The notes beneath the pieces were generated by a model. It did no database searches, had not been told where the DNA came from, and saw only the letters and a list, made by a program, of their open reading frames with translations. Positions 1-55,426 of a DNA stretch of 55,426 bases are shown here, piece after piece. Location of the stretch: positions 1-55,426 of IMG/VR virus record IMGVR_UViG_3300008261_000237; one strand, given 5' to 3'. Both the position numbers and the translations under genes were made by a program. Origin of the DNA: a virus. The first letter of the stretch is position 1, and each line of letters opens with the position of its first letter.

Positions 1-1
1 A

Positions 2-28
2 ATTGTAATGGCAATCGCACTTTCTTAA
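2..28 (+). CDS. 3' end of an upstream gene (partial)
   Basis: The reading frame starting at base 2 gives the short tail IVMAIALS and then a TAA stop at 26-28. The next gene begins 26 bases later with its own ribosome site, so this is probably the C-terminus of a preceding virion gene cut by the window edge. Nothing more can be said from nine codons, and another frame is possible. Confidence 0.3.
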   Translation: MVMAIALS

Positions 29-54
29 TTTGCACTACAAGGAGATATTCTTAA

Positions 55-3000
55 ATGGCTAAGAGACAGATTAGAGATTATGTTTTTTCACCTGGAGTTG
101 CTGGGTCTGGAAATTTAAAAATCTTAGATAAGGTCAGAAAAAATCAGATTCTGATGCTTGTCAATGTAACAAGTAATAAAATACTTTATAATTTTGCGGA
201 TCCAGTAAATCCAATTATTGTAGAATTTACTCCTGGCAATAGTGCAGAGTTTCCATATGCATCATCAATCTCTAATGGTGTAACAACTATACACTTTGAA
301 TTCGATACATCAGATCAGCAAGCAACTGATTCTATAACTATTTTTATTGAAGATGAAGAAGTAAGATTCAGACCATATAATTTTGGAACTGATGCGGTAG
401 AAAGGATGAGAGTGGCAACACCTCAGTCCATGATTGATGCTGACTTTGAATATGGAATTCAACCAACAAAGTGGCAGACAATTGACCACTTAAGAGGTTA
501 CCCAAGTACATTTGAAATTCCAGGTTCTGATATTTCAATATCCAATGTACAAACAGATGCAAGCCAAAACACTGGAGGTGTTGGTGCATCAATTATAACC
601 GTACAAACAGTAGAACCACATGGGTTTGGTGCTGGACAACCATTTAGAATTTTTGGTCTGTTAGAAACTGTTTCTGGTTCATCTAGGGCAGAAGGTTCAT
701 TTTTAGTAGAAACAGTCCCAAATGCAAATGTGTTTACATATTTTGCCAAGGGAAAAGTGGGAACAAGTGATCCAACTGAAAGTCTATTTGCCCCATATTC
801 TCAATTAAGAAGAGGTGGATTTTACACTGGAGCAGCAATAGGATCACCATCATATTCTCTACTATCAAATGGTGTTACTGGTTCGTTTACTTCAAGATTT
901 ATAACACGTTCTGGTTCAAATAGAATTGCATATACTGGAGTAAATAATGCACTTTTAGGTTCTCCTTTAACGGCAAGTGGTATTCCCTCAGGAACACAAG
1001 TAACTGGTATTACGACTAATACTGCAACAACTACATTGCTAGAGGATGTTGTTGCTCCATCAAATACTTTAGTAGTTACTAGTGTTTCAGGTGTTCAAGT
1101 TGGTTCTGCTGTAAGTGATGGAACTGGACATTCGACATTTGTAACTAACATTGACGGAAATACTATCACACTTTCCAGTCCATACTTAGTAAATGCTTCT
1201 GGTGGTTCAAATAATGTTGGAATATTATCCGCAGTTCCAGAAAACTTTAATACTGGTGGTGGTGGAACTTTTGATATAGATAGAACTCAAGGAAGATACT
1301 TAGTAAATTTAAATTCTGCTGGTGCTTTATATAAGAACAATCAAAGATTAATTATTCCAGGGTCAAGTTTAGGTGGAAATTCTGATAATGATTTAGTCAT
1401 TCATGTTAGAGGAGTGGATGCTGGTGCATCAGGGATTGCAACATTCACGACTTCAAAGAGTGTTACTGCTTTGGGTGATGCTGCAATATCTCAATCCCAG
1501 AAAAAATGGGGTAATTCTTCTTTACTGCTAAACCCAACTGCAGGATCTACTGCGGATTCTTTGGTTGTTGATTCAAATATTGATTTTGAAATTCAAACTT
1601 CTGATTTTGCATTTGAAACTTGGGTTTATAGAAATAGAGTAGCAACACAAGAAGTTTTATTTGATATGAGAACAGCAGAACCTTCTGTTGCTCCAATGCT
1701 TAGAATCACCTCTGCCGATGTATTATCTTATTATGTAAATGGTTCAGAAAGGATTGTTGGAGTAACATCTATTACTGCAGGTTCTTGGACACATGTTGCA
1801 GTAACAAGAAATGGAACATCAACAAGATTATATGTAAATGGAATTCAAGAAGGAAGTGTATATACGGATACAAATTCATATCCACAATCTCAAGTAAAAA
1901 TTGGTAATAACTTTAGTGGTTCTCAAGGATTCTTTGGATTTCTTGATGCTACTAGACTTTCGATTGGAAATTCTAGATATAGTGGGTCATCATTTGAAGT
2001 TGCATCTCTGGATATTTTTGGACTTGGTTCTCCATTCTATCCAGATGCTTATACAAAATTACTCTTAAATTATAATGGTGTCACCAATTCTACTGTCATT
2101 GCAGATGATGCATATGGGGTTGCAGTACCAAGTTATAGAACTTATTCTGGTATAACAGGAATAACAACTGGTTTTGGTGTTGGTGCAGAATTTGATGTTT
2201 ATAGATCTGGTTCTGGAGCATATACTGTAACTTTTAGAACAGGACAAACATCAACTGGATCGGCATATGCTTTGTCCGATACCATTACAATTGATGGTTC
2301 AGTTTTAGGTGGTTCTTCTGGAACAAATAATTTAGTTATTACAGCAACTTCTGTAGATGGTAGTGGTGCAATTTCTGCATTTACTGTTTCTGGAACTTCT
2401 ATTTCTGGAAATGTTTCATACACCAATGTTGCTCCAATTCTTACTGGTTCTGGTGGAACATTTAATATTACAAAATCTGCTGGTGGGTATATTGTAACTC
2501 CTGATGCTCAAGGAACTGGATATTTCCCAGGTTACCAATTAAAGATTTTGGGAAATTTATTAGGAGGAACAACTCCATCGAATGATTTATTCATTACAGT
2601 TTCTACTACTACACCAGATAGTTCAACAAGAGGAAGAATACAAACAGTAGTTGCTACTGGAACACCAAATACTGGAGCAATATTAAACTTCTTCCCATCA
2701 GTTGCTGTTTCGGAATTGACATCTTCTCCAATTTCAGATGGTGCTTCAATTTCTCATTCATCTTTAGCAAGATTCCAGGTTTCATTTGCAAATGCACATG
2801 GTCTCGTTCCAGGAGACACCATTACATCAACAGTAACTTCTGCGGGAACAGGACATTCATTAGCATCAGGTCCATTCGTTATTGACAGTACTCCAACTAG
2901 CAATTCAATTGTTTTTAATGCAAGAACACCTGGTTCTGTTTCGGCATCTGGAATTGCTGGAACTGTATACCCAAGACCAGACTGCTTCTATGTTCATAGA

Positions 3001-5100
3001 CCTTTTGATGGTGGAGTTCAATTGGGTGTCGGTGGACCTGCCCATGGAGCACATGCAGTTCGTCAATCCAAAAAGTATATTAGATATCAATCAGGTAAAG
3101 GTGTAATGTACACCACTGGTGCTTTGTTCGCACCAAGTTATGATATTAGAAGTGTTTCTGCAGCATCAACCTCAATTGGAAGTGTCGTTACAATAACAAC
3201 TGATGACACTGAACACGGTGTTCAGGTAGGAGCAGAGGTAGCAATTAGTAATATTGAAACTCCAGGATATAATGGTCATTATACTGTAAATAGCGTAATT
3301 AATGAGAACACATTTACAGTACTAGCAGTAAATTCATTGGCATCAACAAGTCCAGTTCTGGGAAGACCACCCACTTTATCACTTTATAGATGGAAAGGTG
3401 CAACAGTACGTGCTGGTGCATTTGATGACCAAAATGGTATTTTCTGGCAATATGATGGAATTAATTTGGCAGTTGGACTAAGATCGGCAACATTCCAACT
3501 TGCTGGAACAATTTCTGCTACTCCAGATTCCAATTTGGTGACTGGAGCAAATACAAGATTTACTGATCAATTAGTTGTAGGAGATAGAATTGTTATTAGG
3601 GGAATGACTCATGTTGTAACAACAATTATTGGAAATAATGCGATTACGGTATCACCAGACTTTAGAGGGGTAAGTTCAATTTCAGGTGCAAAAGCAACAT
3701 TAGTTCAAGATAGAATTATTCCACAAACTCAATGGAATATCGATAAAGCTGATGGAACTGGTGCTAGTGGTTATGAAATTGAAATCAATAAAATGCAAAT
3801 GATTGGTTTCCAATATACTTGGTATGGTGCTGGATTTATCGATTGGATGTTACGTGGTCCAGATGGAAATTACTTATTCGTTCATAGATTAAAGAATAAT
3901 AACTCAAATACAGAAGCATATATGAGATCTGGTAACCTACCAGTTAGATATGAAGTCATCAATGAAGGTCCCAAATCTAAACTTGCTTCAACTATATCTC
4001 AATCACAAACAACAGTTTCCCTAGTAGATGCTTCTCTATATCCATCCTCAGGAACAATTTATGTTGATAATGAATTAATAAATTATACAGGAAAATCTGG
4101 AAATACTTTAACTGGTATCACAAGAGCAGCATCATTCGGAAATTATTCTTCTGGTTCATTTAGAACATATACTGCAGGAGCAGCAGCATCCCACTCGGAA
4201 GGTTCTGGTGCTATTTTATTAAGTAATACTGCAACTCCAGTAATCAGTCACTGGGGTTCTGCATTCTTAACCGATGGTTTATTTGATAGTGATAGGGGAT
4301 ATATTTTTAACTATCCATATGTTGGTGGAACTATATCAACAACAAAGACGACTGCATTCATGATTCGACTTTCTCCTAGTGTTTCAAATGCGATTACTGG
4401 AGACTTAGGACAGAGAGAATTAATAAACCGAGCACAATTGCTATTGAAGTCACTCGAATTCACTCCAACAGGTGGTTCAACATCACAAGCAGTCATCATT
4501 GAAGGTATTTTGAATCCTTCCAACTATCCATCAAATCCATCTTTAGTTCAGTGGTTTACTCTTACATCACAGGGTGCTGGTGGACAACCATCATTTGCAC
4601 AAATTGCCAACGCATCTGCAATTACTTGGGAAGGTGGAGCACAAACAATAAATGCAGCAACAGCAGAAGTTCAAAACTATTTTACACAGTATCAAGTCTT
4701 TAATGCAGTAGATGTAGCAAATGTAAGAATTGGATTCTTTGTTAGTGGAACAGGTGTTCCTGGTGGTACAAGAGTTATTAATATTTTTAGACGTGATGCG
4801 AATAGAAATTATGTGCAGTTTTCTAACTCTGTAAATTCTGGTCCATCAGGAACTACTTACACATTTACAGCAAACACCGTATCTGCTGCACCTGGAGAAA
4901 CTGTATTCTCTTTTGTTGCAACAGCAACAGATAAGTCAACCATTGACCTCTCCGAACTTAAAGAGCTTAACAACACACCAATTGGTGGAAGAGGCACATT
5001 CCCGAATGGCCCCGATGTTCTTGCAATTAACGTCTACTTAACAAATGGCAGTAACATTACGAGCAATCTAGTTCTGCGTTGGTCAGAAGCACAAGCATAA
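55..5100 (+). CDS. Giant virion structural protein with LamG-like domain
   Basis: A 1681-residue protein, rich in Ser, Thr and Gly and with no membrane segment, typical of an extended beta-structured virion or fibre-associated protein. The ATG follows a clear AAGGAGAT ribosome site (40-47). Residues about 472-648 look like a laminin-G/concanavalin-like sandwich (FAFETWVYRN, GSWTHVAVTRNG, RLYVNGIQEGS), a fold often used for glycan binding. Residues about 1000-1300 share a module with the 424-residue protein at 17156 (RQSKKYIRYQSGKG, WYGAG, LPVRYEV). A further small beta module follows (TTVSLVDASLYPSSGTIYVD). It lies just before neck gene 13, where cyanophages carry large structural genes. No T4 counterpart is recognised. 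A host-surface or head/neck-fibre role is inference. Confidence 0.7.
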   Translation: MAKRQIRDYVFSPGVAGSGNLKILDKVRKNQILMLVNVTSNKILYNFADPVNPIIVEFTPGNSAEFPYASSISNGVTTIHFEFDTSDQQATDSITIFIEDEEVRFRPYNFGTDAVERMRVATPQSMIDADFEYGIQPTKWQTIDHLRGYPSTFEIPGSDISISNVQTDASQNTGGVGASIITVQTVEPHGFGAGQPFRIFGLLETVSGSSRAEGSFLVETVPNANVFTYFAKGKVGTSDPTESLFAPYSQLRRGGFYTGAAIGSPSYSLLSNGVTGSFTSRFITRSGSNRIAYTGVNNALLGSPLTASGIPSGTQVTGITTNTATTTLLEDVVAPSNTLVVTSVSGVQVGSAVSDGTGHSTFVTNIDGNTITLSSPYLVNASGGSNNVGILSAVPENFNTGGGGTFDIDRTQGRYLVNLNSAGALYKNNQRLIIPGSSLGGNSDNDLVIHVRGVDAGASGIATFTTSKSVTALGDAAISQSQKKWGNSSLLLNPTAGSTADSLVVDSNIDFEIQTSDFAFETWVYRNRVATQEVLFDMRTAEPSVAPMLRITSADVLSYYVNGSERIVGVTSITAGSWTHVAVTRNGTSTRLYVNGIQEGSVYTDTNSYPQSQVKIGNNFSGSQGFFGFLDATRLSIGNSRYSGSSFEVASLDIFGLGSPFYPDAYTKLLLNYNGVTNSTVIADDAYGVAVPSYRTYSGITGITTGFGVGAEFDVYRSGSGAYTVTFRTGQTSTGSAYALSDTITIDGSVLGGSSGTNNLVITATSVDGSGAISAFTVSGTSISGNVSYTNVAPILTGSGGTFNITKSAGGYIVTPDAQGTGYFPGYQLKILGNLLGGTTPSNDLFITVSTTTPDSSTRGRIQTVVATGTPNTGAILNFFPSVAVSELTSSPISDGASISHSSLARFQVSFANAHGLVPGDTITSTVTSAGTGHSLASGPFVIDSTPTSNSIVFNARTPGSVSASGIAGTVYPRPDCFYVHRPFDGGVQLGVGGPAHGAHAVRQSKKYIRYQSGKGVMYTTGALFAPSYDIRSVSAASTSIGSVVTITTDDTEHGVQVGAEVAISNIETPGYNGHYTVNSVINENTFTVLAVNSLASTSPVLGRPPTLSLYRWKGATVRAGAFDDQNGIFWQYDGINLAVGLRSATFQLAGTISATPDSNLVTGANTRFTDQLVVGDRIVIRGMTHVVTTIIGNNAITVSPDFRGVSSISGAKATLVQDRIIPQTQWNIDKADGTGASGYEIEINKMQMIGFQYTWYGAGFIDWMLRGPDGNYLFVHRLKNNNSNTEAYMRSGNLPVRYEVINEGPKSKLASTISQSQTTVSLVDASLYPSSGTIYVDNELINYTGKSGNTLTGITRAASFGNYSSGSFRTYTAGAAASHSEGSGAILLSNTATPVISHWGSAFLTDGLFDSDRGYIFNYPYVGGTISTTKTTAFMIRLSPSVSNAITGDLGQRELINRAQLLLKSLEFTPTGGSTSQAVIIEGILNPSNYPSNPSLVQWFTLTSQGAGGQPSFAQIANASAITWEGGAQTINAATAEVQNYFTQYQVFNAVDVANVRIGFFVSGTGVPGGTRVINIFRRDANRNYVQFSNSVNSGPSGTTYTFTANTVSAAPGETVFSFVATATDKSTIDLSELKELNNTPIGGRGTFPNGPDVLAINVYLTNGSNITSNLVLRWSEAQA

Positions 5101-5103
5101 ATA
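5096..5103 (+). promoter_or_regulatory. Late promoter octamer CATAAATA before gp13
   Basis: Close match to the T4 late promoter TATAAATA, 25 nt before the gp13 start. It contains the TAA stop of the preceding gene. Confidence 0.6.
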
Positions 5104-5128
5104 CCTTCTATAGGGTGTATATATTGCA

Positions 5129-5941
5129 ATGGCATCACCAAATTCTCGTCAAGGTTTAATAGAATATTGTCTCAGGAAACTTGGGAAACCAGTTTTAGAG
5201 ATAAATGTCGATGATGACCAAATCGGTGATTTGGTCGATGATGCATTGCAATATTTCCACGAAAGGCATTTTGATGGGATAGAAAGAGTTTACTTAAAGC
5301 ATAAACTCTCATCATCAGAAAGAAGTATTATTAGATCTGGTATTCAAACAACTACAGGTACTGCTGGAATTGGAGTAACTGTGGTTAATTTTGAAGAAAC
5401 AACAAATTTCCTTGCCTTGCCAGATACTATTATTGGTGTAAATAATGTATTTAAAGTTGATTCTAGTACCATATCAAGTGGTTTATTTAATATTAAATAT
5501 CAAATATTTTTAAATGATTTATACTATTATGGTGCATTAGATTTATTAAACTATGCAATGGTGAAAACTCATTTAGAGGATATTAGTAGAATATTAACTC
5601 CAGATGTTCAATTGAGATTTAATAAAAAACAACACAGATTATATCTAGATATTGATTGGCAGCAAGTTTCTGACCAGTACGTAGTCTTAGATTGCTATAG
5701 AATTGTAAATCCAAATGATTTTCCAAAAATTTATAATGATTTTTGGTTAAAAAGATACCTAACTGCTCTAATTAAAAGGCAGTGGGGACAAAATATGATT
5801 AAATTTAATGGTGTTCAACTTCCTGGCGGAATAAGTCTAAATGGAAGACAGTTGTATGAAGATGCAATTAGAGAATTAGAAGAAATAGAAAGAGCACTTA
5901 AGACAGAATATGAACTTCCTCCAATGGATATGATTGGATAA
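5129..5941 (+). CDS. gp13: Neck protein gp13
   Basis: A 270-residue protein matching the T4 gp13 neck family in its start (a helical N-terminus, then acidic DDDQIGDLVDDALQYFHERH) and in position directly before gp14 and gp15. T4 gp13 has 309 residues. In T4 the gp13/gp14 complex seals the filled head and forms the platform for tail joining. A late octamer precedes it, and its stop overlaps the gp14 ATG (5941), so the two are probably translationally coupled, as expected for partners made in fixed ratio. Identification rests on remembered family features and synteny. Confidence 0.8.
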   Translation: MASPNSRQGLIEYCLRKLGKPVLEINVDDDQIGDLVDDALQYFHERHFDGIERVYLKHKLSSSERSIIRSGIQTTTGTAGIGVTVVNFEETTNFLALPDTIIGVNNVFKVDSSTISSGLFNIKYQIFLNDLYYYGALDLLNYAMVKTHLEDISRILTPDVQLRFNKKQHRLYLDIDWQQVSDQYVVLDCYRIVNPNDFPKIYNDFWLKRYLTALIKRQWGQNMIKFNGVQLPGGISLNGRQLYEDAIRELEEIERALKTEYELPPMDMIG

Positions 5942-7365
5942 TGACTCCACTAAATTCCTATTTTTTACAAGGTTCACCAAGTGAACAAAGATTAGTTCAG
6001 GATTTAATCAATGAACAATTGTCAATTTATGGGCAAGATGTTGTTTACATGCCCAGAAAGATTATTAATGAGAAAAAAATAATTAAAGAGGTAATTGTAT
6101 CAAAATTTGATGACAGTTTTAGATTAGAAGCATATATATCAACTTTTGATGGATTTGGTGGTAACGCAGACATTTTAAGTAAGTTTGGGGTAAGAAGTAC
6201 GGACCAAATAACTTTTATTATATCCAAAGAGAGATATGAAGATTTTATTACACCAAAACTGAGTTTATTCAGCAAAGAAATTATAAAGACCGCAAAACGA
6301 CCACAAGAAGGAGATTTGATTTATTTGCCACTAGATAATGCACTATTTGAAATAAAATATGTAGAATCAAAAACACCTTTTTATCAATTGAACAATCTCT
6401 ATGTTTATGAGCTGCGTTGTGAGCTCTTTGAATATGAAGATGAAATTATTGATACTGGATTAGATGATGTTGATAAGAATGTGAAAGATTTTGGATATAT
6501 TGCCACTTTACAAATGGTTGGTGCTGCTGCTTCTTCTGCCTCACTTTCCGTTGGTCTTGCTACAGCACGTTACCCTGGAATCTCTGGAAAATCAGTTGCA
6601 AGAATTGATATTTTTGATGGTGGTTATGGATATAAGTCACCACCTACTATTACTTTCTCGAAACCTGGTGGATTTGGAATAAGGGCAGAAGGAATATCTA
6701 TTTTGGATAGAGGTTCTATAAGTAAAATTCTTATTACAAATCCTGGAATTGGTTATACAATCCCACCAACAATAACAATAAAGAGCAATAGTTCTGCTGG
6801 AAGTGGTGGAATTGCAACAGCAATCATATCTGATGGTGTTCTTGCTCCTATCATAATAAATTCTGGTGGTGTTGGGTATTCTACTGTTCCTAAAGTTAGA
6901 TTCTCTGGTCCTGTTGATCCAAATTCACCGTTCCCATTATCTGGTATAAATTCTGCAACAGCAGAAGTAGTATTAACATCAGCAGGAATAGTTACTGCAG
7001 TGAGATTTACAAATGCTGGTTCAAATTATCACTTATCTCAGGCAAATCCCCCAACATTACAAATAGATTCTCCAGTCGGGATTTCAACAGGAGATTATGA
7101 GTTTAATGAAGTCATTAGAGGTGTTTCAACTGGAACTAGTGCATATGTCAAGAGTTGGAATTATGATACAAGAATTCTTAAAGTTTCTATTGTAAGTGGA
7201 AATTTTGCATTAGGTGAAACCGTTGTTGGTGCAGGAGCAAGTTATAAAGTATTATCAATAATAACTGACAATATCTATGATGCCTTTGCCGAAAACCACA
7301 CTATTGAAGAAAAGGCAGATACCATCATTGATTTCTCTGAGAAAAATCCCTTTGGGGAATTCTAA
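5941..7365 (+). CDS. gp14: Neck protein gp14 with a repeat-bearing insertion
   Basis: A 474-residue protein. The first 170 or so residues resemble T4 gp14, starting MTPLNSYFLQGSPSEQRLVQ and containing the conserved stretch around FDGFGGNADILSKFG. The total is far longer than T4 gp14 (256 residues). The extra length is a Gly/Pro-rich beta region, residues about 220-380, with four copies of a motif like GGYGYKSPPTITF, GIGYTIPPTITI, GVGYSTVPKVRF and SNYHLSQANPPTLQI. The gp14 C-terminal part seems to resume near the end (AENHTIEEKADTIIDFSE). It acts with gp13 at the head-tail neck. The insertion may be a surface decoration or an attachment point for neck fibres (inference). Confidence 0.8.
   Translation: MTPLNSYFLQGSPSEQRLVQDLINEQLSIYGQDVVYMPRKIINEKKIIKEVIVSKFDDSFRLEAYISTFDGFGGNADILSKFGVRSTDQITFIISKERYEDFITPKLSLFSKEIIKTAKRPQEGDLIYLPLDNALFEIKYVESKTPFYQLNNLYVYELRCELFEYEDEIIDTGLDDVDKNVKDFGYIATLQMVGAAASSASLSVGLATARYPGISGKSVARIDIFDGGYGYKSPPTITFSKPGGFGIRAEGISILDRGSISKILITNPGIGYTIPPTITIKSNSSAGSGGIATAIISDGVLAPIIINSGGVGYSTVPKVRFSGPVDPNSPFPLSGINSATAEVVLTSAGIVTAVRFTNAGSNYHLSQANPPTLQIDSPVGISTGDYEFNEVIRGVSTGTSAYVKSWNYDTRILKVSIVSGNFALGETVVGAGASYKVLSIITDNIYDAFAENHTIEEKADTIIDFSEKNPFGEF
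6600..7080 (+). repeat. Four GxGYxxPPT-type repeats inside gp14
   Basis: The translated repeats begin near 6604, 6727, 6850 and 7003. Each carries a Gly-Tyr pair, a Pro pair or single Pro, and an alternating beta pattern (TITF, TITI, KVRF, TLQI). The spacing of about 40-50 residues suggests a repeated beta fold. Confidence 0.65.
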
Positions 7366-7368
7366 ATA
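7361..7368 (+). promoter_or_regulatory. Late promoter octamer TCTAAATA before gp15
   Basis: T4-late-like octamer 21 nt before the gp15 ATG, with the gp14 TAA stop embedded in it. Confidence 0.5.
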
Positions 7369-7389
7369 TATTATATTAGTACTAATGAA

Positions 7390-8436
7390 ATGTTTGGAAA
7401 ATACGCATATCACGAGATAATAAAAAGAACAATTATTTCTTTCGGAACATTATTTAATAATATCCAGATTAGACATCAAGATGGGGCAGATAATGATATT
7501 AGCCTTATCAAAGTTCCTATTGCGTATGGACCAATTCAAAAATTTCTATCAAGACTTGATGAAAAACCAGATCCTAGAAACAGGGTTGCTATAACTTTAC
7601 CGAGAATGTCATTTGAAATGACTGGCATTCAGTATGACCCATCAAGAAAAGTATCAACAATACAAACATTTCAAGCAAATAAATCTGGAACTGGACCAGT
7701 TCAGGTGTATATGCCAGCACCTTATAATATAGGAATACAACTTAGTATTATAACTAAGTATCAAGATGACATGCTTCAAATTATTGAGCAAATACTCCCA
7801 TACTTTCAGCCACAACTTAATGTTACTGTAGATTTGGTAAATTCTATTGGTGAGAAAAGAGATATTCCAATAATTTTAGAAAGTATAGCAATGTCAGATG
7901 ATTATGAGGGTGATTACTCAACAAGAAGAAGTCTAGTATATACTTTAAATTTTACAGCAAAGACTGCTATTTTTGGTGCCATTTCCGATACAAAATCTCC
8001 AATAATTAAAAAAGTGCAGGTTGATTATTATTCAAATACAGATAGAGCCAATGCAACAAGACAATTAAGATATACTGCAGAACCAAGACCAATCAAAGAT
8101 TATAATAATGATGCAACAACAGTATTGACTAGGAATGTAGATAGGGACGACACTCAAATTCTTGTATCAGATTCATCTTCACTAATTGTTGATACTTATA
8201 TTATGATAAATGCCGAGGAAATGTTTATTAGCAAAATTACAGGAAACACAATTGATGTTTCTAGAGGAAGGGATAATAGTTTGCCTGGAATTCACGAAGA
8301 AGGTGATGCGGTCAATGTAATAAATTCAGCAGATAAAGAATTGATAACTTACGGAGATGAATTTGGATTTGATGAGAATCGTTTTGATTTTGGAGATGGA
8401 AGAATTTATAGTTCAAGAAAAGGTGCTGATGTATGA
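7390..8436 (+). CDS. gp15: Tail sheath stabiliser gp15 (tail terminator)
   Basis: A 348-residue protein whose N-terminus (MFGKYAYHEIIKRTIISFG, then LFNNIQIRH) is characteristic of T4-like gp15. That protein caps the finished tail tube and sheath and joins the tail to the neck. T4 gp15 has 272 residues. The extra sequence near residues 245-310 (DTQILVSDSSSLIVDTYIMI, then ISKITGNTIDVSRGRD) resembles a small beta module also present near residue 1320 of the giant protein at 55. The stop overlaps the gp16 start. Confidence 0.8.
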   Translation: MFGKYAYHEIIKRTIISFGTLFNNIQIRHQDGADNDISLIKVPIAYGPIQKFLSRLDEKPDPRNRVAITLPRMSFEMTGIQYDPSRKVSTIQTFQANKSGTGPVQVYMPAPYNIGIQLSIITKYQDDMLQIIEQILPYFQPQLNVTVDLVNSIGEKRDIPIILESIAMSDDYEGDYSTRRSLVYTLNFTAKTAIFGAISDTKSPIIKKVQVDYYSNTDRANATRQLRYTAEPRPIKDYNNDATTVLTRNVDRDDTQILVSDSSSLIVDTYIMINAEEMFISKITGNTIDVSRGRDNSLPGIHEEGDAVNVINSADKELITYGDEFGFDENRFDFGDGRIYSSRKGADV

Positions 8437-8873
8437 AAAATGATTTTGATGCAATAAATGAGTCTTTAGATATAGAAGTATCATCAATATCCAAAGAAAT
8501 AGTTTCTGAGTCTCCAAAAATAGTAAAATCACCAAAGAAAGGAGACGATGAGAGTGACTACGATTATGATTATACTAGAGGACAACTTTATAGTTTAATT
8601 GAAAAAGGACAAGAAGCAATTGATGGTATATTAGAAATAGCACAGCAATCCGACTCACCAAGAGCATTTGAAGTCGCTGGACAGTTAATTAAAAATGTTG
8701 CGGACACAACAGATAAGTTATTGGACCTTCAGCAGAAAATGAAAAAATTAAAAGAAGAAGATCCTTCAGCACCAAGAAGTGTTACCAATAACAATACTCT
8801 ATTTGTTGGTTCTACTGCAGAACTACAAAAACTTCTTAAGCAAAATCTCGCACAGGTAGAAGATTCTAAATAA
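8433..8873 (+). CDS. gp16: Small terminase subunit gp16
   Basis: A 146-residue acidic and helical protein between gp15 and gp17, as in T4 (gp16, 164 residues). The central part, DYDYTRGQLYSLIEKGQEAI through SPRAFEVAGQLIKNVADTTD, fits the helical oligomerisation core of T4-type small terminases, which recognise or activate DNA for packaging and stimulate gp17. The start overlaps the last codon of gp15 (ATGA type). The motor subunit gp17 is not immediately next: a capsid-targeted protein and a 59-residue protein lie between. Confidence 0.78.
   Translation: MKNDFDAINESLDIEVSSISKEIVSESPKIVKSPKKGDDESDYDYDYTRGQLYSLIEKGQEAIDGILEIAQQSDSPRAFEVAGQLIKNVADTTDKLLDLQQKMKKLKEEDPSAPRSVTNNNTLFVGSTAELQKLLKQNLAQVEDSK
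8865..8872 (+). promoter_or_regulatory. Late promoter octamer TCTAAATA before the 8894 gene
   Basis: T4-late-like octamer 21 nt before the ATG at 8894, overlapping the gp16 stop. Confidence 0.5.
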
Positions 8874-8893
8874 CTAGAGAACTTATTTTTCAA

Positions 8894-9943
8894 ATGAAAC
8901 CTTTTTCTCAATTTATTTCAGAAGCAACTGACCCAAAGGGACCTATCAAAAAATATATGTCCCCAGAAGAAATTGTGAAAAAGCACAAAATCACAATGGA
9001 TGCTTTAAATTCTCAGTTGGAGATGGGAATTAAAGTAGAGAGTGAACATACTGGAAGTAAGAAGATGGCAAGAATGATTGCATTGCAGCATCTTGAAGAA
9101 TTACCAGATTATTATTCTAGATTAAAAAAAGCAGAGAAGATAAAAGAAGAGACAGCATCTGGAGATGAAACCCTTGGGGATTGGTTTAGAAAATCAAGTG
9201 CAACTGACCCCAAAACAGGAAGAAAAGTTCCAGGTTGGAGACAACTTGGAGGTAAATATGCAGGTGCTCCTTGTGCCCGTCAACCAGGACAAACCTCTAC
9301 TCCAAAATGTGGAAGTTCTAAGATGGCAGCAAACTTATCAGATGACGAAGAGGATAAAGCATTTAGAAGAAAAAATAGAAAAGACCCAAATCAACCAGAA
9401 AAGACAGGTGCAGCAAAACCAACTAATGTTGCAACGGAAGAGACTATTATTGAGAAAAAGGATGCCTGCTACAGTAAGGTAAAATCTCGTTACTCTGTAT
9501 GGCCCAGTGCTTATGCATCTGGGGCATTAGTTAAATGTCGTAAAGTTGGAGCAGCAAATTGGGGAAATAAAACCAAAAAAGAAAGTTATGATTACTCAAA
9601 CTGGAGAGATGAATTTAAACCAGTTGAGTACATATTTACTGATATCATTAAACCATCTCCACTAAGAGGTTCTTCAGTAGAAGAAAATTATTCTTTTATA
9701 CAATCTCGTGGCACAACTTATGGTATAATGTTAAACTGGAGGGGCAAGACTTTGGGGGTTCAAATATTCTTCCCACAATTTACAAGACCATCAAAAGAGC
9801 AAGTTTCATTTGAAATTAATAAAATATATCCAGGAGCAATAGTTCTATCTTGGAAACCAACCCCAAAAGACCCCACAAAACCATTATTATTCACGGGAGA
9901 ACAGAATGGATCCGTCCAAAATAACCCTAGAAAACCTAAATAA
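8894..9943 (+). CDS. Capsid-targeted internal protein between gp16 and gp17
   Basis: A 349-residue basic protein. It begins MKPFSQFISEA, matching the T4 capsid-targeting peptide (MKTYQEFIAEA in internal protein III) with a gp21-type I-x-E cleavage site, so it is probably placed in the prohead and trimmed. Residues about 10-75 hold a helical domain (MSPEEIVKKHKITMDALNSQ). Residues about 95-150 hold GDWFRKSSATDPKTGRKVPG with several Cys (DUF5872-like from memory). About 192-226 is the cyanophage-type motif YSVWPSAYASGALVKCRKVG. A second YSNWRDEF motif follows at about 233, then a C-terminal WRGKTLG...YPGAIV domain resembling the protein at 16839. Placement between the terminase genes is notable. 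Precise function unknown. Confidence 0.7.
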   Translation: MKPFSQFISEATDPKGPIKKYMSPEEIVKKHKITMDALNSQLEMGIKVESEHTGSKKMARMIALQHLEELPDYYSRLKKAEKIKEETASGDETLGDWFRKSSATDPKTGRKVPGWRQLGGKYAGAPCARQPGQTSTPKCGSSKMAANLSDDEEDKAFRRKNRKDPNQPEKTGAAKPTNVATEETIIEKKDACYSKVKSRYSVWPSAYASGALVKCRKVGAANWGNKTKKESYDYSNWRDEFKPVEYIFTDIIKPSPLRGSSVEENYSFIQSRGTTYGIMLNWRGKTLGVQIFFPQFTRPSKEQVSFEINKIYPGAIVLSWKPTPKDPTKPLLFTGEQNGSVQNNPRKPK

Positions 9944-10085
9944 AAACTTTGAATACGAAAGGATTTCAAGGGAAATTGATTCATGCAATGATGTAGAGCA
10001 ACTTAAAAATATTGCAAAATCATATGTAAAACTCCATTTAAAGTATCAAGAAACACTAGCAAGTTTAAATTTTAATAGTTTATGA
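9906..10085 (+). CDS. Small 59-residue protein before gp17
   Basis: The ATG at 9906 lies inside the end of the preceding gene and the TGA at 10083-10085 overlaps the gp17 ATG (10082). This tight four-base packing supports a real gene coupled to gp17. The sequence is two amphipathic helices, with key stretches FEYERISREIDSCNDVEQL and KNIAKSYVKLHLKYQETLAS. Size and the N-terminal FEYE-like pattern recall small helical NblA-type proteins, which cyanophages sometimes carry, but the match is weak and I do not claim it. Function unknown. Confidence 0.6.
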   Translation: MDPSKITLENLNKNFEYERISREIDSCNDVEQLKNIAKSYVKLHLKYQETLASLNFNSL

Positions 10086-11734
10086 CTGAAAAACATTATA
10101 AGGGCAATCCAAACCTTAAGGCAGAGAATGTCCAAATTGAATTTACAACAGATCAAATTCAAGAATACTTAAGGTGCAAAGACGACCCAGTTTACTTTGC
10201 AATGAACTATGTCAAGATTGTTTCACTTGATGAAGGTTTGATTCCCTTTGAAATGTATGATTTTCAAAAAGAGTTAATTTCAAACTTCCATAATAATAGA
10301 TTTAATATTGCGAAATTACCTAGACAGACAGGGAAATCTACTACCGTAGTTTCATATTTGCTTCACTATGCTTTGTTTAATGATAACATAAGAATTGCAA
10401 TCCTTGCAAACAAAGCAGAAACTGCTAGAGAACTTCTTCAAAGATTGCAACTTTCTTATGAGAACCTACCCAAGTGGTTACAGCAGGGTGTTGGTTCTTG
10501 GAACAAAGGTTCATTAGAACTTGAGAATGGTAGTAAGATTGTAGCAGCATCTACCTCATCATCTGCTGTCCGAGGAAACTCATTTAATATCATCTTCTTG
10601 GACGAATTTGCGTTCATTCCAAATCATATTGCAGAACAGTTCTTTAGTTCTGTATATCCTACAATTTCTTCTGGTAAGACAACTAAGGTTATTATCATCT
10701 CAACTCCAAATGGGATGAACATGTTCTACAAACTCTGGCACGATGCCGAGAGGGGTAGAAATGGGTATAGACCATTGGAAGTTCACTGGAGTGCAGTTCC
10801 TGGCAGAGATGCTGCATGGAAAGAAGAAACGATACGCAATACTTCTGAACGTCAGTTTACACAGGAATTTGAATGCGAGTTCCTGGGTTCGGTTGATACA
10901 TTGATTGCACCATCAAAACTTCGTTCAATGGTATATGAAGACCCACTGACATCAAATAAAGGTCTTGATGTTTATGAGGAACCAATAAAAGACCATAATT
11001 ATATGATGACAGTTGACGTTGCTAGAGGAACTGGTAAAGATTATTCTGCATTTGTTGTTGTTGACATAACAACTTTCCCATATACATTAGTGGCAAAATA
11101 TAGAGATAATGATATAAAACCAATCCTATTTCCATCAATTATTGACAAAGTTGGGAGAGCATATAATTACTCATATATTCTTGTGGAGGTGAATGATATT
11201 GGTGAGCAAGTATCAAATATGCTCCACTTCGATTTGGAGTATAGCAATCTTTTGATGTGTGCGATGAGAGGTCGTGCAGGTCAATTAGTGGGGCAAGGTT
11301 TCTCTGGGAAGAAATCTCAACTTGGTGTAAAGATGTCTAAAAATGTTAAAAAGGTTGGATGCTCAAACTTAAAAACAATTATAGAAGATGATAAATTAAT
11401 TATCAAAGACTATGATGTAATCAGTGAGTTAACTACTTTTATTCAAAAGAGTCAATCATTTGAAGCAGAGGATGGTTGTAATGATGACTTAGCAATGTGT
11501 TTGGTCATATTATCCTGGTTGATTGTTCAACCATACTTTAAGGAAATGACGGATAATGATATCCGCAAAAGAATTTACGATGAACAAAAAAATCAGATAG
11601 AGCAGGATATGTCACCTTTTGGTTTTATATCTGATGGATTATCGGAAATGGAAACAACCTTTGTGGATAATAATGGTGATAGATGGTATACAGATGAATA
11701 TGGTGATAGGTCCTATATGTGGGATTACAGATAA
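10082..11734 (+). CDS. gp17: Large terminase subunit gp17
   Basis: A 550-residue packaging motor. The ATPase domain shows the Walker A loop LPRQTGKST (residues about 79-87) and Walker B IIFLDEFAF (about 169-177), followed by the coupling motif IIISTPNG. The C-terminal RNase H-like nuclease shows TVDVARGTGKDYSAF (Asp about 311) and DDLAMCLV (about 468). It pumps DNA into the prohead through the portal gp20 and cuts the concatemer. T4 gp17 has 610 residues, and the shorter form is usual in cyanophages. Its stop overlaps the ATG of the following small gene. Confidence 0.95.
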   Translation: MTEKHYKGNPNLKAENVQIEFTTDQIQEYLRCKDDPVYFAMNYVKIVSLDEGLIPFEMYDFQKELISNFHNNRFNIAKLPRQTGKSTTVVSYLLHYALFNDNIRIAILANKAETARELLQRLQLSYENLPKWLQQGVGSWNKGSLELENGSKIVAASTSSSAVRGNSFNIIFLDEFAFIPNHIAEQFFSSVYPTISSGKTTKVIIISTPNGMNMFYKLWHDAERGRNGYRPLEVHWSAVPGRDAAWKEETIRNTSERQFTQEFECEFLGSVDTLIAPSKLRSMVYEDPLTSNKGLDVYEEPIKDHNYMMTVDVARGTGKDYSAFVVVDITTFPYTLVAKYRDNDIKPILFPSIIDKVGRAYNYSYILVEVNDIGEQVSNMLHFDLEYSNLLMCAMRGRAGQLVGQGFSGKKSQLGVKMSKNVKKVGCSNLKTIIEDDKLIIKDYDVISELTTFIQKSQSFEAEDGCNDDLAMCLVILSWLIVQPYFKEMTDNDIRKRIYDEQKNQIEQDMSPFGFISDGLSEMETTFVDNNGDRWYTDEYGDRSYMWDYR

Positions 11735-11967
11735 TGGATTTAGAAGAACAGTTTGAATTAGACTGTGTATTTCTCACCGAAAGAAAATGTAGAGTGTGTG
11801 GGGAAATAAAAGACTTGGTAGATGGATTTTACTTGACTAGAAAGGGGAGGGGAAATATCCATTCTGCTTATTCATATGAATGTAAATTATGTACGATAAA
11901 CAGGATAAAGGAAAGCAGAAAAACTAATCACAAAAAAGTAAGTAAATGGGAGTATCCAGACTGGTAA
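11734..11967 (+). CDS. Small zinc-binding protein (two CxxC pairs)
   Basis: I place the start at the ATG overlapping the gp17 stop (TAATG, 11732-11736), giving 77 residues. An in-frame ATG at 11719 would lie inside gp17. Two Cys pairs (KCRVCGEIK and ECKLCTINR), about 30 residues apart, look like one zinc site, with a basic C-terminus (RIKESRKTNHKK). The arrangement is like the zinc half of HNH or endonuclease VII-type proteins, but no HNH residues are visible. It may bind nucleic acid. No T4 gene stands here between 17 and 18. Confidence 0.65.
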   Translation: MDLEEQFELDCVFLTERKCRVCGEIKDLVDGFYLTRKGRGNIHSAYSYECKLCTINRIKESRKTNHKKVSKWEYPDW

Positions 11968-12006
11968 TTGTTCACTATTGATTTCCCCATTATAAAGGGT
12001 CTAAAT

Positions 12007-12014
12007 TATAAATA
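12007..12014 (+). promoter_or_regulatory. Late promoter octamer TATAAATA before gp18
   Basis: Exact T4 late consensus, 38 nt before the sheath gene. The ribosome site AGAGGGGA follows just before the ATG. Confidence 0.75.
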
Positions 12015-12052
12015 CTTTTAGACTAAATGAACTTCTTCAAGAGGGGAAACAA

Positions 12053-14290
12053 ATGGCGTTAAATTTAGTATCACCTGGGGTAAAAATAAGAGAAGTTGAC
12101 TTAACTATTGACTGGTTATCCGCATCTTCATTTTTATCTTATGGTGGAGTACTGAGAGTCGTTAGAGCAGATGGACCAACTCTGTATAATGCAAACTCAG
12201 ATGCACTATCAACCCTAAAAATAGAATCAGATGATGATTATCAGAGTAACCATCTAAATGATTCTACCTGGGAATTTGCAGCAAAAACACCAGGTACATG
12301 GGCAAACCAATTAAAGGTATGTTCTATTGATGCTTTAGCAGATCAAATCATCTCTGGAATCGGAACAACATCACTAACAACCACAGTAACAACAAATATT
12401 GGAACTAAAACTGGTAATCTTGGAATTACAACGAATTTAGTTACTGGTATTAACACTTCGTCTCTTACTGTTGGAAATAGAATTGTTAGTGGATTTTTTG
12501 CAACTGGAACAAATATTATTTCAATTGGTTCAAGTACTTTAATTTTAAGTGCAGATTCTACTAACTCTACAGTAGAAACTGGTGCATCTTTTACATTCAA
12601 TGAAGTATCTACTGTAGTAACACCAACAACAGTACAAGTTGGACTTGCAGTAACACAAAAACTTTCTGCCCAATATGCTTCTGGTGGAGTTGTAAATAAC
12701 TTTGATGGATTTATTAGAGGTATTATTACTGAAGTTGGAAGAGAGCAGATTAGTGTAAAAATTACAGATAGAGTAAATTCATCTGGTGTATCTGAACCAA
12801 TTGACTATAAAAATCCAGGAGAATCTACTAATGCATATTCTTTTGGTACAGTAGAAGCTATCAATGTAGTAACTACTGCAGGTGTCACAACCTCTACATT
12901 TACTACTGATTTGGGAACAAAGGATTGGTATGACCAACAAACACTTGGTCTATCAAATGCAACCATTTACTGGAAAAATATTGCACCAAAACCAAGTTCA
13001 TCACAATATGCACTAGAAAGAAGTTCAAAGAATGATCAGGTCCATATAGTTGTTGTTGATGATTCTGGAAAAATTACTGGAAGTGCTTCAAATGTAATTG
13101 AAAAATATACCTTCTTATCAAAAGCATCTGACGCAAAGATAAGTCCATCTCAAGCAATTTACTATAAAGATTATATTTCAAAAAATTCTGAGAACTTATA
13201 TGTTGGTGCAGCAAGAGCAAATATTGCTTCAGGTCTAATTCCAAGTTCAGGCAATGCTAGAGCATATACTCTAGAAACTGGTTCTTGGGGTTCTGCTGCA
13301 CAATCAATTAAATTTAGTGTTCAGGGAAATAAATCATACACACTAACTGCAGGTTCTGATTATTCCAACTCTGGTGGAATGGCAGCAACTCTTGCAAATA
13401 TTGTTTCTGCATACAAAAAGTTTGAAAATCCTGCAGAATATACTTTGGATTTCCTAATTCAAGGTCCTTCTGGTGGGGCAACAATTTATGAATCTCAAGC
13501 AAAAGCAAGTGCTTTGATTGCAATTGCCGAGGAAAGAAAAGATTGTATTGCATGTATTTCTCCCCATAAAGATGATGTAGTTAATCAACCAAATTCAACT
13601 ACACAAACGAATAAAATTATTGAATTCTTTGAACCTCTGGCATCTAGTTCATACGCTGTTTTTGATACTGGATTTAAATATACATTAGATAGATTCAATA
13701 ATAAGTTCTTATATCTACCAACAAATGCAGATATTGCTGGTTTAATGGCAAGAACTTCTAGTGAGCAGTATGCATGGTTCTCCCCAGCAGGATCTGTGAG
13801 AGGAGCACTTAACAACGCAATCAAACTTGCTTATAATCCATCACAAACACAAAGAGATCTTCTATATTCCAAGAGAGTTAATCCAGTTATTGCTTCTCCT
13901 GGTGCTGGTATTATCTTGTTTGGTGATAAAACTGCTCTCGGTTATCCATCAGCATTTGATAGAATTAACGTTCGTCGTTTATTCCTAACCCTAGAAAAAG
14001 CAGTTGAAAGAGCAGCAAGATCGCAACTATTTGAATTCAATGACCTCATCACAAGGACAAACTTTATAAACATTGTCGAACCTTATTTACGTGATGTAAA
14101 AGCAAAGAGAGGAGTTTCTGAATTTATTGTTGTTTGTGATGAATCAAACAATACTCCAGATGTAATTGATTCAAATCAATTCAAGGCAGATATCTTCATA
14201 AAGCCTGCAAGATCAATTAATTATATTGGTCTGACATTTGTTGCCACCCGCACTGGCGTAAGCTTCTCCGAAGTAGTCGGAACTGTTTAA
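12053..14290 (+). CDS. gp18: Tail sheath protein gp18
   Basis: A 745-residue contractile sheath subunit. Its start (MALNLVSPGVKIREVDLTID) and its C-terminal domain (INVRRLFLTLEKAVERAARS, then FNDLITRTNFINIVEPYLRD) are hallmarks of the T4 gp18 family. T4 gp18 has 659 residues. Here the stretch of residues about 100-195 is a Thr/Gly/Ser-rich beta insertion (GIGTTSLTTTVTTNIGTKTG, FFATGTNIISIGSSTLILSA), probably exposed on the sheath surface and absent from T4. Polymers of gp18 surround the tube gp19 and are capped by gp15 and gp3. Confidence 0.93.
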   Translation: MALNLVSPGVKIREVDLTIDWLSASSFLSYGGVLRVVRADGPTLYNANSDALSTLKIESDDDYQSNHLNDSTWEFAAKTPGTWANQLKVCSIDALADQIISGIGTTSLTTTVTTNIGTKTGNLGITTNLVTGINTSSLTVGNRIVSGFFATGTNIISIGSSTLILSADSTNSTVETGASFTFNEVSTVVTPTTVQVGLAVTQKLSAQYASGGVVNNFDGFIRGIITEVGREQISVKITDRVNSSGVSEPIDYKNPGESTNAYSFGTVEAINVVTTAGVTTSTFTTDLGTKDWYDQQTLGLSNATIYWKNIAPKPSSSQYALERSSKNDQVHIVVVDDSGKITGSASNVIEKYTFLSKASDAKISPSQAIYYKDYISKNSENLYVGAARANIASGLIPSSGNARAYTLETGSWGSAAQSIKFSVQGNKSYTLTAGSDYSNSGGMAATLANIVSAYKKFENPAEYTLDFLIQGPSGGATIYESQAKASALIAIAEERKDCIACISPHKDDVVNQPNSTTQTNKIIEFFEPLASSSYAVFDTGFKYTLDRFNNKFLYLPTNADIAGLMARTSSEQYAWFSPAGSVRGALNNAIKLAYNPSQTQRDLLYSKRVNPVIASPGAGIILFGDKTALGYPSAFDRINVRRLFLTLEKAVERAARSQLFEFNDLITRTNFINIVEPYLRDVKAKRGVSEFIVVCDESNNTPDVIDSNQFKADIFIKPARSINYIGLTFVATRTGVSFSEVVGTV

Positions 14291-14310
14291 TTTAATAGAG
14301 GTAACTAAAA

Positions 14311-14946
14311 ATGGCAAACAATTTACCAAACTACACAGAAAGAACTTTATCCAGTTTTAAAGGAAAGCTAATCGGAGGAGGAGCAAGACCTAATCTATTT
14401 GAATGTGTAATTAAATTTCCAGGCGGTCTAGGAATTCTTGAAGATGATGATTATAGATTTATGATTAAAGCAGCAAGTCTTCCTGCATCAAATATTAATG
14501 TAATTGATATTCCATTTAGAGGAAGAAACTTAAAGATTGCTGGTGATAGAACATTTGATCCATGGTCAATCACAGTAATTAATGATACAAACTTTAAGAT
14601 TAGAGATGCATTTGAGAAGTGGATGAACTTTATGAATAGACACGATGACAATGCTGGTGTTATTACACCAAATGCATATCAAACCGAAATGGTTGTTCAT
14701 CAATTGGGAAGAGGAATTACTGGTCAATCTTCAGATGCTGGGGCAATTCCAAATACAGAATCACAGATTCCTATTTTGAAATCATACAAATTCTACGGAA
14801 CTTTCCCAACATCAGTTAGTGCGATTGAATTATCCTACGATAATGCAGATGCTATTGAAGAATTCAGTGTAGATTTACAAGTTCAATGGTATGATTCTCT
14901 TGGAAGTGACCAAAAGAGTATTTTAGGCACGAAGGAAGACGTATAA
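14311..14946 (+). CDS. gp19: Tail tube protein gp19
   Basis: A 211-residue tube subunit following gp18 as in T4 (163 residues). The N-terminal part (GARPNLFECVIKFPGG, then IKAASLPASNINVIDIPFRG) and the WSITVINDTNFKIRDAFEKW stretch are typical of T4-like tail tube proteins. Hexamer rings form the tube through which DNA passes. The ribosome site AGAGGTAAC precedes the ATG. Confidence 0.93.
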   Translation: MANNLPNYTERTLSSFKGKLIGGGARPNLFECVIKFPGGLGILEDDDYRFMIKAASLPASNINVIDIPFRGRNLKIAGDRTFDPWSITVINDTNFKIRDAFEKWMNFMNRHDDNAGVITPNAYQTEMVVHQLGRGITGQSSDAGAIPNTESQIPILKSYKFYGTFPTSVSAIELSYDNADAIEEFSVDLQVQWYDSLGSDQKSILGTKEDV

Positions 14947-14949
14947 ATA
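14942..14949 (+). promoter_or_regulatory. Late promoter octamer TATAAATA before gp20
   Basis: Exact late consensus 23 nt before the portal gene. The gp19 TAA stop is embedded in it. Confidence 0.7.
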
Positions 14950-14972
14950 CTAGAAACGTCTATTTTTGAAAT

Positions 14973-16637
14973 ATGCCTAAATTATTTGGTTACAAGTTTG
15001 AAGATAAGGGGAGAGAAAATTCAGAAAAAATTCTTTCCCCTGTTCCTCAAAATGACGAAGATAAGTCAGATTATTATATCTCTAGTGGGTTTTATGGCCA
15101 GTATGTAGATATTGAAGGTGTATACAAAAATGAACAAGATTTAGTAAGAAGATACAGAGAAATGGCACTTCACCCTGAGTGTGATAGTGCTATTGAAGAT
15201 ATTGTAGACGAGGCAATTGTTTCGGATTTGAATGATTCTCCAGTAGAGATAGAACTTTCAAATCTTCCTGCTTCAGACAAATTAAAAGAAGCAATTAGAA
15301 ACGAGTTTAAGTACATCAAAGAAATCATGGACTTTGATAAAAAAGCCCATGAAATTTTTAGGAATTGGTATATTGATGGAAGATTATATTACCACAAAGT
15401 TATTGATGTAACCAAACCAGCAGATGGTATTAAAGAAGTAAGATACATTGACCCATTAAAGATTCGTTATATCAGAAAATTAAAAAATGATAAGCAGACT
15501 TTAACTGGAACTCTCAATACTATTATCAATAAGGATAATACAATTGATTTTACCAATCCAGAGATGGAAGAGTATTACATTTATAATCCAAATGCAGCAT
15601 TGCAAACTGGTGGTAGTCAGACATCAAACAGTTATAAGAATGATGCTAGAATGGTTAGATTGTCTAAAGATTCTGTCACTTACATTACTTCTGGATTAGT
15701 AGATAGGAATAGGCAAACAGTATTATCATATCTACATAAAGCAATTAAGGCACTTAATCAACTTAGAATGATTGAAGATAGTCTTGTGATTTATAGACTA
15801 TCTCGTGCTCCAGAACGTCGTATTTTTTACATTGATGTTGGCAATCTTCCAAAGATTAAAGCAGAACAATATCTTCGTGATGTAATGAATCGTTATAGAA
15901 ACAAATTAGTCTATAACGCAGACACTGGAGAGATTCGTGATGATAGAAAATATATGGCAATGCTTGAAGATTTCTGGTTGCCACGTAGAGAAGGAGGAAG
16001 AGGAACAGAAATTACCACTCTTCCTGGTGGGCAAAATCTTGGGGAATTGGCAGATATTGAGTATTTCCAAAAGAAATTATTCCGTTCATTGAATGTTCCA
16101 GAAACTAGAACAAATTCTAGTAGTGGTTTTAGTCTTGGTCGTTCTTCAGAAATCCTAAGAGATGAAGTAAGATTTACAAAGTTTGTGGGGAGACTAAGAA
16201 AAAGATTTTCTAATTTATTTAATGACATTCTAAAAACACAACTTATTCTTAAGAATATTGTAACTCCAGAAGACTGGAATGTTCTTTCAGATCACATTCA
16301 GTATGATTTTCTTTATGATAATCATTTTGCTGAATTAAAAGAATCTGAATTGATGAATGACAAACTTGCTGTGGTTGCTGCGATGGAACCATATCTTGGT
16401 AGGTATTTTTCAGTTCAGTATGTAAGAACAAAGATCCTGAAGCAAACTGATGGAGATATTATTGATATTGATAAGCAAATTAAAAAAGAAATAGAAAAGG
16501 GAATTTTACCAGATCCAAATGCAATGCCCCCAGAGGCAATGCCTCAAGATGGGCAACAGATTCCTCAACAAACAGAACCACAATCTAATGCTTCAATGGG
16601 ATCTCCAGTAATGGAACCAGAAGCAGGACAAATATAA
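14973..16637 (+). CDS. gp20: Portal vertex protein gp20
   Basis: A 554-residue portal subunit (T4 gp20, 524 residues). Recognisable conserved blocks are RRYREMALHPECDSAIEDIV, WYIDGRLYYHKVID, IRYIDPLKIRYIRK, YRLSRAPERRIFYIDVGNLP and GGRGTEITTLPGGQNLGELA. A dodecamer at one capsid vertex nucleates head assembly, docks the terminase gp17 and later the neck gp13/gp14. The C-terminus is Pro/Gln-rich and looks disordered. Confidence 0.96.
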   Translation: MPKLFGYKFEDKGRENSEKILSPVPQNDEDKSDYYISSGFYGQYVDIEGVYKNEQDLVRRYREMALHPECDSAIEDIVDEAIVSDLNDSPVEIELSNLPASDKLKEAIRNEFKYIKEIMDFDKKAHEIFRNWYIDGRLYYHKVIDVTKPADGIKEVRYIDPLKIRYIRKLKNDKQTLTGTLNTIINKDNTIDFTNPEMEEYYIYNPNAALQTGGSQTSNSYKNDARMVRLSKDSVTYITSGLVDRNRQTVLSYLHKAIKALNQLRMIEDSLVIYRLSRAPERRIFYIDVGNLPKIKAEQYLRDVMNRYRNKLVYNADTGEIRDDRKYMAMLEDFWLPRREGGRGTEITTLPGGQNLGELADIEYFQKKLFRSLNVPETRTNSSSGFSLGRSSEILRDEVRFTKFVGRLRKRFSNLFNDILKTQLILKNIVTPEDWNVLSDHIQYDFLYDNHFAELKESELMNDKLAVVAAMEPYLGRYFSVQYVRTKILKQTDGDIIDIDKQIKKEIEKGILPDPNAMPPEAMPQDGQQIPQQTEPQSNASMGSPVMEPEAGQI

Positions 16638-16640
16638 ATA
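16633..16640 (+). promoter_or_regulatory. Late promoter octamer TATAAATA before gp67
   Basis: Exact late consensus 24 nt before the 16665 ATG. It overlaps the gp20 stop. Confidence 0.7.
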
Positions 16641-16664
16641 ATTTTAAATTAACATTTAAAGACT

Positions 16665-16829
16665 ATGAGTGACTTAATTAGTAAAATCGCAACAGGTGAA
16701 TCTCCCATGGAAGTTAGTGACGAAATCAAACAAATGCTAATGCAAAAAGCATTGGAGAGAATCGAAACCGTTAGACCCCATGTTGTTTCGGACATGTTTG
16801 ATTTAGAAGACAACACAGAAGAAGAGTGA
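16665..16829 (+). CDS. gp67: Prohead core protein gp67-like
   Basis: A 54-residue protein, MSDLISKIATGE through a strongly acidic tail (MFDLEDNTEEE). Position after the portal gene, small size, a helical middle (EIKQMLMQKALERIETVR) and the acidic end match the T4 gp67 prohead core protein (80 residues), which helps scaffold assembly and is degraded by gp21. Family similarity is short, so the call leans on synteny. Confidence 0.65.
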   Translation: MSDLISKIATGESPMEVSDEIKQMLMQKALERIETVRPHVVSDMFDLEDNTEEE

Positions 16830-16838
16830 GTCATAAAA

Positions 16839-17153
16839 ATGAAATCATACAGACAATTTATTTCAGAATCAGTTAATATTGCTGGTGATTTCAATGGAAA
16901 TCTATACATCAACGGTTCTGAAAATCAATCAGAACCAGTTGGTGAATCTTTTGTTGCCGATGTAATTTGGGAAGGAAAATTATATCGTCTTGAAGTAGAA
17001 GGTAAAATGATGTCAAAAAATGAACTTGCAGAAAATCTTCAAGGAGATTATCCAGGAGCAATCGTTCATAACATCTATCCACAAACAACAAGTTCTTTAA
17101 AAATTAAGAGTTCGCAAAGATATCAACCAGAAAGACTAACTTGGACTGATTAG
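16839..17153 (+). CDS. Prohead core/internal protein in gp68 position, with capsid-targeting peptide
   Basis: A 104-residue protein in the place of T4 gene 68. It begins MKSYRQFISES, a T4-type capsid-targeting peptide with the I-S-E cleavage motif of protease gp21. The body is one small domain: a beta hairpin (DVIWEGKLYRLEVEGKM), a helix (SKNELAENLQGD) and then YPGAIVHNIYP. The same W-x-GK...YPGAIV arrangement ends the capsid-targeted protein at 8894. It is expected inside the prohead core. Whether it is a true gp68 equivalent cannot be decided here. Confidence 0.65.
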   Translation: MKSYRQFISESVNIAGDFNGNLYINGSENQSEPVGESFVADVIWEGKLYRLEVEGKMMSKNELAENLQGDYPGAIVHNIYPQTTSSLKIKSSQRYQPERLTWTD

Positions 17154-17155
17154 TA

Positions 17156-18430
17156 ATGGCACAGTGGAATAAGAATACACAAGATTATCTAAATCAAGAG
17201 AGAAGTCTCTTTGAGGTCTTTAATATTGCAGATCACTGGGGAAACCAGACGGACTGGAGACCTCAATTTACCAACAATGACAGATTAAAAATATCTCCAT
17301 ATCAAACAGTGTTTTTTAACACCTTCCAGTATGGTAAAGAGACTGATGTATGGGATGAAAGAATAGTTGGAGTAGGAACTGCAGCTCACAATACAGCATC
17401 TAGTAATGTGATAATGCAAGTTGGATCGACTGCAGGAAGTAAAGTTATTAGACAAACCAAGAATGTGATGAGATACATTCCTGGTAGGGGTGCAACTCTA
17501 GCATTTGCAATTCGTCTTACTACACCACAGGTAGGTATTCGCAGAAGATTTGGATTGTTTGATGAATATAATGGTGCATACTTTGAGGATGACGGAGGAA
17601 CATACTCTTATGTTATTCGTAGTAGTGTAACTGGAATTGTTTCAGAAACTAGAGTGTATAGGGATGATTGGAATGGTGAAAAGTTTGATGGTAATGGATA
17701 TACAGGAGTTGTTGCAGATCCAACAAAACAACAAATGATCTCTATCAATTATGAATGGTATGGTGCTGGAATTGTAGAATTTGCTTGGTTGATAAAGAAC
17801 GAAACTATCCCAAGTCATACTTTTGAGAACTCAAATACTAATACTGGAGTTTGGTGCTCTACTCCATTCTTACCAATTAGACTTGAGATTGAAAATGTAA
17901 CTGGTGTTGCAGGAAATCATTACCTATACCAGGGTTCTAATTCTCTTATTCAGGAAGGAGAACCAGAGAAACTTGGAACTCTTTTGAGTATATCCAATCC
18001 CATCACAGGGACAACGATGCCATCTTCAGATACATTCTATCCAATTATAAGTATTCGTTTGAAGTCCAATAATCTAACTGGTGTAATGCTTTTAAGGTCA
18101 CTACAAGCAGCAACCAATGATAATACAAACATTTATTGGAAACTTCTTCAGAATGCAACATTGACTGGAGGAACTTGGGTAGATCATCCCGATCCAAACT
18201 CTTTTATGCAGTATAATATTACTCAAACTGCAGTATCTGGTGGAAGTGATCTTTTGAGTGGTTTTGTCGTTGCAGGTACTTCTTCATTAATTGATCTTGA
18301 TGTTAGAGCAGCACTTCAGTTGGGTAGAAGTGGTATTGGAACAATCAGTGATACTTATACTCTTGCTTGTGCAAGTCCTAATACTAACAAAAAAGCACTT
18401 GCAGCATTGAACTGGATTGAACAGAGGTAA
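17156..18430 (+). CDS. Virion structural protein with WYGAG module
   Basis: A 424-residue protein with no T4 gene at this position (T4 goes directly to gene 21). It is probably a cyanophage-specific virion protein, perhaps a head fibre or decoration. Residues about 97-245 share a conserved order with residues 1000-1300 of the giant protein at 55: RQTKNVMRYIPGRGA, FGLFDEYNGAYFEDDGG, NYEWYGAGIVEF and LPIRLEIENV. It starts two bases after the preceding stop. No membrane segment or enzyme motif is seen. Confidence 0.65.
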   Translation: MAQWNKNTQDYLNQERSLFEVFNIADHWGNQTDWRPQFTNNDRLKISPYQTVFFNTFQYGKETDVWDERIVGVGTAAHNTASSNVIMQVGSTAGSKVIRQTKNVMRYIPGRGATLAFAIRLTTPQVGIRRRFGLFDEYNGAYFEDDGGTYSYVIRSSVTGIVSETRVYRDDWNGEKFDGNGYTGVVADPTKQQMISINYEWYGAGIVEFAWLIKNETIPSHTFENSNTNTGVWCSTPFLPIRLEIENVTGVAGNHYLYQGSNSLIQEGEPEKLGTLLSISNPITGTTMPSSDTFYPIISIRLKSNNLTGVMLLRSLQAATNDNTNIYWKLLQNATLTGGTWVDHPDPNSFMQYNITQTAVSGGSDLLSGFVVAGTSSLIDLDVRAALQLGRSGIGTISDTYTLACASPNTNKKALAALNWIEQR

Positions 18431-18440
18431 TTATTAAAAT

Positions 18441-18448
18441 AATAAATA
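18441..18448 (+). promoter_or_regulatory. Late promoter octamer AATAAATA before the 18473 gene
   Basis: Late-like octamer 24 nt before the ATG. Confidence 0.5.
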
Positions 18449-18472
18449 ACTAATAAGGTCTTTATTATACAA

Positions 18473-18742
18473 ATGCAAAGAACTAAAATAATTACAACTG
18501 AGATTGCAATGCCAACTACTGCTGGTACTGCATCAAGTATTAGTGAAGCTACCTGCGTAAGACTATATAACGGTTCTGGTGCTGCTGCCACTGTAAGTAT
18601 TTCTACTGCTGTTGGTGCTGCATCAACTTTAACATTCACAATGCCAACTGGAACTGTTGAATTCTTACAAAAACTTCCGACTGATGTAATTTTTGCATCT
18701 GCAAATACTGTTAAAGCAGCAAAAGTAGGATTCACTAACTAA
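18473..18742 (+). CDS. Small beta-rich virion protein
   Basis: An 89-residue protein of alternating beta pattern (CVRLYNGSGAAATVSIST, STLTFTMPTGTVEFLQKLP), with Ala and Thr abundant and no membrane segment. It sits between the 424-residue virion protein and gp21, behind its own late octamer. It is probably a small structural protein, such as a decoration or fibre component. Function unknown. Confidence 0.6.
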   Translation: MQRTKIITTEIAMPTTAGTASSISEATCVRLYNGSGAAATVSISTAVGAASTLTFTMPTGTVEFLQKLPTDVIFASANTVKAAKVGFTN

Positions 18743-18747
18743 GAACA

Positions 18748-19398
18748 ATGAAACTAATCACAGAAGAAATCGAAAAGGTTAAAGTTATTACCGAAGAAAA
18801 GAACGGTAAAAAATCTCTTTTTATTGAAGGAATTTTCCTCCAAGCAGACAAACCAAACAGAAACAAGAGACTCTATGAAATGAGAACTCTTGAGAGAGAG
18901 GTTAAAAGGTATAATGAAAACTTTATCCAAAAAGGTCGTGCTCTTGGAGAACTTGGACATCCCGATGGTCCAACTGTAAATCTTGATAGAGTTTCACACA
19001 AAATTTGTGAACTTTATAGAAGTGGAAGTAATTTCGTAGGAAAAGCAAAAATCCTTGAAACTCCAATGGGTAAAATTGCTTCTTCTCTTCTTGGTGAAGG
19101 AGTAATGCTTGGTGTTTCTTCTCGTGGTGTTGGTTCATTGATGCCAACCAATGAAGGATATTCAGTTGTTGGTGAAGATTTTATGTTAGCAACTGCAGCA
19201 GATATTGTTGCAGATCCTTCAGCACCTGATGCTTTTGTATCTGGAATTATGGAAGGCAAGGAGTGGGTTTGGGAAGGTGGAATTCTTCGTGAGCAACTTG
19301 CACAGAAGACTTATAAGAGAATAAATACATTAGTTGATCAAAAAATTCTTGATGAGCAGAAGCTAAATTTGTTCCAAGAATTTTTATCAAATCTTTGA
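18748..19398 (+). CDS. gp21: Prohead core protease gp21
   Basis: A 216-residue serine protease of the T4 gp21 family (T4 212 residues). The His block GELGHPDGPTVNLDRVSH and the Ser block LGVSSRGVGSL carry the likely catalytic His and Ser. It cleaves the scaffold, the capsid protein and the targeting peptides of internal proteins after I/L-x-E. Several proteins in this window carry such sites. It directly precedes gp22, as in T4. Confidence 0.92.
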   Translation: MKLITEEIEKVKVITEEKNGKKSLFIEGIFLQADKPNRNKRLYEMRTLEREVKRYNENFIQKGRALGELGHPDGPTVNLDRVSHKICELYRSGSNFVGKAKILETPMGKIASSLLGEGVMLGVSSRGVGSLMPTNEGYSVVGEDFMLATAADIVADPSAPDAFVSGIMEGKEWVWEGGILREQLAQKTYKRINTLVDQKILDEQKLNLFQEFLSNL

Positions 19399-19400
19399 TT

Positions 19401-19408
19401 TATAAATA
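19401..19408 (+). promoter_or_regulatory. Late promoter octamer TATAAATA before gp22
   Basis: Exact late consensus 40 nt before the ATG at 19449. A GGAGAG ribosome site follows at 19439-19444. Confidence 0.7.
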
Positions 19409-19448
19409 AATATAGATTTTAGATATATAGTAAAATCGGAGAGTTCAA

Positions 19449-19538
19449 ATGTCCCGTGGTAAAAACTTACAAGAAATGGAAACCTTGGTGGTCCTACTCC
19501 AGAAAATTATAAGTCTACAGATGATTCTGCAAAGCTGA
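19449..19538 (+). pseudogene. gp22: N-terminal fragment of gp22, out of frame with the rest
   Basis: The ATG at 19449, with a good ribosome site, gives MSRGKNLQEMETL, which looks like the normal gp22 start. This frame ends at a TGA within 30 codons. Meanwhile LGGPTPENYKSTDDSAKLKT, typical of gp22 residues a little further on, is encoded in another frame from about 19484. A short out-of-frame deletion at about 19480-19486 explains both. Confidence 0.55.
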
Positions 19539-19555
19539 AGACTCCTGGTGCAACT

Positions 19556-20539
19556 TTGGCACAAGTTAAGGATGTTGTAAATAAGGGTGCTAAGTCTGCA
19601 GACCCAATGAAAGCAATGAAAGAGGAGTCCGAAGACGAAGATGAAGAACTCGTAGAAGATGAGTACGAACTCGAAGAAGGTGAAGAAGAACTAGAAGAAG
19701 CAGCATCATGTGAAGATGATGAAGATGAAGATGAAGAAGAAGAAGATGATGAAGAAGATGGTGAAGAAGAAGACGGCAAGAAGAAGAAAATGAAAGAGGC
19801 ATTTATTGCCATTGAGAATGAAATTCAAGAAGATGTTGATGCTTTACTCTCTGGTGAAGATTTATCAGAAGAGTTTAGAGACAAAGCAAGAACAATCTTC
19901 GAAGCAGCACTAAATGCTAGAACTCAACAAATCGAAGAAGCAATTCTTACGCATTATGAAGAGAAACTAGCAGAAGAAGTTGCTGAACTTGAGGAAGCAC
20001 TAGAAGAAAGACTTGATGCTTATCTTGAGTATGTTGCTGATGAGTGGATTCAGGAGAATGCAATTGCAATCGAAAGAGGAATTCAATCTCAAGCAACTGA
20101 ATCATTCCTTATGGGTCTGAAAGGACTTTTTGAAGAACATTATGTAACAATCCCTGAAGATAAATATGATGTGCTTGAAAGCATGGTAGAAAAACTTGAT
20201 GAAATGGAGTCAAAACTCAACGAGCAAATCGAAAGAAATGTTGCTCTAAATAAGAGACTAGCAGAATCAGTAACTGACGTAATTTTTGCGGAAGTTTCTG
20301 AAGGACTTGCACTTTCACAGAAAGACAAGCTCGCTTCTCTTGCAGAAAATGTTGAGTTTGGTAGTGAAGAAGACTATCGTGAGAAACTAGTAACTTTGAG
20401 GGAATCATATTTCCCATCAAATGTAGTTACTCAAAGAGACAATCAAGACTATATGGCAGAGGAGACTGACTACTCACAACCAGTTACTGGAACAATGGGT
20501 GCTTATCTCCAAGCACTTGAAAGAGTTTCTAAAAAGTGA
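19556..20539 (+). CDS. gp22: Prohead core scaffold gp22 (N-terminus disrupted)
   Basis: About 327 residues from a nominal TTG; the frame is open further upstream, to about 19463, without a normal start. An extremely acidic block (mostly Glu and Asp, residues about 22-78) precedes KKKKMKEAFIAIENEIQEDV and long coiled-coil helices, and the end GAYLQALERVSKK is typical of T4-like gp22. It is the main scaffold of the prohead, degraded by gp21. The true start seems to be the ATG at 19449 with a frame-shifting loss between, so as written the protein would be truncated. See the finding on the gp22-gp23 locus. Confidence 0.8.
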   Translation: MAQVKDVVNKGAKSADPMKAMKEESEDEDEELVEDEYELEEGEEELEEAASCEDDEDEDEEEEDDEEDGEEEDGKKKKMKEAFIAIENEIQEDVDALLSGEDLSEEFRDKARTIFEAALNARTQQIEEAILTHYEEKLAEEVAELEEALEERLDAYLEYVADEWIQENAIAIERGIQSQATESFLMGLKGLFEEHYVTIPEDKYDVLESMVEKLDEMESKLNEQIERNVALNKRLAESVTDVIFAEVSEGLALSQKDKLASLAENVEFGSEEDYREKLVTLRESYFPSNVVTQRDNQDYMAEETDYSQPVTGTMGAYLQALERVSKK

Positions 20540-21444
20540 TTTTTATATCTGTAAGTACTGACCCATCAGCAACTGGTGCTGCAGGTTTCAGTGGTTCAGC
20601 ATCATCTCCTGTTGCTGGTTTTGACCCAGTTCTAATTTCACTCATTCGTCGTTCAATGCCTAACTTGGTCGCATATGACCTCGCAGGTGTTCAACCAATG
20701 AATGCTCCAACTGGTCTTATCTTCGCAATGCGTTCGAAGTATACAAACCAGAACGGAACAGAAGCATTCTTCAACGAAGCAGATACCGCATTCTCAGGTC
20801 AGAATGCTGGATTTGGTAATACCGCAGGAGCAACTGGTGTTGCTGCTGGTTTCGGTACTACTGCACAGTCTGGTGCAAACCCAGGTCTTCTTAACCCAAC
20901 TGCATCTCCTGCTGGATCCTACAATGTAGGTCAAGGTATGAGCACTGCTGAGTCAGAAGCACTTGATGGTTCTGGTTCTGGTGCATTCAACGAGATGGCA
21001 TTCTCAATCGAGAAAGTCACCGTTACTGCAAAGTCCAGAGCACTCAAGGCTGAGTACTCACTAGAGCTTGCACAAGACCTTAAGGCAATCCATGGTCTAA
21101 ATGCTGAGGCTGAGTTGGCAAACATTCTCTCAACAGAGATTCTTGCTGAAATCAACCGTGAAGTTATCAGAACCATCTACAAGATTGCTGAACAGGGTGC
21201 AACTCTAAACACAGCAACTTCAGGTATCTTCGACCTAGACGTTGACTCCAACGGTCGTTGGTCAGTTGAGAAGTTCAAGGGTCTTATCTTCCAAATCGAG
21301 CGTGATGCAAACCAGATTGCACAAAGAACTCGTAGAGGAAAGGGCAACATGACTGCCCATATGTACCTCTCCAGATGGTACGTGCAGTTGGTGAGAATAG
21401 CTTCCAGCCAAAAATCGGATTTAAGACCCGTTATGGTATCGTAG
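20536..21444 (+). pseudogene. gp23: Major capsid protein gp23, N-terminal and central part (disrupted)
   Basis: The frame opens at a GTG overlapping the gp22 stop and enters gp23 sequence abruptly at VAGFDPVLISLIRRSMPNLV, with YDLAGVQPMNAPTGLIFAMR next. T4-like gp23 carries some tens of residues before this point, including the N-terminal part removed by gp21; they are missing here. The frame follows gp23 well to FQIERDANQIAQRTRRGKGN, then reads unrelated residues to a stop. The remaining C-terminus is found in another frame from 21354. The gene as given cannot make a working capsid protein. Confidence 0.85.
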
Positions 21445-21542
21445 CAAACCCATTTGCAGAAGGAACCAACGCAGGTCTAGGTCGTCTTGAGGCAAACACC
21501 AACCGTTACTACAGAAGAGTACGTGTTGACAACCTAATGTGA
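21354..21542 (+). pseudogene. gp23: Major capsid protein gp23, C-terminal fragment in another frame
   Basis: Reading from 21354 gives CPYVPLQMVRAVGENSFQPK and continues through IGFKTRYGIVANPFAEGTNA to the end RRVRVDNLM and TGA at 21540-21542. This is the classic C-terminus of T4-like gp23. It lies in a different frame from the upstream part, and the segment normally between RRGKGN and CPYVPL (from memory about 80-100 residues) is absent. Confidence 0.85.
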
Positions 21543-21562
21543 TTCATCACTAAGGAAATTGA

Positions 21563-21587
21563 GGGGGTCTGCGGACCCCCTTTTTTT
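21563..21587 (+). terminator. Intrinsic terminator after gp23
   Basis: Perfect 7-bp stem GGGGGTC / GACCCCC with a TGCG loop, followed by seven T. Confidence 0.9.
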
Positions 21588-21592
21588 ATGCA

Positions 21593-21600
21593 AATAAATA
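21593..21600 (+). promoter_or_regulatory. Late promoter octamer AATAAATA before gp3
   Basis: Late-like octamer immediately after the terminator and 26 nt before the gp3 GTG. Confidence 0.5.
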
Positions 21601-21626
21601 GTTAAAAATAATTTTGGGATTAAAAG

Positions 21627-22181
21627 GTGTCAGAAACTTCATTACCACTACAAAGGCAGTTAAGTAATAGAAATTTTTTAACAACTACTGGATTTAAATT
21701 CTCTTTAGCAAAATATCCAAAGGTTGATTTTTTTTCTAATACTGCACTGATTCCATCAATAAGTTTGGGAGTTGCTGCTCAACCATCTTACTTAAAAGAT
21801 ATCCCAATTCCAGGTGATAAATTGAGTTATGATGATTTTTCTTTGGACTTTCTTGTAGATGAAAATTTTGAAAATTACTTATTAGTACATAACTGGTTAA
21901 GAGGATTTGGTTATCCATTTTCAGTCGAAGAATATAAACAACTATTAGATGCAGATACCTTAAATCCAGGAAAACAAAATGCTATGAGTGGTCAATCGGA
22001 TGGAACTCTGGTTGTTTACAATAGTAGTTTCCAACCAATTGTAAATGTTTCATTTAAGGGTTTATTTCCAGTTTCTCTTTCAACAATTAGCTTTGATGCG
22101 AAAGATTCCAATGCTAATTACATTACAGCATCAGTAACATTCAAATACACAATTTACGATATTAAAAAACTTGACTTATGA
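21627..22181 (+). CDS. gp3: Tail completion and sheath stabiliser gp3
   Basis: A 184-residue protein starting at a GTG. In cyanophages the gene after 23 is gene 3, and the sequence pattern fits what I recall of that family: QRQLSNRNFLTTTGFKFSLA, KYPKVDFFSNTALIPSISLG, PGDKLSYDDFSLDFLVDENF. T4 gp3 (176 residues) ends the tail tube. The fold pattern is close to tail-tube proteins such as gp19, so a tube-like terminator role fits. The stop overlaps the uvsY ATG (22178). Confidence 0.65.
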   Translation: MSETSLPLQRQLSNRNFLTTTGFKFSLAKYPKVDFFSNTALIPSISLGVAAQPSYLKDIPIPGDKLSYDDFSLDFLVDENFENYLLVHNWLRGFGYPFSVEEYKQLLDADTLNPGKQNAMSGQSDGTLVVYNSSFQPIVNVSFKGLFPVSLSTISFDAKDSNANYITASVTFKYTIYDIKKLDL

Positions 22182-22606
22182 ATATTGATGAAATTCAAAC
22201 ATTATGGGAAGAAGATTCAAAATTAGACCCAGATAACCTTCATTCTGAGTCCATAAAGATACCTTCTTTACATTCAAAATATTATAAAATTTATAATAAT
22301 ATTCTCTTATTAAAAAAGATGGAAGAGAATAAATTCAAAATACTAAAAAAAGAAAAATGGTTGTACTACACTGGCAAAGCAGATCCAGAAGTATATAAAG
22401 AAAATCCATTCGATCATAAGGTATTAAAACCAGATATAGATAAGTATATGGATGCAGATGAAGAAATCATTAAGTCTGTGTCTAAAATTGAATATTTTCA
22501 GACAATGTTAAATTATTTGGATAGTATTTTAAAAACAATATTAAATAGAACCTACCAAATAAAAAACGCAATTGAATTCATGAGATTTACTGCTGGATAT
22601 GACTGA
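22178..22606 (+). CDS. uvsY: Recombination mediator UvsY
   Basis: A 142-residue helical protein matching T4 UvsY (137 residues) in length and in the conserved core around KWLYYTGKADPEVYKENPFD, followed by acidic and helical segments up to FMRFTAGYD. UvsY loads the recombinase UvsX onto gp32-coated single strands. The gene overlaps gp3 upstream and uvsW downstream (22599), so the three are coupled. Confidence 0.85.
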   Translation: MNIDEIQTLWEEDSKLDPDNLHSESIKIPSLHSKYYKIYNNILLLKKMEENKFKILKKEKWLYYTGKADPEVYKENPFDHKVLKPDIDKYMDADEEIIKSVSKIEYFQTMLNYLDSILKTILNRTYQIKNAIEFMRFTAGYD

Positions 22607-24062
22607 CATTAAAATTAGAAAAAAGAACGAAATATATTTAACAATAACTGCCGATCCACATATTCATCAGGAACTAAGTGATTATTTTACATTTGATGTT
22701 CCTGGTGCAAAGTTTATGCCTCAGTATAGAAGTAAGTACTGGGATGGAAAAATACGTTTGTTCTCAACAGCAACTGGTGAAATATATGTTGGTCTTTTAG
22801 ATAAAATTATTTCTTGGGCAAAAAAATCAAACTATACAATTGAGTTTGAAAATAATAAGTTTTATGGAACTCCTTTTGAAGAAAATGATAGTGTTTCTTA
22901 TGAAGGAGTCAAAGATTATATGACTCGTATCTCTAACCATAAACCAAGGGATTACCAAATTGATGCAGTATATGATGCACTTAAATATAATCGTAAACTT
23001 TTAATTTCTCCTACTGCTTCTGGTAAGTCATTGATGATTTATTCGATTGTCAGATACTTTGCAGAAAGAGATCAAAAGATACTTCTAGTGGTCCCTACAA
23101 CGTCCCTGGTCGAACAAATGTTCAAAGACTTCCAGGATTATGGTTGGAATGCAGAAGACTACTGCCACCGCATCTATAGTGGTCGTGAGAAGACGAGTTC
23201 AAATCCAGTTACTATTACTACATGGCAATCTATTTACAAACTACCAAGAACTTTTTATGAATCTTTTGACGTAGTGATTGGAGATGAGGCTCACCAATTC
23301 AAATCTAAATCATTAGTTGGTATTATGACAAAAATGGATAATACCAAGTATAGATTTGGATTCACTGGAACTTTGGATGGTTCACAGACACATAAATGGG
23401 TCTTAGAGGGTTTGTTTGGTCCATCTTATAAAGTAACACAGACTAAAGAACTCATTGAAAAAGGACATCTATCAAAATTACAAATAAAAGTCCTTCTATT
23501 AAAACATAGTGAACATCAGTTCAATGAATATGAAGAAGAAATTCAGTATTTGATTGGACATGAAAAGAGAAATAAGTTTATTAAAAATCTTGCTTTAGAT
23601 TTAAAAGGAAACACTTTAGTTCTTTTCAATAGAGTAGAAACTCATGGAGTGCCAATTTTCAATCTCATAAATAATTCTGCTTCAAAAAATAGAAAAGTAT
23701 TTTTTGTTTATGGTGGTGTTGATGCCGAAGAGAGAGAAAAAGTAAGAGAAATTACAGAAAAAGAGTCTGATGCAATTATTGTTGCATCTTATGGAACTTT
23801 CTCAACAGGAGTAAATATTAAAAACTTACATAATGTAATATTTGCTTCACCTTCAAAGTCAAGAATTAGGAATCTCCAATCCATTGGAAGAGTTTTAAGG
23901 AAAGGAGATAATAAGTCAAAAGCAATTCTTTATGATATTGCAGATGATATTACATACAAGTCTAAAAAAAATTATACTTTAAATCATTTAATTGAAAGGA
24001 TCAAAATTTATAACGAAGAGAATTTTAATTATGAAGTATTACAAATCAACTTTAAAGAGTAA
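22599..24062 (+). CDS. uvsW: RNA-DNA/branched-DNA helicase UvsW
   Basis: A 487-residue superfamily 2 helicase (T4 503 residues). After the N-terminal UvsW-specific domain (KFMPQYRSKYWDGKIRLFST) come Walker A SPTASGKSLM (residues about 137-146), the DEAH box VIGDEAHQFKS (about 226), the FGFTGTLDG motif III and the C-terminal motif QSIGRVLRKGDNKSKA. It remodels recombination intermediates and R-loops and helps switch from origin-dependent to recombination-dependent replication. Confidence 0.95.
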   Translation: MTDIKIRKKNEIYLTITADPHIHQELSDYFTFDVPGAKFMPQYRSKYWDGKIRLFSTATGEIYVGLLDKIISWAKKSNYTIEFENNKFYGTPFEENDSVSYEGVKDYMTRISNHKPRDYQIDAVYDALKYNRKLLISPTASGKSLMIYSIVRYFAERDQKILLVVPTTSLVEQMFKDFQDYGWNAEDYCHRIYSGREKTSSNPVTITTWQSIYKLPRTFYESFDVVIGDEAHQFKSKSLVGIMTKMDNTKYRFGFTGTLDGSQTHKWVLEGLFGPSYKVTQTKELIEKGHLSKLQIKVLLLKHSEHQFNEYEEEIQYLIGHEKRNKFIKNLALDLKGNTLVLFNRVETHGVPIFNLINNSASKNRKVFFVYGGVDAEEREKVREITEKESDAIIVASYGTFSTGVNIKNLHNVIFASPSKSRIRNLQSIGRVLRKGDNKSKAILYDIADDITYKSKKNYTLNHLIERIKIYNEENFNYEVLQINFKE

Positions 24063-24070
24063 TTATAAAC

Positions 24071-24460
24071 ATGGAAGAAGAGTTTTATGCTGTTATTAAA
24101 TTAATCTCAGGAGAAGAAATATTTTCAAAGGTCTGTCCTTGTGAAGAAGATGAACGCACATTGTTGATACTTGATAATCCTGTTACAATAGAATCTGTCA
24201 ATCTTAAACAGTTTGGACTTACTGGAGTCAAAGTTAATCCTTGGATTAAATTTACTGATGATTCAATGTTTATTATCAATATGGACAAAGTATTAACTAT
24301 GTCTGAAGTGACAGATGAAGATATTCTTAAAATGTATAATAAGTACGTTAAGAAAAAGACTAGAGAATCTAATGCATCGAAACCAACATCAGATATGGGA
24401 TACTTGTCATCTATTGCTGATGCTAGAATATATCTAGAGAAGTTATATAAACAAAATTAA
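24071..24460 (+). CDS. Small Sm-like cyanophage protein (first of three relatives)
   Basis: A 129-residue protein starting MEEEFYAVIKLISGEEIFSK, with a five-strand small-barrel pattern: LISGEEIFSKV, RTLLILDNPVTIE, NPWIKFTDDSMFIINMDKVL, then a helical tail. The order of SGEE, NPV and a final hydrophobic strand resembles Sm/LSm-like small barrels and recurs in the proteins at 31937 and 32265. Cyanophage relatives exist from memory. It may bind RNA, which is inference. It lies between uvsW and the late sigma factor. Confidence 0.6.
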   Translation: MEEEFYAVIKLISGEEIFSKVCPCEEDERTLLILDNPVTIESVNLKQFGLTGVKVNPWIKFTDDSMFIINMDKVLTMSEVTDEDILKMYNKYVKKKTRESNASKPTSDMGYLSSIADARIYLEKLYKQN

Positions 24461-24477
24461 AGTACAATATAACTATC

Positions 24478-24497
24478 AAACTCCACAGAGTTATTTT
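24478..24497 (+). repeat. 20-nt motif, inverted near-copy at 54298-54317
   Basis: The core AACTCCACAGAGTT is itself a 5-bp inverted repeat with a CACA centre. The reverse complement of the whole 20 bases matches 54298-54317 at 19 of 20 positions. Both copies lie in intergenic DNA beside promoter or terminator signals. Confidence 0.45.
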
Positions 24498-24515
24498 ACA
24501 CATTAAACGGAACCC

Positions 24516-24545
24516 TTGTCAACTTCTGGAAAATAGTGTTATAAT
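24516..24545 (+). promoter_or_regulatory. Sigma70-like promoter before gp55
   Basis: -35 TTGTCA at 24516-24521, 18-nt spacer, -10 TATAAT at 24540-24545, 33 nt before the gp55 ATG. A host-type promoter fits a gene needed before late transcription. Confidence 0.7.
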
Positions 24546-24578
24546 ACAAACATTAAATGCACTTTAACCAACCCAATA

Positions 24579-25049
24579 ATGAGTAAAGAAAGAAAAAACC
24601 CCCATTACGTTAATAATAAAGAATTCCATTTGGCACTTATTGAGCATAAGAAGAAAGTTGACGTAGCAAAAAAGAAAGGACTACCACCTCCGAGGATTTC
24701 GAACTACCTTGGTGATTGTTTTTTGAAAATTGCCAATCACTTATCTTATCGTCCCAACTTTGTTAATTACATGTTTAGGGAAGATATGATTTCTGATGGG
24801 GTTGAAAACTGCGTTCATTATATTAATAATTTTGATACAGAGAGAACAAATCCATTTGCATACTTTACTCAGATTGTTTACTATGCATTCCTGAGGAGAA
24901 TTCATAAAGAGAAAAAGCAGATGGAAATAAAAGAAAAAATTATTGAAAGAAGTGGTTATGACCAAGTATTTTCTGTTGATGGTGACAGAATGAATAGTTC
25001 CGAGTACAATAGCATTAAGGACAATATTCAAATTAAATTGTATCAATGA
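24579..25049 (+). CDS. gp55: Late transcription sigma factor gp55
   Basis: A 156-residue sigma subunit (T4 gp55, 185 residues). The central block MFREDMISDGVENCVHYINN and FDTERTNPFAYFTQIVYYAF match sigma region 2 as kept in T4-like late sigma factors, preceded by a basic N-terminus. It directs host RNA polymerase to TATAAATA late promoters, which abound in this window. It has its own sigma70-like promoter, and its stop overlaps the gp47 ATG. Confidence 0.92.
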   Translation: MSKERKNPHYVNNKEFHLALIEHKKKVDVAKKKGLPPPRISNYLGDCFLKIANHLSYRPNFVNYMFREDMISDGVENCVHYINNFDTERTNPFAYFTQIVYYAFLRRIHKEKKQMEIKEKIIERSGYDQVFSVDGDRMNSSEYNSIKDNIQIKLYQ

Positions 25050-26089
25050 AAGTTGCTTTAATAACTGACACTCATTATAATTTTAAAAAAGCAAATAAAA
25101 ATTTTCATGATTATTTTGCAAAATTTTATAAAGATATATTTTTTCCTTATCTAGAAAAAAATAATATAAAAACAGTTATTCATCTTGGGGATGCCTTTGA
25201 TAATCGAAAGGGGGTTGATTATTGGGCATTAGATTGGGCAAAGAAAAATGTTTATGATGTATTTAAAAAATTAAATATTAAGGTTTATAGTATAGTTGGT
25301 AACCACGATACATACTACAAAAATACAAACGAAGTAAATTCAATTGATATTTTATTAGATGAATACGAAAATATTGTAAAAATATCTTCACCAAAAGAAG
25401 TTACAATTGATGGATTAGATATTTTACTTTTACCTTGGATTTGTTCAGAAAATCAAGAAAAAGTATTTTCGTTATTGGAATCAACAGAATCAGAAGTTGT
25501 TTTTGGTCATTTAGAACTGCAAGGATTTTTTGTATTTCCTGGTCAGACTCAACCACATGGTCTAGATAAACAAATATTCAGTAAGTTTAAAAAGGTTTTT
25601 TCTGGACATTATCATACTAGAAGTGATGATGGAAAAATTTTCTATATTGGAAATCCTTATCAAATGTTCTGGAATGATTATAATGATACCAGAGGATTTA
25701 GTATTTTTGATACAGAAACATTAAAAACTAAACTTATCGAAAATCCTTACACAATATTTGAAAAAATTTACTATGAAGACAGTAAATTTGATGATATTGA
25801 TATAGAAAATCTTAGAGATAAGATAGTAAAATTGATTGTTAAGAAAAAATCTAATCAAAAACAATATGATTTGTTTTTGGATAACCTAACAAAGATTCCT
25901 TTTTTGGAACTGAAGGTTTCGGAAATATTGGATGTTGATGATTCAAATTATCAATATAGTGAAACAGAAATAGAGGATACTTTAAGTATTTTGAATGGGT
26001 ATGTTGAAGAGTCTGAATTTCAATTAAACAAAGAAGTCGTAAAAAAAATTATAAAAGATATCTATGATGAGGCGTTGGAAATTGAGTAA
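25046..26089 (+). CDS. gp47: Recombination nuclease subunit gp47 (Mre11/SbcD type)
   Basis: A 347-residue metallophosphoesterase. Motifs in order: DTHYN (residues about 7-11), HLGDAFDNRKG (about 45), VGNHDTYYK (about 85), FGHLELQG and SGHYHTR (about 186). It pairs with gp46 to resect DNA ends and to degrade host DNA in T4. T4 gp47 has 339 residues. It overlaps gp55 by four bases. Unlike T4, the DUF3110 gene separates it from gp46. Confidence 0.95.
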   Translation: MKVALITDTHYNFKKANKNFHDYFAKFYKDIFFPYLEKNNIKTVIHLGDAFDNRKGVDYWALDWAKKNVYDVFKKLNIKVYSIVGNHDTYYKNTNEVNSIDILLDEYENIVKISSPKEVTIDGLDILLLPWICSENQEKVFSLLESTESEVVFGHLELQGFFVFPGQTQPHGLDKQIFSKFKKVFSGHYHTRSDDGKIFYIGNPYQMFWNDYNDTRGFSIFDTETLKTKLIENPYTIFEKIYYEDSKFDDIDIENLRDKIVKLIVKKKSNQKQYDLFLDNLTKIPFLELKVSEILDVDDSNYQYSETEIEDTLSILNGYVEESEFQLNKEVVKKIIKDIYDEALEIE

Positions 26090-26096
26090 ATAAATA
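26089..26096 (+). promoter_or_regulatory. Possible late octamer AATAAATA before the DUF3110 gene
   Basis: Octamer 21 nt before 26118, touching the gp47 stop. It lies in a run of TAAATAAATAAA and in an early/middle gene block, so it may be chance. Confidence 0.3.
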
Positions 26097-26117
26097 AAAA
26101 TAATAATACTTACCCAT

Positions 26118-26408
26118 GTGATGTACATATTAACAATCAAAGGGCAAGAAGATGAAGGTGCTTATGCCGTTCTCAATGAAGATGGAGAGCAATACGTATA
26201 TTTTTTTGAAGAAGAAGATGACGCAGAAAGATATGCTGGTTTATTAGAAGCAGAAGATTACCCACCAATGTCTGTTATAGAAGTTGATGGGGATTTAGCA
26301 ATAAAAACATGTGAAGTACATGACTATAGTTATGTTATAATCACTAATAATGACTTTGTAATTCCTCCCAGAACAAATGATTATTTTCGACAAAATAAGA
26401 TTTCGTAA
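26118..26408 (+). CDS. DUF3110 protein (cyanobacterial-type)
   Basis: A 96-residue acidic protein beginning MMYILTIKGQEDEGAYAVLN, with FFEEEDDAERYAGLLEAEDY followed by PPMSVIEVD. This is the pattern of DUF3110, a small domain best known from cyanobacteria and carried by some cyanophages. Function unknown. Its last 32 bases overlap the gp46 start (26377), suggesting coupled expression with the gp47/gp46 nuclease. The presence of this family is part of the evidence for a cyanobacterial host. Confidence 0.75.
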   Translation: MMYILTIKGQEDEGAYAVLNEDGEQYVYFFEEEDDAERYAGLLEAEDYPPMSVIEVDGDLAIKTCEVHDYSYVIITNNDFVIPPRTNDYFRQNKIS

Positions 26409-28095
26409 TTTTTTATCAACAGGGAATAACTTTACCGAAATAAATTTAAGACAATCTAATACAACACTAATTATTGGTGGAAATGGAAGTGGTAAATCTA
26501 CCCTTCTTGATGCTTTGTGCTTTGTTTTATTCAATAAAGCATTTAGAAAGATTACTAAAAATCAGTTAATTAATTCTACAAATGAAAAAGATTGTGTAGT
26601 TGAGATAGAATTCAACACAGCATCTTCTAAATGGATGGTTAGAAGGGGAATAAAGCCATCTATATTTGAAATTCATAGGGATGGTGAACTTGTTAATCAA
26701 TTAGCATCTAATAATGACCAACAGGATTGGTTAGAGAAACAAGTATTAAAATTAAATTTCAAGTCTTTTACTCAGATTGTTATATTGGGGAGTGCTTCTT
26801 TTGTCCCATTCATGCAATTATCGACAGCAAATAGAAGAGAAATTGTTGAAGATTTGCTTGATATTAGAATATTTTCTTCGATGAATTCCATAGTCAAAGA
26901 AAAAATAAAAACTACAAACGACAAGATAAAAGAATTGACAGTCACACATCAGATGACTGGTGAAAAAATTGAGATGCAAAAGCAATTTATTGAAAGTATA
27001 GAGAATGATATAAAAAAACAAGTAGAAAATAAAGAGAATAAAATAAATGAGATAGAATTTAAAATAAAAGAAATAGAAAAAGATAATAAAGAGAAACATG
27101 ATAAAATAGAATCAGACTTGCAATTGGAGTCTGATGAATTATCTTCATGTTCAAAAAAACTTAAACAGTTATCTTCACTGAAGATAAAAATTCAAGAAAA
27201 ACTTAATACAATTAACGAACACAAAGATTTCTTTGAGCATAGTTCGGAATGCCCAACCTGTACGCAAAAAATAGAAGAAAGTTTTAGATTAAATAAAGTT
27301 GGAGAATGTGAGGAAAAATTAAATGAATTAGAGAAAGGTTGCATTGAATTAAAAAAATCAATCCTTGAAGAAGAGGATAGAGAAAAAAGATTCAATCAAG
27401 TTTCTAGACAAATTCTAACTTTAAACAATGAAGTATCTAACAACAACGTTAAGATTTCTCAATTTAATAGACAAACAAGAGAACTACAGCAAGAAATTCA
27501 AGAACTTAAATCAAAAGATGAAGATAAAAATTCTGAAAGAAGCACGTTAAAAAAATTAGAAAAAACTTTATCTAAACTTGAAGAAGATAGAGCAAAATAT
27601 AAAGAACTCAATACTTATTATGAATTCTCACAAACCTTATTGAAGGATGGTGGAGTTAAGTCGAAAATAATTCAAAAATATCTTCCAATAATGAATCAGC
27701 AAATAAACAAATATTTGCAGATGATGGACTTCTATATTAACTTTACACTTGATGATGAGTTTAATGAAAATGTAAAGTCTCCAATTCATGAGGATTTTAG
27801 TTATGAATCTTTTAGTGAGGGAGAAAAAATGAGAATAAATCTTGCACTTCTTTTTACTTGGAGAGATATTGCAAGAATGAAAAATTCAATTAGAACAAAT
27901 CTATTAATCCTTGATGAAGTATTTGATAGTTCTCTTGATGGAACTGGAATTGAATATTTTACAAAAATTATAAGATATGTTATTAAAGATTCAAATATTC
28001 TAGTCATCTCTCACAAAACTGACGAGATGATTGATTTGTTTGATAGAATCATAAAGGTAGAAAAAATCAAGGGATTCAGCAAAATAGTTCCTTGA
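26377..28095 (+). CDS. gp46: Recombination nuclease subunit gp46 (Rad50/SbcC type)
   Basis: A 572-residue ATPase. Walker A GGNGSGKST (residues about 33-41), Q-loop region, long Lys/Glu-rich coiled coil, zinc hook CPTC (about 291), return coiled coil, ABC signature FSEGEKMRINLA (about 477) and Walker B LLILDEVFD (about 507). With gp47 it forms the end-processing nuclease. The start MIIFDKIRFRNFLSTGNN is the family norm, which supports a true overlap with the preceding gene. T4 gp46 has 560 residues. Confidence 0.96.
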   Translation: MIIFDKIRFRNFLSTGNNFTEINLRQSNTTLIIGGNGSGKSTLLDALCFVLFNKAFRKITKNQLINSTNEKDCVVEIEFNTASSKWMVRRGIKPSIFEIHRDGELVNQLASNNDQQDWLEKQVLKLNFKSFTQIVILGSASFVPFMQLSTANRREIVEDLLDIRIFSSMNSIVKEKIKTTNDKIKELTVTHQMTGEKIEMQKQFIESIENDIKKQVENKENKINEIEFKIKEIEKDNKEKHDKIESDLQLESDELSSCSKKLKQLSSLKIKIQEKLNTINEHKDFFEHSSECPTCTQKIEESFRLNKVGECEEKLNELEKGCIELKKSILEEEDREKRFNQVSRQILTLNNEVSNNNVKISQFNRQTRELQQEIQELKSKDEDKNSERSTLKKLEKTLSKLEEDRAKYKELNTYYEFSQTLLKDGGVKSKIIQKYLPIMNQQINKYLQMMDFYINFTLDDEFNENVKSPIHEDFSYESFSEGEKMRINLALLFTWRDIARMKNSIRTNLLILDEVFDSSLDGTGIEYFTKIIRYVIKDSNILVISHKTDEMIDLFDRIIKVEKIKGFSKIVP

Positions 28096-28119
28096 CTAAT
28101 TTTTTCAATCTGGTATACT
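28092..28119 (+). promoter_or_regulatory. Sigma70-like promoter before the DUF3310-clamp block
   Basis: -35 TTGACT at 28092-28097, 16-nt spacer, -10 TATACT at 28114-28119, just downstream of gp46 and 23 nt before the ATG at 28143. It probably drives the DUF3310, gp45, gp44, gp62 and regA genes. Confidence 0.65.
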
Positions 28120-28142
28120 GATATGGAGACAAATTTTTTATT

Positions 28143-28694
28143 ATGGACAGCAGTAATTTTACTACTCTTACGACCAAAACTGACAATCTTCCTGCTCAAA
28201 ATCAGGTAAACATACCATTGGGTGTTAATGATGTGTTCACCTTTGGTGGTGATACAGTAGTTGGTGCAAGTGGTGGTGATACAATTTATCCAGCAGACCA
28301 TCCTAGTCAAGCATTCTGGTATGAAGATGGATTTAGTCTTACTGGAAATCCAGGTGCGTATTCCCCTGATACAATTTCTTTTACAACTAATCAAAATATG
28401 AACAAAGAAAGTAATAATGGTTTTTGGAAATATAATGAGGATAAAATTCTGAAACAGTTGGAAGAATATATTAAAGGAACATATGGACAACACTATGTTG
28501 ATAGGACTGGAAATGGAACGGAGCAAACTCTAGATAAAATTAAGCACAATCGACGTGAAGGATTTTGTGCTGGTAATGTGACAAAATATATTGACCGTTA
28601 TGATACTAAAGGAACACCAAGGCAAGACTTGTTTAAAGTTCTGCACTATACTATCCTTTTGATTAATCATCTGAACCTTATTGAAAACAAGTGA
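28143..28694 (+). CDS. DUF3310-domain protein
   Basis: A 183-residue protein. The C-terminal half, YGQHYVDRTGNG then REGFCAGNVTKYIDRYDTKG followed by RQDLFKVLHY, is the DUF3310 pattern seen in many phage replication regions, sometimes labelled as nucleotide kinase or SaV-like. The N-terminal 90 residues are Asp/Gly-rich and without a known motif. It opens the clamp operon behind a sigma70-like promoter. Biochemical role not established. Confidence 0.7.
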   Translation: MDSSNFTTLTTKTDNLPAQNQVNIPLGVNDVFTFGGDTVVGASGGDTIYPADHPSQAFWYEDGFSLTGNPGAYSPDTISFTTNQNMNKESNNGFWKYNEDKILKQLEEYIKGTYGQHYVDRTGNGTEQTLDKIKHNRREGFCAGNVTKYIDRYDTKGTPRQDLFKVLHYTILLINHLNLIENK

Positions 28695-28708
28695 GATTGA
28701 ATTCCGAT

Positions 28709-29374
28709 ATGAAACTTTCTGCCGAAACTATTACTGTACTAAAGAACTTTGCTTCAATTAACCAATCTATTTTGGTTAAATCTGGTTCTAAACTTAGAAC
28801 TATTTCTGTGATGAAAAATATTCTAGCAGAAGCAGATGTGAAGGAAAAATTTACTAAAGACTTTGCAATTTATGATCTTAATCAATTTCTAAATGGTCTA
28901 AGTCTTCACCAAGACCCAGATTTGAATTTCACTAATGAATCTTATATTGTAATTAGTGAAGGTAAGAGAAAGGTAAAATATTTCTTTGCAGATCCTGAGG
29001 TTATCGTTACTCCTCCAGATAAAGAACTTGAACTTCCATCACAAGATGTTTGCTTCCAACTAGAGCACTCTCAACTTGATAAACTGATTAAAGCATCTGC
29101 AGTTTATCAACTTCCTGACCTGTCTGCTGTTGGTGAAAATGGAGTAATTCGTCTTGTTGTTAGAGATAAGAAAAATGATACGTCAAATGAGTTTTCAATT
29201 GACGTTGGAGAAACTACTAATAATTTTGTTTTCAACTTTAAGGTTGAAAATATTAAAATTATTCCAGGAACTTATGATGTCGTTGTTTCTAAAAAACTAT
29301 TATCTAAGTTTAGCAATGAGAGATATAATTTGAACTATTACATTGCACTGGAACCAGATTCTTCTTTTGGATGA
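28709..29374 (+). CDS. gp45: Sliding clamp gp45
   Basis: A 221-residue clamp (T4 228). I place the start at the ATG at 28709 because MKLSAETITVLKNFASINQS matches the T4 start (MKLSKDTTALLKNFATIN); an in-frame GTG at 28691 would overlap the previous gene. The C-terminal NLNYYIALEPDSSFG is also typical. As a trimeric ring it holds polymerase gp43 on DNA and, in T4, activates late transcription with gp55 and gp33. Confidence 0.93.
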   Translation: MKLSAETITVLKNFASINQSILVKSGSKLRTISVMKNILAEADVKEKFTKDFAIYDLNQFLNGLSLHQDPDLNFTNESYIVISEGKRKVKYFFADPEVIVTPPDKELELPSQDVCFQLEHSQLDKLIKASAVYQLPDLSAVGENGVIRLVVRDKKNDTSNEFSIDVGETTNNFVFNFKVENIKIIPGTYDVVVSKKLLSKFSNERYNLNYYIALEPDSSFG

Positions 29375-29517
29375 AGTATAAAGTAAAATATAAACTTCCA
29401 GGTGATAATCGTTATCTGGAAGTCATTGTCGATGCAGATAGTCAGTCCCAAGCAAAGAGAATTGCTCAAGCACAGATTCCATCTGCAAATATTATTGGTG
29501 GTCCTCAACCTATTTGA
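29371..29517 (+). CDS. Small 48-residue protein between gp45 and gp44
   Basis: The ATG at 29371 overlaps the gp45 stop (ATGA) and the TGA at 29515-29517 lies two bases before the gp44 ATG. Packing and a plausible beta-beta-alpha pattern (KYKLPGDNRYLEVIVDADS, QSQAKRIAQAQIPSANIIGG) support a real gene. T4 has no gene here. Function unknown. Confidence 0.6.
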   Translation: MKYKVKYKLPGDNRYLEVIVDADSQSQAKRIAQAQIPSANIIGGPQPI

Positions 29518-29519
29518 TT

Positions 29520-30464
29520 ATGAGAAATGATTTTTTGTGGGTCGAAAAGTATCGACCCAAAACTATTGAAGATTGCATTCTTCCTGAAAATATTAAGAAA
29601 ACATTTAAGGATTTTCTAAATAAAGGTGAAGTGCCCAATTTGCTTCTTGCTGGACCTGCTGGGTGTGGCAAGACCACAGTTGCTAAGGCACTCTGTAATG
29701 AATTGGGAGCAGATTTTTATGTCATTAACGGATCCGACGAAGGTAGATTCCTCGATACTGTCAGAAACAATGCGAAGAACTTCGCTTCGACCGTCTCACT
29801 TTCGTCAACTGCTAAACACAAAGTCATCATTATTGATGAGGCAGATAACACAACCAACGACGTACAACTCCTCTTACGGGCGTTTACTGAGGAGTTTAGT
29901 GGCAATTGTCGATTCATCTTCACCTGCAACTATAAAAACAAAATTATTGAACCACTTCACTCCAGATGTGCAGTCGTTGAATTTTCAATACAAGGGAGGC
30001 AAAAGCCACAAATTGCAGGGCAATTCTTTCGAAGATTACAACAAGTCTTGGATGATGAAGGAATCAAATACCAAGAAAAAGTACTTGCAGAACTCATCAA
30101 CAAATACTTCCCAGACTGGAGACGAGTACTCAACGAATGCCAAAGATACTCAGTTAGTGGAGAGATTGATTCGGGCATTCTTTCTACTTTTTCGGAAGTA
30201 AAAACTGATGAACTTATTAAAAACCTTAAAGAAAAAAACTTTCCTGAGGTACGTAAGTGGGTCGTCAGTAATCTGGACAATGATTCTGGTGTACTTTTGC
30301 GTCGTGTTTACGATGCTTGTTATGAGACCCTTGATGGTCCTTCTGTTGCTGCTGCCGTTCTTATTGTTGCTAAGTATCAGTATCAGGCAGCATTTGTCGC
30401 AGACCAAGAAATAAATCTTCTTGCTGCTTTGACTGAAATTATGGTGGAGTGCAAATTTAAATGA
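29520..30464 (+). CDS. gp44: Clamp loader large subunit gp44
   Basis: A 314-residue AAA+ ATPase (T4 319 residues). The start at the ATG at 29520 gives MRNDFLWVEKYRPKTIEDCI, the family norm. Walker A GPAGCGKT (residues about 44-51), Walker B IIIDEADN (about 103) and the SRC motif HSRCAVVEF are intact. With gp62 it opens and loads clamp gp45 at primer ends. Overlaps gp62 by four bases. Confidence 0.96.
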   Translation: MRNDFLWVEKYRPKTIEDCILPENIKKTFKDFLNKGEVPNLLLAGPAGCGKTTVAKALCNELGADFYVINGSDEGRFLDTVRNNAKNFASTVSLSSTAKHKVIIIDEADNTTNDVQLLLRAFTEEFSGNCRFIFTCNYKNKIIEPLHSRCAVVEFSIQGRQKPQIAGQFFRRLQQVLDDEGIKYQEKVLAELINKYFPDWRRVLNECQRYSVSGEIDSGILSTFSEVKTDELIKNLKEKNFPEVRKWVVSNLDNDSGVLLRRVYDACYETLDGPSVAAAVLIVAKYQYQAAFVADQEINLLAALTEIMVECKFK

Positions 30465-30847
30465 GTACAGAGTTGAAGGATTGGTTGAACTCAATTAATC
30501 AAACAAAAGATAACATAATGGATGAAAATCCTTTATCCGAAAAGGAATATCCTCCCTATATTATTAATCGTTGTTTATCTGGACACATTGATTGCATCAT
30601 GTATGCTAACGAAATAAATTTGTATAATCATCTGGATAAAAAACTTCAGTATGACTTTTTTATAAATATAATCAGAATCAAGAAGAGATTTTCTCCTTGG
30701 GTCAAAAAAGAAAAAATCAAAGATATTGATTATGTCAAATCTTACTATGGATATAGTAATGAAAAGGCAGAACAGGCTTTGAAAATTCTTAGTAAAGAAC
30801 AAATTAATTTTATTAAACAAAAACTTGATATTGGAGGAACAAAATGA
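30461..30847 (+). CDS. gp62: Clamp loader small subunit gp62
   Basis: A 128-residue protein between gp44 and regA, as in T4. Conserved features are YPPYIINRCLSGHIDCIMYA near the N-terminus and RIKKRFSPWVKK near the middle. Shorter than T4 gp62 (187 residues), as usual in cyanophages. It forms one arm of the 4:1 gp44/gp62 loader. An exact TATAAATA occurs inside at 30661-30668, but an intragenic copy alone is not evidence of a promoter. Confidence 0.85.
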   Translation: MSTELKDWLNSINQTKDNIMDENPLSEKEYPPYIINRCLSGHIDCIMYANEINLYNHLDKKLQYDFFINIIRIKKRFSPWVKKEKIKDIDYVKSYYGYSNEKAEQALKILSKEQINFIKQKLDIGGTK

Positions 30848-31287
30848 GCGTCGTTCAAGAACCTGAAGTGAAATGGACTCCTGACCAAATGGTAGAAGTG
30901 ATTCTTAATGAACCAGATGATTTTCTGAAAGTTCGTGAGACTTTGACCCGTATCGGAGTTGCTTCAAGAAAGGAAAAGAAAATCTACCAATCTTGCCATA
31001 TTCTGCATAAGCAGGGTAAATATTATCTTGTACATTTTAAAGAGTTATTTGCTTTGGATGGAAAACCAGCAAACTTAACTGTTAATGATGTACAACGTCG
31101 TAACCGAATTACTCAACTGCTTGCTGATTGGGGTCTGATTACTGTAGTAGATTTGAATAAAATTTCTGATATTGCACCTTTGAACCAAATTAAAGTTCTA
31201 TCTTTTAAAGATAAAGGTGATTGGGTTTTGGAAACAAAATACAATATTGGTGCTAAGAAAAAAAGAGGTGAAGAAGAAACCGAATAA
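30844..31287 (+). CDS. regA: Translational repressor RegA
   Basis: A 147-residue protein with clear similarity to T4 RegA (122 residues): DDFLKVRETLTRIGVASRKE, KIYQSCHILHKQGKYYLVHF, LLADWGLITVVD and VLSFKDKGDW. It binds the ribosome sites of early messages, including its own. N- and C-terminal extensions (KKKRGEEETE) are extra. Strong ribosome site GGAGGAAC before the ATG. Confidence 0.95.
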   Translation: MSVVQEPEVKWTPDQMVEVILNEPDDFLKVRETLTRIGVASRKEKKIYQSCHILHKQGKYYLVHFKELFALDGKPANLTVNDVQRRNRITQLLADWGLITVVDLNKISDIAPLNQIKVLSFKDKGDWVLETKYNIGAKKKRGEEETE

Positions 31288-31293
31288 TTTTTT

Positions 31294-31318
31294 AGGGAGG
31301 TCCGAACCTCCCTTTTTT
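31294..31318 (+). terminator. Intrinsic terminator after regA
   Basis: Perfect 8-bp stem AGGGAGGT / ACCTCCCT with a CCGA loop and a run of T. It ends the clamp operon. Confidence 0.92.
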
Positions 31319-31395
31319 ATTGATTATTGCTATATATTTTTGGGATGCCGAAAGGGTCCACAAAACACAAACTCGCTTTTAAAGGAGCTACAATA

Positions 31396-31830
31396 ATGAC
31401 AAACCTTACAAGGTATACTGCTGCGGATTTGCCTGCCTTAATGGATAGGATTACCCGACATAGTATTGGAATGGATGAATATTTTGACCGTTTGTTTAAT
31501 CTTCATGAAACAACATCCAACTACCCACCTTACAATCTTGTTCAAGTAAGTAATGTAGAATCAAGATTGGAACTTGCACTTGCTGGATTTAAAAAGGAGG
31601 AAGTAAATGTATACACAGAGTATGGAAAACTTTTTGTCGAGGGACAGAAGGACGACAAGGAATCTGATACCCACTACGTCCATAAGGGACTGGCTCAACG
31701 ATCTTTCAAAAGAGCATGGACGTTATCAGATGACACAGAAGTACGTGAGGTCACCTTTGAAGATGGATTATTGACTGTTACATTGGGTAAAATTGTTCCA
31801 GAACATCATTCACGTAAGGACTATCTATAA
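31396..31830 (+). CDS. hsp20: Small heat-shock protein Hsp20
   Basis: A 144-residue alpha-crystallin-type chaperone. I place the start at the ATG at 31396, after AAAGGAG, because the family begins close to MTNLTRYTAADLPALMDRIT. The alpha-crystallin domain runs through PPYNLVQVSNVESRLELALA, GFKKEEVNVYTEYGKLFVEG and REVTFEDGLLTVTLGK. Common in T4-like cyanophages and thought to aid protein folding during infection. It stands alone between two terminators. Confidence 0.92.
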   Translation: MTNLTRYTAADLPALMDRITRHSIGMDEYFDRLFNLHETTSNYPPYNLVQVSNVESRLELALAGFKKEEVNVYTEYGKLFVEGQKDDKESDTHYVHKGLAQRSFKRAWTLSDDTEVREVTFEDGLLTVTLGKIVPEHHSRKDYL

Positions 31831-31833
31831 ATA
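31826..31833 (+). promoter_or_regulatory. Late promoter octamer TATAAATA after hsp20
   Basis: Exact late consensus with the hsp20 TAA stop inside it. The next gene starts only 104 nt later and behind a terminator, unlike all other late octamers here. Confidence 0.55.
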
Positions 31834-31838
31834 GATTT

Positions 31839-31903
31839 GAATATCGTCGGCGCAATGCCATAGGGGGGTAACTGGCAAAATCCAGTTGACACCCCTCTTT
31901 TTT
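31839..31903 (+). ncRNA. Candidate small RNA of about 65 nt
   Basis: The stretch runs from the expected start of the late octamer at 31826 to the terminator T-run. It has no open frame of note, a small GGC-GCAAT-GCC hairpin (31849-31859) and the terminator hairpin. A transcript is inferred only. Confidence 0.3.
31862..31903 (+). terminator. Intrinsic terminator overlapping a promoter
   Basis: Stem AGGGG / CCCCT and AACTGG / CCAGTT with a small internal mismatch and bulge, loop CAAAAT, then CTTTTTT. Its 3' arm contains the TTGACA -35 box of the next promoter. Confidence 0.75.
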
Positions 31904-31914
31904 CTTGCTATAAT
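31886..31914 (+). promoter_or_regulatory. Consensus sigma70-type promoter TTGACA-N17-TATAAT
   Basis: -35 TTGACA at 31886-31891, exactly 17 nt, -10 TATAAT at 31909-31914; perfect on all points. It drives the Sm-like genes and probably the gp43 polymerase operon. Confidence 0.88.
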
Positions 31915-31936
31915 TTTTTGAGGAAAATAAAAAAAC

Positions 31937-32290
31937 ATGACTGTTAAACTTGCTGTACTTAAATCTGGAGAAGATGTTGTAGCAGACATTAAAGAATTGG
32001 TTGATGATGAAGGAAATGTAGTGTCATTGATTTTTTCAAACCCAGTAGTTGTTAAATTGATTTCACCACAAGTACTACTTGAAAGTGAAAAAGAGCATGA
32101 ATATAAAATTGCTTTTTATCCCTGGATGCCATTGTCATTCGATAAAAACATACCAATAAAAAAAGATTGGATTGTGACTATTGTTGAACCAGTGGAAATG
32201 GTAAAAAAATCTTATGAGGAAAGAATGAATGGAAACGAACAAAACGATAATGTTGATTCTATTAATGAACAATACATTCCTGATATCTGA
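31937..32290 (+). CDS. Sm-like cyanophage protein (second relative)
   Basis: A 117-residue acidic protein starting MTVKLAVLKSGEDVVADIKE. The order KSGEDVVADI, SLIFSNPVVVKL, FYPWMPLSFDKNI and WIVTIVEPVEMVKKSYEE parallels the proteins at 24071 and 32265 and suggests one small beta-barrel family. It is the first gene behind a perfect early promoter. A nucleic-acid binding role is possible but unproven. Confidence 0.65.
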   Translation: MTVKLAVLKSGEDVVADIKELVDDEGNVVSLIFSNPVVVKLISPQVLLESEKEHEYKIAFYPWMPLSFDKNIPIKKDWIVTIVEPVEMVKKSYEERMNGNEQNDNVDSINEQYIPDI

Positions 32291-32492
32291 AATAGAAGAA
32301 ATTGTAGTTGATTTTGGTGAACCAAACTGTAAACTGACAAACCCATTCTTAGTTTCTGGTGAGAATGAACTATCTTCATGGATAGAAGAATATACAGATG
32401 TAAATGAATTAATGATTAGTTCAGACAAAATTCTGACTATAGTTGAACCAAAGAAAACCTTGCTTGACAAATACTTAGAACTTACACAATGA
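32265..32492 (+). CDS. Sm-like cyanophage protein (third relative)
   Basis: I favour the ATG at 32265 (75 residues, overlapping the previous stop by 26 bases); in-frame ATGs at 32229 and 32250 would overlap more. The sequence FLISEIEEIVVDFGEPNCKL, LTNPFLVSG, then ISSDKILTIVEPKKTLLDKY has the same NP(F/V) strand and ILTIVEP end as the gene before it, so a tandem duplication is likely. The stop overlaps the gp43 ATG. Confidence 0.6.
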   Translation: MNNTFLISEIEEIVVDFGEPNCKLTNPFLVSGENELSSWIEEYTDVNELMISSDKILTIVEPKKTLLDKYLELTQ

Positions 32493-34987
32493 GATTTTAT
32501 ACCAACGTCTATGAAAAATTTAATAAAATGTTGGTTCGTGGTTATGATAATGGTGAATATTTTCAAATAGAAGAAGATTATCAACCTACTTTATTTGTTC
32601 CTTCAAAGAAAAAGACGAAGTATAAAACTCTAGATGGTTACGCAGTAGAACCAATTCAACCTGGAAAAATTTCCGATTGTAAGGAATTTCTTGATAAGTA
32701 TTCCAAGGTTGAGGGTTTTACTGTTTATGGTAACGACAACTATAAGGCACAATATATCTCAGATAAGTATCCAGAAGAAGAGATTAAATTTGATATTGCA
32801 AAGATTCGACTCTTTACAATTGACATTGAGGTTTCTGCTGAAAGTGGATTCCCCAATGTATTTGATTGTGCCGAGGAGATTCTAACAATTACCCTTCAGA
32901 ATTACGCAACAAAACAGATTATTTGTTTTGCTAATAGAAGAGAATATGAGAACACTCGCAAAGACGTTGCTTATGTGAGATGTTCTGATGAAATTGATTT
33001 GGTTAATCGTTTTCTAGGTTTTTGGCAACAAAATACCCCAGATGCTATCACTGGATGGAACTGTGAGTTGTATGATATTCCATATATTGCAGGACGTATT
33101 GAACGTATTGTTGGGGAGAAAGAAGCACGTCGTCTTTCTCCTTGGGGAAATATCCGTAGGAAGGAACTCGTAATTCAAGGTAGGGAGCAAATCTCATATG
33201 AGATTGCAGGAGTTTCTGTGATTGATTATCTTGATTTGTATAAGAAGTTTACTTACACAAACCAAGAATCATATCGTCTTGACCATATTGCTTTTGTGGA
33301 ACTTGGTCAGAAAAAACTAGACCACTCTGAGTTTGATACTTTCCGAGAGTTCTATACAAAGGACTGGCAAAAGTTTGTTGATTATAACATCAAAGACGTT
33401 GAACTTGTTGACCAATTGGAAGACAAGATGAAACTTATTGAGTTGTGTTTGACTATGGCATATGACGCCAAGGTTAATTATAATGATGTGTTTTTCCAGG
33501 TAAGAACTTGGGATGCCATTATTTACAACTACCTTAAGAAACGCAACATTGTTATTCCCCCTAAAGATAAATCATCAAAGGATGAAAAATATGCGGGGGC
33601 ATATGTCAAGGAACCGATTCCTGGGATTTATGATTGGGTGGTCAGTTTTGACCTTAACTCTCTTTATCCTCATCTCATCATGCAATACAACATCTCACCA
33701 GAGACACTTCTTGAAGAGAAGCATCCACAAGCAACTGTTGATAGAATACTTAAAGAAGAAATAAACTTTGAACTGTATAAAGACTATGCAGTTTGTGCCA
33801 ACGGTGCAATGTATCGTAAGGATGTGAAGGGATTCCTCCCTGAACTTATGGAAAAGATGTATGGAGACCGAGTTATCTTCAAAAAGAAGATGATTGAGGC
33901 AAAGAAAGAGTATCAGAAGACTCCAACCAAAGAATTGGAGAAAGAGATTGCAAGGTGCAATAATATTCAGATGGCAAAGAAGATTTCTTTGAACTCTGCT
34001 TATGGTGCTATTGGTAATCAGTATTTTAGATATTATAAACTAGCAAATGCCGAGGCAATTACTTTGTCTGGTCAGGTATCAATCCGTTGGATTGAGAGTA
34101 AAGTGAATAAGTATCTAAATAAGGTGTTGAAAACTGAAGACATAGATTATGTTATTGCTTCTGATACTGATTCCATTTATCTTAATATGGGTCCTTTGGT
34201 TAAAACTGTATACCAAGGAAGAGAGACGACTAATGAGAAAGTTGTTTCGTTCCTTGACAAGTTGTGTAAAATGGAACTTGAACCTTATATTGAAGGTTCT
34301 TATAAAGAATTGGCGGAATACGTGAATGCGTATGAACAAAAGATGCAGATGAAACGAGAAAATATTGCTGACCGTGGAATCTGGACTGCCAAGAAAAGAT
34401 ACATTCTTAATGTTTGGGATAGTGAAGGTGTTCGATATGAACAACCAAAACTTAAGATTATGGGACTAGAAGCAGTTAAATCTTCTACTCCTGCTCCTTG
34501 TCGTCAAATGATTAAGGATGCTCTTAAGTTGATTATGACAAAGACTGAAGATGATATGATTAACTATATTGAAAAATCTAGAAAGGATTTTAGTAATTTT
34601 TCTGTAGAAGAAATATCTTTCCCTAGGACTGTATCTGATGTTGTGAAGCACAAAGCACACGCAACAATCTATGGAAAGGGAACTCCGATTCACGTTCGTG
34701 GTGCTCTTCTCTATAATCATCTGATTAAAGAGAAAAAATTGGATAAAAAATACGCAGCAATTCAAAATGGTGAAAAAATTAAATTTTGTTATTTGAAACT
34801 TCCAAATCCAATCCGAGAGAATGTAATTTCATATATTCAAGAATTTCCAAAGGAACTTGGTCTGGACAAATACATCGACTATGAACTACAATTCAATAAA
34901 GCATTTCTGGAACCGATGAGGGTTATCCTTGATGCGATTGGATGGAAAGTAGAAAAAACAATTACACTAGAATCATTTTTTTCCTAA
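32489..34987 (+). CDS. gp43: DNA polymerase gp43 (family B)
   Basis: An 832-residue replicative polymerase (T4 898). The proofreading exonuclease motifs are FTIDIEVS (residues about 109), WNCELYDIPY (about 189) and YNIKDVELVDQL (about 298). Polymerase motifs are DLNSLYPHLIMQYN (about 388), KISLNSAYGAIGN (about 500), ASDTDSIYLN (about 557) and KKRYILN. It works with clamp gp45, helicase gp41 and primase gp61 from this window. Not split by an intron or intein. Confidence 0.98.
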   Translation: MRFYTNVYEKFNKMLVRGYDNGEYFQIEEDYQPTLFVPSKKKTKYKTLDGYAVEPIQPGKISDCKEFLDKYSKVEGFTVYGNDNYKAQYISDKYPEEEIKFDIAKIRLFTIDIEVSAESGFPNVFDCAEEILTITLQNYATKQIICFANRREYENTRKDVAYVRCSDEIDLVNRFLGFWQQNTPDAITGWNCELYDIPYIAGRIERIVGEKEARRLSPWGNIRRKELVIQGREQISYEIAGVSVIDYLDLYKKFTYTNQESYRLDHIAFVELGQKKLDHSEFDTFREFYTKDWQKFVDYNIKDVELVDQLEDKMKLIELCLTMAYDAKVNYNDVFFQVRTWDAIIYNYLKKRNIVIPPKDKSSKDEKYAGAYVKEPIPGIYDWVVSFDLNSLYPHLIMQYNISPETLLEEKHPQATVDRILKEEINFELYKDYAVCANGAMYRKDVKGFLPELMEKMYGDRVIFKKKMIEAKKEYQKTPTKELEKEIARCNNIQMAKKISLNSAYGAIGNQYFRYYKLANAEAITLSGQVSIRWIESKVNKYLNKVLKTEDIDYVIASDTDSIYLNMGPLVKTVYQGRETTNEKVVSFLDKLCKMELEPYIEGSYKELAEYVNAYEQKMQMKRENIADRGIWTAKKRYILNVWDSEGVRYEQPKLKIMGLEAVKSSTPAPCRQMIKDALKLIMTKTEDDMINYIEKSRKDFSNFSVEEISFPRTVSDVVKHKAHATIYGKGTPIHVRGALLYNHLIKEKKLDKKYAAIQNGEKIKFCYLKLPNPIRENVISYIQEFPKELGLDKYIDYELQFNKAFLEPMRVILDAIGWKVEKTITLESFFS

Positions 34988-35151
34988 TGGATTTGCCTAT
35001 TAACGACAAAGAACTCAATACAATTGTAAAAGCAATGGCTCTTGGTGGAGATACTGCTTTATATCAAAAACTTAAACTTGTGAAGGAACTCAAAGAACAG
35101 GGACTTCCTTATAAAAAAATACTTCGTGAAGAATACGGGATGGTAGCTTGA
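34987..35151 (+). CDS. Small 54-residue protein between gp43 and uvsX
   Basis: The ATG at 34987 overlaps the gp43 stop (TAATG), and the TGA end overlaps the uvsX ATG. An upstream in-frame start at 34942 would lie inside gp43. The protein is helical ([34 protein letters not shown]), with a basic end. Cyanophages keep a small gene here. Function unknown. Confidence 0.65.
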
Positions 35152-36158
35152 TGGATTTTTTAAAAGATATTGTAAAAGAGATTGGTGGTGAGTATACGCA
35201 ACTTGCTGCTGATATTGATGAAACAGAGACTTATGTTGACACGGGTTCATTCATTTTTAATGCACTGGTTTCAGGTAGTGTACTTGGCGGTGTATCTGGC
35301 AATAAGATTACTGCTATTGCTGGAGAGTCTAGTACTGGAAAAACTTTCTTCAGCCTCGCCGTGGTTAAGAATTTCCTTGATAATAATCCCGATGGTTATT
35401 GTCTCTACTTTGATACTGAAGCTGCTGTAACCAAGTCTCTACTTCAGAGTCGTGGTCTTGATGTTAACCGAATCGTTGTAGTCAACGTAGTGACCATTGA
35501 GGAATTCCGTTCAAAGGCACTTAGAGCAGTAGACTTGTATCTCAAAAAGAAAGAATCAGAACGTAAACCTTGTATGTTCGTTCTTGATTCTTTAGGAATG
35601 CTTTCGACTGAGAAAGAAATTGATGATGCGCTGAATGAAAAGCAAGTTCGTGATATGACTAAATCTCAACTTGTCAAAGGTGCATTCAGGATGCTAACCT
35701 TGAAGTTGGGACAAGCAAAAATTCCAATGATTGTCACAAATCACACTTATGACGTAGTTGGTTCTTATGTTCCGATGAAAGAAATGAGTGGTGGTTCTGG
35801 TCTTAAATATGCTGCATCTACAATCATCTATCTTTCTAAAAAGAAAGAAAAAGATGGGACAGAAGTTGTGGGCAATATCATTAAAGCAACAACTCACAAA
35901 TCTCGTTTGAGTAAAGAGAATAAAACTGTTGAGGTTCGTTTATACTATGATGAACGTGGACTTGATAAGTATTATGGTTTACTTGACCTTGCTGAGAAGT
36001 ATGGTATTTTTGAAAAAAGTGGCACAAGGTATCAGGTCCCTGATGGAACTTCTCAATATGGAAAGACTATTATGGACAATCCAGAAAAGTATTTTACTGG
36101 AGATGTAATGCAAGCATTGGATGAAGCAGCACAAAAAGAATTCTCATATGGAGGGTAA
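35151..36158 (+). CDS. uvsX: Recombinase UvsX (RecA family)
   Basis: A 335-residue strand-exchange protein (T4 391). Walker [11 protein letters not shown] (residues about 58-67) and Walker [11 protein letters not shown] (about 141) are intact, with the RecA-like [19 protein letters not shown] near 270. Start taken at the ATG at 35151. UvsY and UvsW, also in the window, are its partners. It runs directly into gp41. Confidence 0.95.
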
Positions 36159-37399
36159 TGGAAAAAGTCGAAACTACTATTCTCAGGAATCTTCTCTTCA
36201 ATAATGATTATTGCAGAAAAGTTCTTCCTTTTATTAAAAATGAATACTTTGAAAACCTGCACGAGAAAGTAGTTTTTGAGGAGATTTGTAAGTTTATTGT
36301 TGCTTACGAAAAACTTGCAACTAAAGAAGTTGTCCTCATTGAAACTGAAAAAAGAACCGATATTACTGAGGACACATATAAAACCATTTGCGATTATGTA
36401 TCCAAGTTAGACAATAATGATGTTGACTATAAATGGTTGGTAGACACTACTGAGAGGTGGTGTAGAGACCGTGCTATATACCTTGCACTGATGGAATCCA
36501 TTAAGATTGCAGATGGTCAAGATGATAAGAAAAACAGAGATGCAATTCCAAGTATTCTTTCAGATGCTCTAGCAGTTTCGTTTGACAATAACATTGGACA
36601 CGATTACTTCAAGGACTTTGAACGAAGATATGAGTTCTACCATCAACGTGAGGAAAAGATTCCTTTCGATTTGGAATTCTTCAACAAAGTTACAAAAGGT
36701 GGACTTCCTAATAAAACTCTCAATATTGCTCTTGCAGGCACTGGTGTGGGTAAGTCTCTCTTTATGTGTCACGTTGCTGCTTCTGTTTTACTTCAAGGTA
36801 AAAATGTACTTTATATTACTTTGGAGATGGCAGAAGAGAGGATTGCGGAACGTATTGACTCAAATCTTTTGAACGTTAATATTCAGGATATCGAATCTCT
36901 TCCTAAGATGATGTTTGAATCTAAGGTGAATAAAATCAGTAAGAAGAGTCAAGGTACTTTGATTATTAAAGAGTATCCAACTGCGTCTGCACATGCAGGG
37001 CACTTTAGGGCACTTCTTAATGAACTATCTCTTAAGAAGTCATTTAAACCAGACATTATCTTTATTGATTATCTGAATATTTGTGCATCTTCAAGGCATA
37101 AAGCAAATAGTTCCATTAATTCATATACTTATATTAAAGCAATTGCCGAAGAACTTCGTGGATTGGCAGTTGAAACCAATGTACCGATTGTCTCTGCCAC
37201 TCAAACTACTCGTTCTGGTTACGGAAATTCTGATGTTGAGCTTACTGATACTTCTGAAAGTTTTGGGTTGCCTGCTACTGCTGATCTTATGTTTGCTCTT
37301 GAGCAGAGTGCTCAAAAAGATATACTTGACTCTGGACAAGAAGAAGAGTATAGTAATGATGAAGAAAAAACAAGTAAATTTTCTGGATTTAAATTCTAA
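36158..37399 (+). CDS. gp41: Replicative helicase gp41 (DnaB type)
   Basis: A 413-residue hexameric helicase (T4 475). Walker A AGTGVGKSLF (residues about 192-200), the TLEMAEERIAERID block, Walker B IIFIDYLNIC (about 300) and the ATQTTRSGYGN sensor region are present. It works with primase gp61. Starts on the last base of uvsX (ATGG) and overlaps mazG by one base. Confidence 0.95.
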   Translation: MEKVETTILRNLLFNNDYCRKVLPFIKNEYFENLHEKVVFEEICKFIVAYEKLATKEVVLIETEKRTDITEDTYKTICDYVSKLDNNDVDYKWLVDTTERWCRDRAIYLALMESIKIADGQDDKKNRDAIPSILSDALAVSFDNNIGHDYFKDFERRYEFYHQREEKIPFDLEFFNKVTKGGLPNKTLNIALAGTGVGKSLFMCHVAASVLLQGKNVLYITLEMAEERIAERIDSNLLNVNIQDIESLPKMMFESKVNKISKKSQGTLIIKEYPTASAHAGHFRALLNELSLKKSFKPDIIFIDYLNICASSRHKANSSINSYTYIKAIAEELRGLAVETNVPIVSATQTTRSGYGNSDVELTDTSESFGLPATADLMFALEQSAQKDILDSGQEEEYSNDEEKTSKFSGFKF

Positions 37400-37806
37400 T
37401 GAGTAAAGTTGATTTTAACAAGTATACCGAATTTGTTGATGCAGTAACTTCTGATGCTTCTAAAGACTTTCTTGCTCTTTCTGACCGTATGGTGGAATTG
37501 GATGAGAAAGGTGCTAATATTGAACGTCTTTTGACTGCTGGTGTCGGTATCAATGCTGAAGGTGGTGAGTTCCTTGAGATTATTAAAAAAATGGTGTTTC
37601 AGGGGAAACCATATAATGAAGATAATCGTGAGCATCTGATTATCGAACTTGGTGACATTATGTGGTACGTTGCTCAAGCATGTATGGCACTTGAAGTTTC
37701 TTTTGATGATGTAGTTGCTCGTAATGTCAAAAAACTAGAAAAACGTTATCCTGGTGGGGCATTTGATGTTTACTATTCAGAAAACCGTGAAGAGGGAGAC
37801 CTATGA
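37399..37806 (+). CDS. mazG: MazG-like nucleotide pyrophosphohydrolase
   Basis: A 135-residue all-alpha NTP pyrophosphatase. The metal-binding motif is visible as EGGEFLEI (residues about 54-61) and ELGDIMWYVAQA (about 83-94). Cyanophage MazG was first thought to lower ppGpp; later work pointed to dGTP and dCTP, so the role is dNTP-pool or stress related. It sits in the replication operon after gp41, a common cyanophage position. Confidence 0.9.
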   Translation: MSKVDFNKYTEFVDAVTSDASKDFLALSDRMVELDEKGANIERLLTAGVGINAEGGEFLEIIKKMVFQGKPYNEDNREHLIIELGDIMWYVAQACMALEVSFDDVVARNVKKLEKRYPGGAFDVYYSENREEGDL

Positions 37807-37982
37807 GTAAAGTAAAAGTAGAAATGGATGTACGTTCTGCTGCTGCAGTTCGTCAAATTTTATTTGATGCACAACGAGGGTATACAACTGATGTAAATAC
37901 CGTTCCCCCTCGTATTTTTGATATTCGTGAAGTGATTGCTGACCTTGATGATGCGATTACTCAAGTAGTGGAAAGAGAGTAA
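37803..37982 (+). CDS. Small 59-residue protein after mazG
   Basis: The ATG at 37803 overlaps the mazG stop (ATGA). The protein is MSKVKVEMDVRSAAAVRQIL followed by FDAQRGYTTDVNTVPPRIFD and an acidic helical end. The tight overlap and the full-length open frame before the terminator support a real gene. No family recognised. Confidence 0.65.
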   Translation: MSKVKVEMDVRSAAAVRQILFDAQRGYTTDVNTVPPRIFDIREVIADLDDAITQVVERE

Positions 37983-37990
37983 TGATTTAA

Positions 37991-38026
37991 ATCCTCATTT
38001 CTAAATAAAAGAAATGAGGATTTTTT
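37991..38026 (+). terminator. Terminator hairpin with late promoter in loop and ribosome site in 3' arm
   Basis: Perfect 11-bp stem ATCCTCATTTC / GAAATGAGGAT, loop TAAATAAAA, six T. It ends the replication operon. The late octamer TCTAAATA (38000-38007) and the GAGG ribosome site (38016-38019) of the next gene lie inside it. Confidence 0.85.
38000..38007 (+). promoter_or_regulatory. Late promoter octamer TCTAAATA inside the hairpin
   Basis: Octamer spanning the stem end and loop, 20 nt before the ATG at 38028. A transcript would begin near 38013, inside the 3' arm, so the hairpin could not form on it. Confidence 0.55.
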
Positions 38027-38027
38027 A

Positions 38028-38960
38028 ATGGCAACTGGTAATAGGTCTGCACAAGAAACTAATATTTTGAGAGAAGTTAATGCATTTATAACTCAATCTG
38101 GTGGTGGTTCAATAATACTAAAAGGTAGAAATGGATTTGAAATTAGAGATGTAGTTGCTCTTGCTGAAGACCCACTTGGAGATAAATCTGCTGCAGACTT
38201 AATAGTATCTACTTCCTCTGGCACGAACTATAAAATTTCATGCAAACAGCATAACCCAATTAATTTTGCTGGTGCTGGATTGAAAAGTTTTGTTGATGAT
38301 ATTCAAATGAAACTGTGGATGAATAAAGTTTTGAGAAAGGTTGCAGAAAAATTAAATTTATACGTAAAACCATCCAGAGACAAAGCAATGGACAGGATTG
38401 GTAGTTATTTAATTGACGACATTCAAAGAAATTCAATAAATGCTCCTCTTGATAGAGTTACGCAAGATAAAATTAAAGAAGAATATGATAAGATTCTTTC
38501 AATGGTGATTCCTGATATTTACATTAAGATACCAGACAGTATGAGATTGGAGATATTTACTGCGACTAATGTTGGGGGTCCAATTAATTATTACATCTTG
38601 AATGGCAATGCAAATTCATTTTCTACTGATATACAAACAAAAACTATAACCATAAATGATTGTGATATTTTGAGCACAGGTAAAATGGTTAAATCTGGGG
38701 AAACATTATATCTTGTAATTAGAAAAAGGAGAGCGGACCAATTGTTTTCTTTGAAAGACAATAGGGGAAATTTTTTAAGAACTAAAGATGGATTTTTGAG
38801 AATATTTTCCAAATCATTATCAAAATCTGATATTGGTGCAAGAGTTCAAATAAGAGAGAAAGAACAACTTCCAAAAAAGTTAAAAGATGCAATAATACAA
38901 GGCACTGCAATAAAAACAACCAATGTTACGGCAAACTCAATTATTTTGGAGATCGATTGA
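38028..38960 (+). CDS. Putative PD-(D/E)XK nuclease-like protein
   Basis: A 310-residue protein of unknown family. Residues about 55-76, AADLIVSTSSGTNYKISCKQ, followed by FAGAGLKSF, resemble the core of restriction-type nucleases (acidic residue, two strands, an x-x-K motif, then a Gly-rich turn). Only the Asp and Lys can be proposed; no classic acidic residue stands two before the Lys. A basic beta-rich C-terminal half follows (LVIRKRRADQLFSLKDNRGN). It opens the late block of capsid-targeted proteins but lacks a targeting peptide itself. Confidence 0.5.
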   Translation: MATGNRSAQETNILREVNAFITQSGGGSIILKGRNGFEIRDVVALAEDPLGDKSAADLIVSTSSGTNYKISCKQHNPINFAGAGLKSFVDDIQMKLWMNKVLRKVAEKLNLYVKPSRDKAMDRIGSYLIDDIQRNSINAPLDRVTQDKIKEEYDKILSMVIPDIYIKIPDSMRLEIFTATNVGGPINYYILNGNANSFSTDIQTKTITINDCDILSTGKMVKSGETLYLVIRKRRADQLFSLKDNRGNFLRTKDGFLRIFSKSLSKSDIGARVQIREKEQLPKKLKDAIIQGTAIKTTNVTANSIILEID

Positions 38961-38964
38961 CAAT

Positions 38965-38972
38965 TATAAATA
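38965..38972 (+). promoter_or_regulatory. Late promoter octamer TATAAATA before the 38991 gene
   Basis: Exact late consensus 18 nt before the ATG. Confidence 0.7.
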
Positions 38973-38990
38973 TTTAAAAACCAAGTAATA

Positions 38991-40145
38991 ATGAAGAGTT
39001 TTGCTAATTTTTTCAGAGAAGCAGTAGAGACTTTGGCATCTACTGAAGCAAAGAATCGTGGACTTGTCGGTAACGGTCATGGAGACTGGTACGACAAGCA
39101 AGGGAATTTTGTGGCAAAAACTGTTAAAGGTAAGTTAAAGTTTTATGGTCAGGGTGATAGTGCATCTGAAGATGGAATACCAGGAGAGGAAATAAAACAA
39201 TCACAGCAGTCAAATGCCTCTCCAGAACAAGGAGAACAACCCCAAGAAGCAAAGGGTGTAGTAGTGGTTGTTGGTAGATTTAACCCACCATCAAAAAATC
39301 ATCAGCAATTATTAAAAGCAGGATTTTCTCAAGCAAAACGTAGAGGATTTGAATATAGAATTTATCCAAGTAGAATTCAAGATTCTGCTTCCAATCCTTT
39401 AAATCCCACATTAAAGATTTCATATATGAAATCTATGTTTCCTGAATATGGTGATTATATTATCGATAGTGAAGATGCAAAAACTATATTTGATATTCTT
39501 GAATCTCTTTATGGTGATGGATATGGTGATGTCACATTAGTTGTAGGTCAAGAAAGACTTGGTGAATTTCAAAGTTTAGTGCATAAAGCAGAAGGGCAAG
39601 GATATGAATTTGCCAATTTGGAAGTAATTACCGCAGGAGTCAAAGATCCAGATAGTGAAGTGGAATCACCTGGTTCTTCTGCTTTAATGAAAGCTGCTGT
39701 TGCTATGAATGATTTTTATAAATTTGAAGCTGGGTTACCTACAACAATGGATCCAGGAGAGAAAAAGGAACTTTTTAATACTCTTAAAAAGTCTATGAAT
39801 GTTAGTGAATCTACTGAGGCATGGAGGATAGAACCAGAGTTTGATTATGATGGATTGAGGTGGAATTATAAAAATAATAATATTTTTGGTATCGGAACTT
39901 TTGTTGAAAATGTAAATAGTGGATTGGTTGGAAAAATAATTAGAAGAGGTGCAAACTATTTAATTTGTGTAACAGAAGAAGATCTTATGTTTAAGAGTTG
40001 GTTGAAGGATGTTAGGGAAGTGCATGAAATAGGAACAGATGAGTATAGAGAATATGTTCAATCTATTACACCAGGAGAAAAAGTTAAAAACTTTTTAGTT
40101 GGTAGAAATAAAAAGTCCTCAGTTTCTACTAAAAACTATAAATAA
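38991..40145 (+). CDS. Capsid-targeted protein with nucleotidyltransferase-like domain
   Basis: A 384-residue protein. It begins MKSFANFFREA, a T4-like capsid-targeting peptide (site less canonical, F-R-E). Residues about 30-50 carry the cyanophage virion motif GDWYDKQGNFVAKTVKGKLK. Residues about 90-260 look like a cytidylyltransferase/NMN-adenylyltransferase fold: VVVVGRFNPPSKNHQQLLKA (an HxGH-type loop degenerated to SKNH), LVVGQERL and SSALMKAA in place of the usual ISSTxxR. The C-terminal part (NYKNNNIFGIGTFVENVNSG) is a small beta domain. It may be an enzyme packaged in the head; activity is uncertain because the loop is altered. Confidence 0.7.
   Translation: MKSFANFFREAVETLASTEAKNRGLVGNGHGDWYDKQGNFVAKTVKGKLKFYGQGDSASEDGIPGEEIKQSQQSNASPEQGEQPQEAKGVVVVVGRFNPPSKNHQQLLKAGFSQAKRRGFEYRIYPSRIQDSASNPLNPTLKISYMKSMFPEYGDYIIDSEDAKTIFDILESLYGDGYGDVTLVVGQERLGEFQSLVHKAEGQGYEFANLEVITAGVKDPDSEVESPGSSALMKAAVAMNDFYKFEAGLPTTMDPGEKKELFNTLKKSMNVSESTEAWRIEPEFDYDGLRWNYKNNNIFGIGTFVENVNSGLVGKIIRRGANYLICVTEEDLMFKSWLKDVREVHEIGTDEYREYVQSITPGEKVKNFLVGRNKKSSVSTKNYK
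40137..40144 (+). promoter_or_regulatory. Late promoter octamer TATAAATA before the 40173 gene
   Basis: Exact late consensus 28 nt before the ATG, overlapping the previous stop. Confidence 0.7.
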
Positions 40146-40172
40146 AGATATAACGGGTACTTTTTAACTTAA

Positions 40173-41825
40173 ATGACTTACTGGGAAAAGTATATTTTTG
40201 AGGCAAAATACAATAAAAAAACTGAGAAGAAAGAACTTTCTGCAAAAAAGAGAAAGGCTGCCCAAAAGGTTCTAGATGATCTTGCAAAAAAGAAAGATAA
40301 AAATAAAGAAAAGCAAAGTGATTATACGAAGTACCTAAATCAACAACTTGAGTTTAAAAAACAAAAGTATGAAGATCAAAAAAAGAGACAAATAGAAAAA
40401 GCAAAGGATGCTGGAGAAAAAGATAAAGCCAAAGCAAAGGAAGCATTATCTAAAACAAATCTTCAAAGAATTGGTTATAAAGATGCGGATCTTACTGCTC
40501 ACGGAAAAGCAGTTGAGAATCTTGGTTCTTTAGCATTTGGACTTGCCAAAGCTGCTCATCATGGATTGGAATCTCGCAGAAAGAAAAAAGAAGCAGAAAG
40601 AAAAGCATTAGAAAGTCAAAATCAAAAGAAAGAACCAGGAAAACCAGGGAGACCAAAAACTTCCGAAAATACAGAAAAGAAGACAGAACCAAGAAAACAA
40701 CTTACAGGCACACCAGAAAGAAAAGCACTTCCACCTGGAAGACCAGTTAGCAAGAGAAAGAGACTTCCTGCATCATCTGAAGGTGAGTCAAGAGTTGGTC
40801 AACCAGCAGCAGGGTCACGTCCACAGTTGCCTGGAAGTATGAAGAAAAGAATGCTTCCATCTTCTTCTGAGGGTGAGAATAGAACAGGACAACCTGCAAA
40901 AAGGATTGGTCAACCAACACCAGAAAGACCACAACTTCCTCGTGGACTTGATAAGAGAAAAATGCTTCCACCATCTTCGGAAGGTGGAAAGAGAACTGCT
41001 GGACCTGCTAAAGGATCTAGAACAGAACCAACACTAGGGCAGAAGGCAAGACAAAATCCAGAACTCAGAGCAAAGATGATTAACGCAAGAATGGAAGAGT
41101 ATTCAAACTGGAGAGAAGAGTTCTTATTTGAGGTTGAGGATAAAACAGAAAAGAAAGGAAAGGGTAAGGAAAAGGTTATTGATATTATGAAAGGTACTAA
41201 TAAAATTGAAATGAACCCAAGGATTATGGAAGACCACAAAGAAATTCAAAGTGGTCATAAGAAAGATGATGAAGGTTATATGGCTAACGTTGAGTTAGAT
41301 CAAATGGAAAGAGCAATTAAAGCACTCCGCAAGAAAGTGAAGAAAGCAGATACGCAACTTCCTGCTTGGGTTCAATCTAAAATTACAAGAGCAGCAGATT
41401 ATATTGATACTGCTTCTGAATATATGCAAAGTGATGAAAAACTCTCAGAGGAAGTGGATAAAAAAAAACTCTTAATGATGCTCGTTTTAAAAGCATTAGA
41501 TAATGCAAAAAGAAGAAAAAACTCTCAATTAATTAATGGTATTATTGGTGAAGCAGTTGATAAATCAAAAATGAAGTGTAATAAACCAAAGGCACAAGCA
41601 CATGGTTCTGGTGAAACTGGTAAATCTCACGTTGTAAAGGCTTGTGAAGGAGGTGAAGAAAAATTAATTCGTTTTGGACAACTTGGAGTCAAAGGTTCTC
41701 CAAAAAAAGAAGGAGAATCTGAAGCATATGCAAGTCGTCGTAATAGATTTCAAACAAGACACGCAAAAAATATTGCAAGAGGAAAGATGAGTGCTGCCTA
41801 TTGGGCAAACAAAGTTAAGTGGTAA
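40173..41825 (+). CDS. Capsid-targeted Lys-rich internal protein with Pro-rich repeats
   Basis: A 550-residue very basic protein. It starts MTYWEKYIFEA, with an I-F-E cleavage site. Residues about 15-160 are charged coiled coil (KKRKAAQKVLDDLAKKKDKN). About 195-285 hold three degenerate repeats of the form KRxLPxSSEGxxRxGQPA...RPQLP. A second targeting-like motif, MEEYSNWREEFLFEVE, lies at about 307. Then comes a helical domain (GYMANVELDQMERAIKALRK, QLPAWVQSKITRAADYIDTA) and a C-terminal domain ending RHAKNIARGKMSAAYWANKV, known in other cyanophage virion proteins. Probably a DNA-associated head protein (inference). Confidence 0.7.
   Translation: MTYWEKYIFEAKYNKKTEKKELSAKKRKAAQKVLDDLAKKKDKNKEKQSDYTKYLNQQLEFKKQKYEDQKKRQIEKAKDAGEKDKAKAKEALSKTNLQRIGYKDADLTAHGKAVENLGSLAFGLAKAAHHGLESRRKKKEAERKALESQNQKKEPGKPGRPKTSENTEKKTEPRKQLTGTPERKALPPGRPVSKRKRLPASSEGESRVGQPAAGSRPQLPGSMKKRMLPSSSEGENRTGQPAKRIGQPTPERPQLPRGLDKRKMLPPSSEGGKRTAGPAKGSRTEPTLGQKARQNPELRAKMINARMEEYSNWREEFLFEVEDKTEKKGKGKEKVIDIMKGTNKIEMNPRIMEDHKEIQSGHKKDDEGYMANVELDQMERAIKALRKKVKKADTQLPAWVQSKITRAADYIDTASEYMQSDEKLSEEVDKKKLLMMLVLKALDNAKRRKNSQLINGIIGEAVDKSKMKCNKPKAQAHGSGETGKSHVVKACEGGEEKLIRFGQLGVKGSPKKEGESEAYASRRNRFQTRHAKNIARGKMSAAYWANKVKW
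40750..41030 (+). repeat. Three Pro/Ser-rich tandem repeats in the 40173 gene
   Basis: Units start near 40750, 40837 and 40945, each encoding K-R-x-LP-x-SSEG-x-x-R followed by a Gln/Pro stretch. The two complete units end in PQLP. Confidence 0.6.
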
Positions 41826-41846
41826 TTGTTAAAATTGTCTTAAATA

Positions 41847-41854
41847 CATAAATA
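41847..41854 (+). promoter_or_regulatory. Late promoter octamer CATAAATA before the 41882 gene
   Basis: Late-like octamer 27 nt before the ATG; ribosome site AAGAGGA at 41870-41876. Confidence 0.6.
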
Positions 41855-41881
41855 TTTTTAGTCCAATCTAAGAGGATTATC

Positions 41882-42055
41882 ATGAGCGCAGTAGTTGCAG
41901 TGGTAAAACCACTCCTTCTTTCACTTGCTACAAATCCAGCAGTCAAGAATTTAGTTCTAGAATTGCTTGCAAAGTATGTTAAGTCAACCGACAATAGTAT
42001 TGATGATGTTGTTTATCAACTTGTTAAGGAGAATCTCTTTAAACCACAATCATGA
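41882..42055 (+). CDS. Small 57-residue protein
   Basis: Good AAGAGGA ribosome site. The N-terminal half is hydrophobic (VVAVVKPLLLSLATNP), the rest helical (NLVLELLAKYVKSTDNSIDD). It could be a membrane-associated small protein. The TGA overlaps the ATG of the next small gene, so the two are coupled, as small lysis pairs often are (inference). Confidence 0.6.
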   Translation: MSAVVAVVKPLLLSLATNPAVKNLVLELLAKYVKSTDNSIDDVVYQLVKENLFKPQS

Positions 42056-42207
42056 TTACTTGTTTAGTTGCTAATTGGGGAGTAACCATTGTTCTTGGTT
42101 TATTGTTGGCTGCTTCTGAATGGTTAGCAAAAACAAATAAATTCAAAGAAAATGGTTTACTCGATTTAATCACTAACTTTTTAAGAGTAATTTTAAAGAA
42201 GGGGTAA
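42052..42207 (+). CDS. Small membrane protein, holin-like
   Basis: A 51-residue protein with one strong membrane segment (WGVTIVLGLLLAASEWLA, residues about 9-26) and a basic C-terminal tail (FLRVILKKG). Size, one segment and charged tail are compatible with a small holin or membrane-targeted protein, but nothing proves it. Its stop lies in the 5' arm of the following terminator. Confidence 0.6.
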   Translation: MITCLVANWGVTIVLGLLLAASEWLAKTNKFKENGLLDLITNFLRVILKKG

Positions 42208-42227
42208 ATTGCAACCTTACCCCTTTT
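42199..42227 (+). terminator. Intrinsic terminator
   Basis: 9-bp stem AAGGGGTAA / TTACCCCTT with the loop ATTGCAACC and a short T run. A late octamer begins at its last T. Confidence 0.75.
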
Positions 42228-42234
42228 ATAAATA
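42227..42234 (+). promoter_or_regulatory. Late promoter octamer TATAAATA before the 42268 gene
   Basis: Exact late consensus 33 nt before the ATG, directly behind a terminator. Confidence 0.7.
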
Positions 42235-42267
42235 AGTTTAGGAAATTTTTTTACGGAAAAGAACAAG

Positions 42268-42786
42268 ATGGCACTCTGGGGTAAAAAAGACGACGTTTAT
42301 TCTGCTGGTACAATTGCAGTTAATTATACTACAAAAACTGTAACTGGAACTGGCACTACTTTCACTGCATTGAGTGTAGGTGATGTAATTTCCATTGGAA
42401 CTGGTAATACTTTTGGACAAGCTGTAGTATCTGGTATTACCTCAAATACTGTTATTTCAATTGCATCTACACAGTACCTCAGTGGTGCTGCAATCTCTGG
42501 ACAACAGTGGACAGCATCGCAAAGACCAAAGTATACATTATTTGATTCGAACTATAGTTCAACAGAGATTTATGGTGTGTCTAATGATGAAGTTGCTGTA
42601 GCACGTACAACTGCTTACTCTGTAGCACATGGTGGATGGGTTGGTATTCATACCTACGTTGATACGCATGGCAATTTAAGAGTTAAGCATGAAGTTCTTG
42701 TTGCAATGTCTGGTATTACTACTGGAATTGCTGGAACAACAGGAACAGGTGGTGATGCAGCAGACGATAGCAAACTTCTACCATAA
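42268..42786 (+). CDS. Cyanophage virion structural protein
   Basis: A 172-residue Thr/Gly-rich beta protein beginning MALWGKKDDVYSAGTIAVNY. The N-terminal domain has the phage beta-module pattern VTGTGTTFTALSVGDVISIG. The C-terminal part (SNYSSTEIYGVSNDEVAVAR, HGGWVGIHTYVDTHGNLRVK) is strongly reminiscent of a small structural protein kept in T4-like cyanophages. Possibly a decoration or fibre component. No enzyme motif. Confidence 0.65.
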   Translation: MALWGKKDDVYSAGTIAVNYTTKTVTGTGTTFTALSVGDVISIGTGNTFGQAVVSGITSNTVISIASTQYLSGAAISGQQWTASQRPKYTLFDSNYSSTEIYGVSNDEVAVARTTAYSVAHGGWVGIHTYVDTHGNLRVKHEVLVAMSGITTGIAGTTGTGGDAADDSKLLP

Positions 42787-42796
42787 TTGATTCTAT

Positions 42797-43168
42797 ATGA
42801 GATTTGATGAGTTGAATGAAGATAATTATCTCCTTTTTGCCATTAAACATTATGAAAATCCTCAGGCAGTGACCAAAGAAGATTTTTATGATGATTTAAA
42901 AAGATTTAAGTGGATAAAGAAATTACTAAGAAGATATAAAAAAGAGGGTGAACTAAAAGTCCACCTTCTAATTAATCATTTTATTATTTTATATAATGTT
43001 TTTGGTGATGCTGCCACTCCTTTGTTATTTTATAAAATAGATAAAGAATTTTGGGGAGTTCTAAAAACCTTTGTGGTGTATCTCGATAGACTTCCAGAAT
43101 ACCCACATACTAATATACATGATATTAGTATTGATTTAGATTGTATGAACCAATTAGATTCTATTTAA
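42797..43168 (+). CDS. Conserved phage protein of unknown function (123 aa)
   Basis: A helical protein beginning MRFDELNEDNYLLFAIKHYE, with FKWIKKLLRRYKKEGELKVH and LINHFIILYNVFGDAATPLL. The length and the order of a charged helix, an LLINHFIILYN segment and FGD are typical of a small uncharacterised family found in many T4-like phages of marine hosts. Follows the virion protein by 10 nt and abuts the next gene without a gap. Confidence 0.65.
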   Translation: MRFDELNEDNYLLFAIKHYENPQAVTKEDFYDDLKRFKWIKKLLRRYKKEGELKVHLLINHFIILYNVFGDAATPLLFYKIDKEFWGVLKTFVVYLDRLPEYPHTNIHDISIDLDCMNQLDSI

Positions 43169-43372
43169 ATGAAACAAGATTTACTGGATAAAATTTTAAA
43201 TTATATAAGAGAGGAAATGGCTCTCTCTGCATTACCAACAAACAATGTTGGTGGTGGAAAAATTGCTGGAACACCAGAAGCAGATCCAGGAAATCCTCCA
43301 GTAAAGTTAACGGGAAGAAAAATAAAGAAATATATTTACGGAAAGGGATATCGTAAACTTTGGAAATCTTAG
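43169..43372 (+). CDS. Small basic protein (67 aa)
   Basis: It starts directly after the previous stop. A short helix (MKQDLLDKILNYIREEMALS), a Gly/Pro linker (NNVGGGKIAGTPEADPGNPP) and a basic end (RKIKKYIYGKGYRKLWKS). The linker and the K(Y)IYGKG-R-K-W end recur in cyanophage virion-block proteins, from memory. Function unknown. Confidence 0.6.
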   Translation: MKQDLLDKILNYIREEMALSALPTNNVGGGKIAGTPEADPGNPPVKLTGRKIKKYIYGKGYRKLWKS

Positions 43373-43376
43373 TAAA

Positions 43377-43808
43377 ATGTTCTCACAGGATTCTAAATTA
43401 GCAGTGCTTGAATCAAAACTTAGCATTTATGAAGAGTTGTCTCGTGAGATGCTAAGTAAACTTGAAGCAGCAGTAGAAAAAATATCAGAGGGCAATAATC
43501 GTATTGCTATGATTCTTACGAAGCATGATGAGAGAATCGAGCAAAGTATTAAAACTGATGAACTTCTTGTGAGAATGATTGATGAGATTAAAGGAGAAAA
43601 TGAAAAAGAACATCAGGAAATAAATAAAAAGTTTGAAAAGATAGAACAGAAAATTGAAGAATTAGTTAAATTTAGATGGCAAGTTGGTGGAGTTGCTGCT
43701 GTTGCTGTAATTGCAATTACCATTTTCAATGCCTTTGTTCCCAAGTTTATAGGGAACGCACAATTGACACCTTCCTCATATCCGAGTAGCATAGAGAGAG
43801 CAAGGTGA
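43377..43808 (+). CDS. Coiled-coil protein with C-terminal membrane anchor
   Basis: A 143-residue protein. Residues 5-100 form an acidic coiled coil (LAVLESKLSIYEELSREMLS, EHQEINKKFEKIEQKIEELV). Residues about 105-122 are a membrane segment (VGGVAAVAVIAITIFNAF), followed by a short tail. This build is seen in small phage proteins next to lysis or virion genes. Membrane-associated; exact role unknown. Confidence 0.65.
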   Translation: MFSQDSKLAVLESKLSIYEELSREMLSKLEAAVEKISEGNNRIAMILTKHDERIEQSIKTDELLVRMIDEIKGENEKEHQEINKKFEKIEQKIEELVKFRWQVGGVAAVAVIAITIFNAFVPKFIGNAQLTPSSYPSSIERAR

Positions 43809-43821
43809 ACCCCCATTTGAA

Positions 43822-44823
43822 ATGAGTTTTATTGATTCTAAGTATATCGGGTTGGTGTCTTCCCGACTGTATAAGTTCGCTAAGAAAAAGGAAGGTCTTT
43901 ACAATTTTCGTTGTCCTTATTGTGGAGATAGTCAAAGGACAAAAAGTAAGGCAAGGGGATATATTTACAAATTAAAAAATGACCACAATTTTAAGTGTCA
44001 TAATTGTGGTGTGTCTAGAACCTTTACTAACTTCCTGAAAGACATGGATACGGTCCTGTATGACCAGTATGTGATGGAAAGGTATAAGAATGGTCTGACA
44101 GGAAAAGGAAGTCAAACAAAAACCCCAGAATTTAAGTTTGAAAAACCTGACTTTTCAAAAAAGTCTTTTGACCTGCCCACTATAGCAGAACTAAATAAAG
44201 AACACTTGGCAAGACAATATCTAGAGAACAGAAAAATTCCACAAGAATATTTTCGTGATTTGTATTTTTGTCAAAACTTCAAAGAGTGGACAAATACTCA
44301 GAAGTATACATTCGATAATTTAGACAACGACGAACCAAGAATCATCATTCCTCTTATTAATCACGGAAAAATCTTTGGGTTTCAAGGTCGAAGTCTGAAT
44401 AAGAATTCAAAAGTTAAGTATATTACAATTATCCTAGACGACAACCATCCAAAAATATATGGTTTAGATAAAGCAGACTACACAAAAACTGTTTATGTCG
44501 TTGAGGGTCCGATCGATAGTATGTTTTTAGATAATTCAATTGCTATGGTTGGAGCAGATATTGATTATATGTTCTTCCTTTCTAACTTTGAATCGGACTT
44601 TGTAATGGTTTATGATAATGAAAAAAGAAATAGGCAAATCGTTCAGAGGATGGAAAAGGTAATTGATATGAAATTTCCTATTGTGATTTGGCCTAATGAT
44701 TTGAAGGAAAAGGATATCAATGATATGGTTATTGAAGGTATGAATGTCAACAAAATTGTAAAAGAAAATACTTTTGTTGGATTAGAAGCAAAAGCAAAAC
44801 TTATAGGATGGAAAAGAGTTTAA
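43822..44823 (+). CDS. gp61: DNA primase gp61
   Basis: A 333-residue DnaG-type primase (T4 342). N-terminal zinc site CPYCGDSQRTKSKARG and CHNCGVSRTF (residues about 31-65), TOPRIM motifs VVEGPIDSMF (about 226) and VMVYDNEKRN (about 262). With helicase gp41 it forms the primosome. The stop overlaps the start of the oxygenase gene (TAATG). Confidence 0.95.
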   Translation: MSFIDSKYIGLVSSRLYKFAKKKEGLYNFRCPYCGDSQRTKSKARGYIYKLKNDHNFKCHNCGVSRTFTNFLKDMDTVLYDQYVMERYKNGLTGKGSQTKTPEFKFEKPDFSKKSFDLPTIAELNKEHLARQYLENRKIPQEYFRDLYFCQNFKEWTNTQKYTFDNLDNDEPRIIIPLINHGKIFGFQGRSLNKNSKVKYITIILDDNHPKIYGLDKADYTKTVYVVEGPIDSMFLDNSIAMVGADIDYMFFLSNFESDFVMVYDNEKRNRQIVQRMEKVIDMKFPIVIWPNDLKEKDINDMVIEGMNVNKIVKENTFVGLEAKAKLIGWKRV

Positions 44824-45509
44824 TGTTTGATATTACTGATTTAATTTATCGAGTTCCAAATTTTTTGACTGATGGTGAATGCCAATCTTTAATCGATGAG
44901 TATGAAGTTAGGTCTAATGAATATATGTTAGAGCATTGCCCAGATGCCAATACTGGGGAAGATACATATTCTTCTTTTAAAGTAGTAAATTTAAATAAAA
45001 ATACTTCGAATTTTGAGTTGGTTTTTAAAAAAACTGAGCAGGCAATAAATCAATATTTTGATTATTTGCAAAGTTTTAATGCATTTCATATGCCTCTTAT
45101 TCGTCAAGCAAGTATGCTTTATTCTCATTCATATAGACTTATGAAGTATGATATTGGATGCAAGATTCACCCTCATACTGATCATGACCCCTTTGTGTAT
45201 GGAAGCATTACTTTTAATCTTAATGATGAATATACAGGAGGAACGTTCTCCTTTTTTAATGGACAGCATGAAATTAAATTAGAAAAGGGGGAAATGATGA
45301 TATGGCCAGCAGATTATTTTTGGGTACATGAAGTAAAACCAATAGAAAGTGGCACAAGATATAGTACCAATGGATTTTTACAATCACTTCCCATTGAAGT
45401 CTGTAGACATGCTAGGAGGGAAGCATATGATTTTCTGGAAGAAGATTATTCCAGAGTTGTGTCTTTGGAAAGCACTATTGGTCCATATAATATTAAACAG
45501 ATTGATTAG
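44823..45509 (+). CDS. 2OG-Fe(II) oxygenase (prolyl 4-hydroxylase-like)
   Basis: A 228-residue protein from the ATG overlapping the gp61 stop; an in-frame ATG at 44808 is less likely. The iron site is HPHTDHD (HxD, residues about 116-122) with the distal His in WVHEVKP. The co-substrate Arg is likely in GTRYSTNGF. The jelly-roll strand GSITFNLNDEYTGGTFSFFN is typical. Such oxygenases are common in T4-like cyanophages. The substrate is unknown; DNA modification/repair and protein hydroxylation have both been suggested. Confidence 0.85.
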   Translation: MFDITDLIYRVPNFLTDGECQSLIDEYEVRSNEYMLEHCPDANTGEDTYSSFKVVNLNKNTSNFELVFKKTEQAINQYFDYLQSFNAFHMPLIRQASMLYSHSYRLMKYDIGCKIHPHTDHDPFVYGSITFNLNDEYTGGTFSFFNGQHEIKLEKGEMMIWPADYFWVHEVKPIESGTRYSTNGFLQSLPIEVCRHARREAYDFLEEDYSRVVSLESTIGPYNIKQID

Positions 45510-45535
45510 ACTTCATTGAAGAATCGTGGTACAAT
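45507..45535 (+). promoter_or_regulatory. Sigma70-like promoter before nrdA
   Basis: -35 TAGACT at 45507-45512, 17-nt spacer, -10 TACAAT at 45530-45535, overlapping the end of the oxygenase gene and 43 nt before nrdA. Moderate match. Confidence 0.5.
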
Positions 45536-45578
45536 TAAAAGACTACTGTAAAAAATTTAAACTTGTTTTTTAGGAAAT

Positions 45579-47879
45579 ATGAGTAACGGTACAAAAGTTA
45601 TCAAACGAAATGGTTCAGTTGAAAATTTGGATCTTAACAAAATCCATCTGATGGTTGATGAAGCATGTAAAGATTTGGCTGGTGTATCTGCATCACAGGT
45701 TGAGATGCAGTCTGGTATCCAATTTTATGATGGAATTACTACCGCAGAGATTCAGGAGATTTTGATTCGTTCTGCTTCTGATTTGATTGATTTGGATAAT
45801 CCAAATTATCAGTTTGTTGCAGCAAGACTTCTTTTGTTTTCTGTAAGAAAATCACTTTATGGTAAAATTCAAGATCACCCAACTTTTCTTGCACATATTC
45901 AAAAATGTGTAGAGTTGGGTGTATATGATGAAAAAATCTTGCAGGACTATACTCATGAAGAGATTAACAGACTTGGTTTGTATATCAATCATAATCGTGA
46001 CTATCTTTTCACTTATGCAGGTCTACGTCAAGTCGTTGACAAGTACCTCGTGCAAGATAGAAGCAGTGGAAAGGTTTATGAGACCCCACAGTTTATGTAC
46101 ATGATGATTTCGGCAACTATCTTTGCTCAATATCCAAAAGAAACTAGAATGTCATATGTCAGGAGGTACTATGACGCAATCTCGAAGCATAAAATCAACA
46201 TTCCTACACCAATCATGGCAGGTGTTAGAACCCCACTTCGTCAATTTGCAAGTTGTGTTCTTGTTGATTCTGACGATACCCTTGACAGCATCTTCAGTTC
46301 TGATATGGCAATTGGTCGGTATGTTGCTCAAAGAGCAGGAATTGGTATCAACGCAGGTCGAATCCGTGGCATCAACAGCAAAATCCGAGGGGGAGAAGTT
46401 GCTCATACGGGTGTTGTCCCTTTCCTCAAAAAGTTTGAGGCAACTGTCCGATGCTGCACTCAAAATGGCATCCGAGGTGGATCAGCAACTGTTCACTTCC
46501 CCATCTGGCACCAAGAAATAGAAGATATCCTGGTTCTTAAAAATAACAAGGGAACGGAAGATAATCGTGTCCGTAAACTTGATTATTCTATTCAGATTTC
46601 TAAGTTGTTCTATGAAAGATTTATTCAAGACGGTGAGATTACAATTTTCTCTCCGCACGATGTGCCTGGACTATATGATAGCTTTGGACTCCCTGAGTTT
46701 GATGCTCTCTACTGTGCATATGAAAAGGATTCGTCCATTCCGAAAAAAACTATTAAAGCACAAGAACTCATTCTTAATCTTCTCAAAGAACGTGCAGAAA
46801 CGGGTCGTATCTATCTTATGAACATTGACCACTGCAACTCTCACTCTTCATTTAAAGACAAAGTTGAGATGAGCAATTTGTGTCAAGAAATTACTCTCCC
46901 AACCAAACCTCTGCAACATATTGATGACCCTAATGGGGAAATTGCACTATGTATTTTGTCTGCAGTTAATGTTGGAAGGGTAAAGGATGATGAAGAATTT
47001 GAAGAACTTTGTGATCTTTCTGTTCGTGGATTGGAAGAACTAATTGATTATCAGGACTATCCTGTAATTGCTGCAGAAAAATCTACTAAGGCACGTCGTT
47101 CTCTCGGTGTAGGATTTATTGGTATTGCACACTATTTGGCAAAACTTGGGTTTAATTATGATTCTCAAGAGGCATGGGATGCTGTTCATGGACTTTCAGA
47201 GTCTTTCCAGTATTATCTGCTAAAGTCTTCCAATCAAATTGCAAAAGAGAAGGGGGCATGTGAGGCATTTAATCGTACCAAGTATGCTGATGGTATTCTT
47301 CCTATTGATACCTACAAAAAAGATGTAGACGAAATTTCTTCTATTGGACTTCAACATGATTGGGAAACTCTTAGGGCATCTATCTTGGAACACGGTCTCA
47401 GGCACTCAACACTGTCCGCACAGATGCCATCGGAGAGCAGTTCCGTTGTGTCAAACGCAACTAATGGTATCGAACCACCTCGTGGATACTTGTCCATTAA
47501 GAAGTCGAAGAAGGGACCACTCAAGCAGATTGTTCCTCAGTATCAACATCTCAAGAATCATTACACTCTTCTTTGGGATATGCCTAATAATAATGGTTAT
47601 ATCAATGTTGTTTCTGTAATGCAGAAGTTCTTTGACCAAGCAATTTCTGGAAACTGGAGTTATAATCCAGAGAATTATCCTGATAATGAAGTTCCAGTAA
47701 GTGTTATGGCAAATGACTTCCTTAAAACATATAAGTATGGATGGAAGACATCTTACTACCAGAATACATATGATATTAAGACAGATGAAGTAAAGGAGGA
47801 TAAGAAAACAGCAGACGATTTAATCGCAGAAATTTTAAGTTCCGAAGGAGAAGAAGATTGTGAATCATGTAAAATTTAG
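45579..47879 (+). CDS. nrdA: Ribonucleotide reductase large subunit NrdA
   Basis: A 766-residue class Ia catalytic subunit (T4 754). The N-terminal ATP-cone-like start (VIKRNGSVENLDLNKIHLMV) is followed by the active-site Cys in QFASCVLVDSD (about 223), the NLCQEI Cys (about 434), LGVGFIGIAHYLAKLG and the redox pair in the tail, CESCKI. It makes deoxynucleotides for phage DNA; with NrdB it is a standard cyanophage metabolic gene. Confidence 0.97.
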   Translation: MSNGTKVIKRNGSVENLDLNKIHLMVDEACKDLAGVSASQVEMQSGIQFYDGITTAEIQEILIRSASDLIDLDNPNYQFVAARLLLFSVRKSLYGKIQDHPTFLAHIQKCVELGVYDEKILQDYTHEEINRLGLYINHNRDYLFTYAGLRQVVDKYLVQDRSSGKVYETPQFMYMMISATIFAQYPKETRMSYVRRYYDAISKHKINIPTPIMAGVRTPLRQFASCVLVDSDDTLDSIFSSDMAIGRYVAQRAGIGINAGRIRGINSKIRGGEVAHTGVVPFLKKFEATVRCCTQNGIRGGSATVHFPIWHQEIEDILVLKNNKGTEDNRVRKLDYSIQISKLFYERFIQDGEITIFSPHDVPGLYDSFGLPEFDALYCAYEKDSSIPKKTIKAQELILNLLKERAETGRIYLMNIDHCNSHSSFKDKVEMSNLCQEITLPTKPLQHIDDPNGEIALCILSAVNVGRVKDDEEFEELCDLSVRGLEELIDYQDYPVIAAEKSTKARRSLGVGFIGIAHYLAKLGFNYDSQEAWDAVHGLSESFQYYLLKSSNQIAKEKGACEAFNRTKYADGILPIDTYKKDVDEISSIGLQHDWETLRASILEHGLRHSTLSAQMPSESSSVVSNATNGIEPPRGYLSIKKSKKGPLKQIVPQYQHLKNHYTLLWDMPNNNGYINVVSVMQKFFDQAISGNWSYNPENYPDNEVPVSVMANDFLKTYKYGWKTSYYQNTYDIKTDEVKEDKKTADDLIAEILSSEGEEDCESCKI

Positions 47880-49044
47880 AGTCAATCAAAATGAATCTAC
47901 TAGTGTCAGTGGAATGACAGTATTCAATACAGAAGAATATGACGTTAAAAAACAACCAATGTTTTTTGGAAAACCATTGGGTGTTCAAAGATATGATTCA
48001 TACAAGTATCCAATTTTTGAAAAACTAACAACTCAACAACTTGGATATTTCTGGAGACCCGAGGAGGTCTCCCTCCAAAAAGATCGTGCTGATTATCAAA
48101 TGTTACGTCCTGAACAGAAGCACATCTTTACTTCTAATTTGAAGTATCAGATTCTTCTAGATTCTGTTCAGGGTCGTGGTCCTGGTATGGCATTTATTCC
48201 ATACTGTTCACTTCCTGAATTGGAAGCATGTATGACTGTTTGGGAATTCATGGAGATGATTCACAGCCGTTCATATACTTATATAATTAAAAATATATAT
48301 TCAAATCCTTCTGATGTATTTGATTCGATTTTGTCTAATGAGAAAATTCTAGAAAGATCTAATTCTGTCACTAGTGCATATAATGACTTTATCAATTCTG
48401 CTCAGCAGTATGGGATATCAAACGATTGGTTGTTTGCACAAGAGGGTGCTGGATATGCCAGGGAGGGAAGAATAGAACTTAAAAGAAAACTTTATCGTGC
48501 TATTGCAAATGTTAACATTCTCGAAGGTATCAGGTTCTACGTCTCGTTTGCTTGCTCGTTTGCGTTTGGTGAACTCAAGCTTATGGAAGGATCCGCTAAA
48601 ATTATCTCTCTCATCGCACGAGACGAAAATCAACACCTTGCTATTACTCAAAACATCCTCAATAAGTGGCGTGAAGGGGATGATTCAGAAATGCAACAAA
48701 TTGCTAAAGATGAAGAGGAGTGGGTAAAATCTGCCTTTGAAAACTGTGTCAACGAAGAAAAGCGTTGGGCAGAGTATTTGTTCAAAGATGGTTCAATGAT
48801 TGGACTTAATGATAAACTACTTCATCAGTATGTTGAGTGGATTGCTAATCGTCGTATGAAATCAATTGGAATTAAACCAATCTATGATATCCCTGCGAAG
48901 AATAATCCTCTTCCTTGGACTGAGCATTGGATTTCTTCCAAAGGTCTTCAAGTTGCTCCACAAGAAACTGAAGTTGAAAGTTATGTGGTTGGTGGAATTA
49001 AACAAGACTTGAAAAAGGATACTTTTGCTGGTTTTCAACTTTGA
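47860..49044 (+). CDS. nrdB: Ribonucleotide reductase small subunit NrdB
   Basis: A 394-residue radical-bearing subunit (T4 388). The frame from the GTG at 47860 overlaps nrdA by 20 nt and has a ribosome site (AAGGAGAA). The T4-like start (MTVFNTEEYDVKKQPMFFGK) begins at the ATG at 47914, which is the likelier protein start on family grounds. Di-iron and radical-site region: WEFMEMIHSRSYTYI and LIARDENQHLAITQ. It ends just before a strong terminator. Confidence 0.95.
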   Translation: MNHVKFRVNQNESTSVSGMTVFNTEEYDVKKQPMFFGKPLGVQRYDSYKYPIFEKLTTQQLGYFWRPEEVSLQKDRADYQMLRPEQKHIFTSNLKYQILLDSVQGRGPGMAFIPYCSLPELEACMTVWEFMEMIHSRSYTYIIKNIYSNPSDVFDSILSNEKILERSNSVTSAYNDFINSAQQYGISNDWLFAQEGAGYAREGRIELKRKLYRAIANVNILEGIRFYVSFACSFAFGELKLMEGSAKIISLIARDENQHLAITQNILNKWREGDDSEMQQIAKDEEEWVKSAFENCVNEEKRWAEYLFKDGSMIGLNDKLLHQYVEWIANRRMKSIGIKPIYDIPAKNNPLPWTEHWISSKGLQVAPQETEVESYVVGGIKQDLKKDTFAGFQL

Positions 49045-49050
49045 TTTACT

Positions 49051-49073
49051 GGGGGCATATGCCCCCTTTTTTT
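49051..49073 (+). terminator. Intrinsic terminator after nrdB
   Basis: GGGGGC-ATAT-GCCCCC hairpin and seven T. The late octamer of the next gene starts at its last T. Confidence 0.92.
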
Positions 49074-49080
49074 ATAAATA
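49073..49080 (+). promoter_or_regulatory. Late promoter octamer TATAAATA before the 49103 gene
   Basis: Exact late consensus 22 nt before the ATG, fused to the terminator. Confidence 0.75.
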
Positions 49081-49102
49081 ACTAAAAAACTAGAGTATAA
49101 GA

Positions 49103-51724
49103 ATGTCCAGTATTAACGATATAAAAGACTTATATACCCAAATTAAAGTTTCAGAAACAAAAGGAACCTTTTTATCTGAGCAGAGTTTTGATATTGGACC
49201 TGGACATAAGGGAGCACAAAAAACTCAGAAGTTATATAATAAGGGTTCAAGGACTGATAACCCACATGAGAAAGAGCAGTTTTTAAAGAGAACTGGACCA
49301 CAACTTCCTTTGGCAAAGGCAAAACCAGGAATGCAAGTTGCTGGATATGAACCAGAGGGTGATATTGTAGATGAAGCACACTACAATCCAGTAACCAAAA
49401 AGATTCAAGATAAACCAGCATCTAGAGAAGAAATTGAATCTTTGGCAGCAAAAGCAAGAACCAAGAAAAAAGTAAGAAAACCACTTGGTTCTATTCGCAA
49501 AAATAGTGAGACTTTTAAACCATCTTCTCCAGAAGAAGCAAAGGAAAACAAGAGAAATTGGGATGAATATTGGGAAGGTTCTTGGAAAAATAAAGAGCAG
49601 AAGGAAGAATATGTTTCTGAAGCAAAAGGAATGAGTAAAGATGAGATGTCATCAATTCTTAAAGGACACAAGTATTCTAAAAAGGAACTTCTAGATATGA
49701 GCAAAAAGTCAACTAAAGAAGGCAGACACGGTGAGGCTGCTGCATTTTATCAAGAATTTGAAAAAGAAGAGTATATTGCAGAAAGAGAAATGTCATCTAC
49801 AGAAATGAAAAAAGAGAAAAAGTTAAAGAAAAAGTATGATACTTCAGGAATGAAGAAGAGTATGATTGACCAATATGGAAAGGAAAAAGGTACGCAAATC
49901 TATTTTGCAACTATCCGTAAGCAAGCAATGGAAGATTCATTTGAACCAGATGGTGAGCAACTTGATGAGATTGCACCTTTAGTTGCTGCTGGACTTGCTG
50001 CTGGTGGTGCTGCTCTAGGAGCAATGGCATTAAATAAGGCAAAAAACAAAGTTAATAGTGCAATTGATGGTGCAAGAAAAACCTCACCAATAGGTGGTGA
50101 TAGATACTCAAAACAATTGCAACAACTTCGTCAGTCATTTGATTATGATGATGCTTATGCTTATATTATTGAAATGCTAGTTGCTGCTGATTATGCAGAA
50201 GATTATGAAGCAGCAGAAGTAATGTTTGAGCACATTAGTGATGAGTTCACTTCAGTAATTCTTGAAGAGTATATTGAAGAGAAAGCAAGAGGAACTAGAA
50301 AGAAGACAACAGTTCACGCATACGATGTTGACGAGACCCTATTCGGACACGGTAAAAAGGGCAAACCAAACGTTCAAGTCCACGTAAATGATGCATCTGG
50401 AAAGAGAGTTAAGAGTCTAAGCAATCAAGAGTTTAATACTCATAAACTTGATAAAGGACATTCATATGACTTCAGTGAATTCCAAAGTGCTAAAAAATTC
50501 TCCCAAACTGCTAGTCCAAACAAAAAAGTAATTAAAGACATTAAGAGAAAGCAGGCAAGAGGACAAAACGTTCATCTAATCACTGCTCGTTCTAAGTTTG
50601 ACAATCCAAGTGAATTCCAAGGGCATCTTAAGAAGCACGGAGTTGATGTAGAAAAGTCTAATATTCACTACACTGGTGGAATGAGAGGTGGTGATATTGG
50701 CAAGAAAAAAGTTGATGTTGCTAACGCAGTAGCAAAGAAAAGTGGTGCTAAGAGCATTCATATGTATGATGATGCTGCTAAAGTCCACAAAGCGTTTGAA
50801 GCAGAAAAGAAAGAAAAACCAAAATCAAAGAAAATCAAAACTCATATGGTTGCACCTGATAAGAGTGGTGAATCAAGAGTTCGTTCTTACCAAGCAACTA
50901 AGAATGAAGAGATGACTTCTTATGAATATTGGAAGCAGTTTATTAATGAAGCATCTGATCCAAAAAAAGATGTTGGTGCTAGAATGGGCAATGCAATTAC
51001 AAATACATTAAAAGATGTTGCAACTGGCACAGGAAAAGATATTGTCAATTTAGCAACGACTGGAAAATTTAAAGATACTCCAGAAAGACAAAGACTTAGA
51101 CAAGGAGTTTCTAACTTTACTGCCTCTTCTCAAAATGCTTTGAATAAACTTGGTGGTTATCCAACGACAAAACCAACATCAGCAAAAACAAAACCAGCAA
51201 CAGCAAAACCAAAATCAATGACCGCAGACTCAGGAAGGGGTGGTGATGCTGCTTTCCGTGCAGGTGGAGGAAATGCTGCACTCAAACCAGGAATGAACAG
51301 ACAACAAGTTCAAGCAGCAGGAATGTCGGCATTAAGAGCAAAACCAAAAGTCGGTAATATTCCTTCCCAAGAAGGAACTGGTAAAGCAGGTCCATCTGAT
51401 ACAAAACCAAGTAAAGTAATTGATGCAAAAAATATTGCTGGTAAGCAACAAAAAGTATCTACTAACAAAGCATACGATGCAAAACTTGGTGGATTCAAAG
51501 CAAGTGCTACTTATGGTGACAAAGGACAAAGAATGATTCGTGCAAATCTTGGTAATGCTGGAGTCAATCAAGTAAAAGCAGGAAAGGCAAAAGTTGGGCA
51601 GTCTTATGGTGCAACATTGGGTGGTGTCAAAGGAAACGTAAAGTATGATGCAAAAGGAAATAGAAGTTTCCAAGCACTACAAAAACCAGCAGCACCAGCA
51701 AAACCATCAAAGCCAGTAAAGTGA
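49103..51724 (+). CDS. Large internal virion protein with HAD phosphatase-like domain
   Basis: An 873-residue basic protein. N-terminus SSINDIKDLYTQIKVSE resembles a second type of head-targeting start also seen at 52801. Residues about 235-295 hold KKYDTSGMKKSMIDQYGKEK. A hydrophobic Ala/Gly stretch (LVAAGLAAGGAALGAMALNK) lies at about 293. Residues about 405-575 are HAD-like: HAYDVDETLF (DxDxT), HLITARS, then KKKVDVANAVAKKSGAKS and MYDDAAKV. An in-frame ATG at 50912 begins a second targeting-like peptide (TSYEYWKQFINEA), followed by a low-complexity Lys/Ala/Pro tail with two related repeats (KLGGFKASATYGDKGQRM, TLGGVKGNVKYDAKGNRS). Probably processed by gp21 and packaged with DNA (inference). 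Confidence 0.7.
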   Translation: MSSINDIKDLYTQIKVSETKGTFLSEQSFDIGPGHKGAQKTQKLYNKGSRTDNPHEKEQFLKRTGPQLPLAKAKPGMQVAGYEPEGDIVDEAHYNPVTKKIQDKPASREEIESLAAKARTKKKVRKPLGSIRKNSETFKPSSPEEAKENKRNWDEYWEGSWKNKEQKEEYVSEAKGMSKDEMSSILKGHKYSKKELLDMSKKSTKEGRHGEAAAFYQEFEKEEYIAEREMSSTEMKKEKKLKKKYDTSGMKKSMIDQYGKEKGTQIYFATIRKQAMEDSFEPDGEQLDEIAPLVAAGLAAGGAALGAMALNKAKNKVNSAIDGARKTSPIGGDRYSKQLQQLRQSFDYDDAYAYIIEMLVAADYAEDYEAAEVMFEHISDEFTSVILEEYIEEKARGTRKKTTVHAYDVDETLFGHGKKGKPNVQVHVNDASGKRVKSLSNQEFNTHKLDKGHSYDFSEFQSAKKFSQTASPNKKVIKDIKRKQARGQNVHLITARSKFDNPSEFQGHLKKHGVDVEKSNIHYTGGMRGGDIGKKKVDVANAVAKKSGAKSIHMYDDAAKVHKAFEAEKKEKPKSKKIKTHMVAPDKSGESRVRSYQATKNEEMTSYEYWKQFINEASDPKKDVGARMGNAITNTLKDVATGTGKDIVNLATTGKFKDTPERQRLRQGVSNFTASSQNALNKLGGYPTTKPTSAKTKPATAKPKSMTADSGRGGDAAFRAGGGNAALKPGMNRQQVQAAGMSALRAKPKVGNIPSQEGTGKAGPSDTKPSKVIDAKNIAGKQQKVSTNKAYDAKLGGFKASATYGDKGQRMIRANLGNAGVNQVKAGKAKVGQSYGATLGGVKGNVKYDAKGNRSFQALQKPAAPAKPSKPVK
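50912..50953 (+). other. Internal capsid-targeting-like peptide in the 49103 gene
   Basis: In-frame ATG (residue 604) followed by TSYEYWKQFINEA. It has the aromatic-rich form and the I-N-E/A cleavage site of the N-terminal targeting peptides elsewhere in the window. Confidence 0.55.
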
Positions 51725-51725
51725 T

Positions 51726-52331
51726 ATGAAAACTTTTTTAGAATTTTACGAAGAGGCATCACAAATACAAGAATTTTTGAATTTGTTTGGGTCAAAACCA
51801 AAACCAAGTTCAAAACCAAATACAAAAGTTCTTGCATATAAGAACTATAAATCTGGTGAACTTGATAAATCTACTGGAAAATTTACTCAAAGAGCACATA
51901 ATCCAGAAGAACAAAAACGTTATGGTTGGAAACCAGTAAAGGCATCTGTGTATGCTCCTGGAGATAAGTTTACCCCGAATAAAACTACAGCAACTGGTGA
52001 TCCCCATAATTGGACTACCAGAAATGCTGCAGTTCCCTTCAAGCATAAAGAAGGGCAAGCACCAAAAGGACAGGAGGGTAAACCTTCTGTCCCATATGGT
52101 TCTAAACTTAAGTTGACTGCAAAACCAATGGGTCGAGATACTAAGTCAACAACAGCAAAGATTAATGATGTGGGTGATTTTGGTAGAACAGGAAATGTCA
52201 ATAAAGACGTTTCATTTGATGTATCACCACAAATTACAAAAGATATTGCAGGAGCAAACACAACCCCAGAGAAGTGGGGTAAAAGAATGGTCTATGCGAG
52301 AGTTTCTGCCGCACCAAAACCAAATAAATGA
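51726..52331 (+). CDS. Capsid-targeted protein with double-psi-barrel-like domain
   Basis: A 201-residue protein beginning MKTFLEFYEEA, a T4-type capsid-targeting start. Residues about 72-185 show a 3D/RlpA-like order: ASVYAPGDKFTPNKTTATGD, VPYGSKLKLT, TAKINDVGDFGRTG and VSFDVSPQITKDIAG. In RlpA and 3D proteins the matching NDxGxF and hydrophobic LS strands form a double-psi barrel, often with glycan-strand cleaving activity. Catalytic residues cannot be assigned with certainty. It starts immediately after the previous stop. A packaged cell-wall enzyme is a possibility. Confidence 0.6.
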   Translation: MKTFLEFYEEASQIQEFLNLFGSKPKPSSKPNTKVLAYKNYKSGELDKSTGKFTQRAHNPEEQKRYGWKPVKASVYAPGDKFTPNKTTATGDPHNWTTRNAAVPFKHKEGQAPKGQEGKPSVPYGSKLKLTAKPMGRDTKSTTAKINDVGDFGRTGNVNKDVSFDVSPQITKDIAGANTTPEKWGKRMVYARVSAAPKPNK

Positions 52332-52732
52332 AATTGAATTTTTCATTTGGTCATAAAAAACCAGATAAAAAACAAATTATTATTGTAAGTATAGTTTGTT
52401 CTATATTAATATCTACATTATCCCAATGTACTGGTACTTCTGAGAATAACCTTTGGGATTTACTTGACGAGATTCAAAGAAACTACTTTCCACAAACTGC
52501 TTTAAATGAAGTGATTCGTCAAGACCCTAATAAGATAGGAAGAAGAGTTGAACGTGATGTAAATAATGCGATACATCAAGTTACTCCAGAATATTACCAA
52601 ATTATTGAAGAATCAAACAAAAAATATAAACCAAAGTATATAGAAAAAGAATCAGATAGCAGTGAAGCACAGAAATTGCTTGGCGGAGAGATGCGAATCT
52701 GTGCTCCTTGGGTGATTGATTGTACTAATTAA
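52328..52732 (+). CDS. Membrane-anchored protein of unknown function
   Basis: A 134-residue protein with a basic start (KKPDKKQ), one membrane segment (IIIVSIVCSILISTLSQC, residues about 16-33) and a soluble charged domain with three Cys overall in the last part and after the segment. LSQC is a poor lipobox, so an inner-membrane anchor is likelier than a lipoprotein. Overlaps the previous gene by four bases. A spanin-like or envelope role is possible but unproven. Confidence 0.6.
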   Translation: MKLNFSFGHKKPDKKQIIIVSIVCSILISTLSQCTGTSENNLWDLLDEIQRNYFPQTALNEVIRQDPNKIGRRVERDVNNAIHQVTPEYYQIIEESNKKYKPKYIEKESDSSEAQKLLGGEMRICAPWVIDCTN

Positions 52733-52745
52733 TAATAGTATTAAG

Positions 52746-52764
52746 GATAAATAAAGAATAAATA
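52746..52764 (+). promoter_or_regulatory. Two tandem late octamers before the 52801 gene
   Basis: GATAAATA (52746-52753) and AATAAATA (52757-52764), ending 36 nt before the ATG. Confidence 0.5.
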
Positions 52765-52800
52765 TATTTATAAAGAGTACTTTTTACTACCCTCGGTAAG

Positions 52801-54246
52801 ATGAATAAGGAAGATTTTGGTGCGGTTAAAAATTTATATGAATCTATTATTAATGAAGCTCCTTTAAGGGATGAACCACTTTGGGATGGTCCTAATGATA
52901 AACCAGCAGGACCATCAAAGCCAAAACCGACAACAGCAAAACCAGATATATTTGCTAGAAGTAGAGAGACTGCAAATAGATTGGGTCTTCAGGCAACTGC
53001 TAGAAATCTAGCAGGTCCAACTGCTGCTACTGCTCTTGGGGCAAAACCAACTTCAGTTACTCCAGCAAAACCAGGAACATCATCCCCCGCAAATGCAACA
53101 ACAGCACAAAAAATTAAGGGTGGAATGGACGTTTATAAGTCCCAAGTTAAGTCTGGAGATGTAAAAGGTGCGGAGGCAACTGGTAAAGCAACTTGGGCAG
53201 CAGCAAATCCAAAACTTGCTGCTGCGGCTGCTGAAAGAGACCGCACAAGAGGAACAAGTGCAACAACCAATCCTCTTATGCAGGACATGAAATCCAAACT
53301 TTCTGCTCCAAAATCATTATCACCAACTGCAACAACAACAGCATTTGCAAAACCAACTCCAGCATTATCTTCATCTACTCCTGCAGTTCAATCTGCAGGT
53401 TCTACATCTGCTGCTAAACCAACATCCAATCAAACTGCAACTGCATTCTCAAGTCCTTCTTTAGTAAAACCAACACCTTCGACTTCTCCTATCAAAAAAC
53501 CAGGAGCAGTTATGTCATCTTTCGAATGGGGAACTATGTCAACTATTAAAGATATTTCAAATTTATATTCTTCAATCTATGAAGGAAAGAAAAAAGACCA
53601 AGATGGAGATAATGATAATGACTTTGCAGATGTCCAGATTGCAAGAATGATGGCATCTGGAATGTCAAGAGCAGAAGCAATCGCAGCAGTTAAAAATAAA
53701 GAATATAATGAAGAATATGAATTAGATGAAGCAACCAGAATGAGAAAAGAACTTGGTAAAGAAGGTGAGACAAGAGTTCGTGGAGAACTTGCTGCACGTT
53801 CAAGAGCATTCAAACGTTCTGGCAGTGTAGATAAGACCATCGCAGCAGCAGAAAGAGGTGCTGACCGTCCTTACGTTAAGCACAAACGTGATGAGTCTGA
53901 TGCAGACCGTAAGAAGAGAGAAGAAAAGCAAAGCAGAACTCTAAGAGGTCTTGCTTCCTCAAGGAGAGGGTCTGTTAGAGATAGACCAAGAGTAGAACTC
54001 AGAGGATATGCTGCTAAAGTAGAAGGTTCAGATAAAGACTTGCAAAGAGCAAGATCATCGGCAATGTCCGCAGGAACTCTAACTCCAAAAGAGAAGAAGC
54101 AATTAGGTGAAGAATATACAGTTTATGAAATTGTAGCATCATACCTTCTAGAGAACAACTTTGCAGAAACACTCAACGATGCAAATGTAATCATTGAAAA
54201 TATGAGTGAAAATTGGGTTGCTCAAATTTTAGAGTCTTTTGAGTGA
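52801..54246 (+). CDS. Ala/Pro/Thr-rich internal virion protein with two targeting-like motifs
   Basis: A 481-residue protein. It begins with KNLYESIINEAP (site I-N-E/A). Residues about 30-240 are low-complexity Ala/Thr/Pro/Ser with many KPT units, probably disordered. A second motif at about 240-255, STIKDISNLYSSIYEG, resembles the N-terminus at 49103 and has an I-Y-E/G site. Then comes DGDNDNDFADVQIARMMASG, a repeated cyanophage virion motif, a basic helical part (RKKREEKQSRTLRGLASSRR) and an acidic end (NDANVIIENMSENWVAQILE). Probably a processed head-interior protein. Confidence 0.65.
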   Translation: MNKEDFGAVKNLYESIINEAPLRDEPLWDGPNDKPAGPSKPKPTTAKPDIFARSRETANRLGLQATARNLAGPTAATALGAKPTSVTPAKPGTSSPANATTAQKIKGGMDVYKSQVKSGDVKGAEATGKATWAAANPKLAAAAAERDRTRGTSATTNPLMQDMKSKLSAPKSLSPTATTTAFAKPTPALSSSTPAVQSAGSTSAAKPTSNQTATAFSSPSLVKPTPSTSPIKKPGAVMSSFEWGTMSTIKDISNLYSSIYEGKKKDQDGDNDNDFADVQIARMMASGMSRAEAIAAVKNKEYNEEYELDEATRMRKELGKEGETRVRGELAARSRAFKRSGSVDKTIAAAERGADRPYVKHKRDESDADRKKREEKQSRTLRGLASSRRGSVRDRPRVELRGYAAKVEGSDKDLQRARSSAMSAGTLTPKEKKQLGEEYTVYEIVASYLLENNFAETLNDANVIIENMSENWVAQILESFE

Positions 54247-54264
54247 TAAATTTCACATAATCCT

Positions 54265-54291
54265 ACACCCTCTTGACGGGGGTGTTTTTTT
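54265..54291 (+). terminator. Intrinsic terminator
   Basis: 8-bp stem ACACCCTC / GGGGGTGT (one T-G pair) with a TTGAC loop, followed by seven T. Confidence 0.88.
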
Positions 54292-54297
54292 ATGACT

Positions 54298-54317
54298 AAA
54301 ATGACTCTGTGGAGTTT
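54298..54317 (+). repeat. Inverted near-copy of the 24478 motif
   Basis: Core ACTCTGTGGAGT, an ACTC/GAGT inverted repeat with a TGTG centre. Matches the reverse complement of 24478-24497 at 19 of 20 positions. Confidence 0.45.
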
Positions 54318-54333
54318 CAAGATTATTCTAGGT

Positions 54334-54341
54334 TCTAAATA
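54334..54341 (+). promoter_or_regulatory. Late promoter octamer TCTAAATA before the 54363 gene
   Basis: Late-like octamer 21 nt before the ATG. Confidence 0.5.
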
Positions 54342-54362
54342 ACTCAAAATAAATTACTTACT

Positions 54363-54788
54363 ATGAGTTATGAAAACCCTTGGAGATTCAATGGGGAAAT
54401 TTTTGAGTCTGATAATATTCAAGATAATTTTGGTTTTGTATATCTTATACACTGCGTTCCGACTGGTCGCAAGTATATTGGTAGAAAGTATTTCTGGAGT
54501 TTCCGCACACCAAGAGGAAAATCTAGAAAAGTTAAGTCAGAGTCCGATTGGAAGAAGTATTACGGATCCTGTCCTGAACTCAAGGTCGAAGTTAACCTTT
54601 GGGGAAAAGCATCCTTCAACAGAAGCATACTTAGCCTCCATAAAACAAAAGGAAAATGCAATTACGAAGAAACCAGACAACTCTTTGTAAATAATGTCTT
54701 GACAGAGGCACTTGACGATGGGACTCCTGCGTATTATAATTCTAATGTCCTAGGAAGATATTATCGGAAGGATTACTTTAATGAATGA
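54363..54788 (+). CDS. GIY-YIG-like endonuclease family protein
   Basis: A 141-residue protein. FVYLIHCVPTGRKYIGRKYF has the GIY...YIG spacing of GIY-YIG nucleases, followed by ESDWKKYYGSCPELKVEVNL, FNRSILSLHKTKGKCNYEET and RQLF, the order I recall from a phage 'putative endonuclease' family. The Glu in NYEET fits the metal-binding Glu. There is no extra DNA-binding domain, so a stand-alone homing role is uncertain. Own late octamer, after a terminator. Confidence 0.7.
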   Translation: MSYENPWRFNGEIFESDNIQDNFGFVYLIHCVPTGRKYIGRKYFWSFRTPRGKSRKVKSESDWKKYYGSCPELKVEVNLWGKASFNRSILSLHKTKGKCNYEETRQLFVNNVLTEALDDGTPAYYNSNVLGRYYRKDYFNE

Positions 54789-54978
54789 CTTAAAAGTTAA
54801 AAAAGTCTGCAATAGTCTGATTGAAGAACACATCAATCGTATGCACGAATTGTGTGATGAAGGTCGAATTAAAGATGCTGAAAGTGTCTATGGTGAGATT
54901 CGAGACTGGGTAATTCAAAAAGAAAATCTTGAAGTATTGTCCTTAGATTATATAAGCGGTTATTATTGCGATTTGTAA
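54781..54978 (+). CDS. Small 65-residue protein
   Basis: An acidic helical protein (CNSLIEEHINRMHELCDEGR, IKDAESVYGEIRDWVIQKEN) overlapping the end of the nuclease gene by eight bases. The helix pair resembles a single TPR-like hairpin. Function unknown. Confidence 0.6.
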   Translation: MNDLKVKKVCNSLIEEHINRMHELCDEGRIKDAESVYGEIRDWVIQKENLEVLSLDYISGYYCDL

Positions 54979-54982
54979 CAAA

Positions 54983-54990
54983 AATAAATA
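54983..54990 (+). promoter_or_regulatory. Late-like octamer AATAAATA
   Basis: Just after the 54781 gene, 35 nt before a small GTG frame at 55026 and 118 nt before the ATG at 55109. Confidence 0.35.
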
Positions 54991-55025
54991 ATAACTTATT
55001 ATGTATTTTATTATGAGAGTTTGAT

Positions 55026-55103
55026 GTGTTTTTAGAGCCGTGGAAAGTGCCCTCCGAGAGGTTGGGTGTACCCCCTTTCTATACGGATGTAGAGTTCAAT
55101 TAA
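55026..55103 (+). CDS. Possible 25-residue protein
   Basis: GTG-started frame FLEPWKVPSERLGVPPFYTD to a TAA at 55101. No clear ribosome site, but the composition looks like protein rather than random AT-rich translation (Trp, Pro, few Lys or Asn). It may be a leader peptide or the remnant of a longer gene. Confidence 0.3.
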   Translation: MFLEPWKVPSERLGVPPFYTDVEFN

Positions 55104-55108
55104 AATTA

Positions 55109-55426
55109 ATGCAATCTATCTTTACAGTAGCCCTGCCTCTCTTGGCAACGGTTACAACCAATGCGGCAACACTGCCATTCGTCAACTACAAGATGCAAGG
55201 ACCTCCACCTCCAGTGGAAAAAACTGCATCCTTTTCTGAGATTAAAAATTTGAATCTTGTAGATGAAAAGAAGACAGCAATCCGAGAGGTTGCTCCCGAA
55301 AAGCCAAAAGACAAAAGGCTAATTTGTAAAGGGTGTTCGGAACATGAACAACTTGCTGTGGATTATTTCCAAGAGCAAGGAATTAAAGACAGAAACGCCC
55401 TTGCTACTATCCTGGGCAATATTAAG
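55109..55426 (+). CDS. Secreted lysozyme-like protein, N-terminal part (runs off the window)
   Basis: The frame is open from the ATG at 55109 to the edge (106 codons). The start QSIFTVALPLLATVTTNAAT is a likely signal peptide cut after an Ala. A Pro/Lys linker follows, then LICKGCSEHEQLAVDYFQEQ and GIKDRNALATILGNIK. The last part fits the start of phage-tail-lysozyme or Slt-like domains (Y-F...A-A-x-I-L-G-N...). It could be a lysis enzyme exported by the host Sec system. The catalytic part lies outside the window. The preceding 5' region shows no good ribosome site. Confidence 0.55.
   Translation, partial: MQSIFTVALPLLATVTTNAATLPFVNYKMQGPPPPVEKTASFSEIKNLNLVDEKKTAIREVAPEKPKDKRLICKGCSEHEQLAVDYFQEQGIKDRNALATILGNIK

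Follow-up and report, generated by a model that had tools for sequence, protein, structure and literature searches.

In phage T4, the late genes e, soc and 49 are left untranslated on early read-through RNA and are translated from late RNA (PMC3014915); they are not known to have a terminator function or to recur on exchangeable cargo. A similar arrangement is found in I-TevI, I-TevII, I-TevIII and segB of T4 and in mobE of Aeh1, where the Shine–Dalgarno (SD) sequence is hidden on upstream-initiated RNA, the late promoter is placed so that late RNA loses enough of the hairpin, and the product is a nuclease or nuclease-like protein encoded within an early or middle operon (PMC2988022). Intrinsic (rho-independent) terminators, for their part, combine a stable stem with a T run.

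Here we analysed a virus record of 55,426 bases (the window), whose central genes have matches in T4-like phages of Synechococcus and Prochlorococcus and are thus T4-like cyanophage genes. Between its mazG operon and a gene for a 310-aa protein lies a 35-base hairpin that is probably a fused late-gene switch, in which a terminator, sequestration of the SD and a late promoter would be combined. The same silencing of early RNA and translation of late RNA is predicted here as is described for T4 e, soc and 49, although the genes differ, the hairpin is terminator-like and the element recurs on exchangeable cargo. T4 e, which the first-pass annotation cited as a precedent, shares the logic, but I-TevI, segB and mobE are the nearer parallels. 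The window element departs from these in ending in a U-tract typical of intrinsic terminators, in having cargo without a GIY-YIG or HNH match, and in heading many unrelated families at shared sites. With intrinsic terminators it shares the stable stem and the T run; unlike theirs, its stem is poor in G-C pairs and takes up part of the U-tract, and it contains a promoter and, in the 3' arm, the SD of the next gene. Two of these traits, the joining to a terminator-like U-tract and the repeated occurrence on cargo that is exchangeable, appear to be new, and a literature search that covered few subscription papers returned no description of the element in cyanophages.

Anatomy of the element and its neighbourhood

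The features of the locus are as follows.

37399–37806, + strand: mazG-like pyrophosphohydrolase gene of the upstream operon (Pfam MazG, 6.5e-10; PHROG 229, 3e-58)
37803–37982, + strand: 59-aa ORF (phrog_24723), the nearest gene upstream of the hairpin, a conserved neighbour and the survey bait
37989–38002, + strand: hairpin 5' arm, AAATCCTCATTTCT (sequence, fold, covariation)
38000–38007, + strand: late-promoter octamer TCTAAATA, made up of three bases at the end of the 5' arm and five of the loop
38003–38009, + strand: hairpin loop AAATAAA, 7 nt
38010–38023, + strand: hairpin 3' arm, AGAAATGAGGATTT (sequence, covariation)
38013, + strand: predicted late transcription start (+1), within the 3' arm, from the octamer position
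38016–38020, + strand: SD GAGGA within the 3' arm (sequence; accessibility computed)
38021–38026, + strand: six-T tract, the terminator-like tail
38028–38960, + strand: 310-aa gene under putative hairpin control, PD-(D/E)XK-like by motif
38965–38972, + strand: separate late octamer TATAAATA serving the next gene
38991–40145, + strand: cytidyltransferase-like gene (phrog_395, 5e-78), the conserved downstream flank of the slot

The hairpin (37989–38023) comprises 14 perfect pairs, 37989–38002 with 38010–38023, rather than the 11 originally annotated; the six T hold, the first three of them being paired in the full stem. The annotated GAGG at 38016–38019, eight bases ahead of the ATG at 38028, is borne out by the sequence, and the octamer lies at 38000–38007 as annotated, but not wholly in the loop, as its first three bases, TCT, belong to the 5' arm. 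This is the longest perfect stem in the 55 kb of the window for loops of 3–12 nt (the runner-up has 10 bp), and the 44-nt element has a folding energy of −17.1 kcal/mol (z = −5.7), a value equalled by none of 200 shuffles. Its strength as a terminator is uncertain, because only 4 of the 14 pairs are G-C and half of the U-tract pairs in the stem. A generic terminator scan of the window did not return the hairpin, probably because the stem takes up part of the U-tract, and Rfam holds no family for the element.

To put this architecture in context, four genomes (about 660 kb) were scanned for a hairpin with a U-tract, an SD in the 3' arm and a following ATG. The scan gave four candidates, three with a late motif: the window element, one in Synechococcus phage DSL-LC02 that heads a 269-aa nuclease-like gene in the same slot, and one in Sf-FR1 that heads a 112-aa protein with a weak PDDEXK_15 match (E 0.0014, below the curated cut-off). 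The fourth, also in Sf-FR1, lacks a late motif and appears to lie inside coding sequence; S-SRM01 gave no candidate. The 12 Markov-shuffled control genomes together gave one, without a late motif.

T4 late promoters carry TATAAATA at −13 to −6 and the Aeh1 late consensus is CTAAATA (PMC1524935), which the window octamer matches; the late promoter motif of S-PM2 is NATAAATA (PMC2984593). With the octamer at −13 to −6, the late start is predicted at 38013, in agreement with the position first proposed. All four intergenic copies of TCTAAATA in the window stand 20–21 nt ahead of an ATG, and its TATAAATA sites are mostly intergenic and on the gene strand. Every aligned element has the octamer unchanged, though this set was chosen by patterns that contain it; the octamer also stands ahead of homologues that were detected by protein alone. 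Elsewhere in the window, at 42199–42234, the arrangement is seen unfused, with a late octamer TATAAATA immediately after a terminator-like hairpin, and in S-SRM01 (206928–206968; L226) a related hairpin with TCTAAATA in its loop heads a 53-aa gene just upstream of psbA.

RNA of the upstream uvsX–gp41–mazG operon, whose early expression in this phage we assume from T4-like genomes, would form the 14-bp hairpin followed by U residues and mostly end there, and on RNA that reads through, folding predicts that the 3' arm would hold the SD of the 310-aa gene, leaving it untranslated. Late in infection, a gp55-type late sigma factor would read the octamer across arm and loop, and late RNA would begin, judging from the octamer position, at about 38013 with a 15-nt leader. 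Since such RNA lacks the 5' arm, it would escape termination at the hairpin and leave the SD exposed. The switch probably serves to silence a late, probably nuclease-like product whose gene sits in an early operon.

Comparison with related contigs also revealed differences around this operon. The gp41-like helicase (413 aa) has about 130 bp fewer at window position 37300 than in the near-identical contig L005, and lacks there the 44–45 aa found in L003 and L004, which is either a real deletion or an assembly error. L004 carries, at 1512–3316, two additional genes between helicase and mazG that are not in the window and look glycosyltransferase-like by eye. Further downstream, about 740 bp of the window (44820–45558), including most of a 233-aa gene, is missing at that place in the relatives L005 and L002.

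Covariation and predicted ribosome-site accessibility

The first-pass annotation had proposed conservation of paired changes in related phages as a check, and stem changes that abolish pairing as grounds for refutation. We aligned 36 distinct elements that share one geometry and come from several gene families, excluding one with the core but without the outer stem (L098). Paired cells amount to 91.9%, against 81.3% in shuffled alignments and 71% at best when the arms are slid, and 56 cells are changed on both sides against 15.7 in shuffles, none of 500 of which reaches 56. The pattern scans constrained the core or the 3' side and left the outer 5' arm free, so the outer pairs provide a fair test of covariation. 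Pairing is thus retained through two-sided changes, with a strong compensatory signal, the opposite of the refuting outcome. Together with the predicted pairing of the SD and the predicted placement of the promoter, this conservation places the element in silico among the T4-type hairpins that sequester ribosome-binding sites.

Searching by protein alone gave 22 homologue loci, including contigs already among L001–L004, and about half of the 22 carry clear versions of the hairpin. Hairpins with altered arms precede the gene in L001–L004, L252–L256, L258 and L262; in L268 the octamer of a variant hairpin stands immediately ahead of the 5' arm. L257 combines a hairpin with a late motif, but its 3' arm contains no SD. 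In L259, L260, L261, L263–L265 and L269 the late octamer is present and the U-tailed hairpin absent, and L266 and L267 have neither upstream of the homologue.

On read-through RNA, folding predictions give the window SD an unpaired probability of 0.001 and an opening cost of 12.2 kcal/mol; for late RNA from 38013 the predicted values are 0.50 and 1.4 kcal/mol. Late RNA also has the lower predicted cost in each of the 11 relatives examined, in which the unpaired probability on read-through RNA is at most 0.005; predicted accessibility on late RNA is low in L254 (0.05) and L053 (0.13). In L252–L255 the spacing from SD to ATG, at about 15 nt, exceeds the optimum. The SD is therefore predicted to be hidden on read-through RNA and much freer on late RNA.

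The encoded protein and recurrence of the element

The 310-aa protein has no sequence match in Pfam, PHROG or the PDB, and no recognisable endonuclease domain (GIY-YIG, HNH or others). Across 17 aligned family members, E10, D57 and S71-x-K73 are invariant, and a fold model built from these 17 sequences (mean pLDDT 84.7; an earlier model from four sequences, at pLDDT 40, was unusable) has a strand order compatible with PD-(D/E)XK. The model has no significant fold match in the PDB, and its three matches in BFVD at E ≤ 1e-3 are all unnamed or uncharacterised phage proteins. On motif and strand order, we infer that the protein may be PD-(D/E)XK-like.

Pattern scans of viral contigs recovered at least 82 loci with a following ORF of at least 140 aa, and among the matches listed these cargo ORFs fall into 14 BLAST clusters, a few of which are probably due to chance. 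Copies of the fused element are spread over aquatic T4-like phages, where they head many genes unlinked by BLAST, mostly ones with a nuclease-like D...[S/E]xK motif, and a covariance model finds one strong copy per record, where present. The cargo is usually flanked by a conserved upstream gene and, on the other side, by either a DUF6267 gene or a cytidyltransferase-like gene whose product begins MKxFxxFxxEA. Among the matches listed, one cargo family is found at two sites and several families at one site, which points to exchange. Proteins with MKxFxxFxxEA or similar starts are encoded in the window at 8894, 16839, 38991 and 51726; such starts resemble the sequence that targets T4 internal proteins to the capsid, and these proteins may be packaged in the head.

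In clusters 1, 2, 4, 5, 7, 8 and 13, most members contain a D...[S/E]xK motif, found in 20 of 219 control proteins; this comparison is only supportive, because the expression was shaped after hairpin-linked proteins had been seen and the clusters were first found through the hairpin. Some cargo families may be remotely related, as the cargoes of L062 and L009 both match phrog_12709; in a profile comparison of two families, only the D...SxK stretch aligned, at a probability of 1.5%.

A scan with an ATAAATA octamer added at least 12 fused hairpins before ORFs of at least 100 aa, several of which precede gp5-type baseplate hub/tail lysozyme genes. The same architecture there rules out an element exclusive to nucleases and argues for a general late-gene device that, in the slot studied, accompanies nuclease-like cargo disproportionately often. 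A terminator resident at the site is also not favoured, as S-SRM01, DSL-LC03 and S-SSM7 have the slot without the hairpin and a different site does carry the hairpin.

Alternative readings and meaning of the element

The architecture could also be an intrinsic terminator of the mazG operon, into which promoter and SD were packed by genome compactness, with silencing as an unselected by-product. A terminator alone would account for the covariation, and in cyanophage S-PM2d neighbouring genes lie a median of 6 bp apart (PMC5931967). A survey baited with the 59-aa upstream gene, and so not conditioned on the hairpin, covered the best 80 of at least 579 loci, 70 of them with a readable cargo ORF. 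At these 70 loci the fused element precedes 18 of the 25 cargoes that have the motif and 4 of the 45 that lack it (Fisher 8.6e-8, a count in which L347 was scored three-in-one by hand and the loci are related rather than independent events), so that fusion follows nuclease-like cargo. Furthermore, at 25 surveyed loci with the cargo family 'MDxKELRGLxEAY', another late cargo in the same slot, a hairpin or T-run comes first and TATAAATA after it, never fused. With the same upstream gene in place, fusion is thus not forced by lack of space, and we regard compactness as an unlikely explanation.

The inverted repeat might instead act as DNA, either as an operator bound by the encoded protein, in the manner of I-TevI autorepression, or as a site at which the cassette is recognised or exchanged, with RNA pairing incidental. 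I-TevI does bind an operator overlapping its own late promoter (PMC2988022), and the cargo here is nuclease-like and exchangeable. Yet the arms vary freely with pairing kept, even inside one protein family, which argues against a sequence-specific site, as such a site would keep its sequence, and the same element heads unrelated families and tail lysozyme genes; a DNA site is accordingly very improbable. It is scarcely credible that the hairpin serves the upstream operon, by stabilising its mRNA at the 3' end or as a place of processing, and that the late start of the 310-aa gene lies elsewhere: a stable 3' hairpin exists, but the conserved late octamer at a fixed distance from the ATG would be left unexplained.

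A broader and tentative possibility, on balance doubtful, is that it serves as the portable control head of an exchangeable late-cargo slot, keeping each unrelated nuclease-like gene silent until late. Such a slot would be bounded upstream by the 59-aa gene, or lie at a second site, and downstream by the cytidyltransferase or DUF6267 gene, and its cargo would perhaps be weapons against competing phages or homing elements.

The fused switch implies that hiding of late-gene ribosome sites in the style of T4 reaches beyond a few T4 genes and recurs in aquatic T4-like phages, and that a compact, covarying element with a terminator-like tail would allow a late gene to be inserted in an early operon without early production. 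It also draws attention to many uncharacterised late genes, nuclease-like and placed in exchangeable slots, opens the role of early silencing to tests with simple reporters, and offers an element that can be used for annotating late genes in the genomes of uncultured phages.
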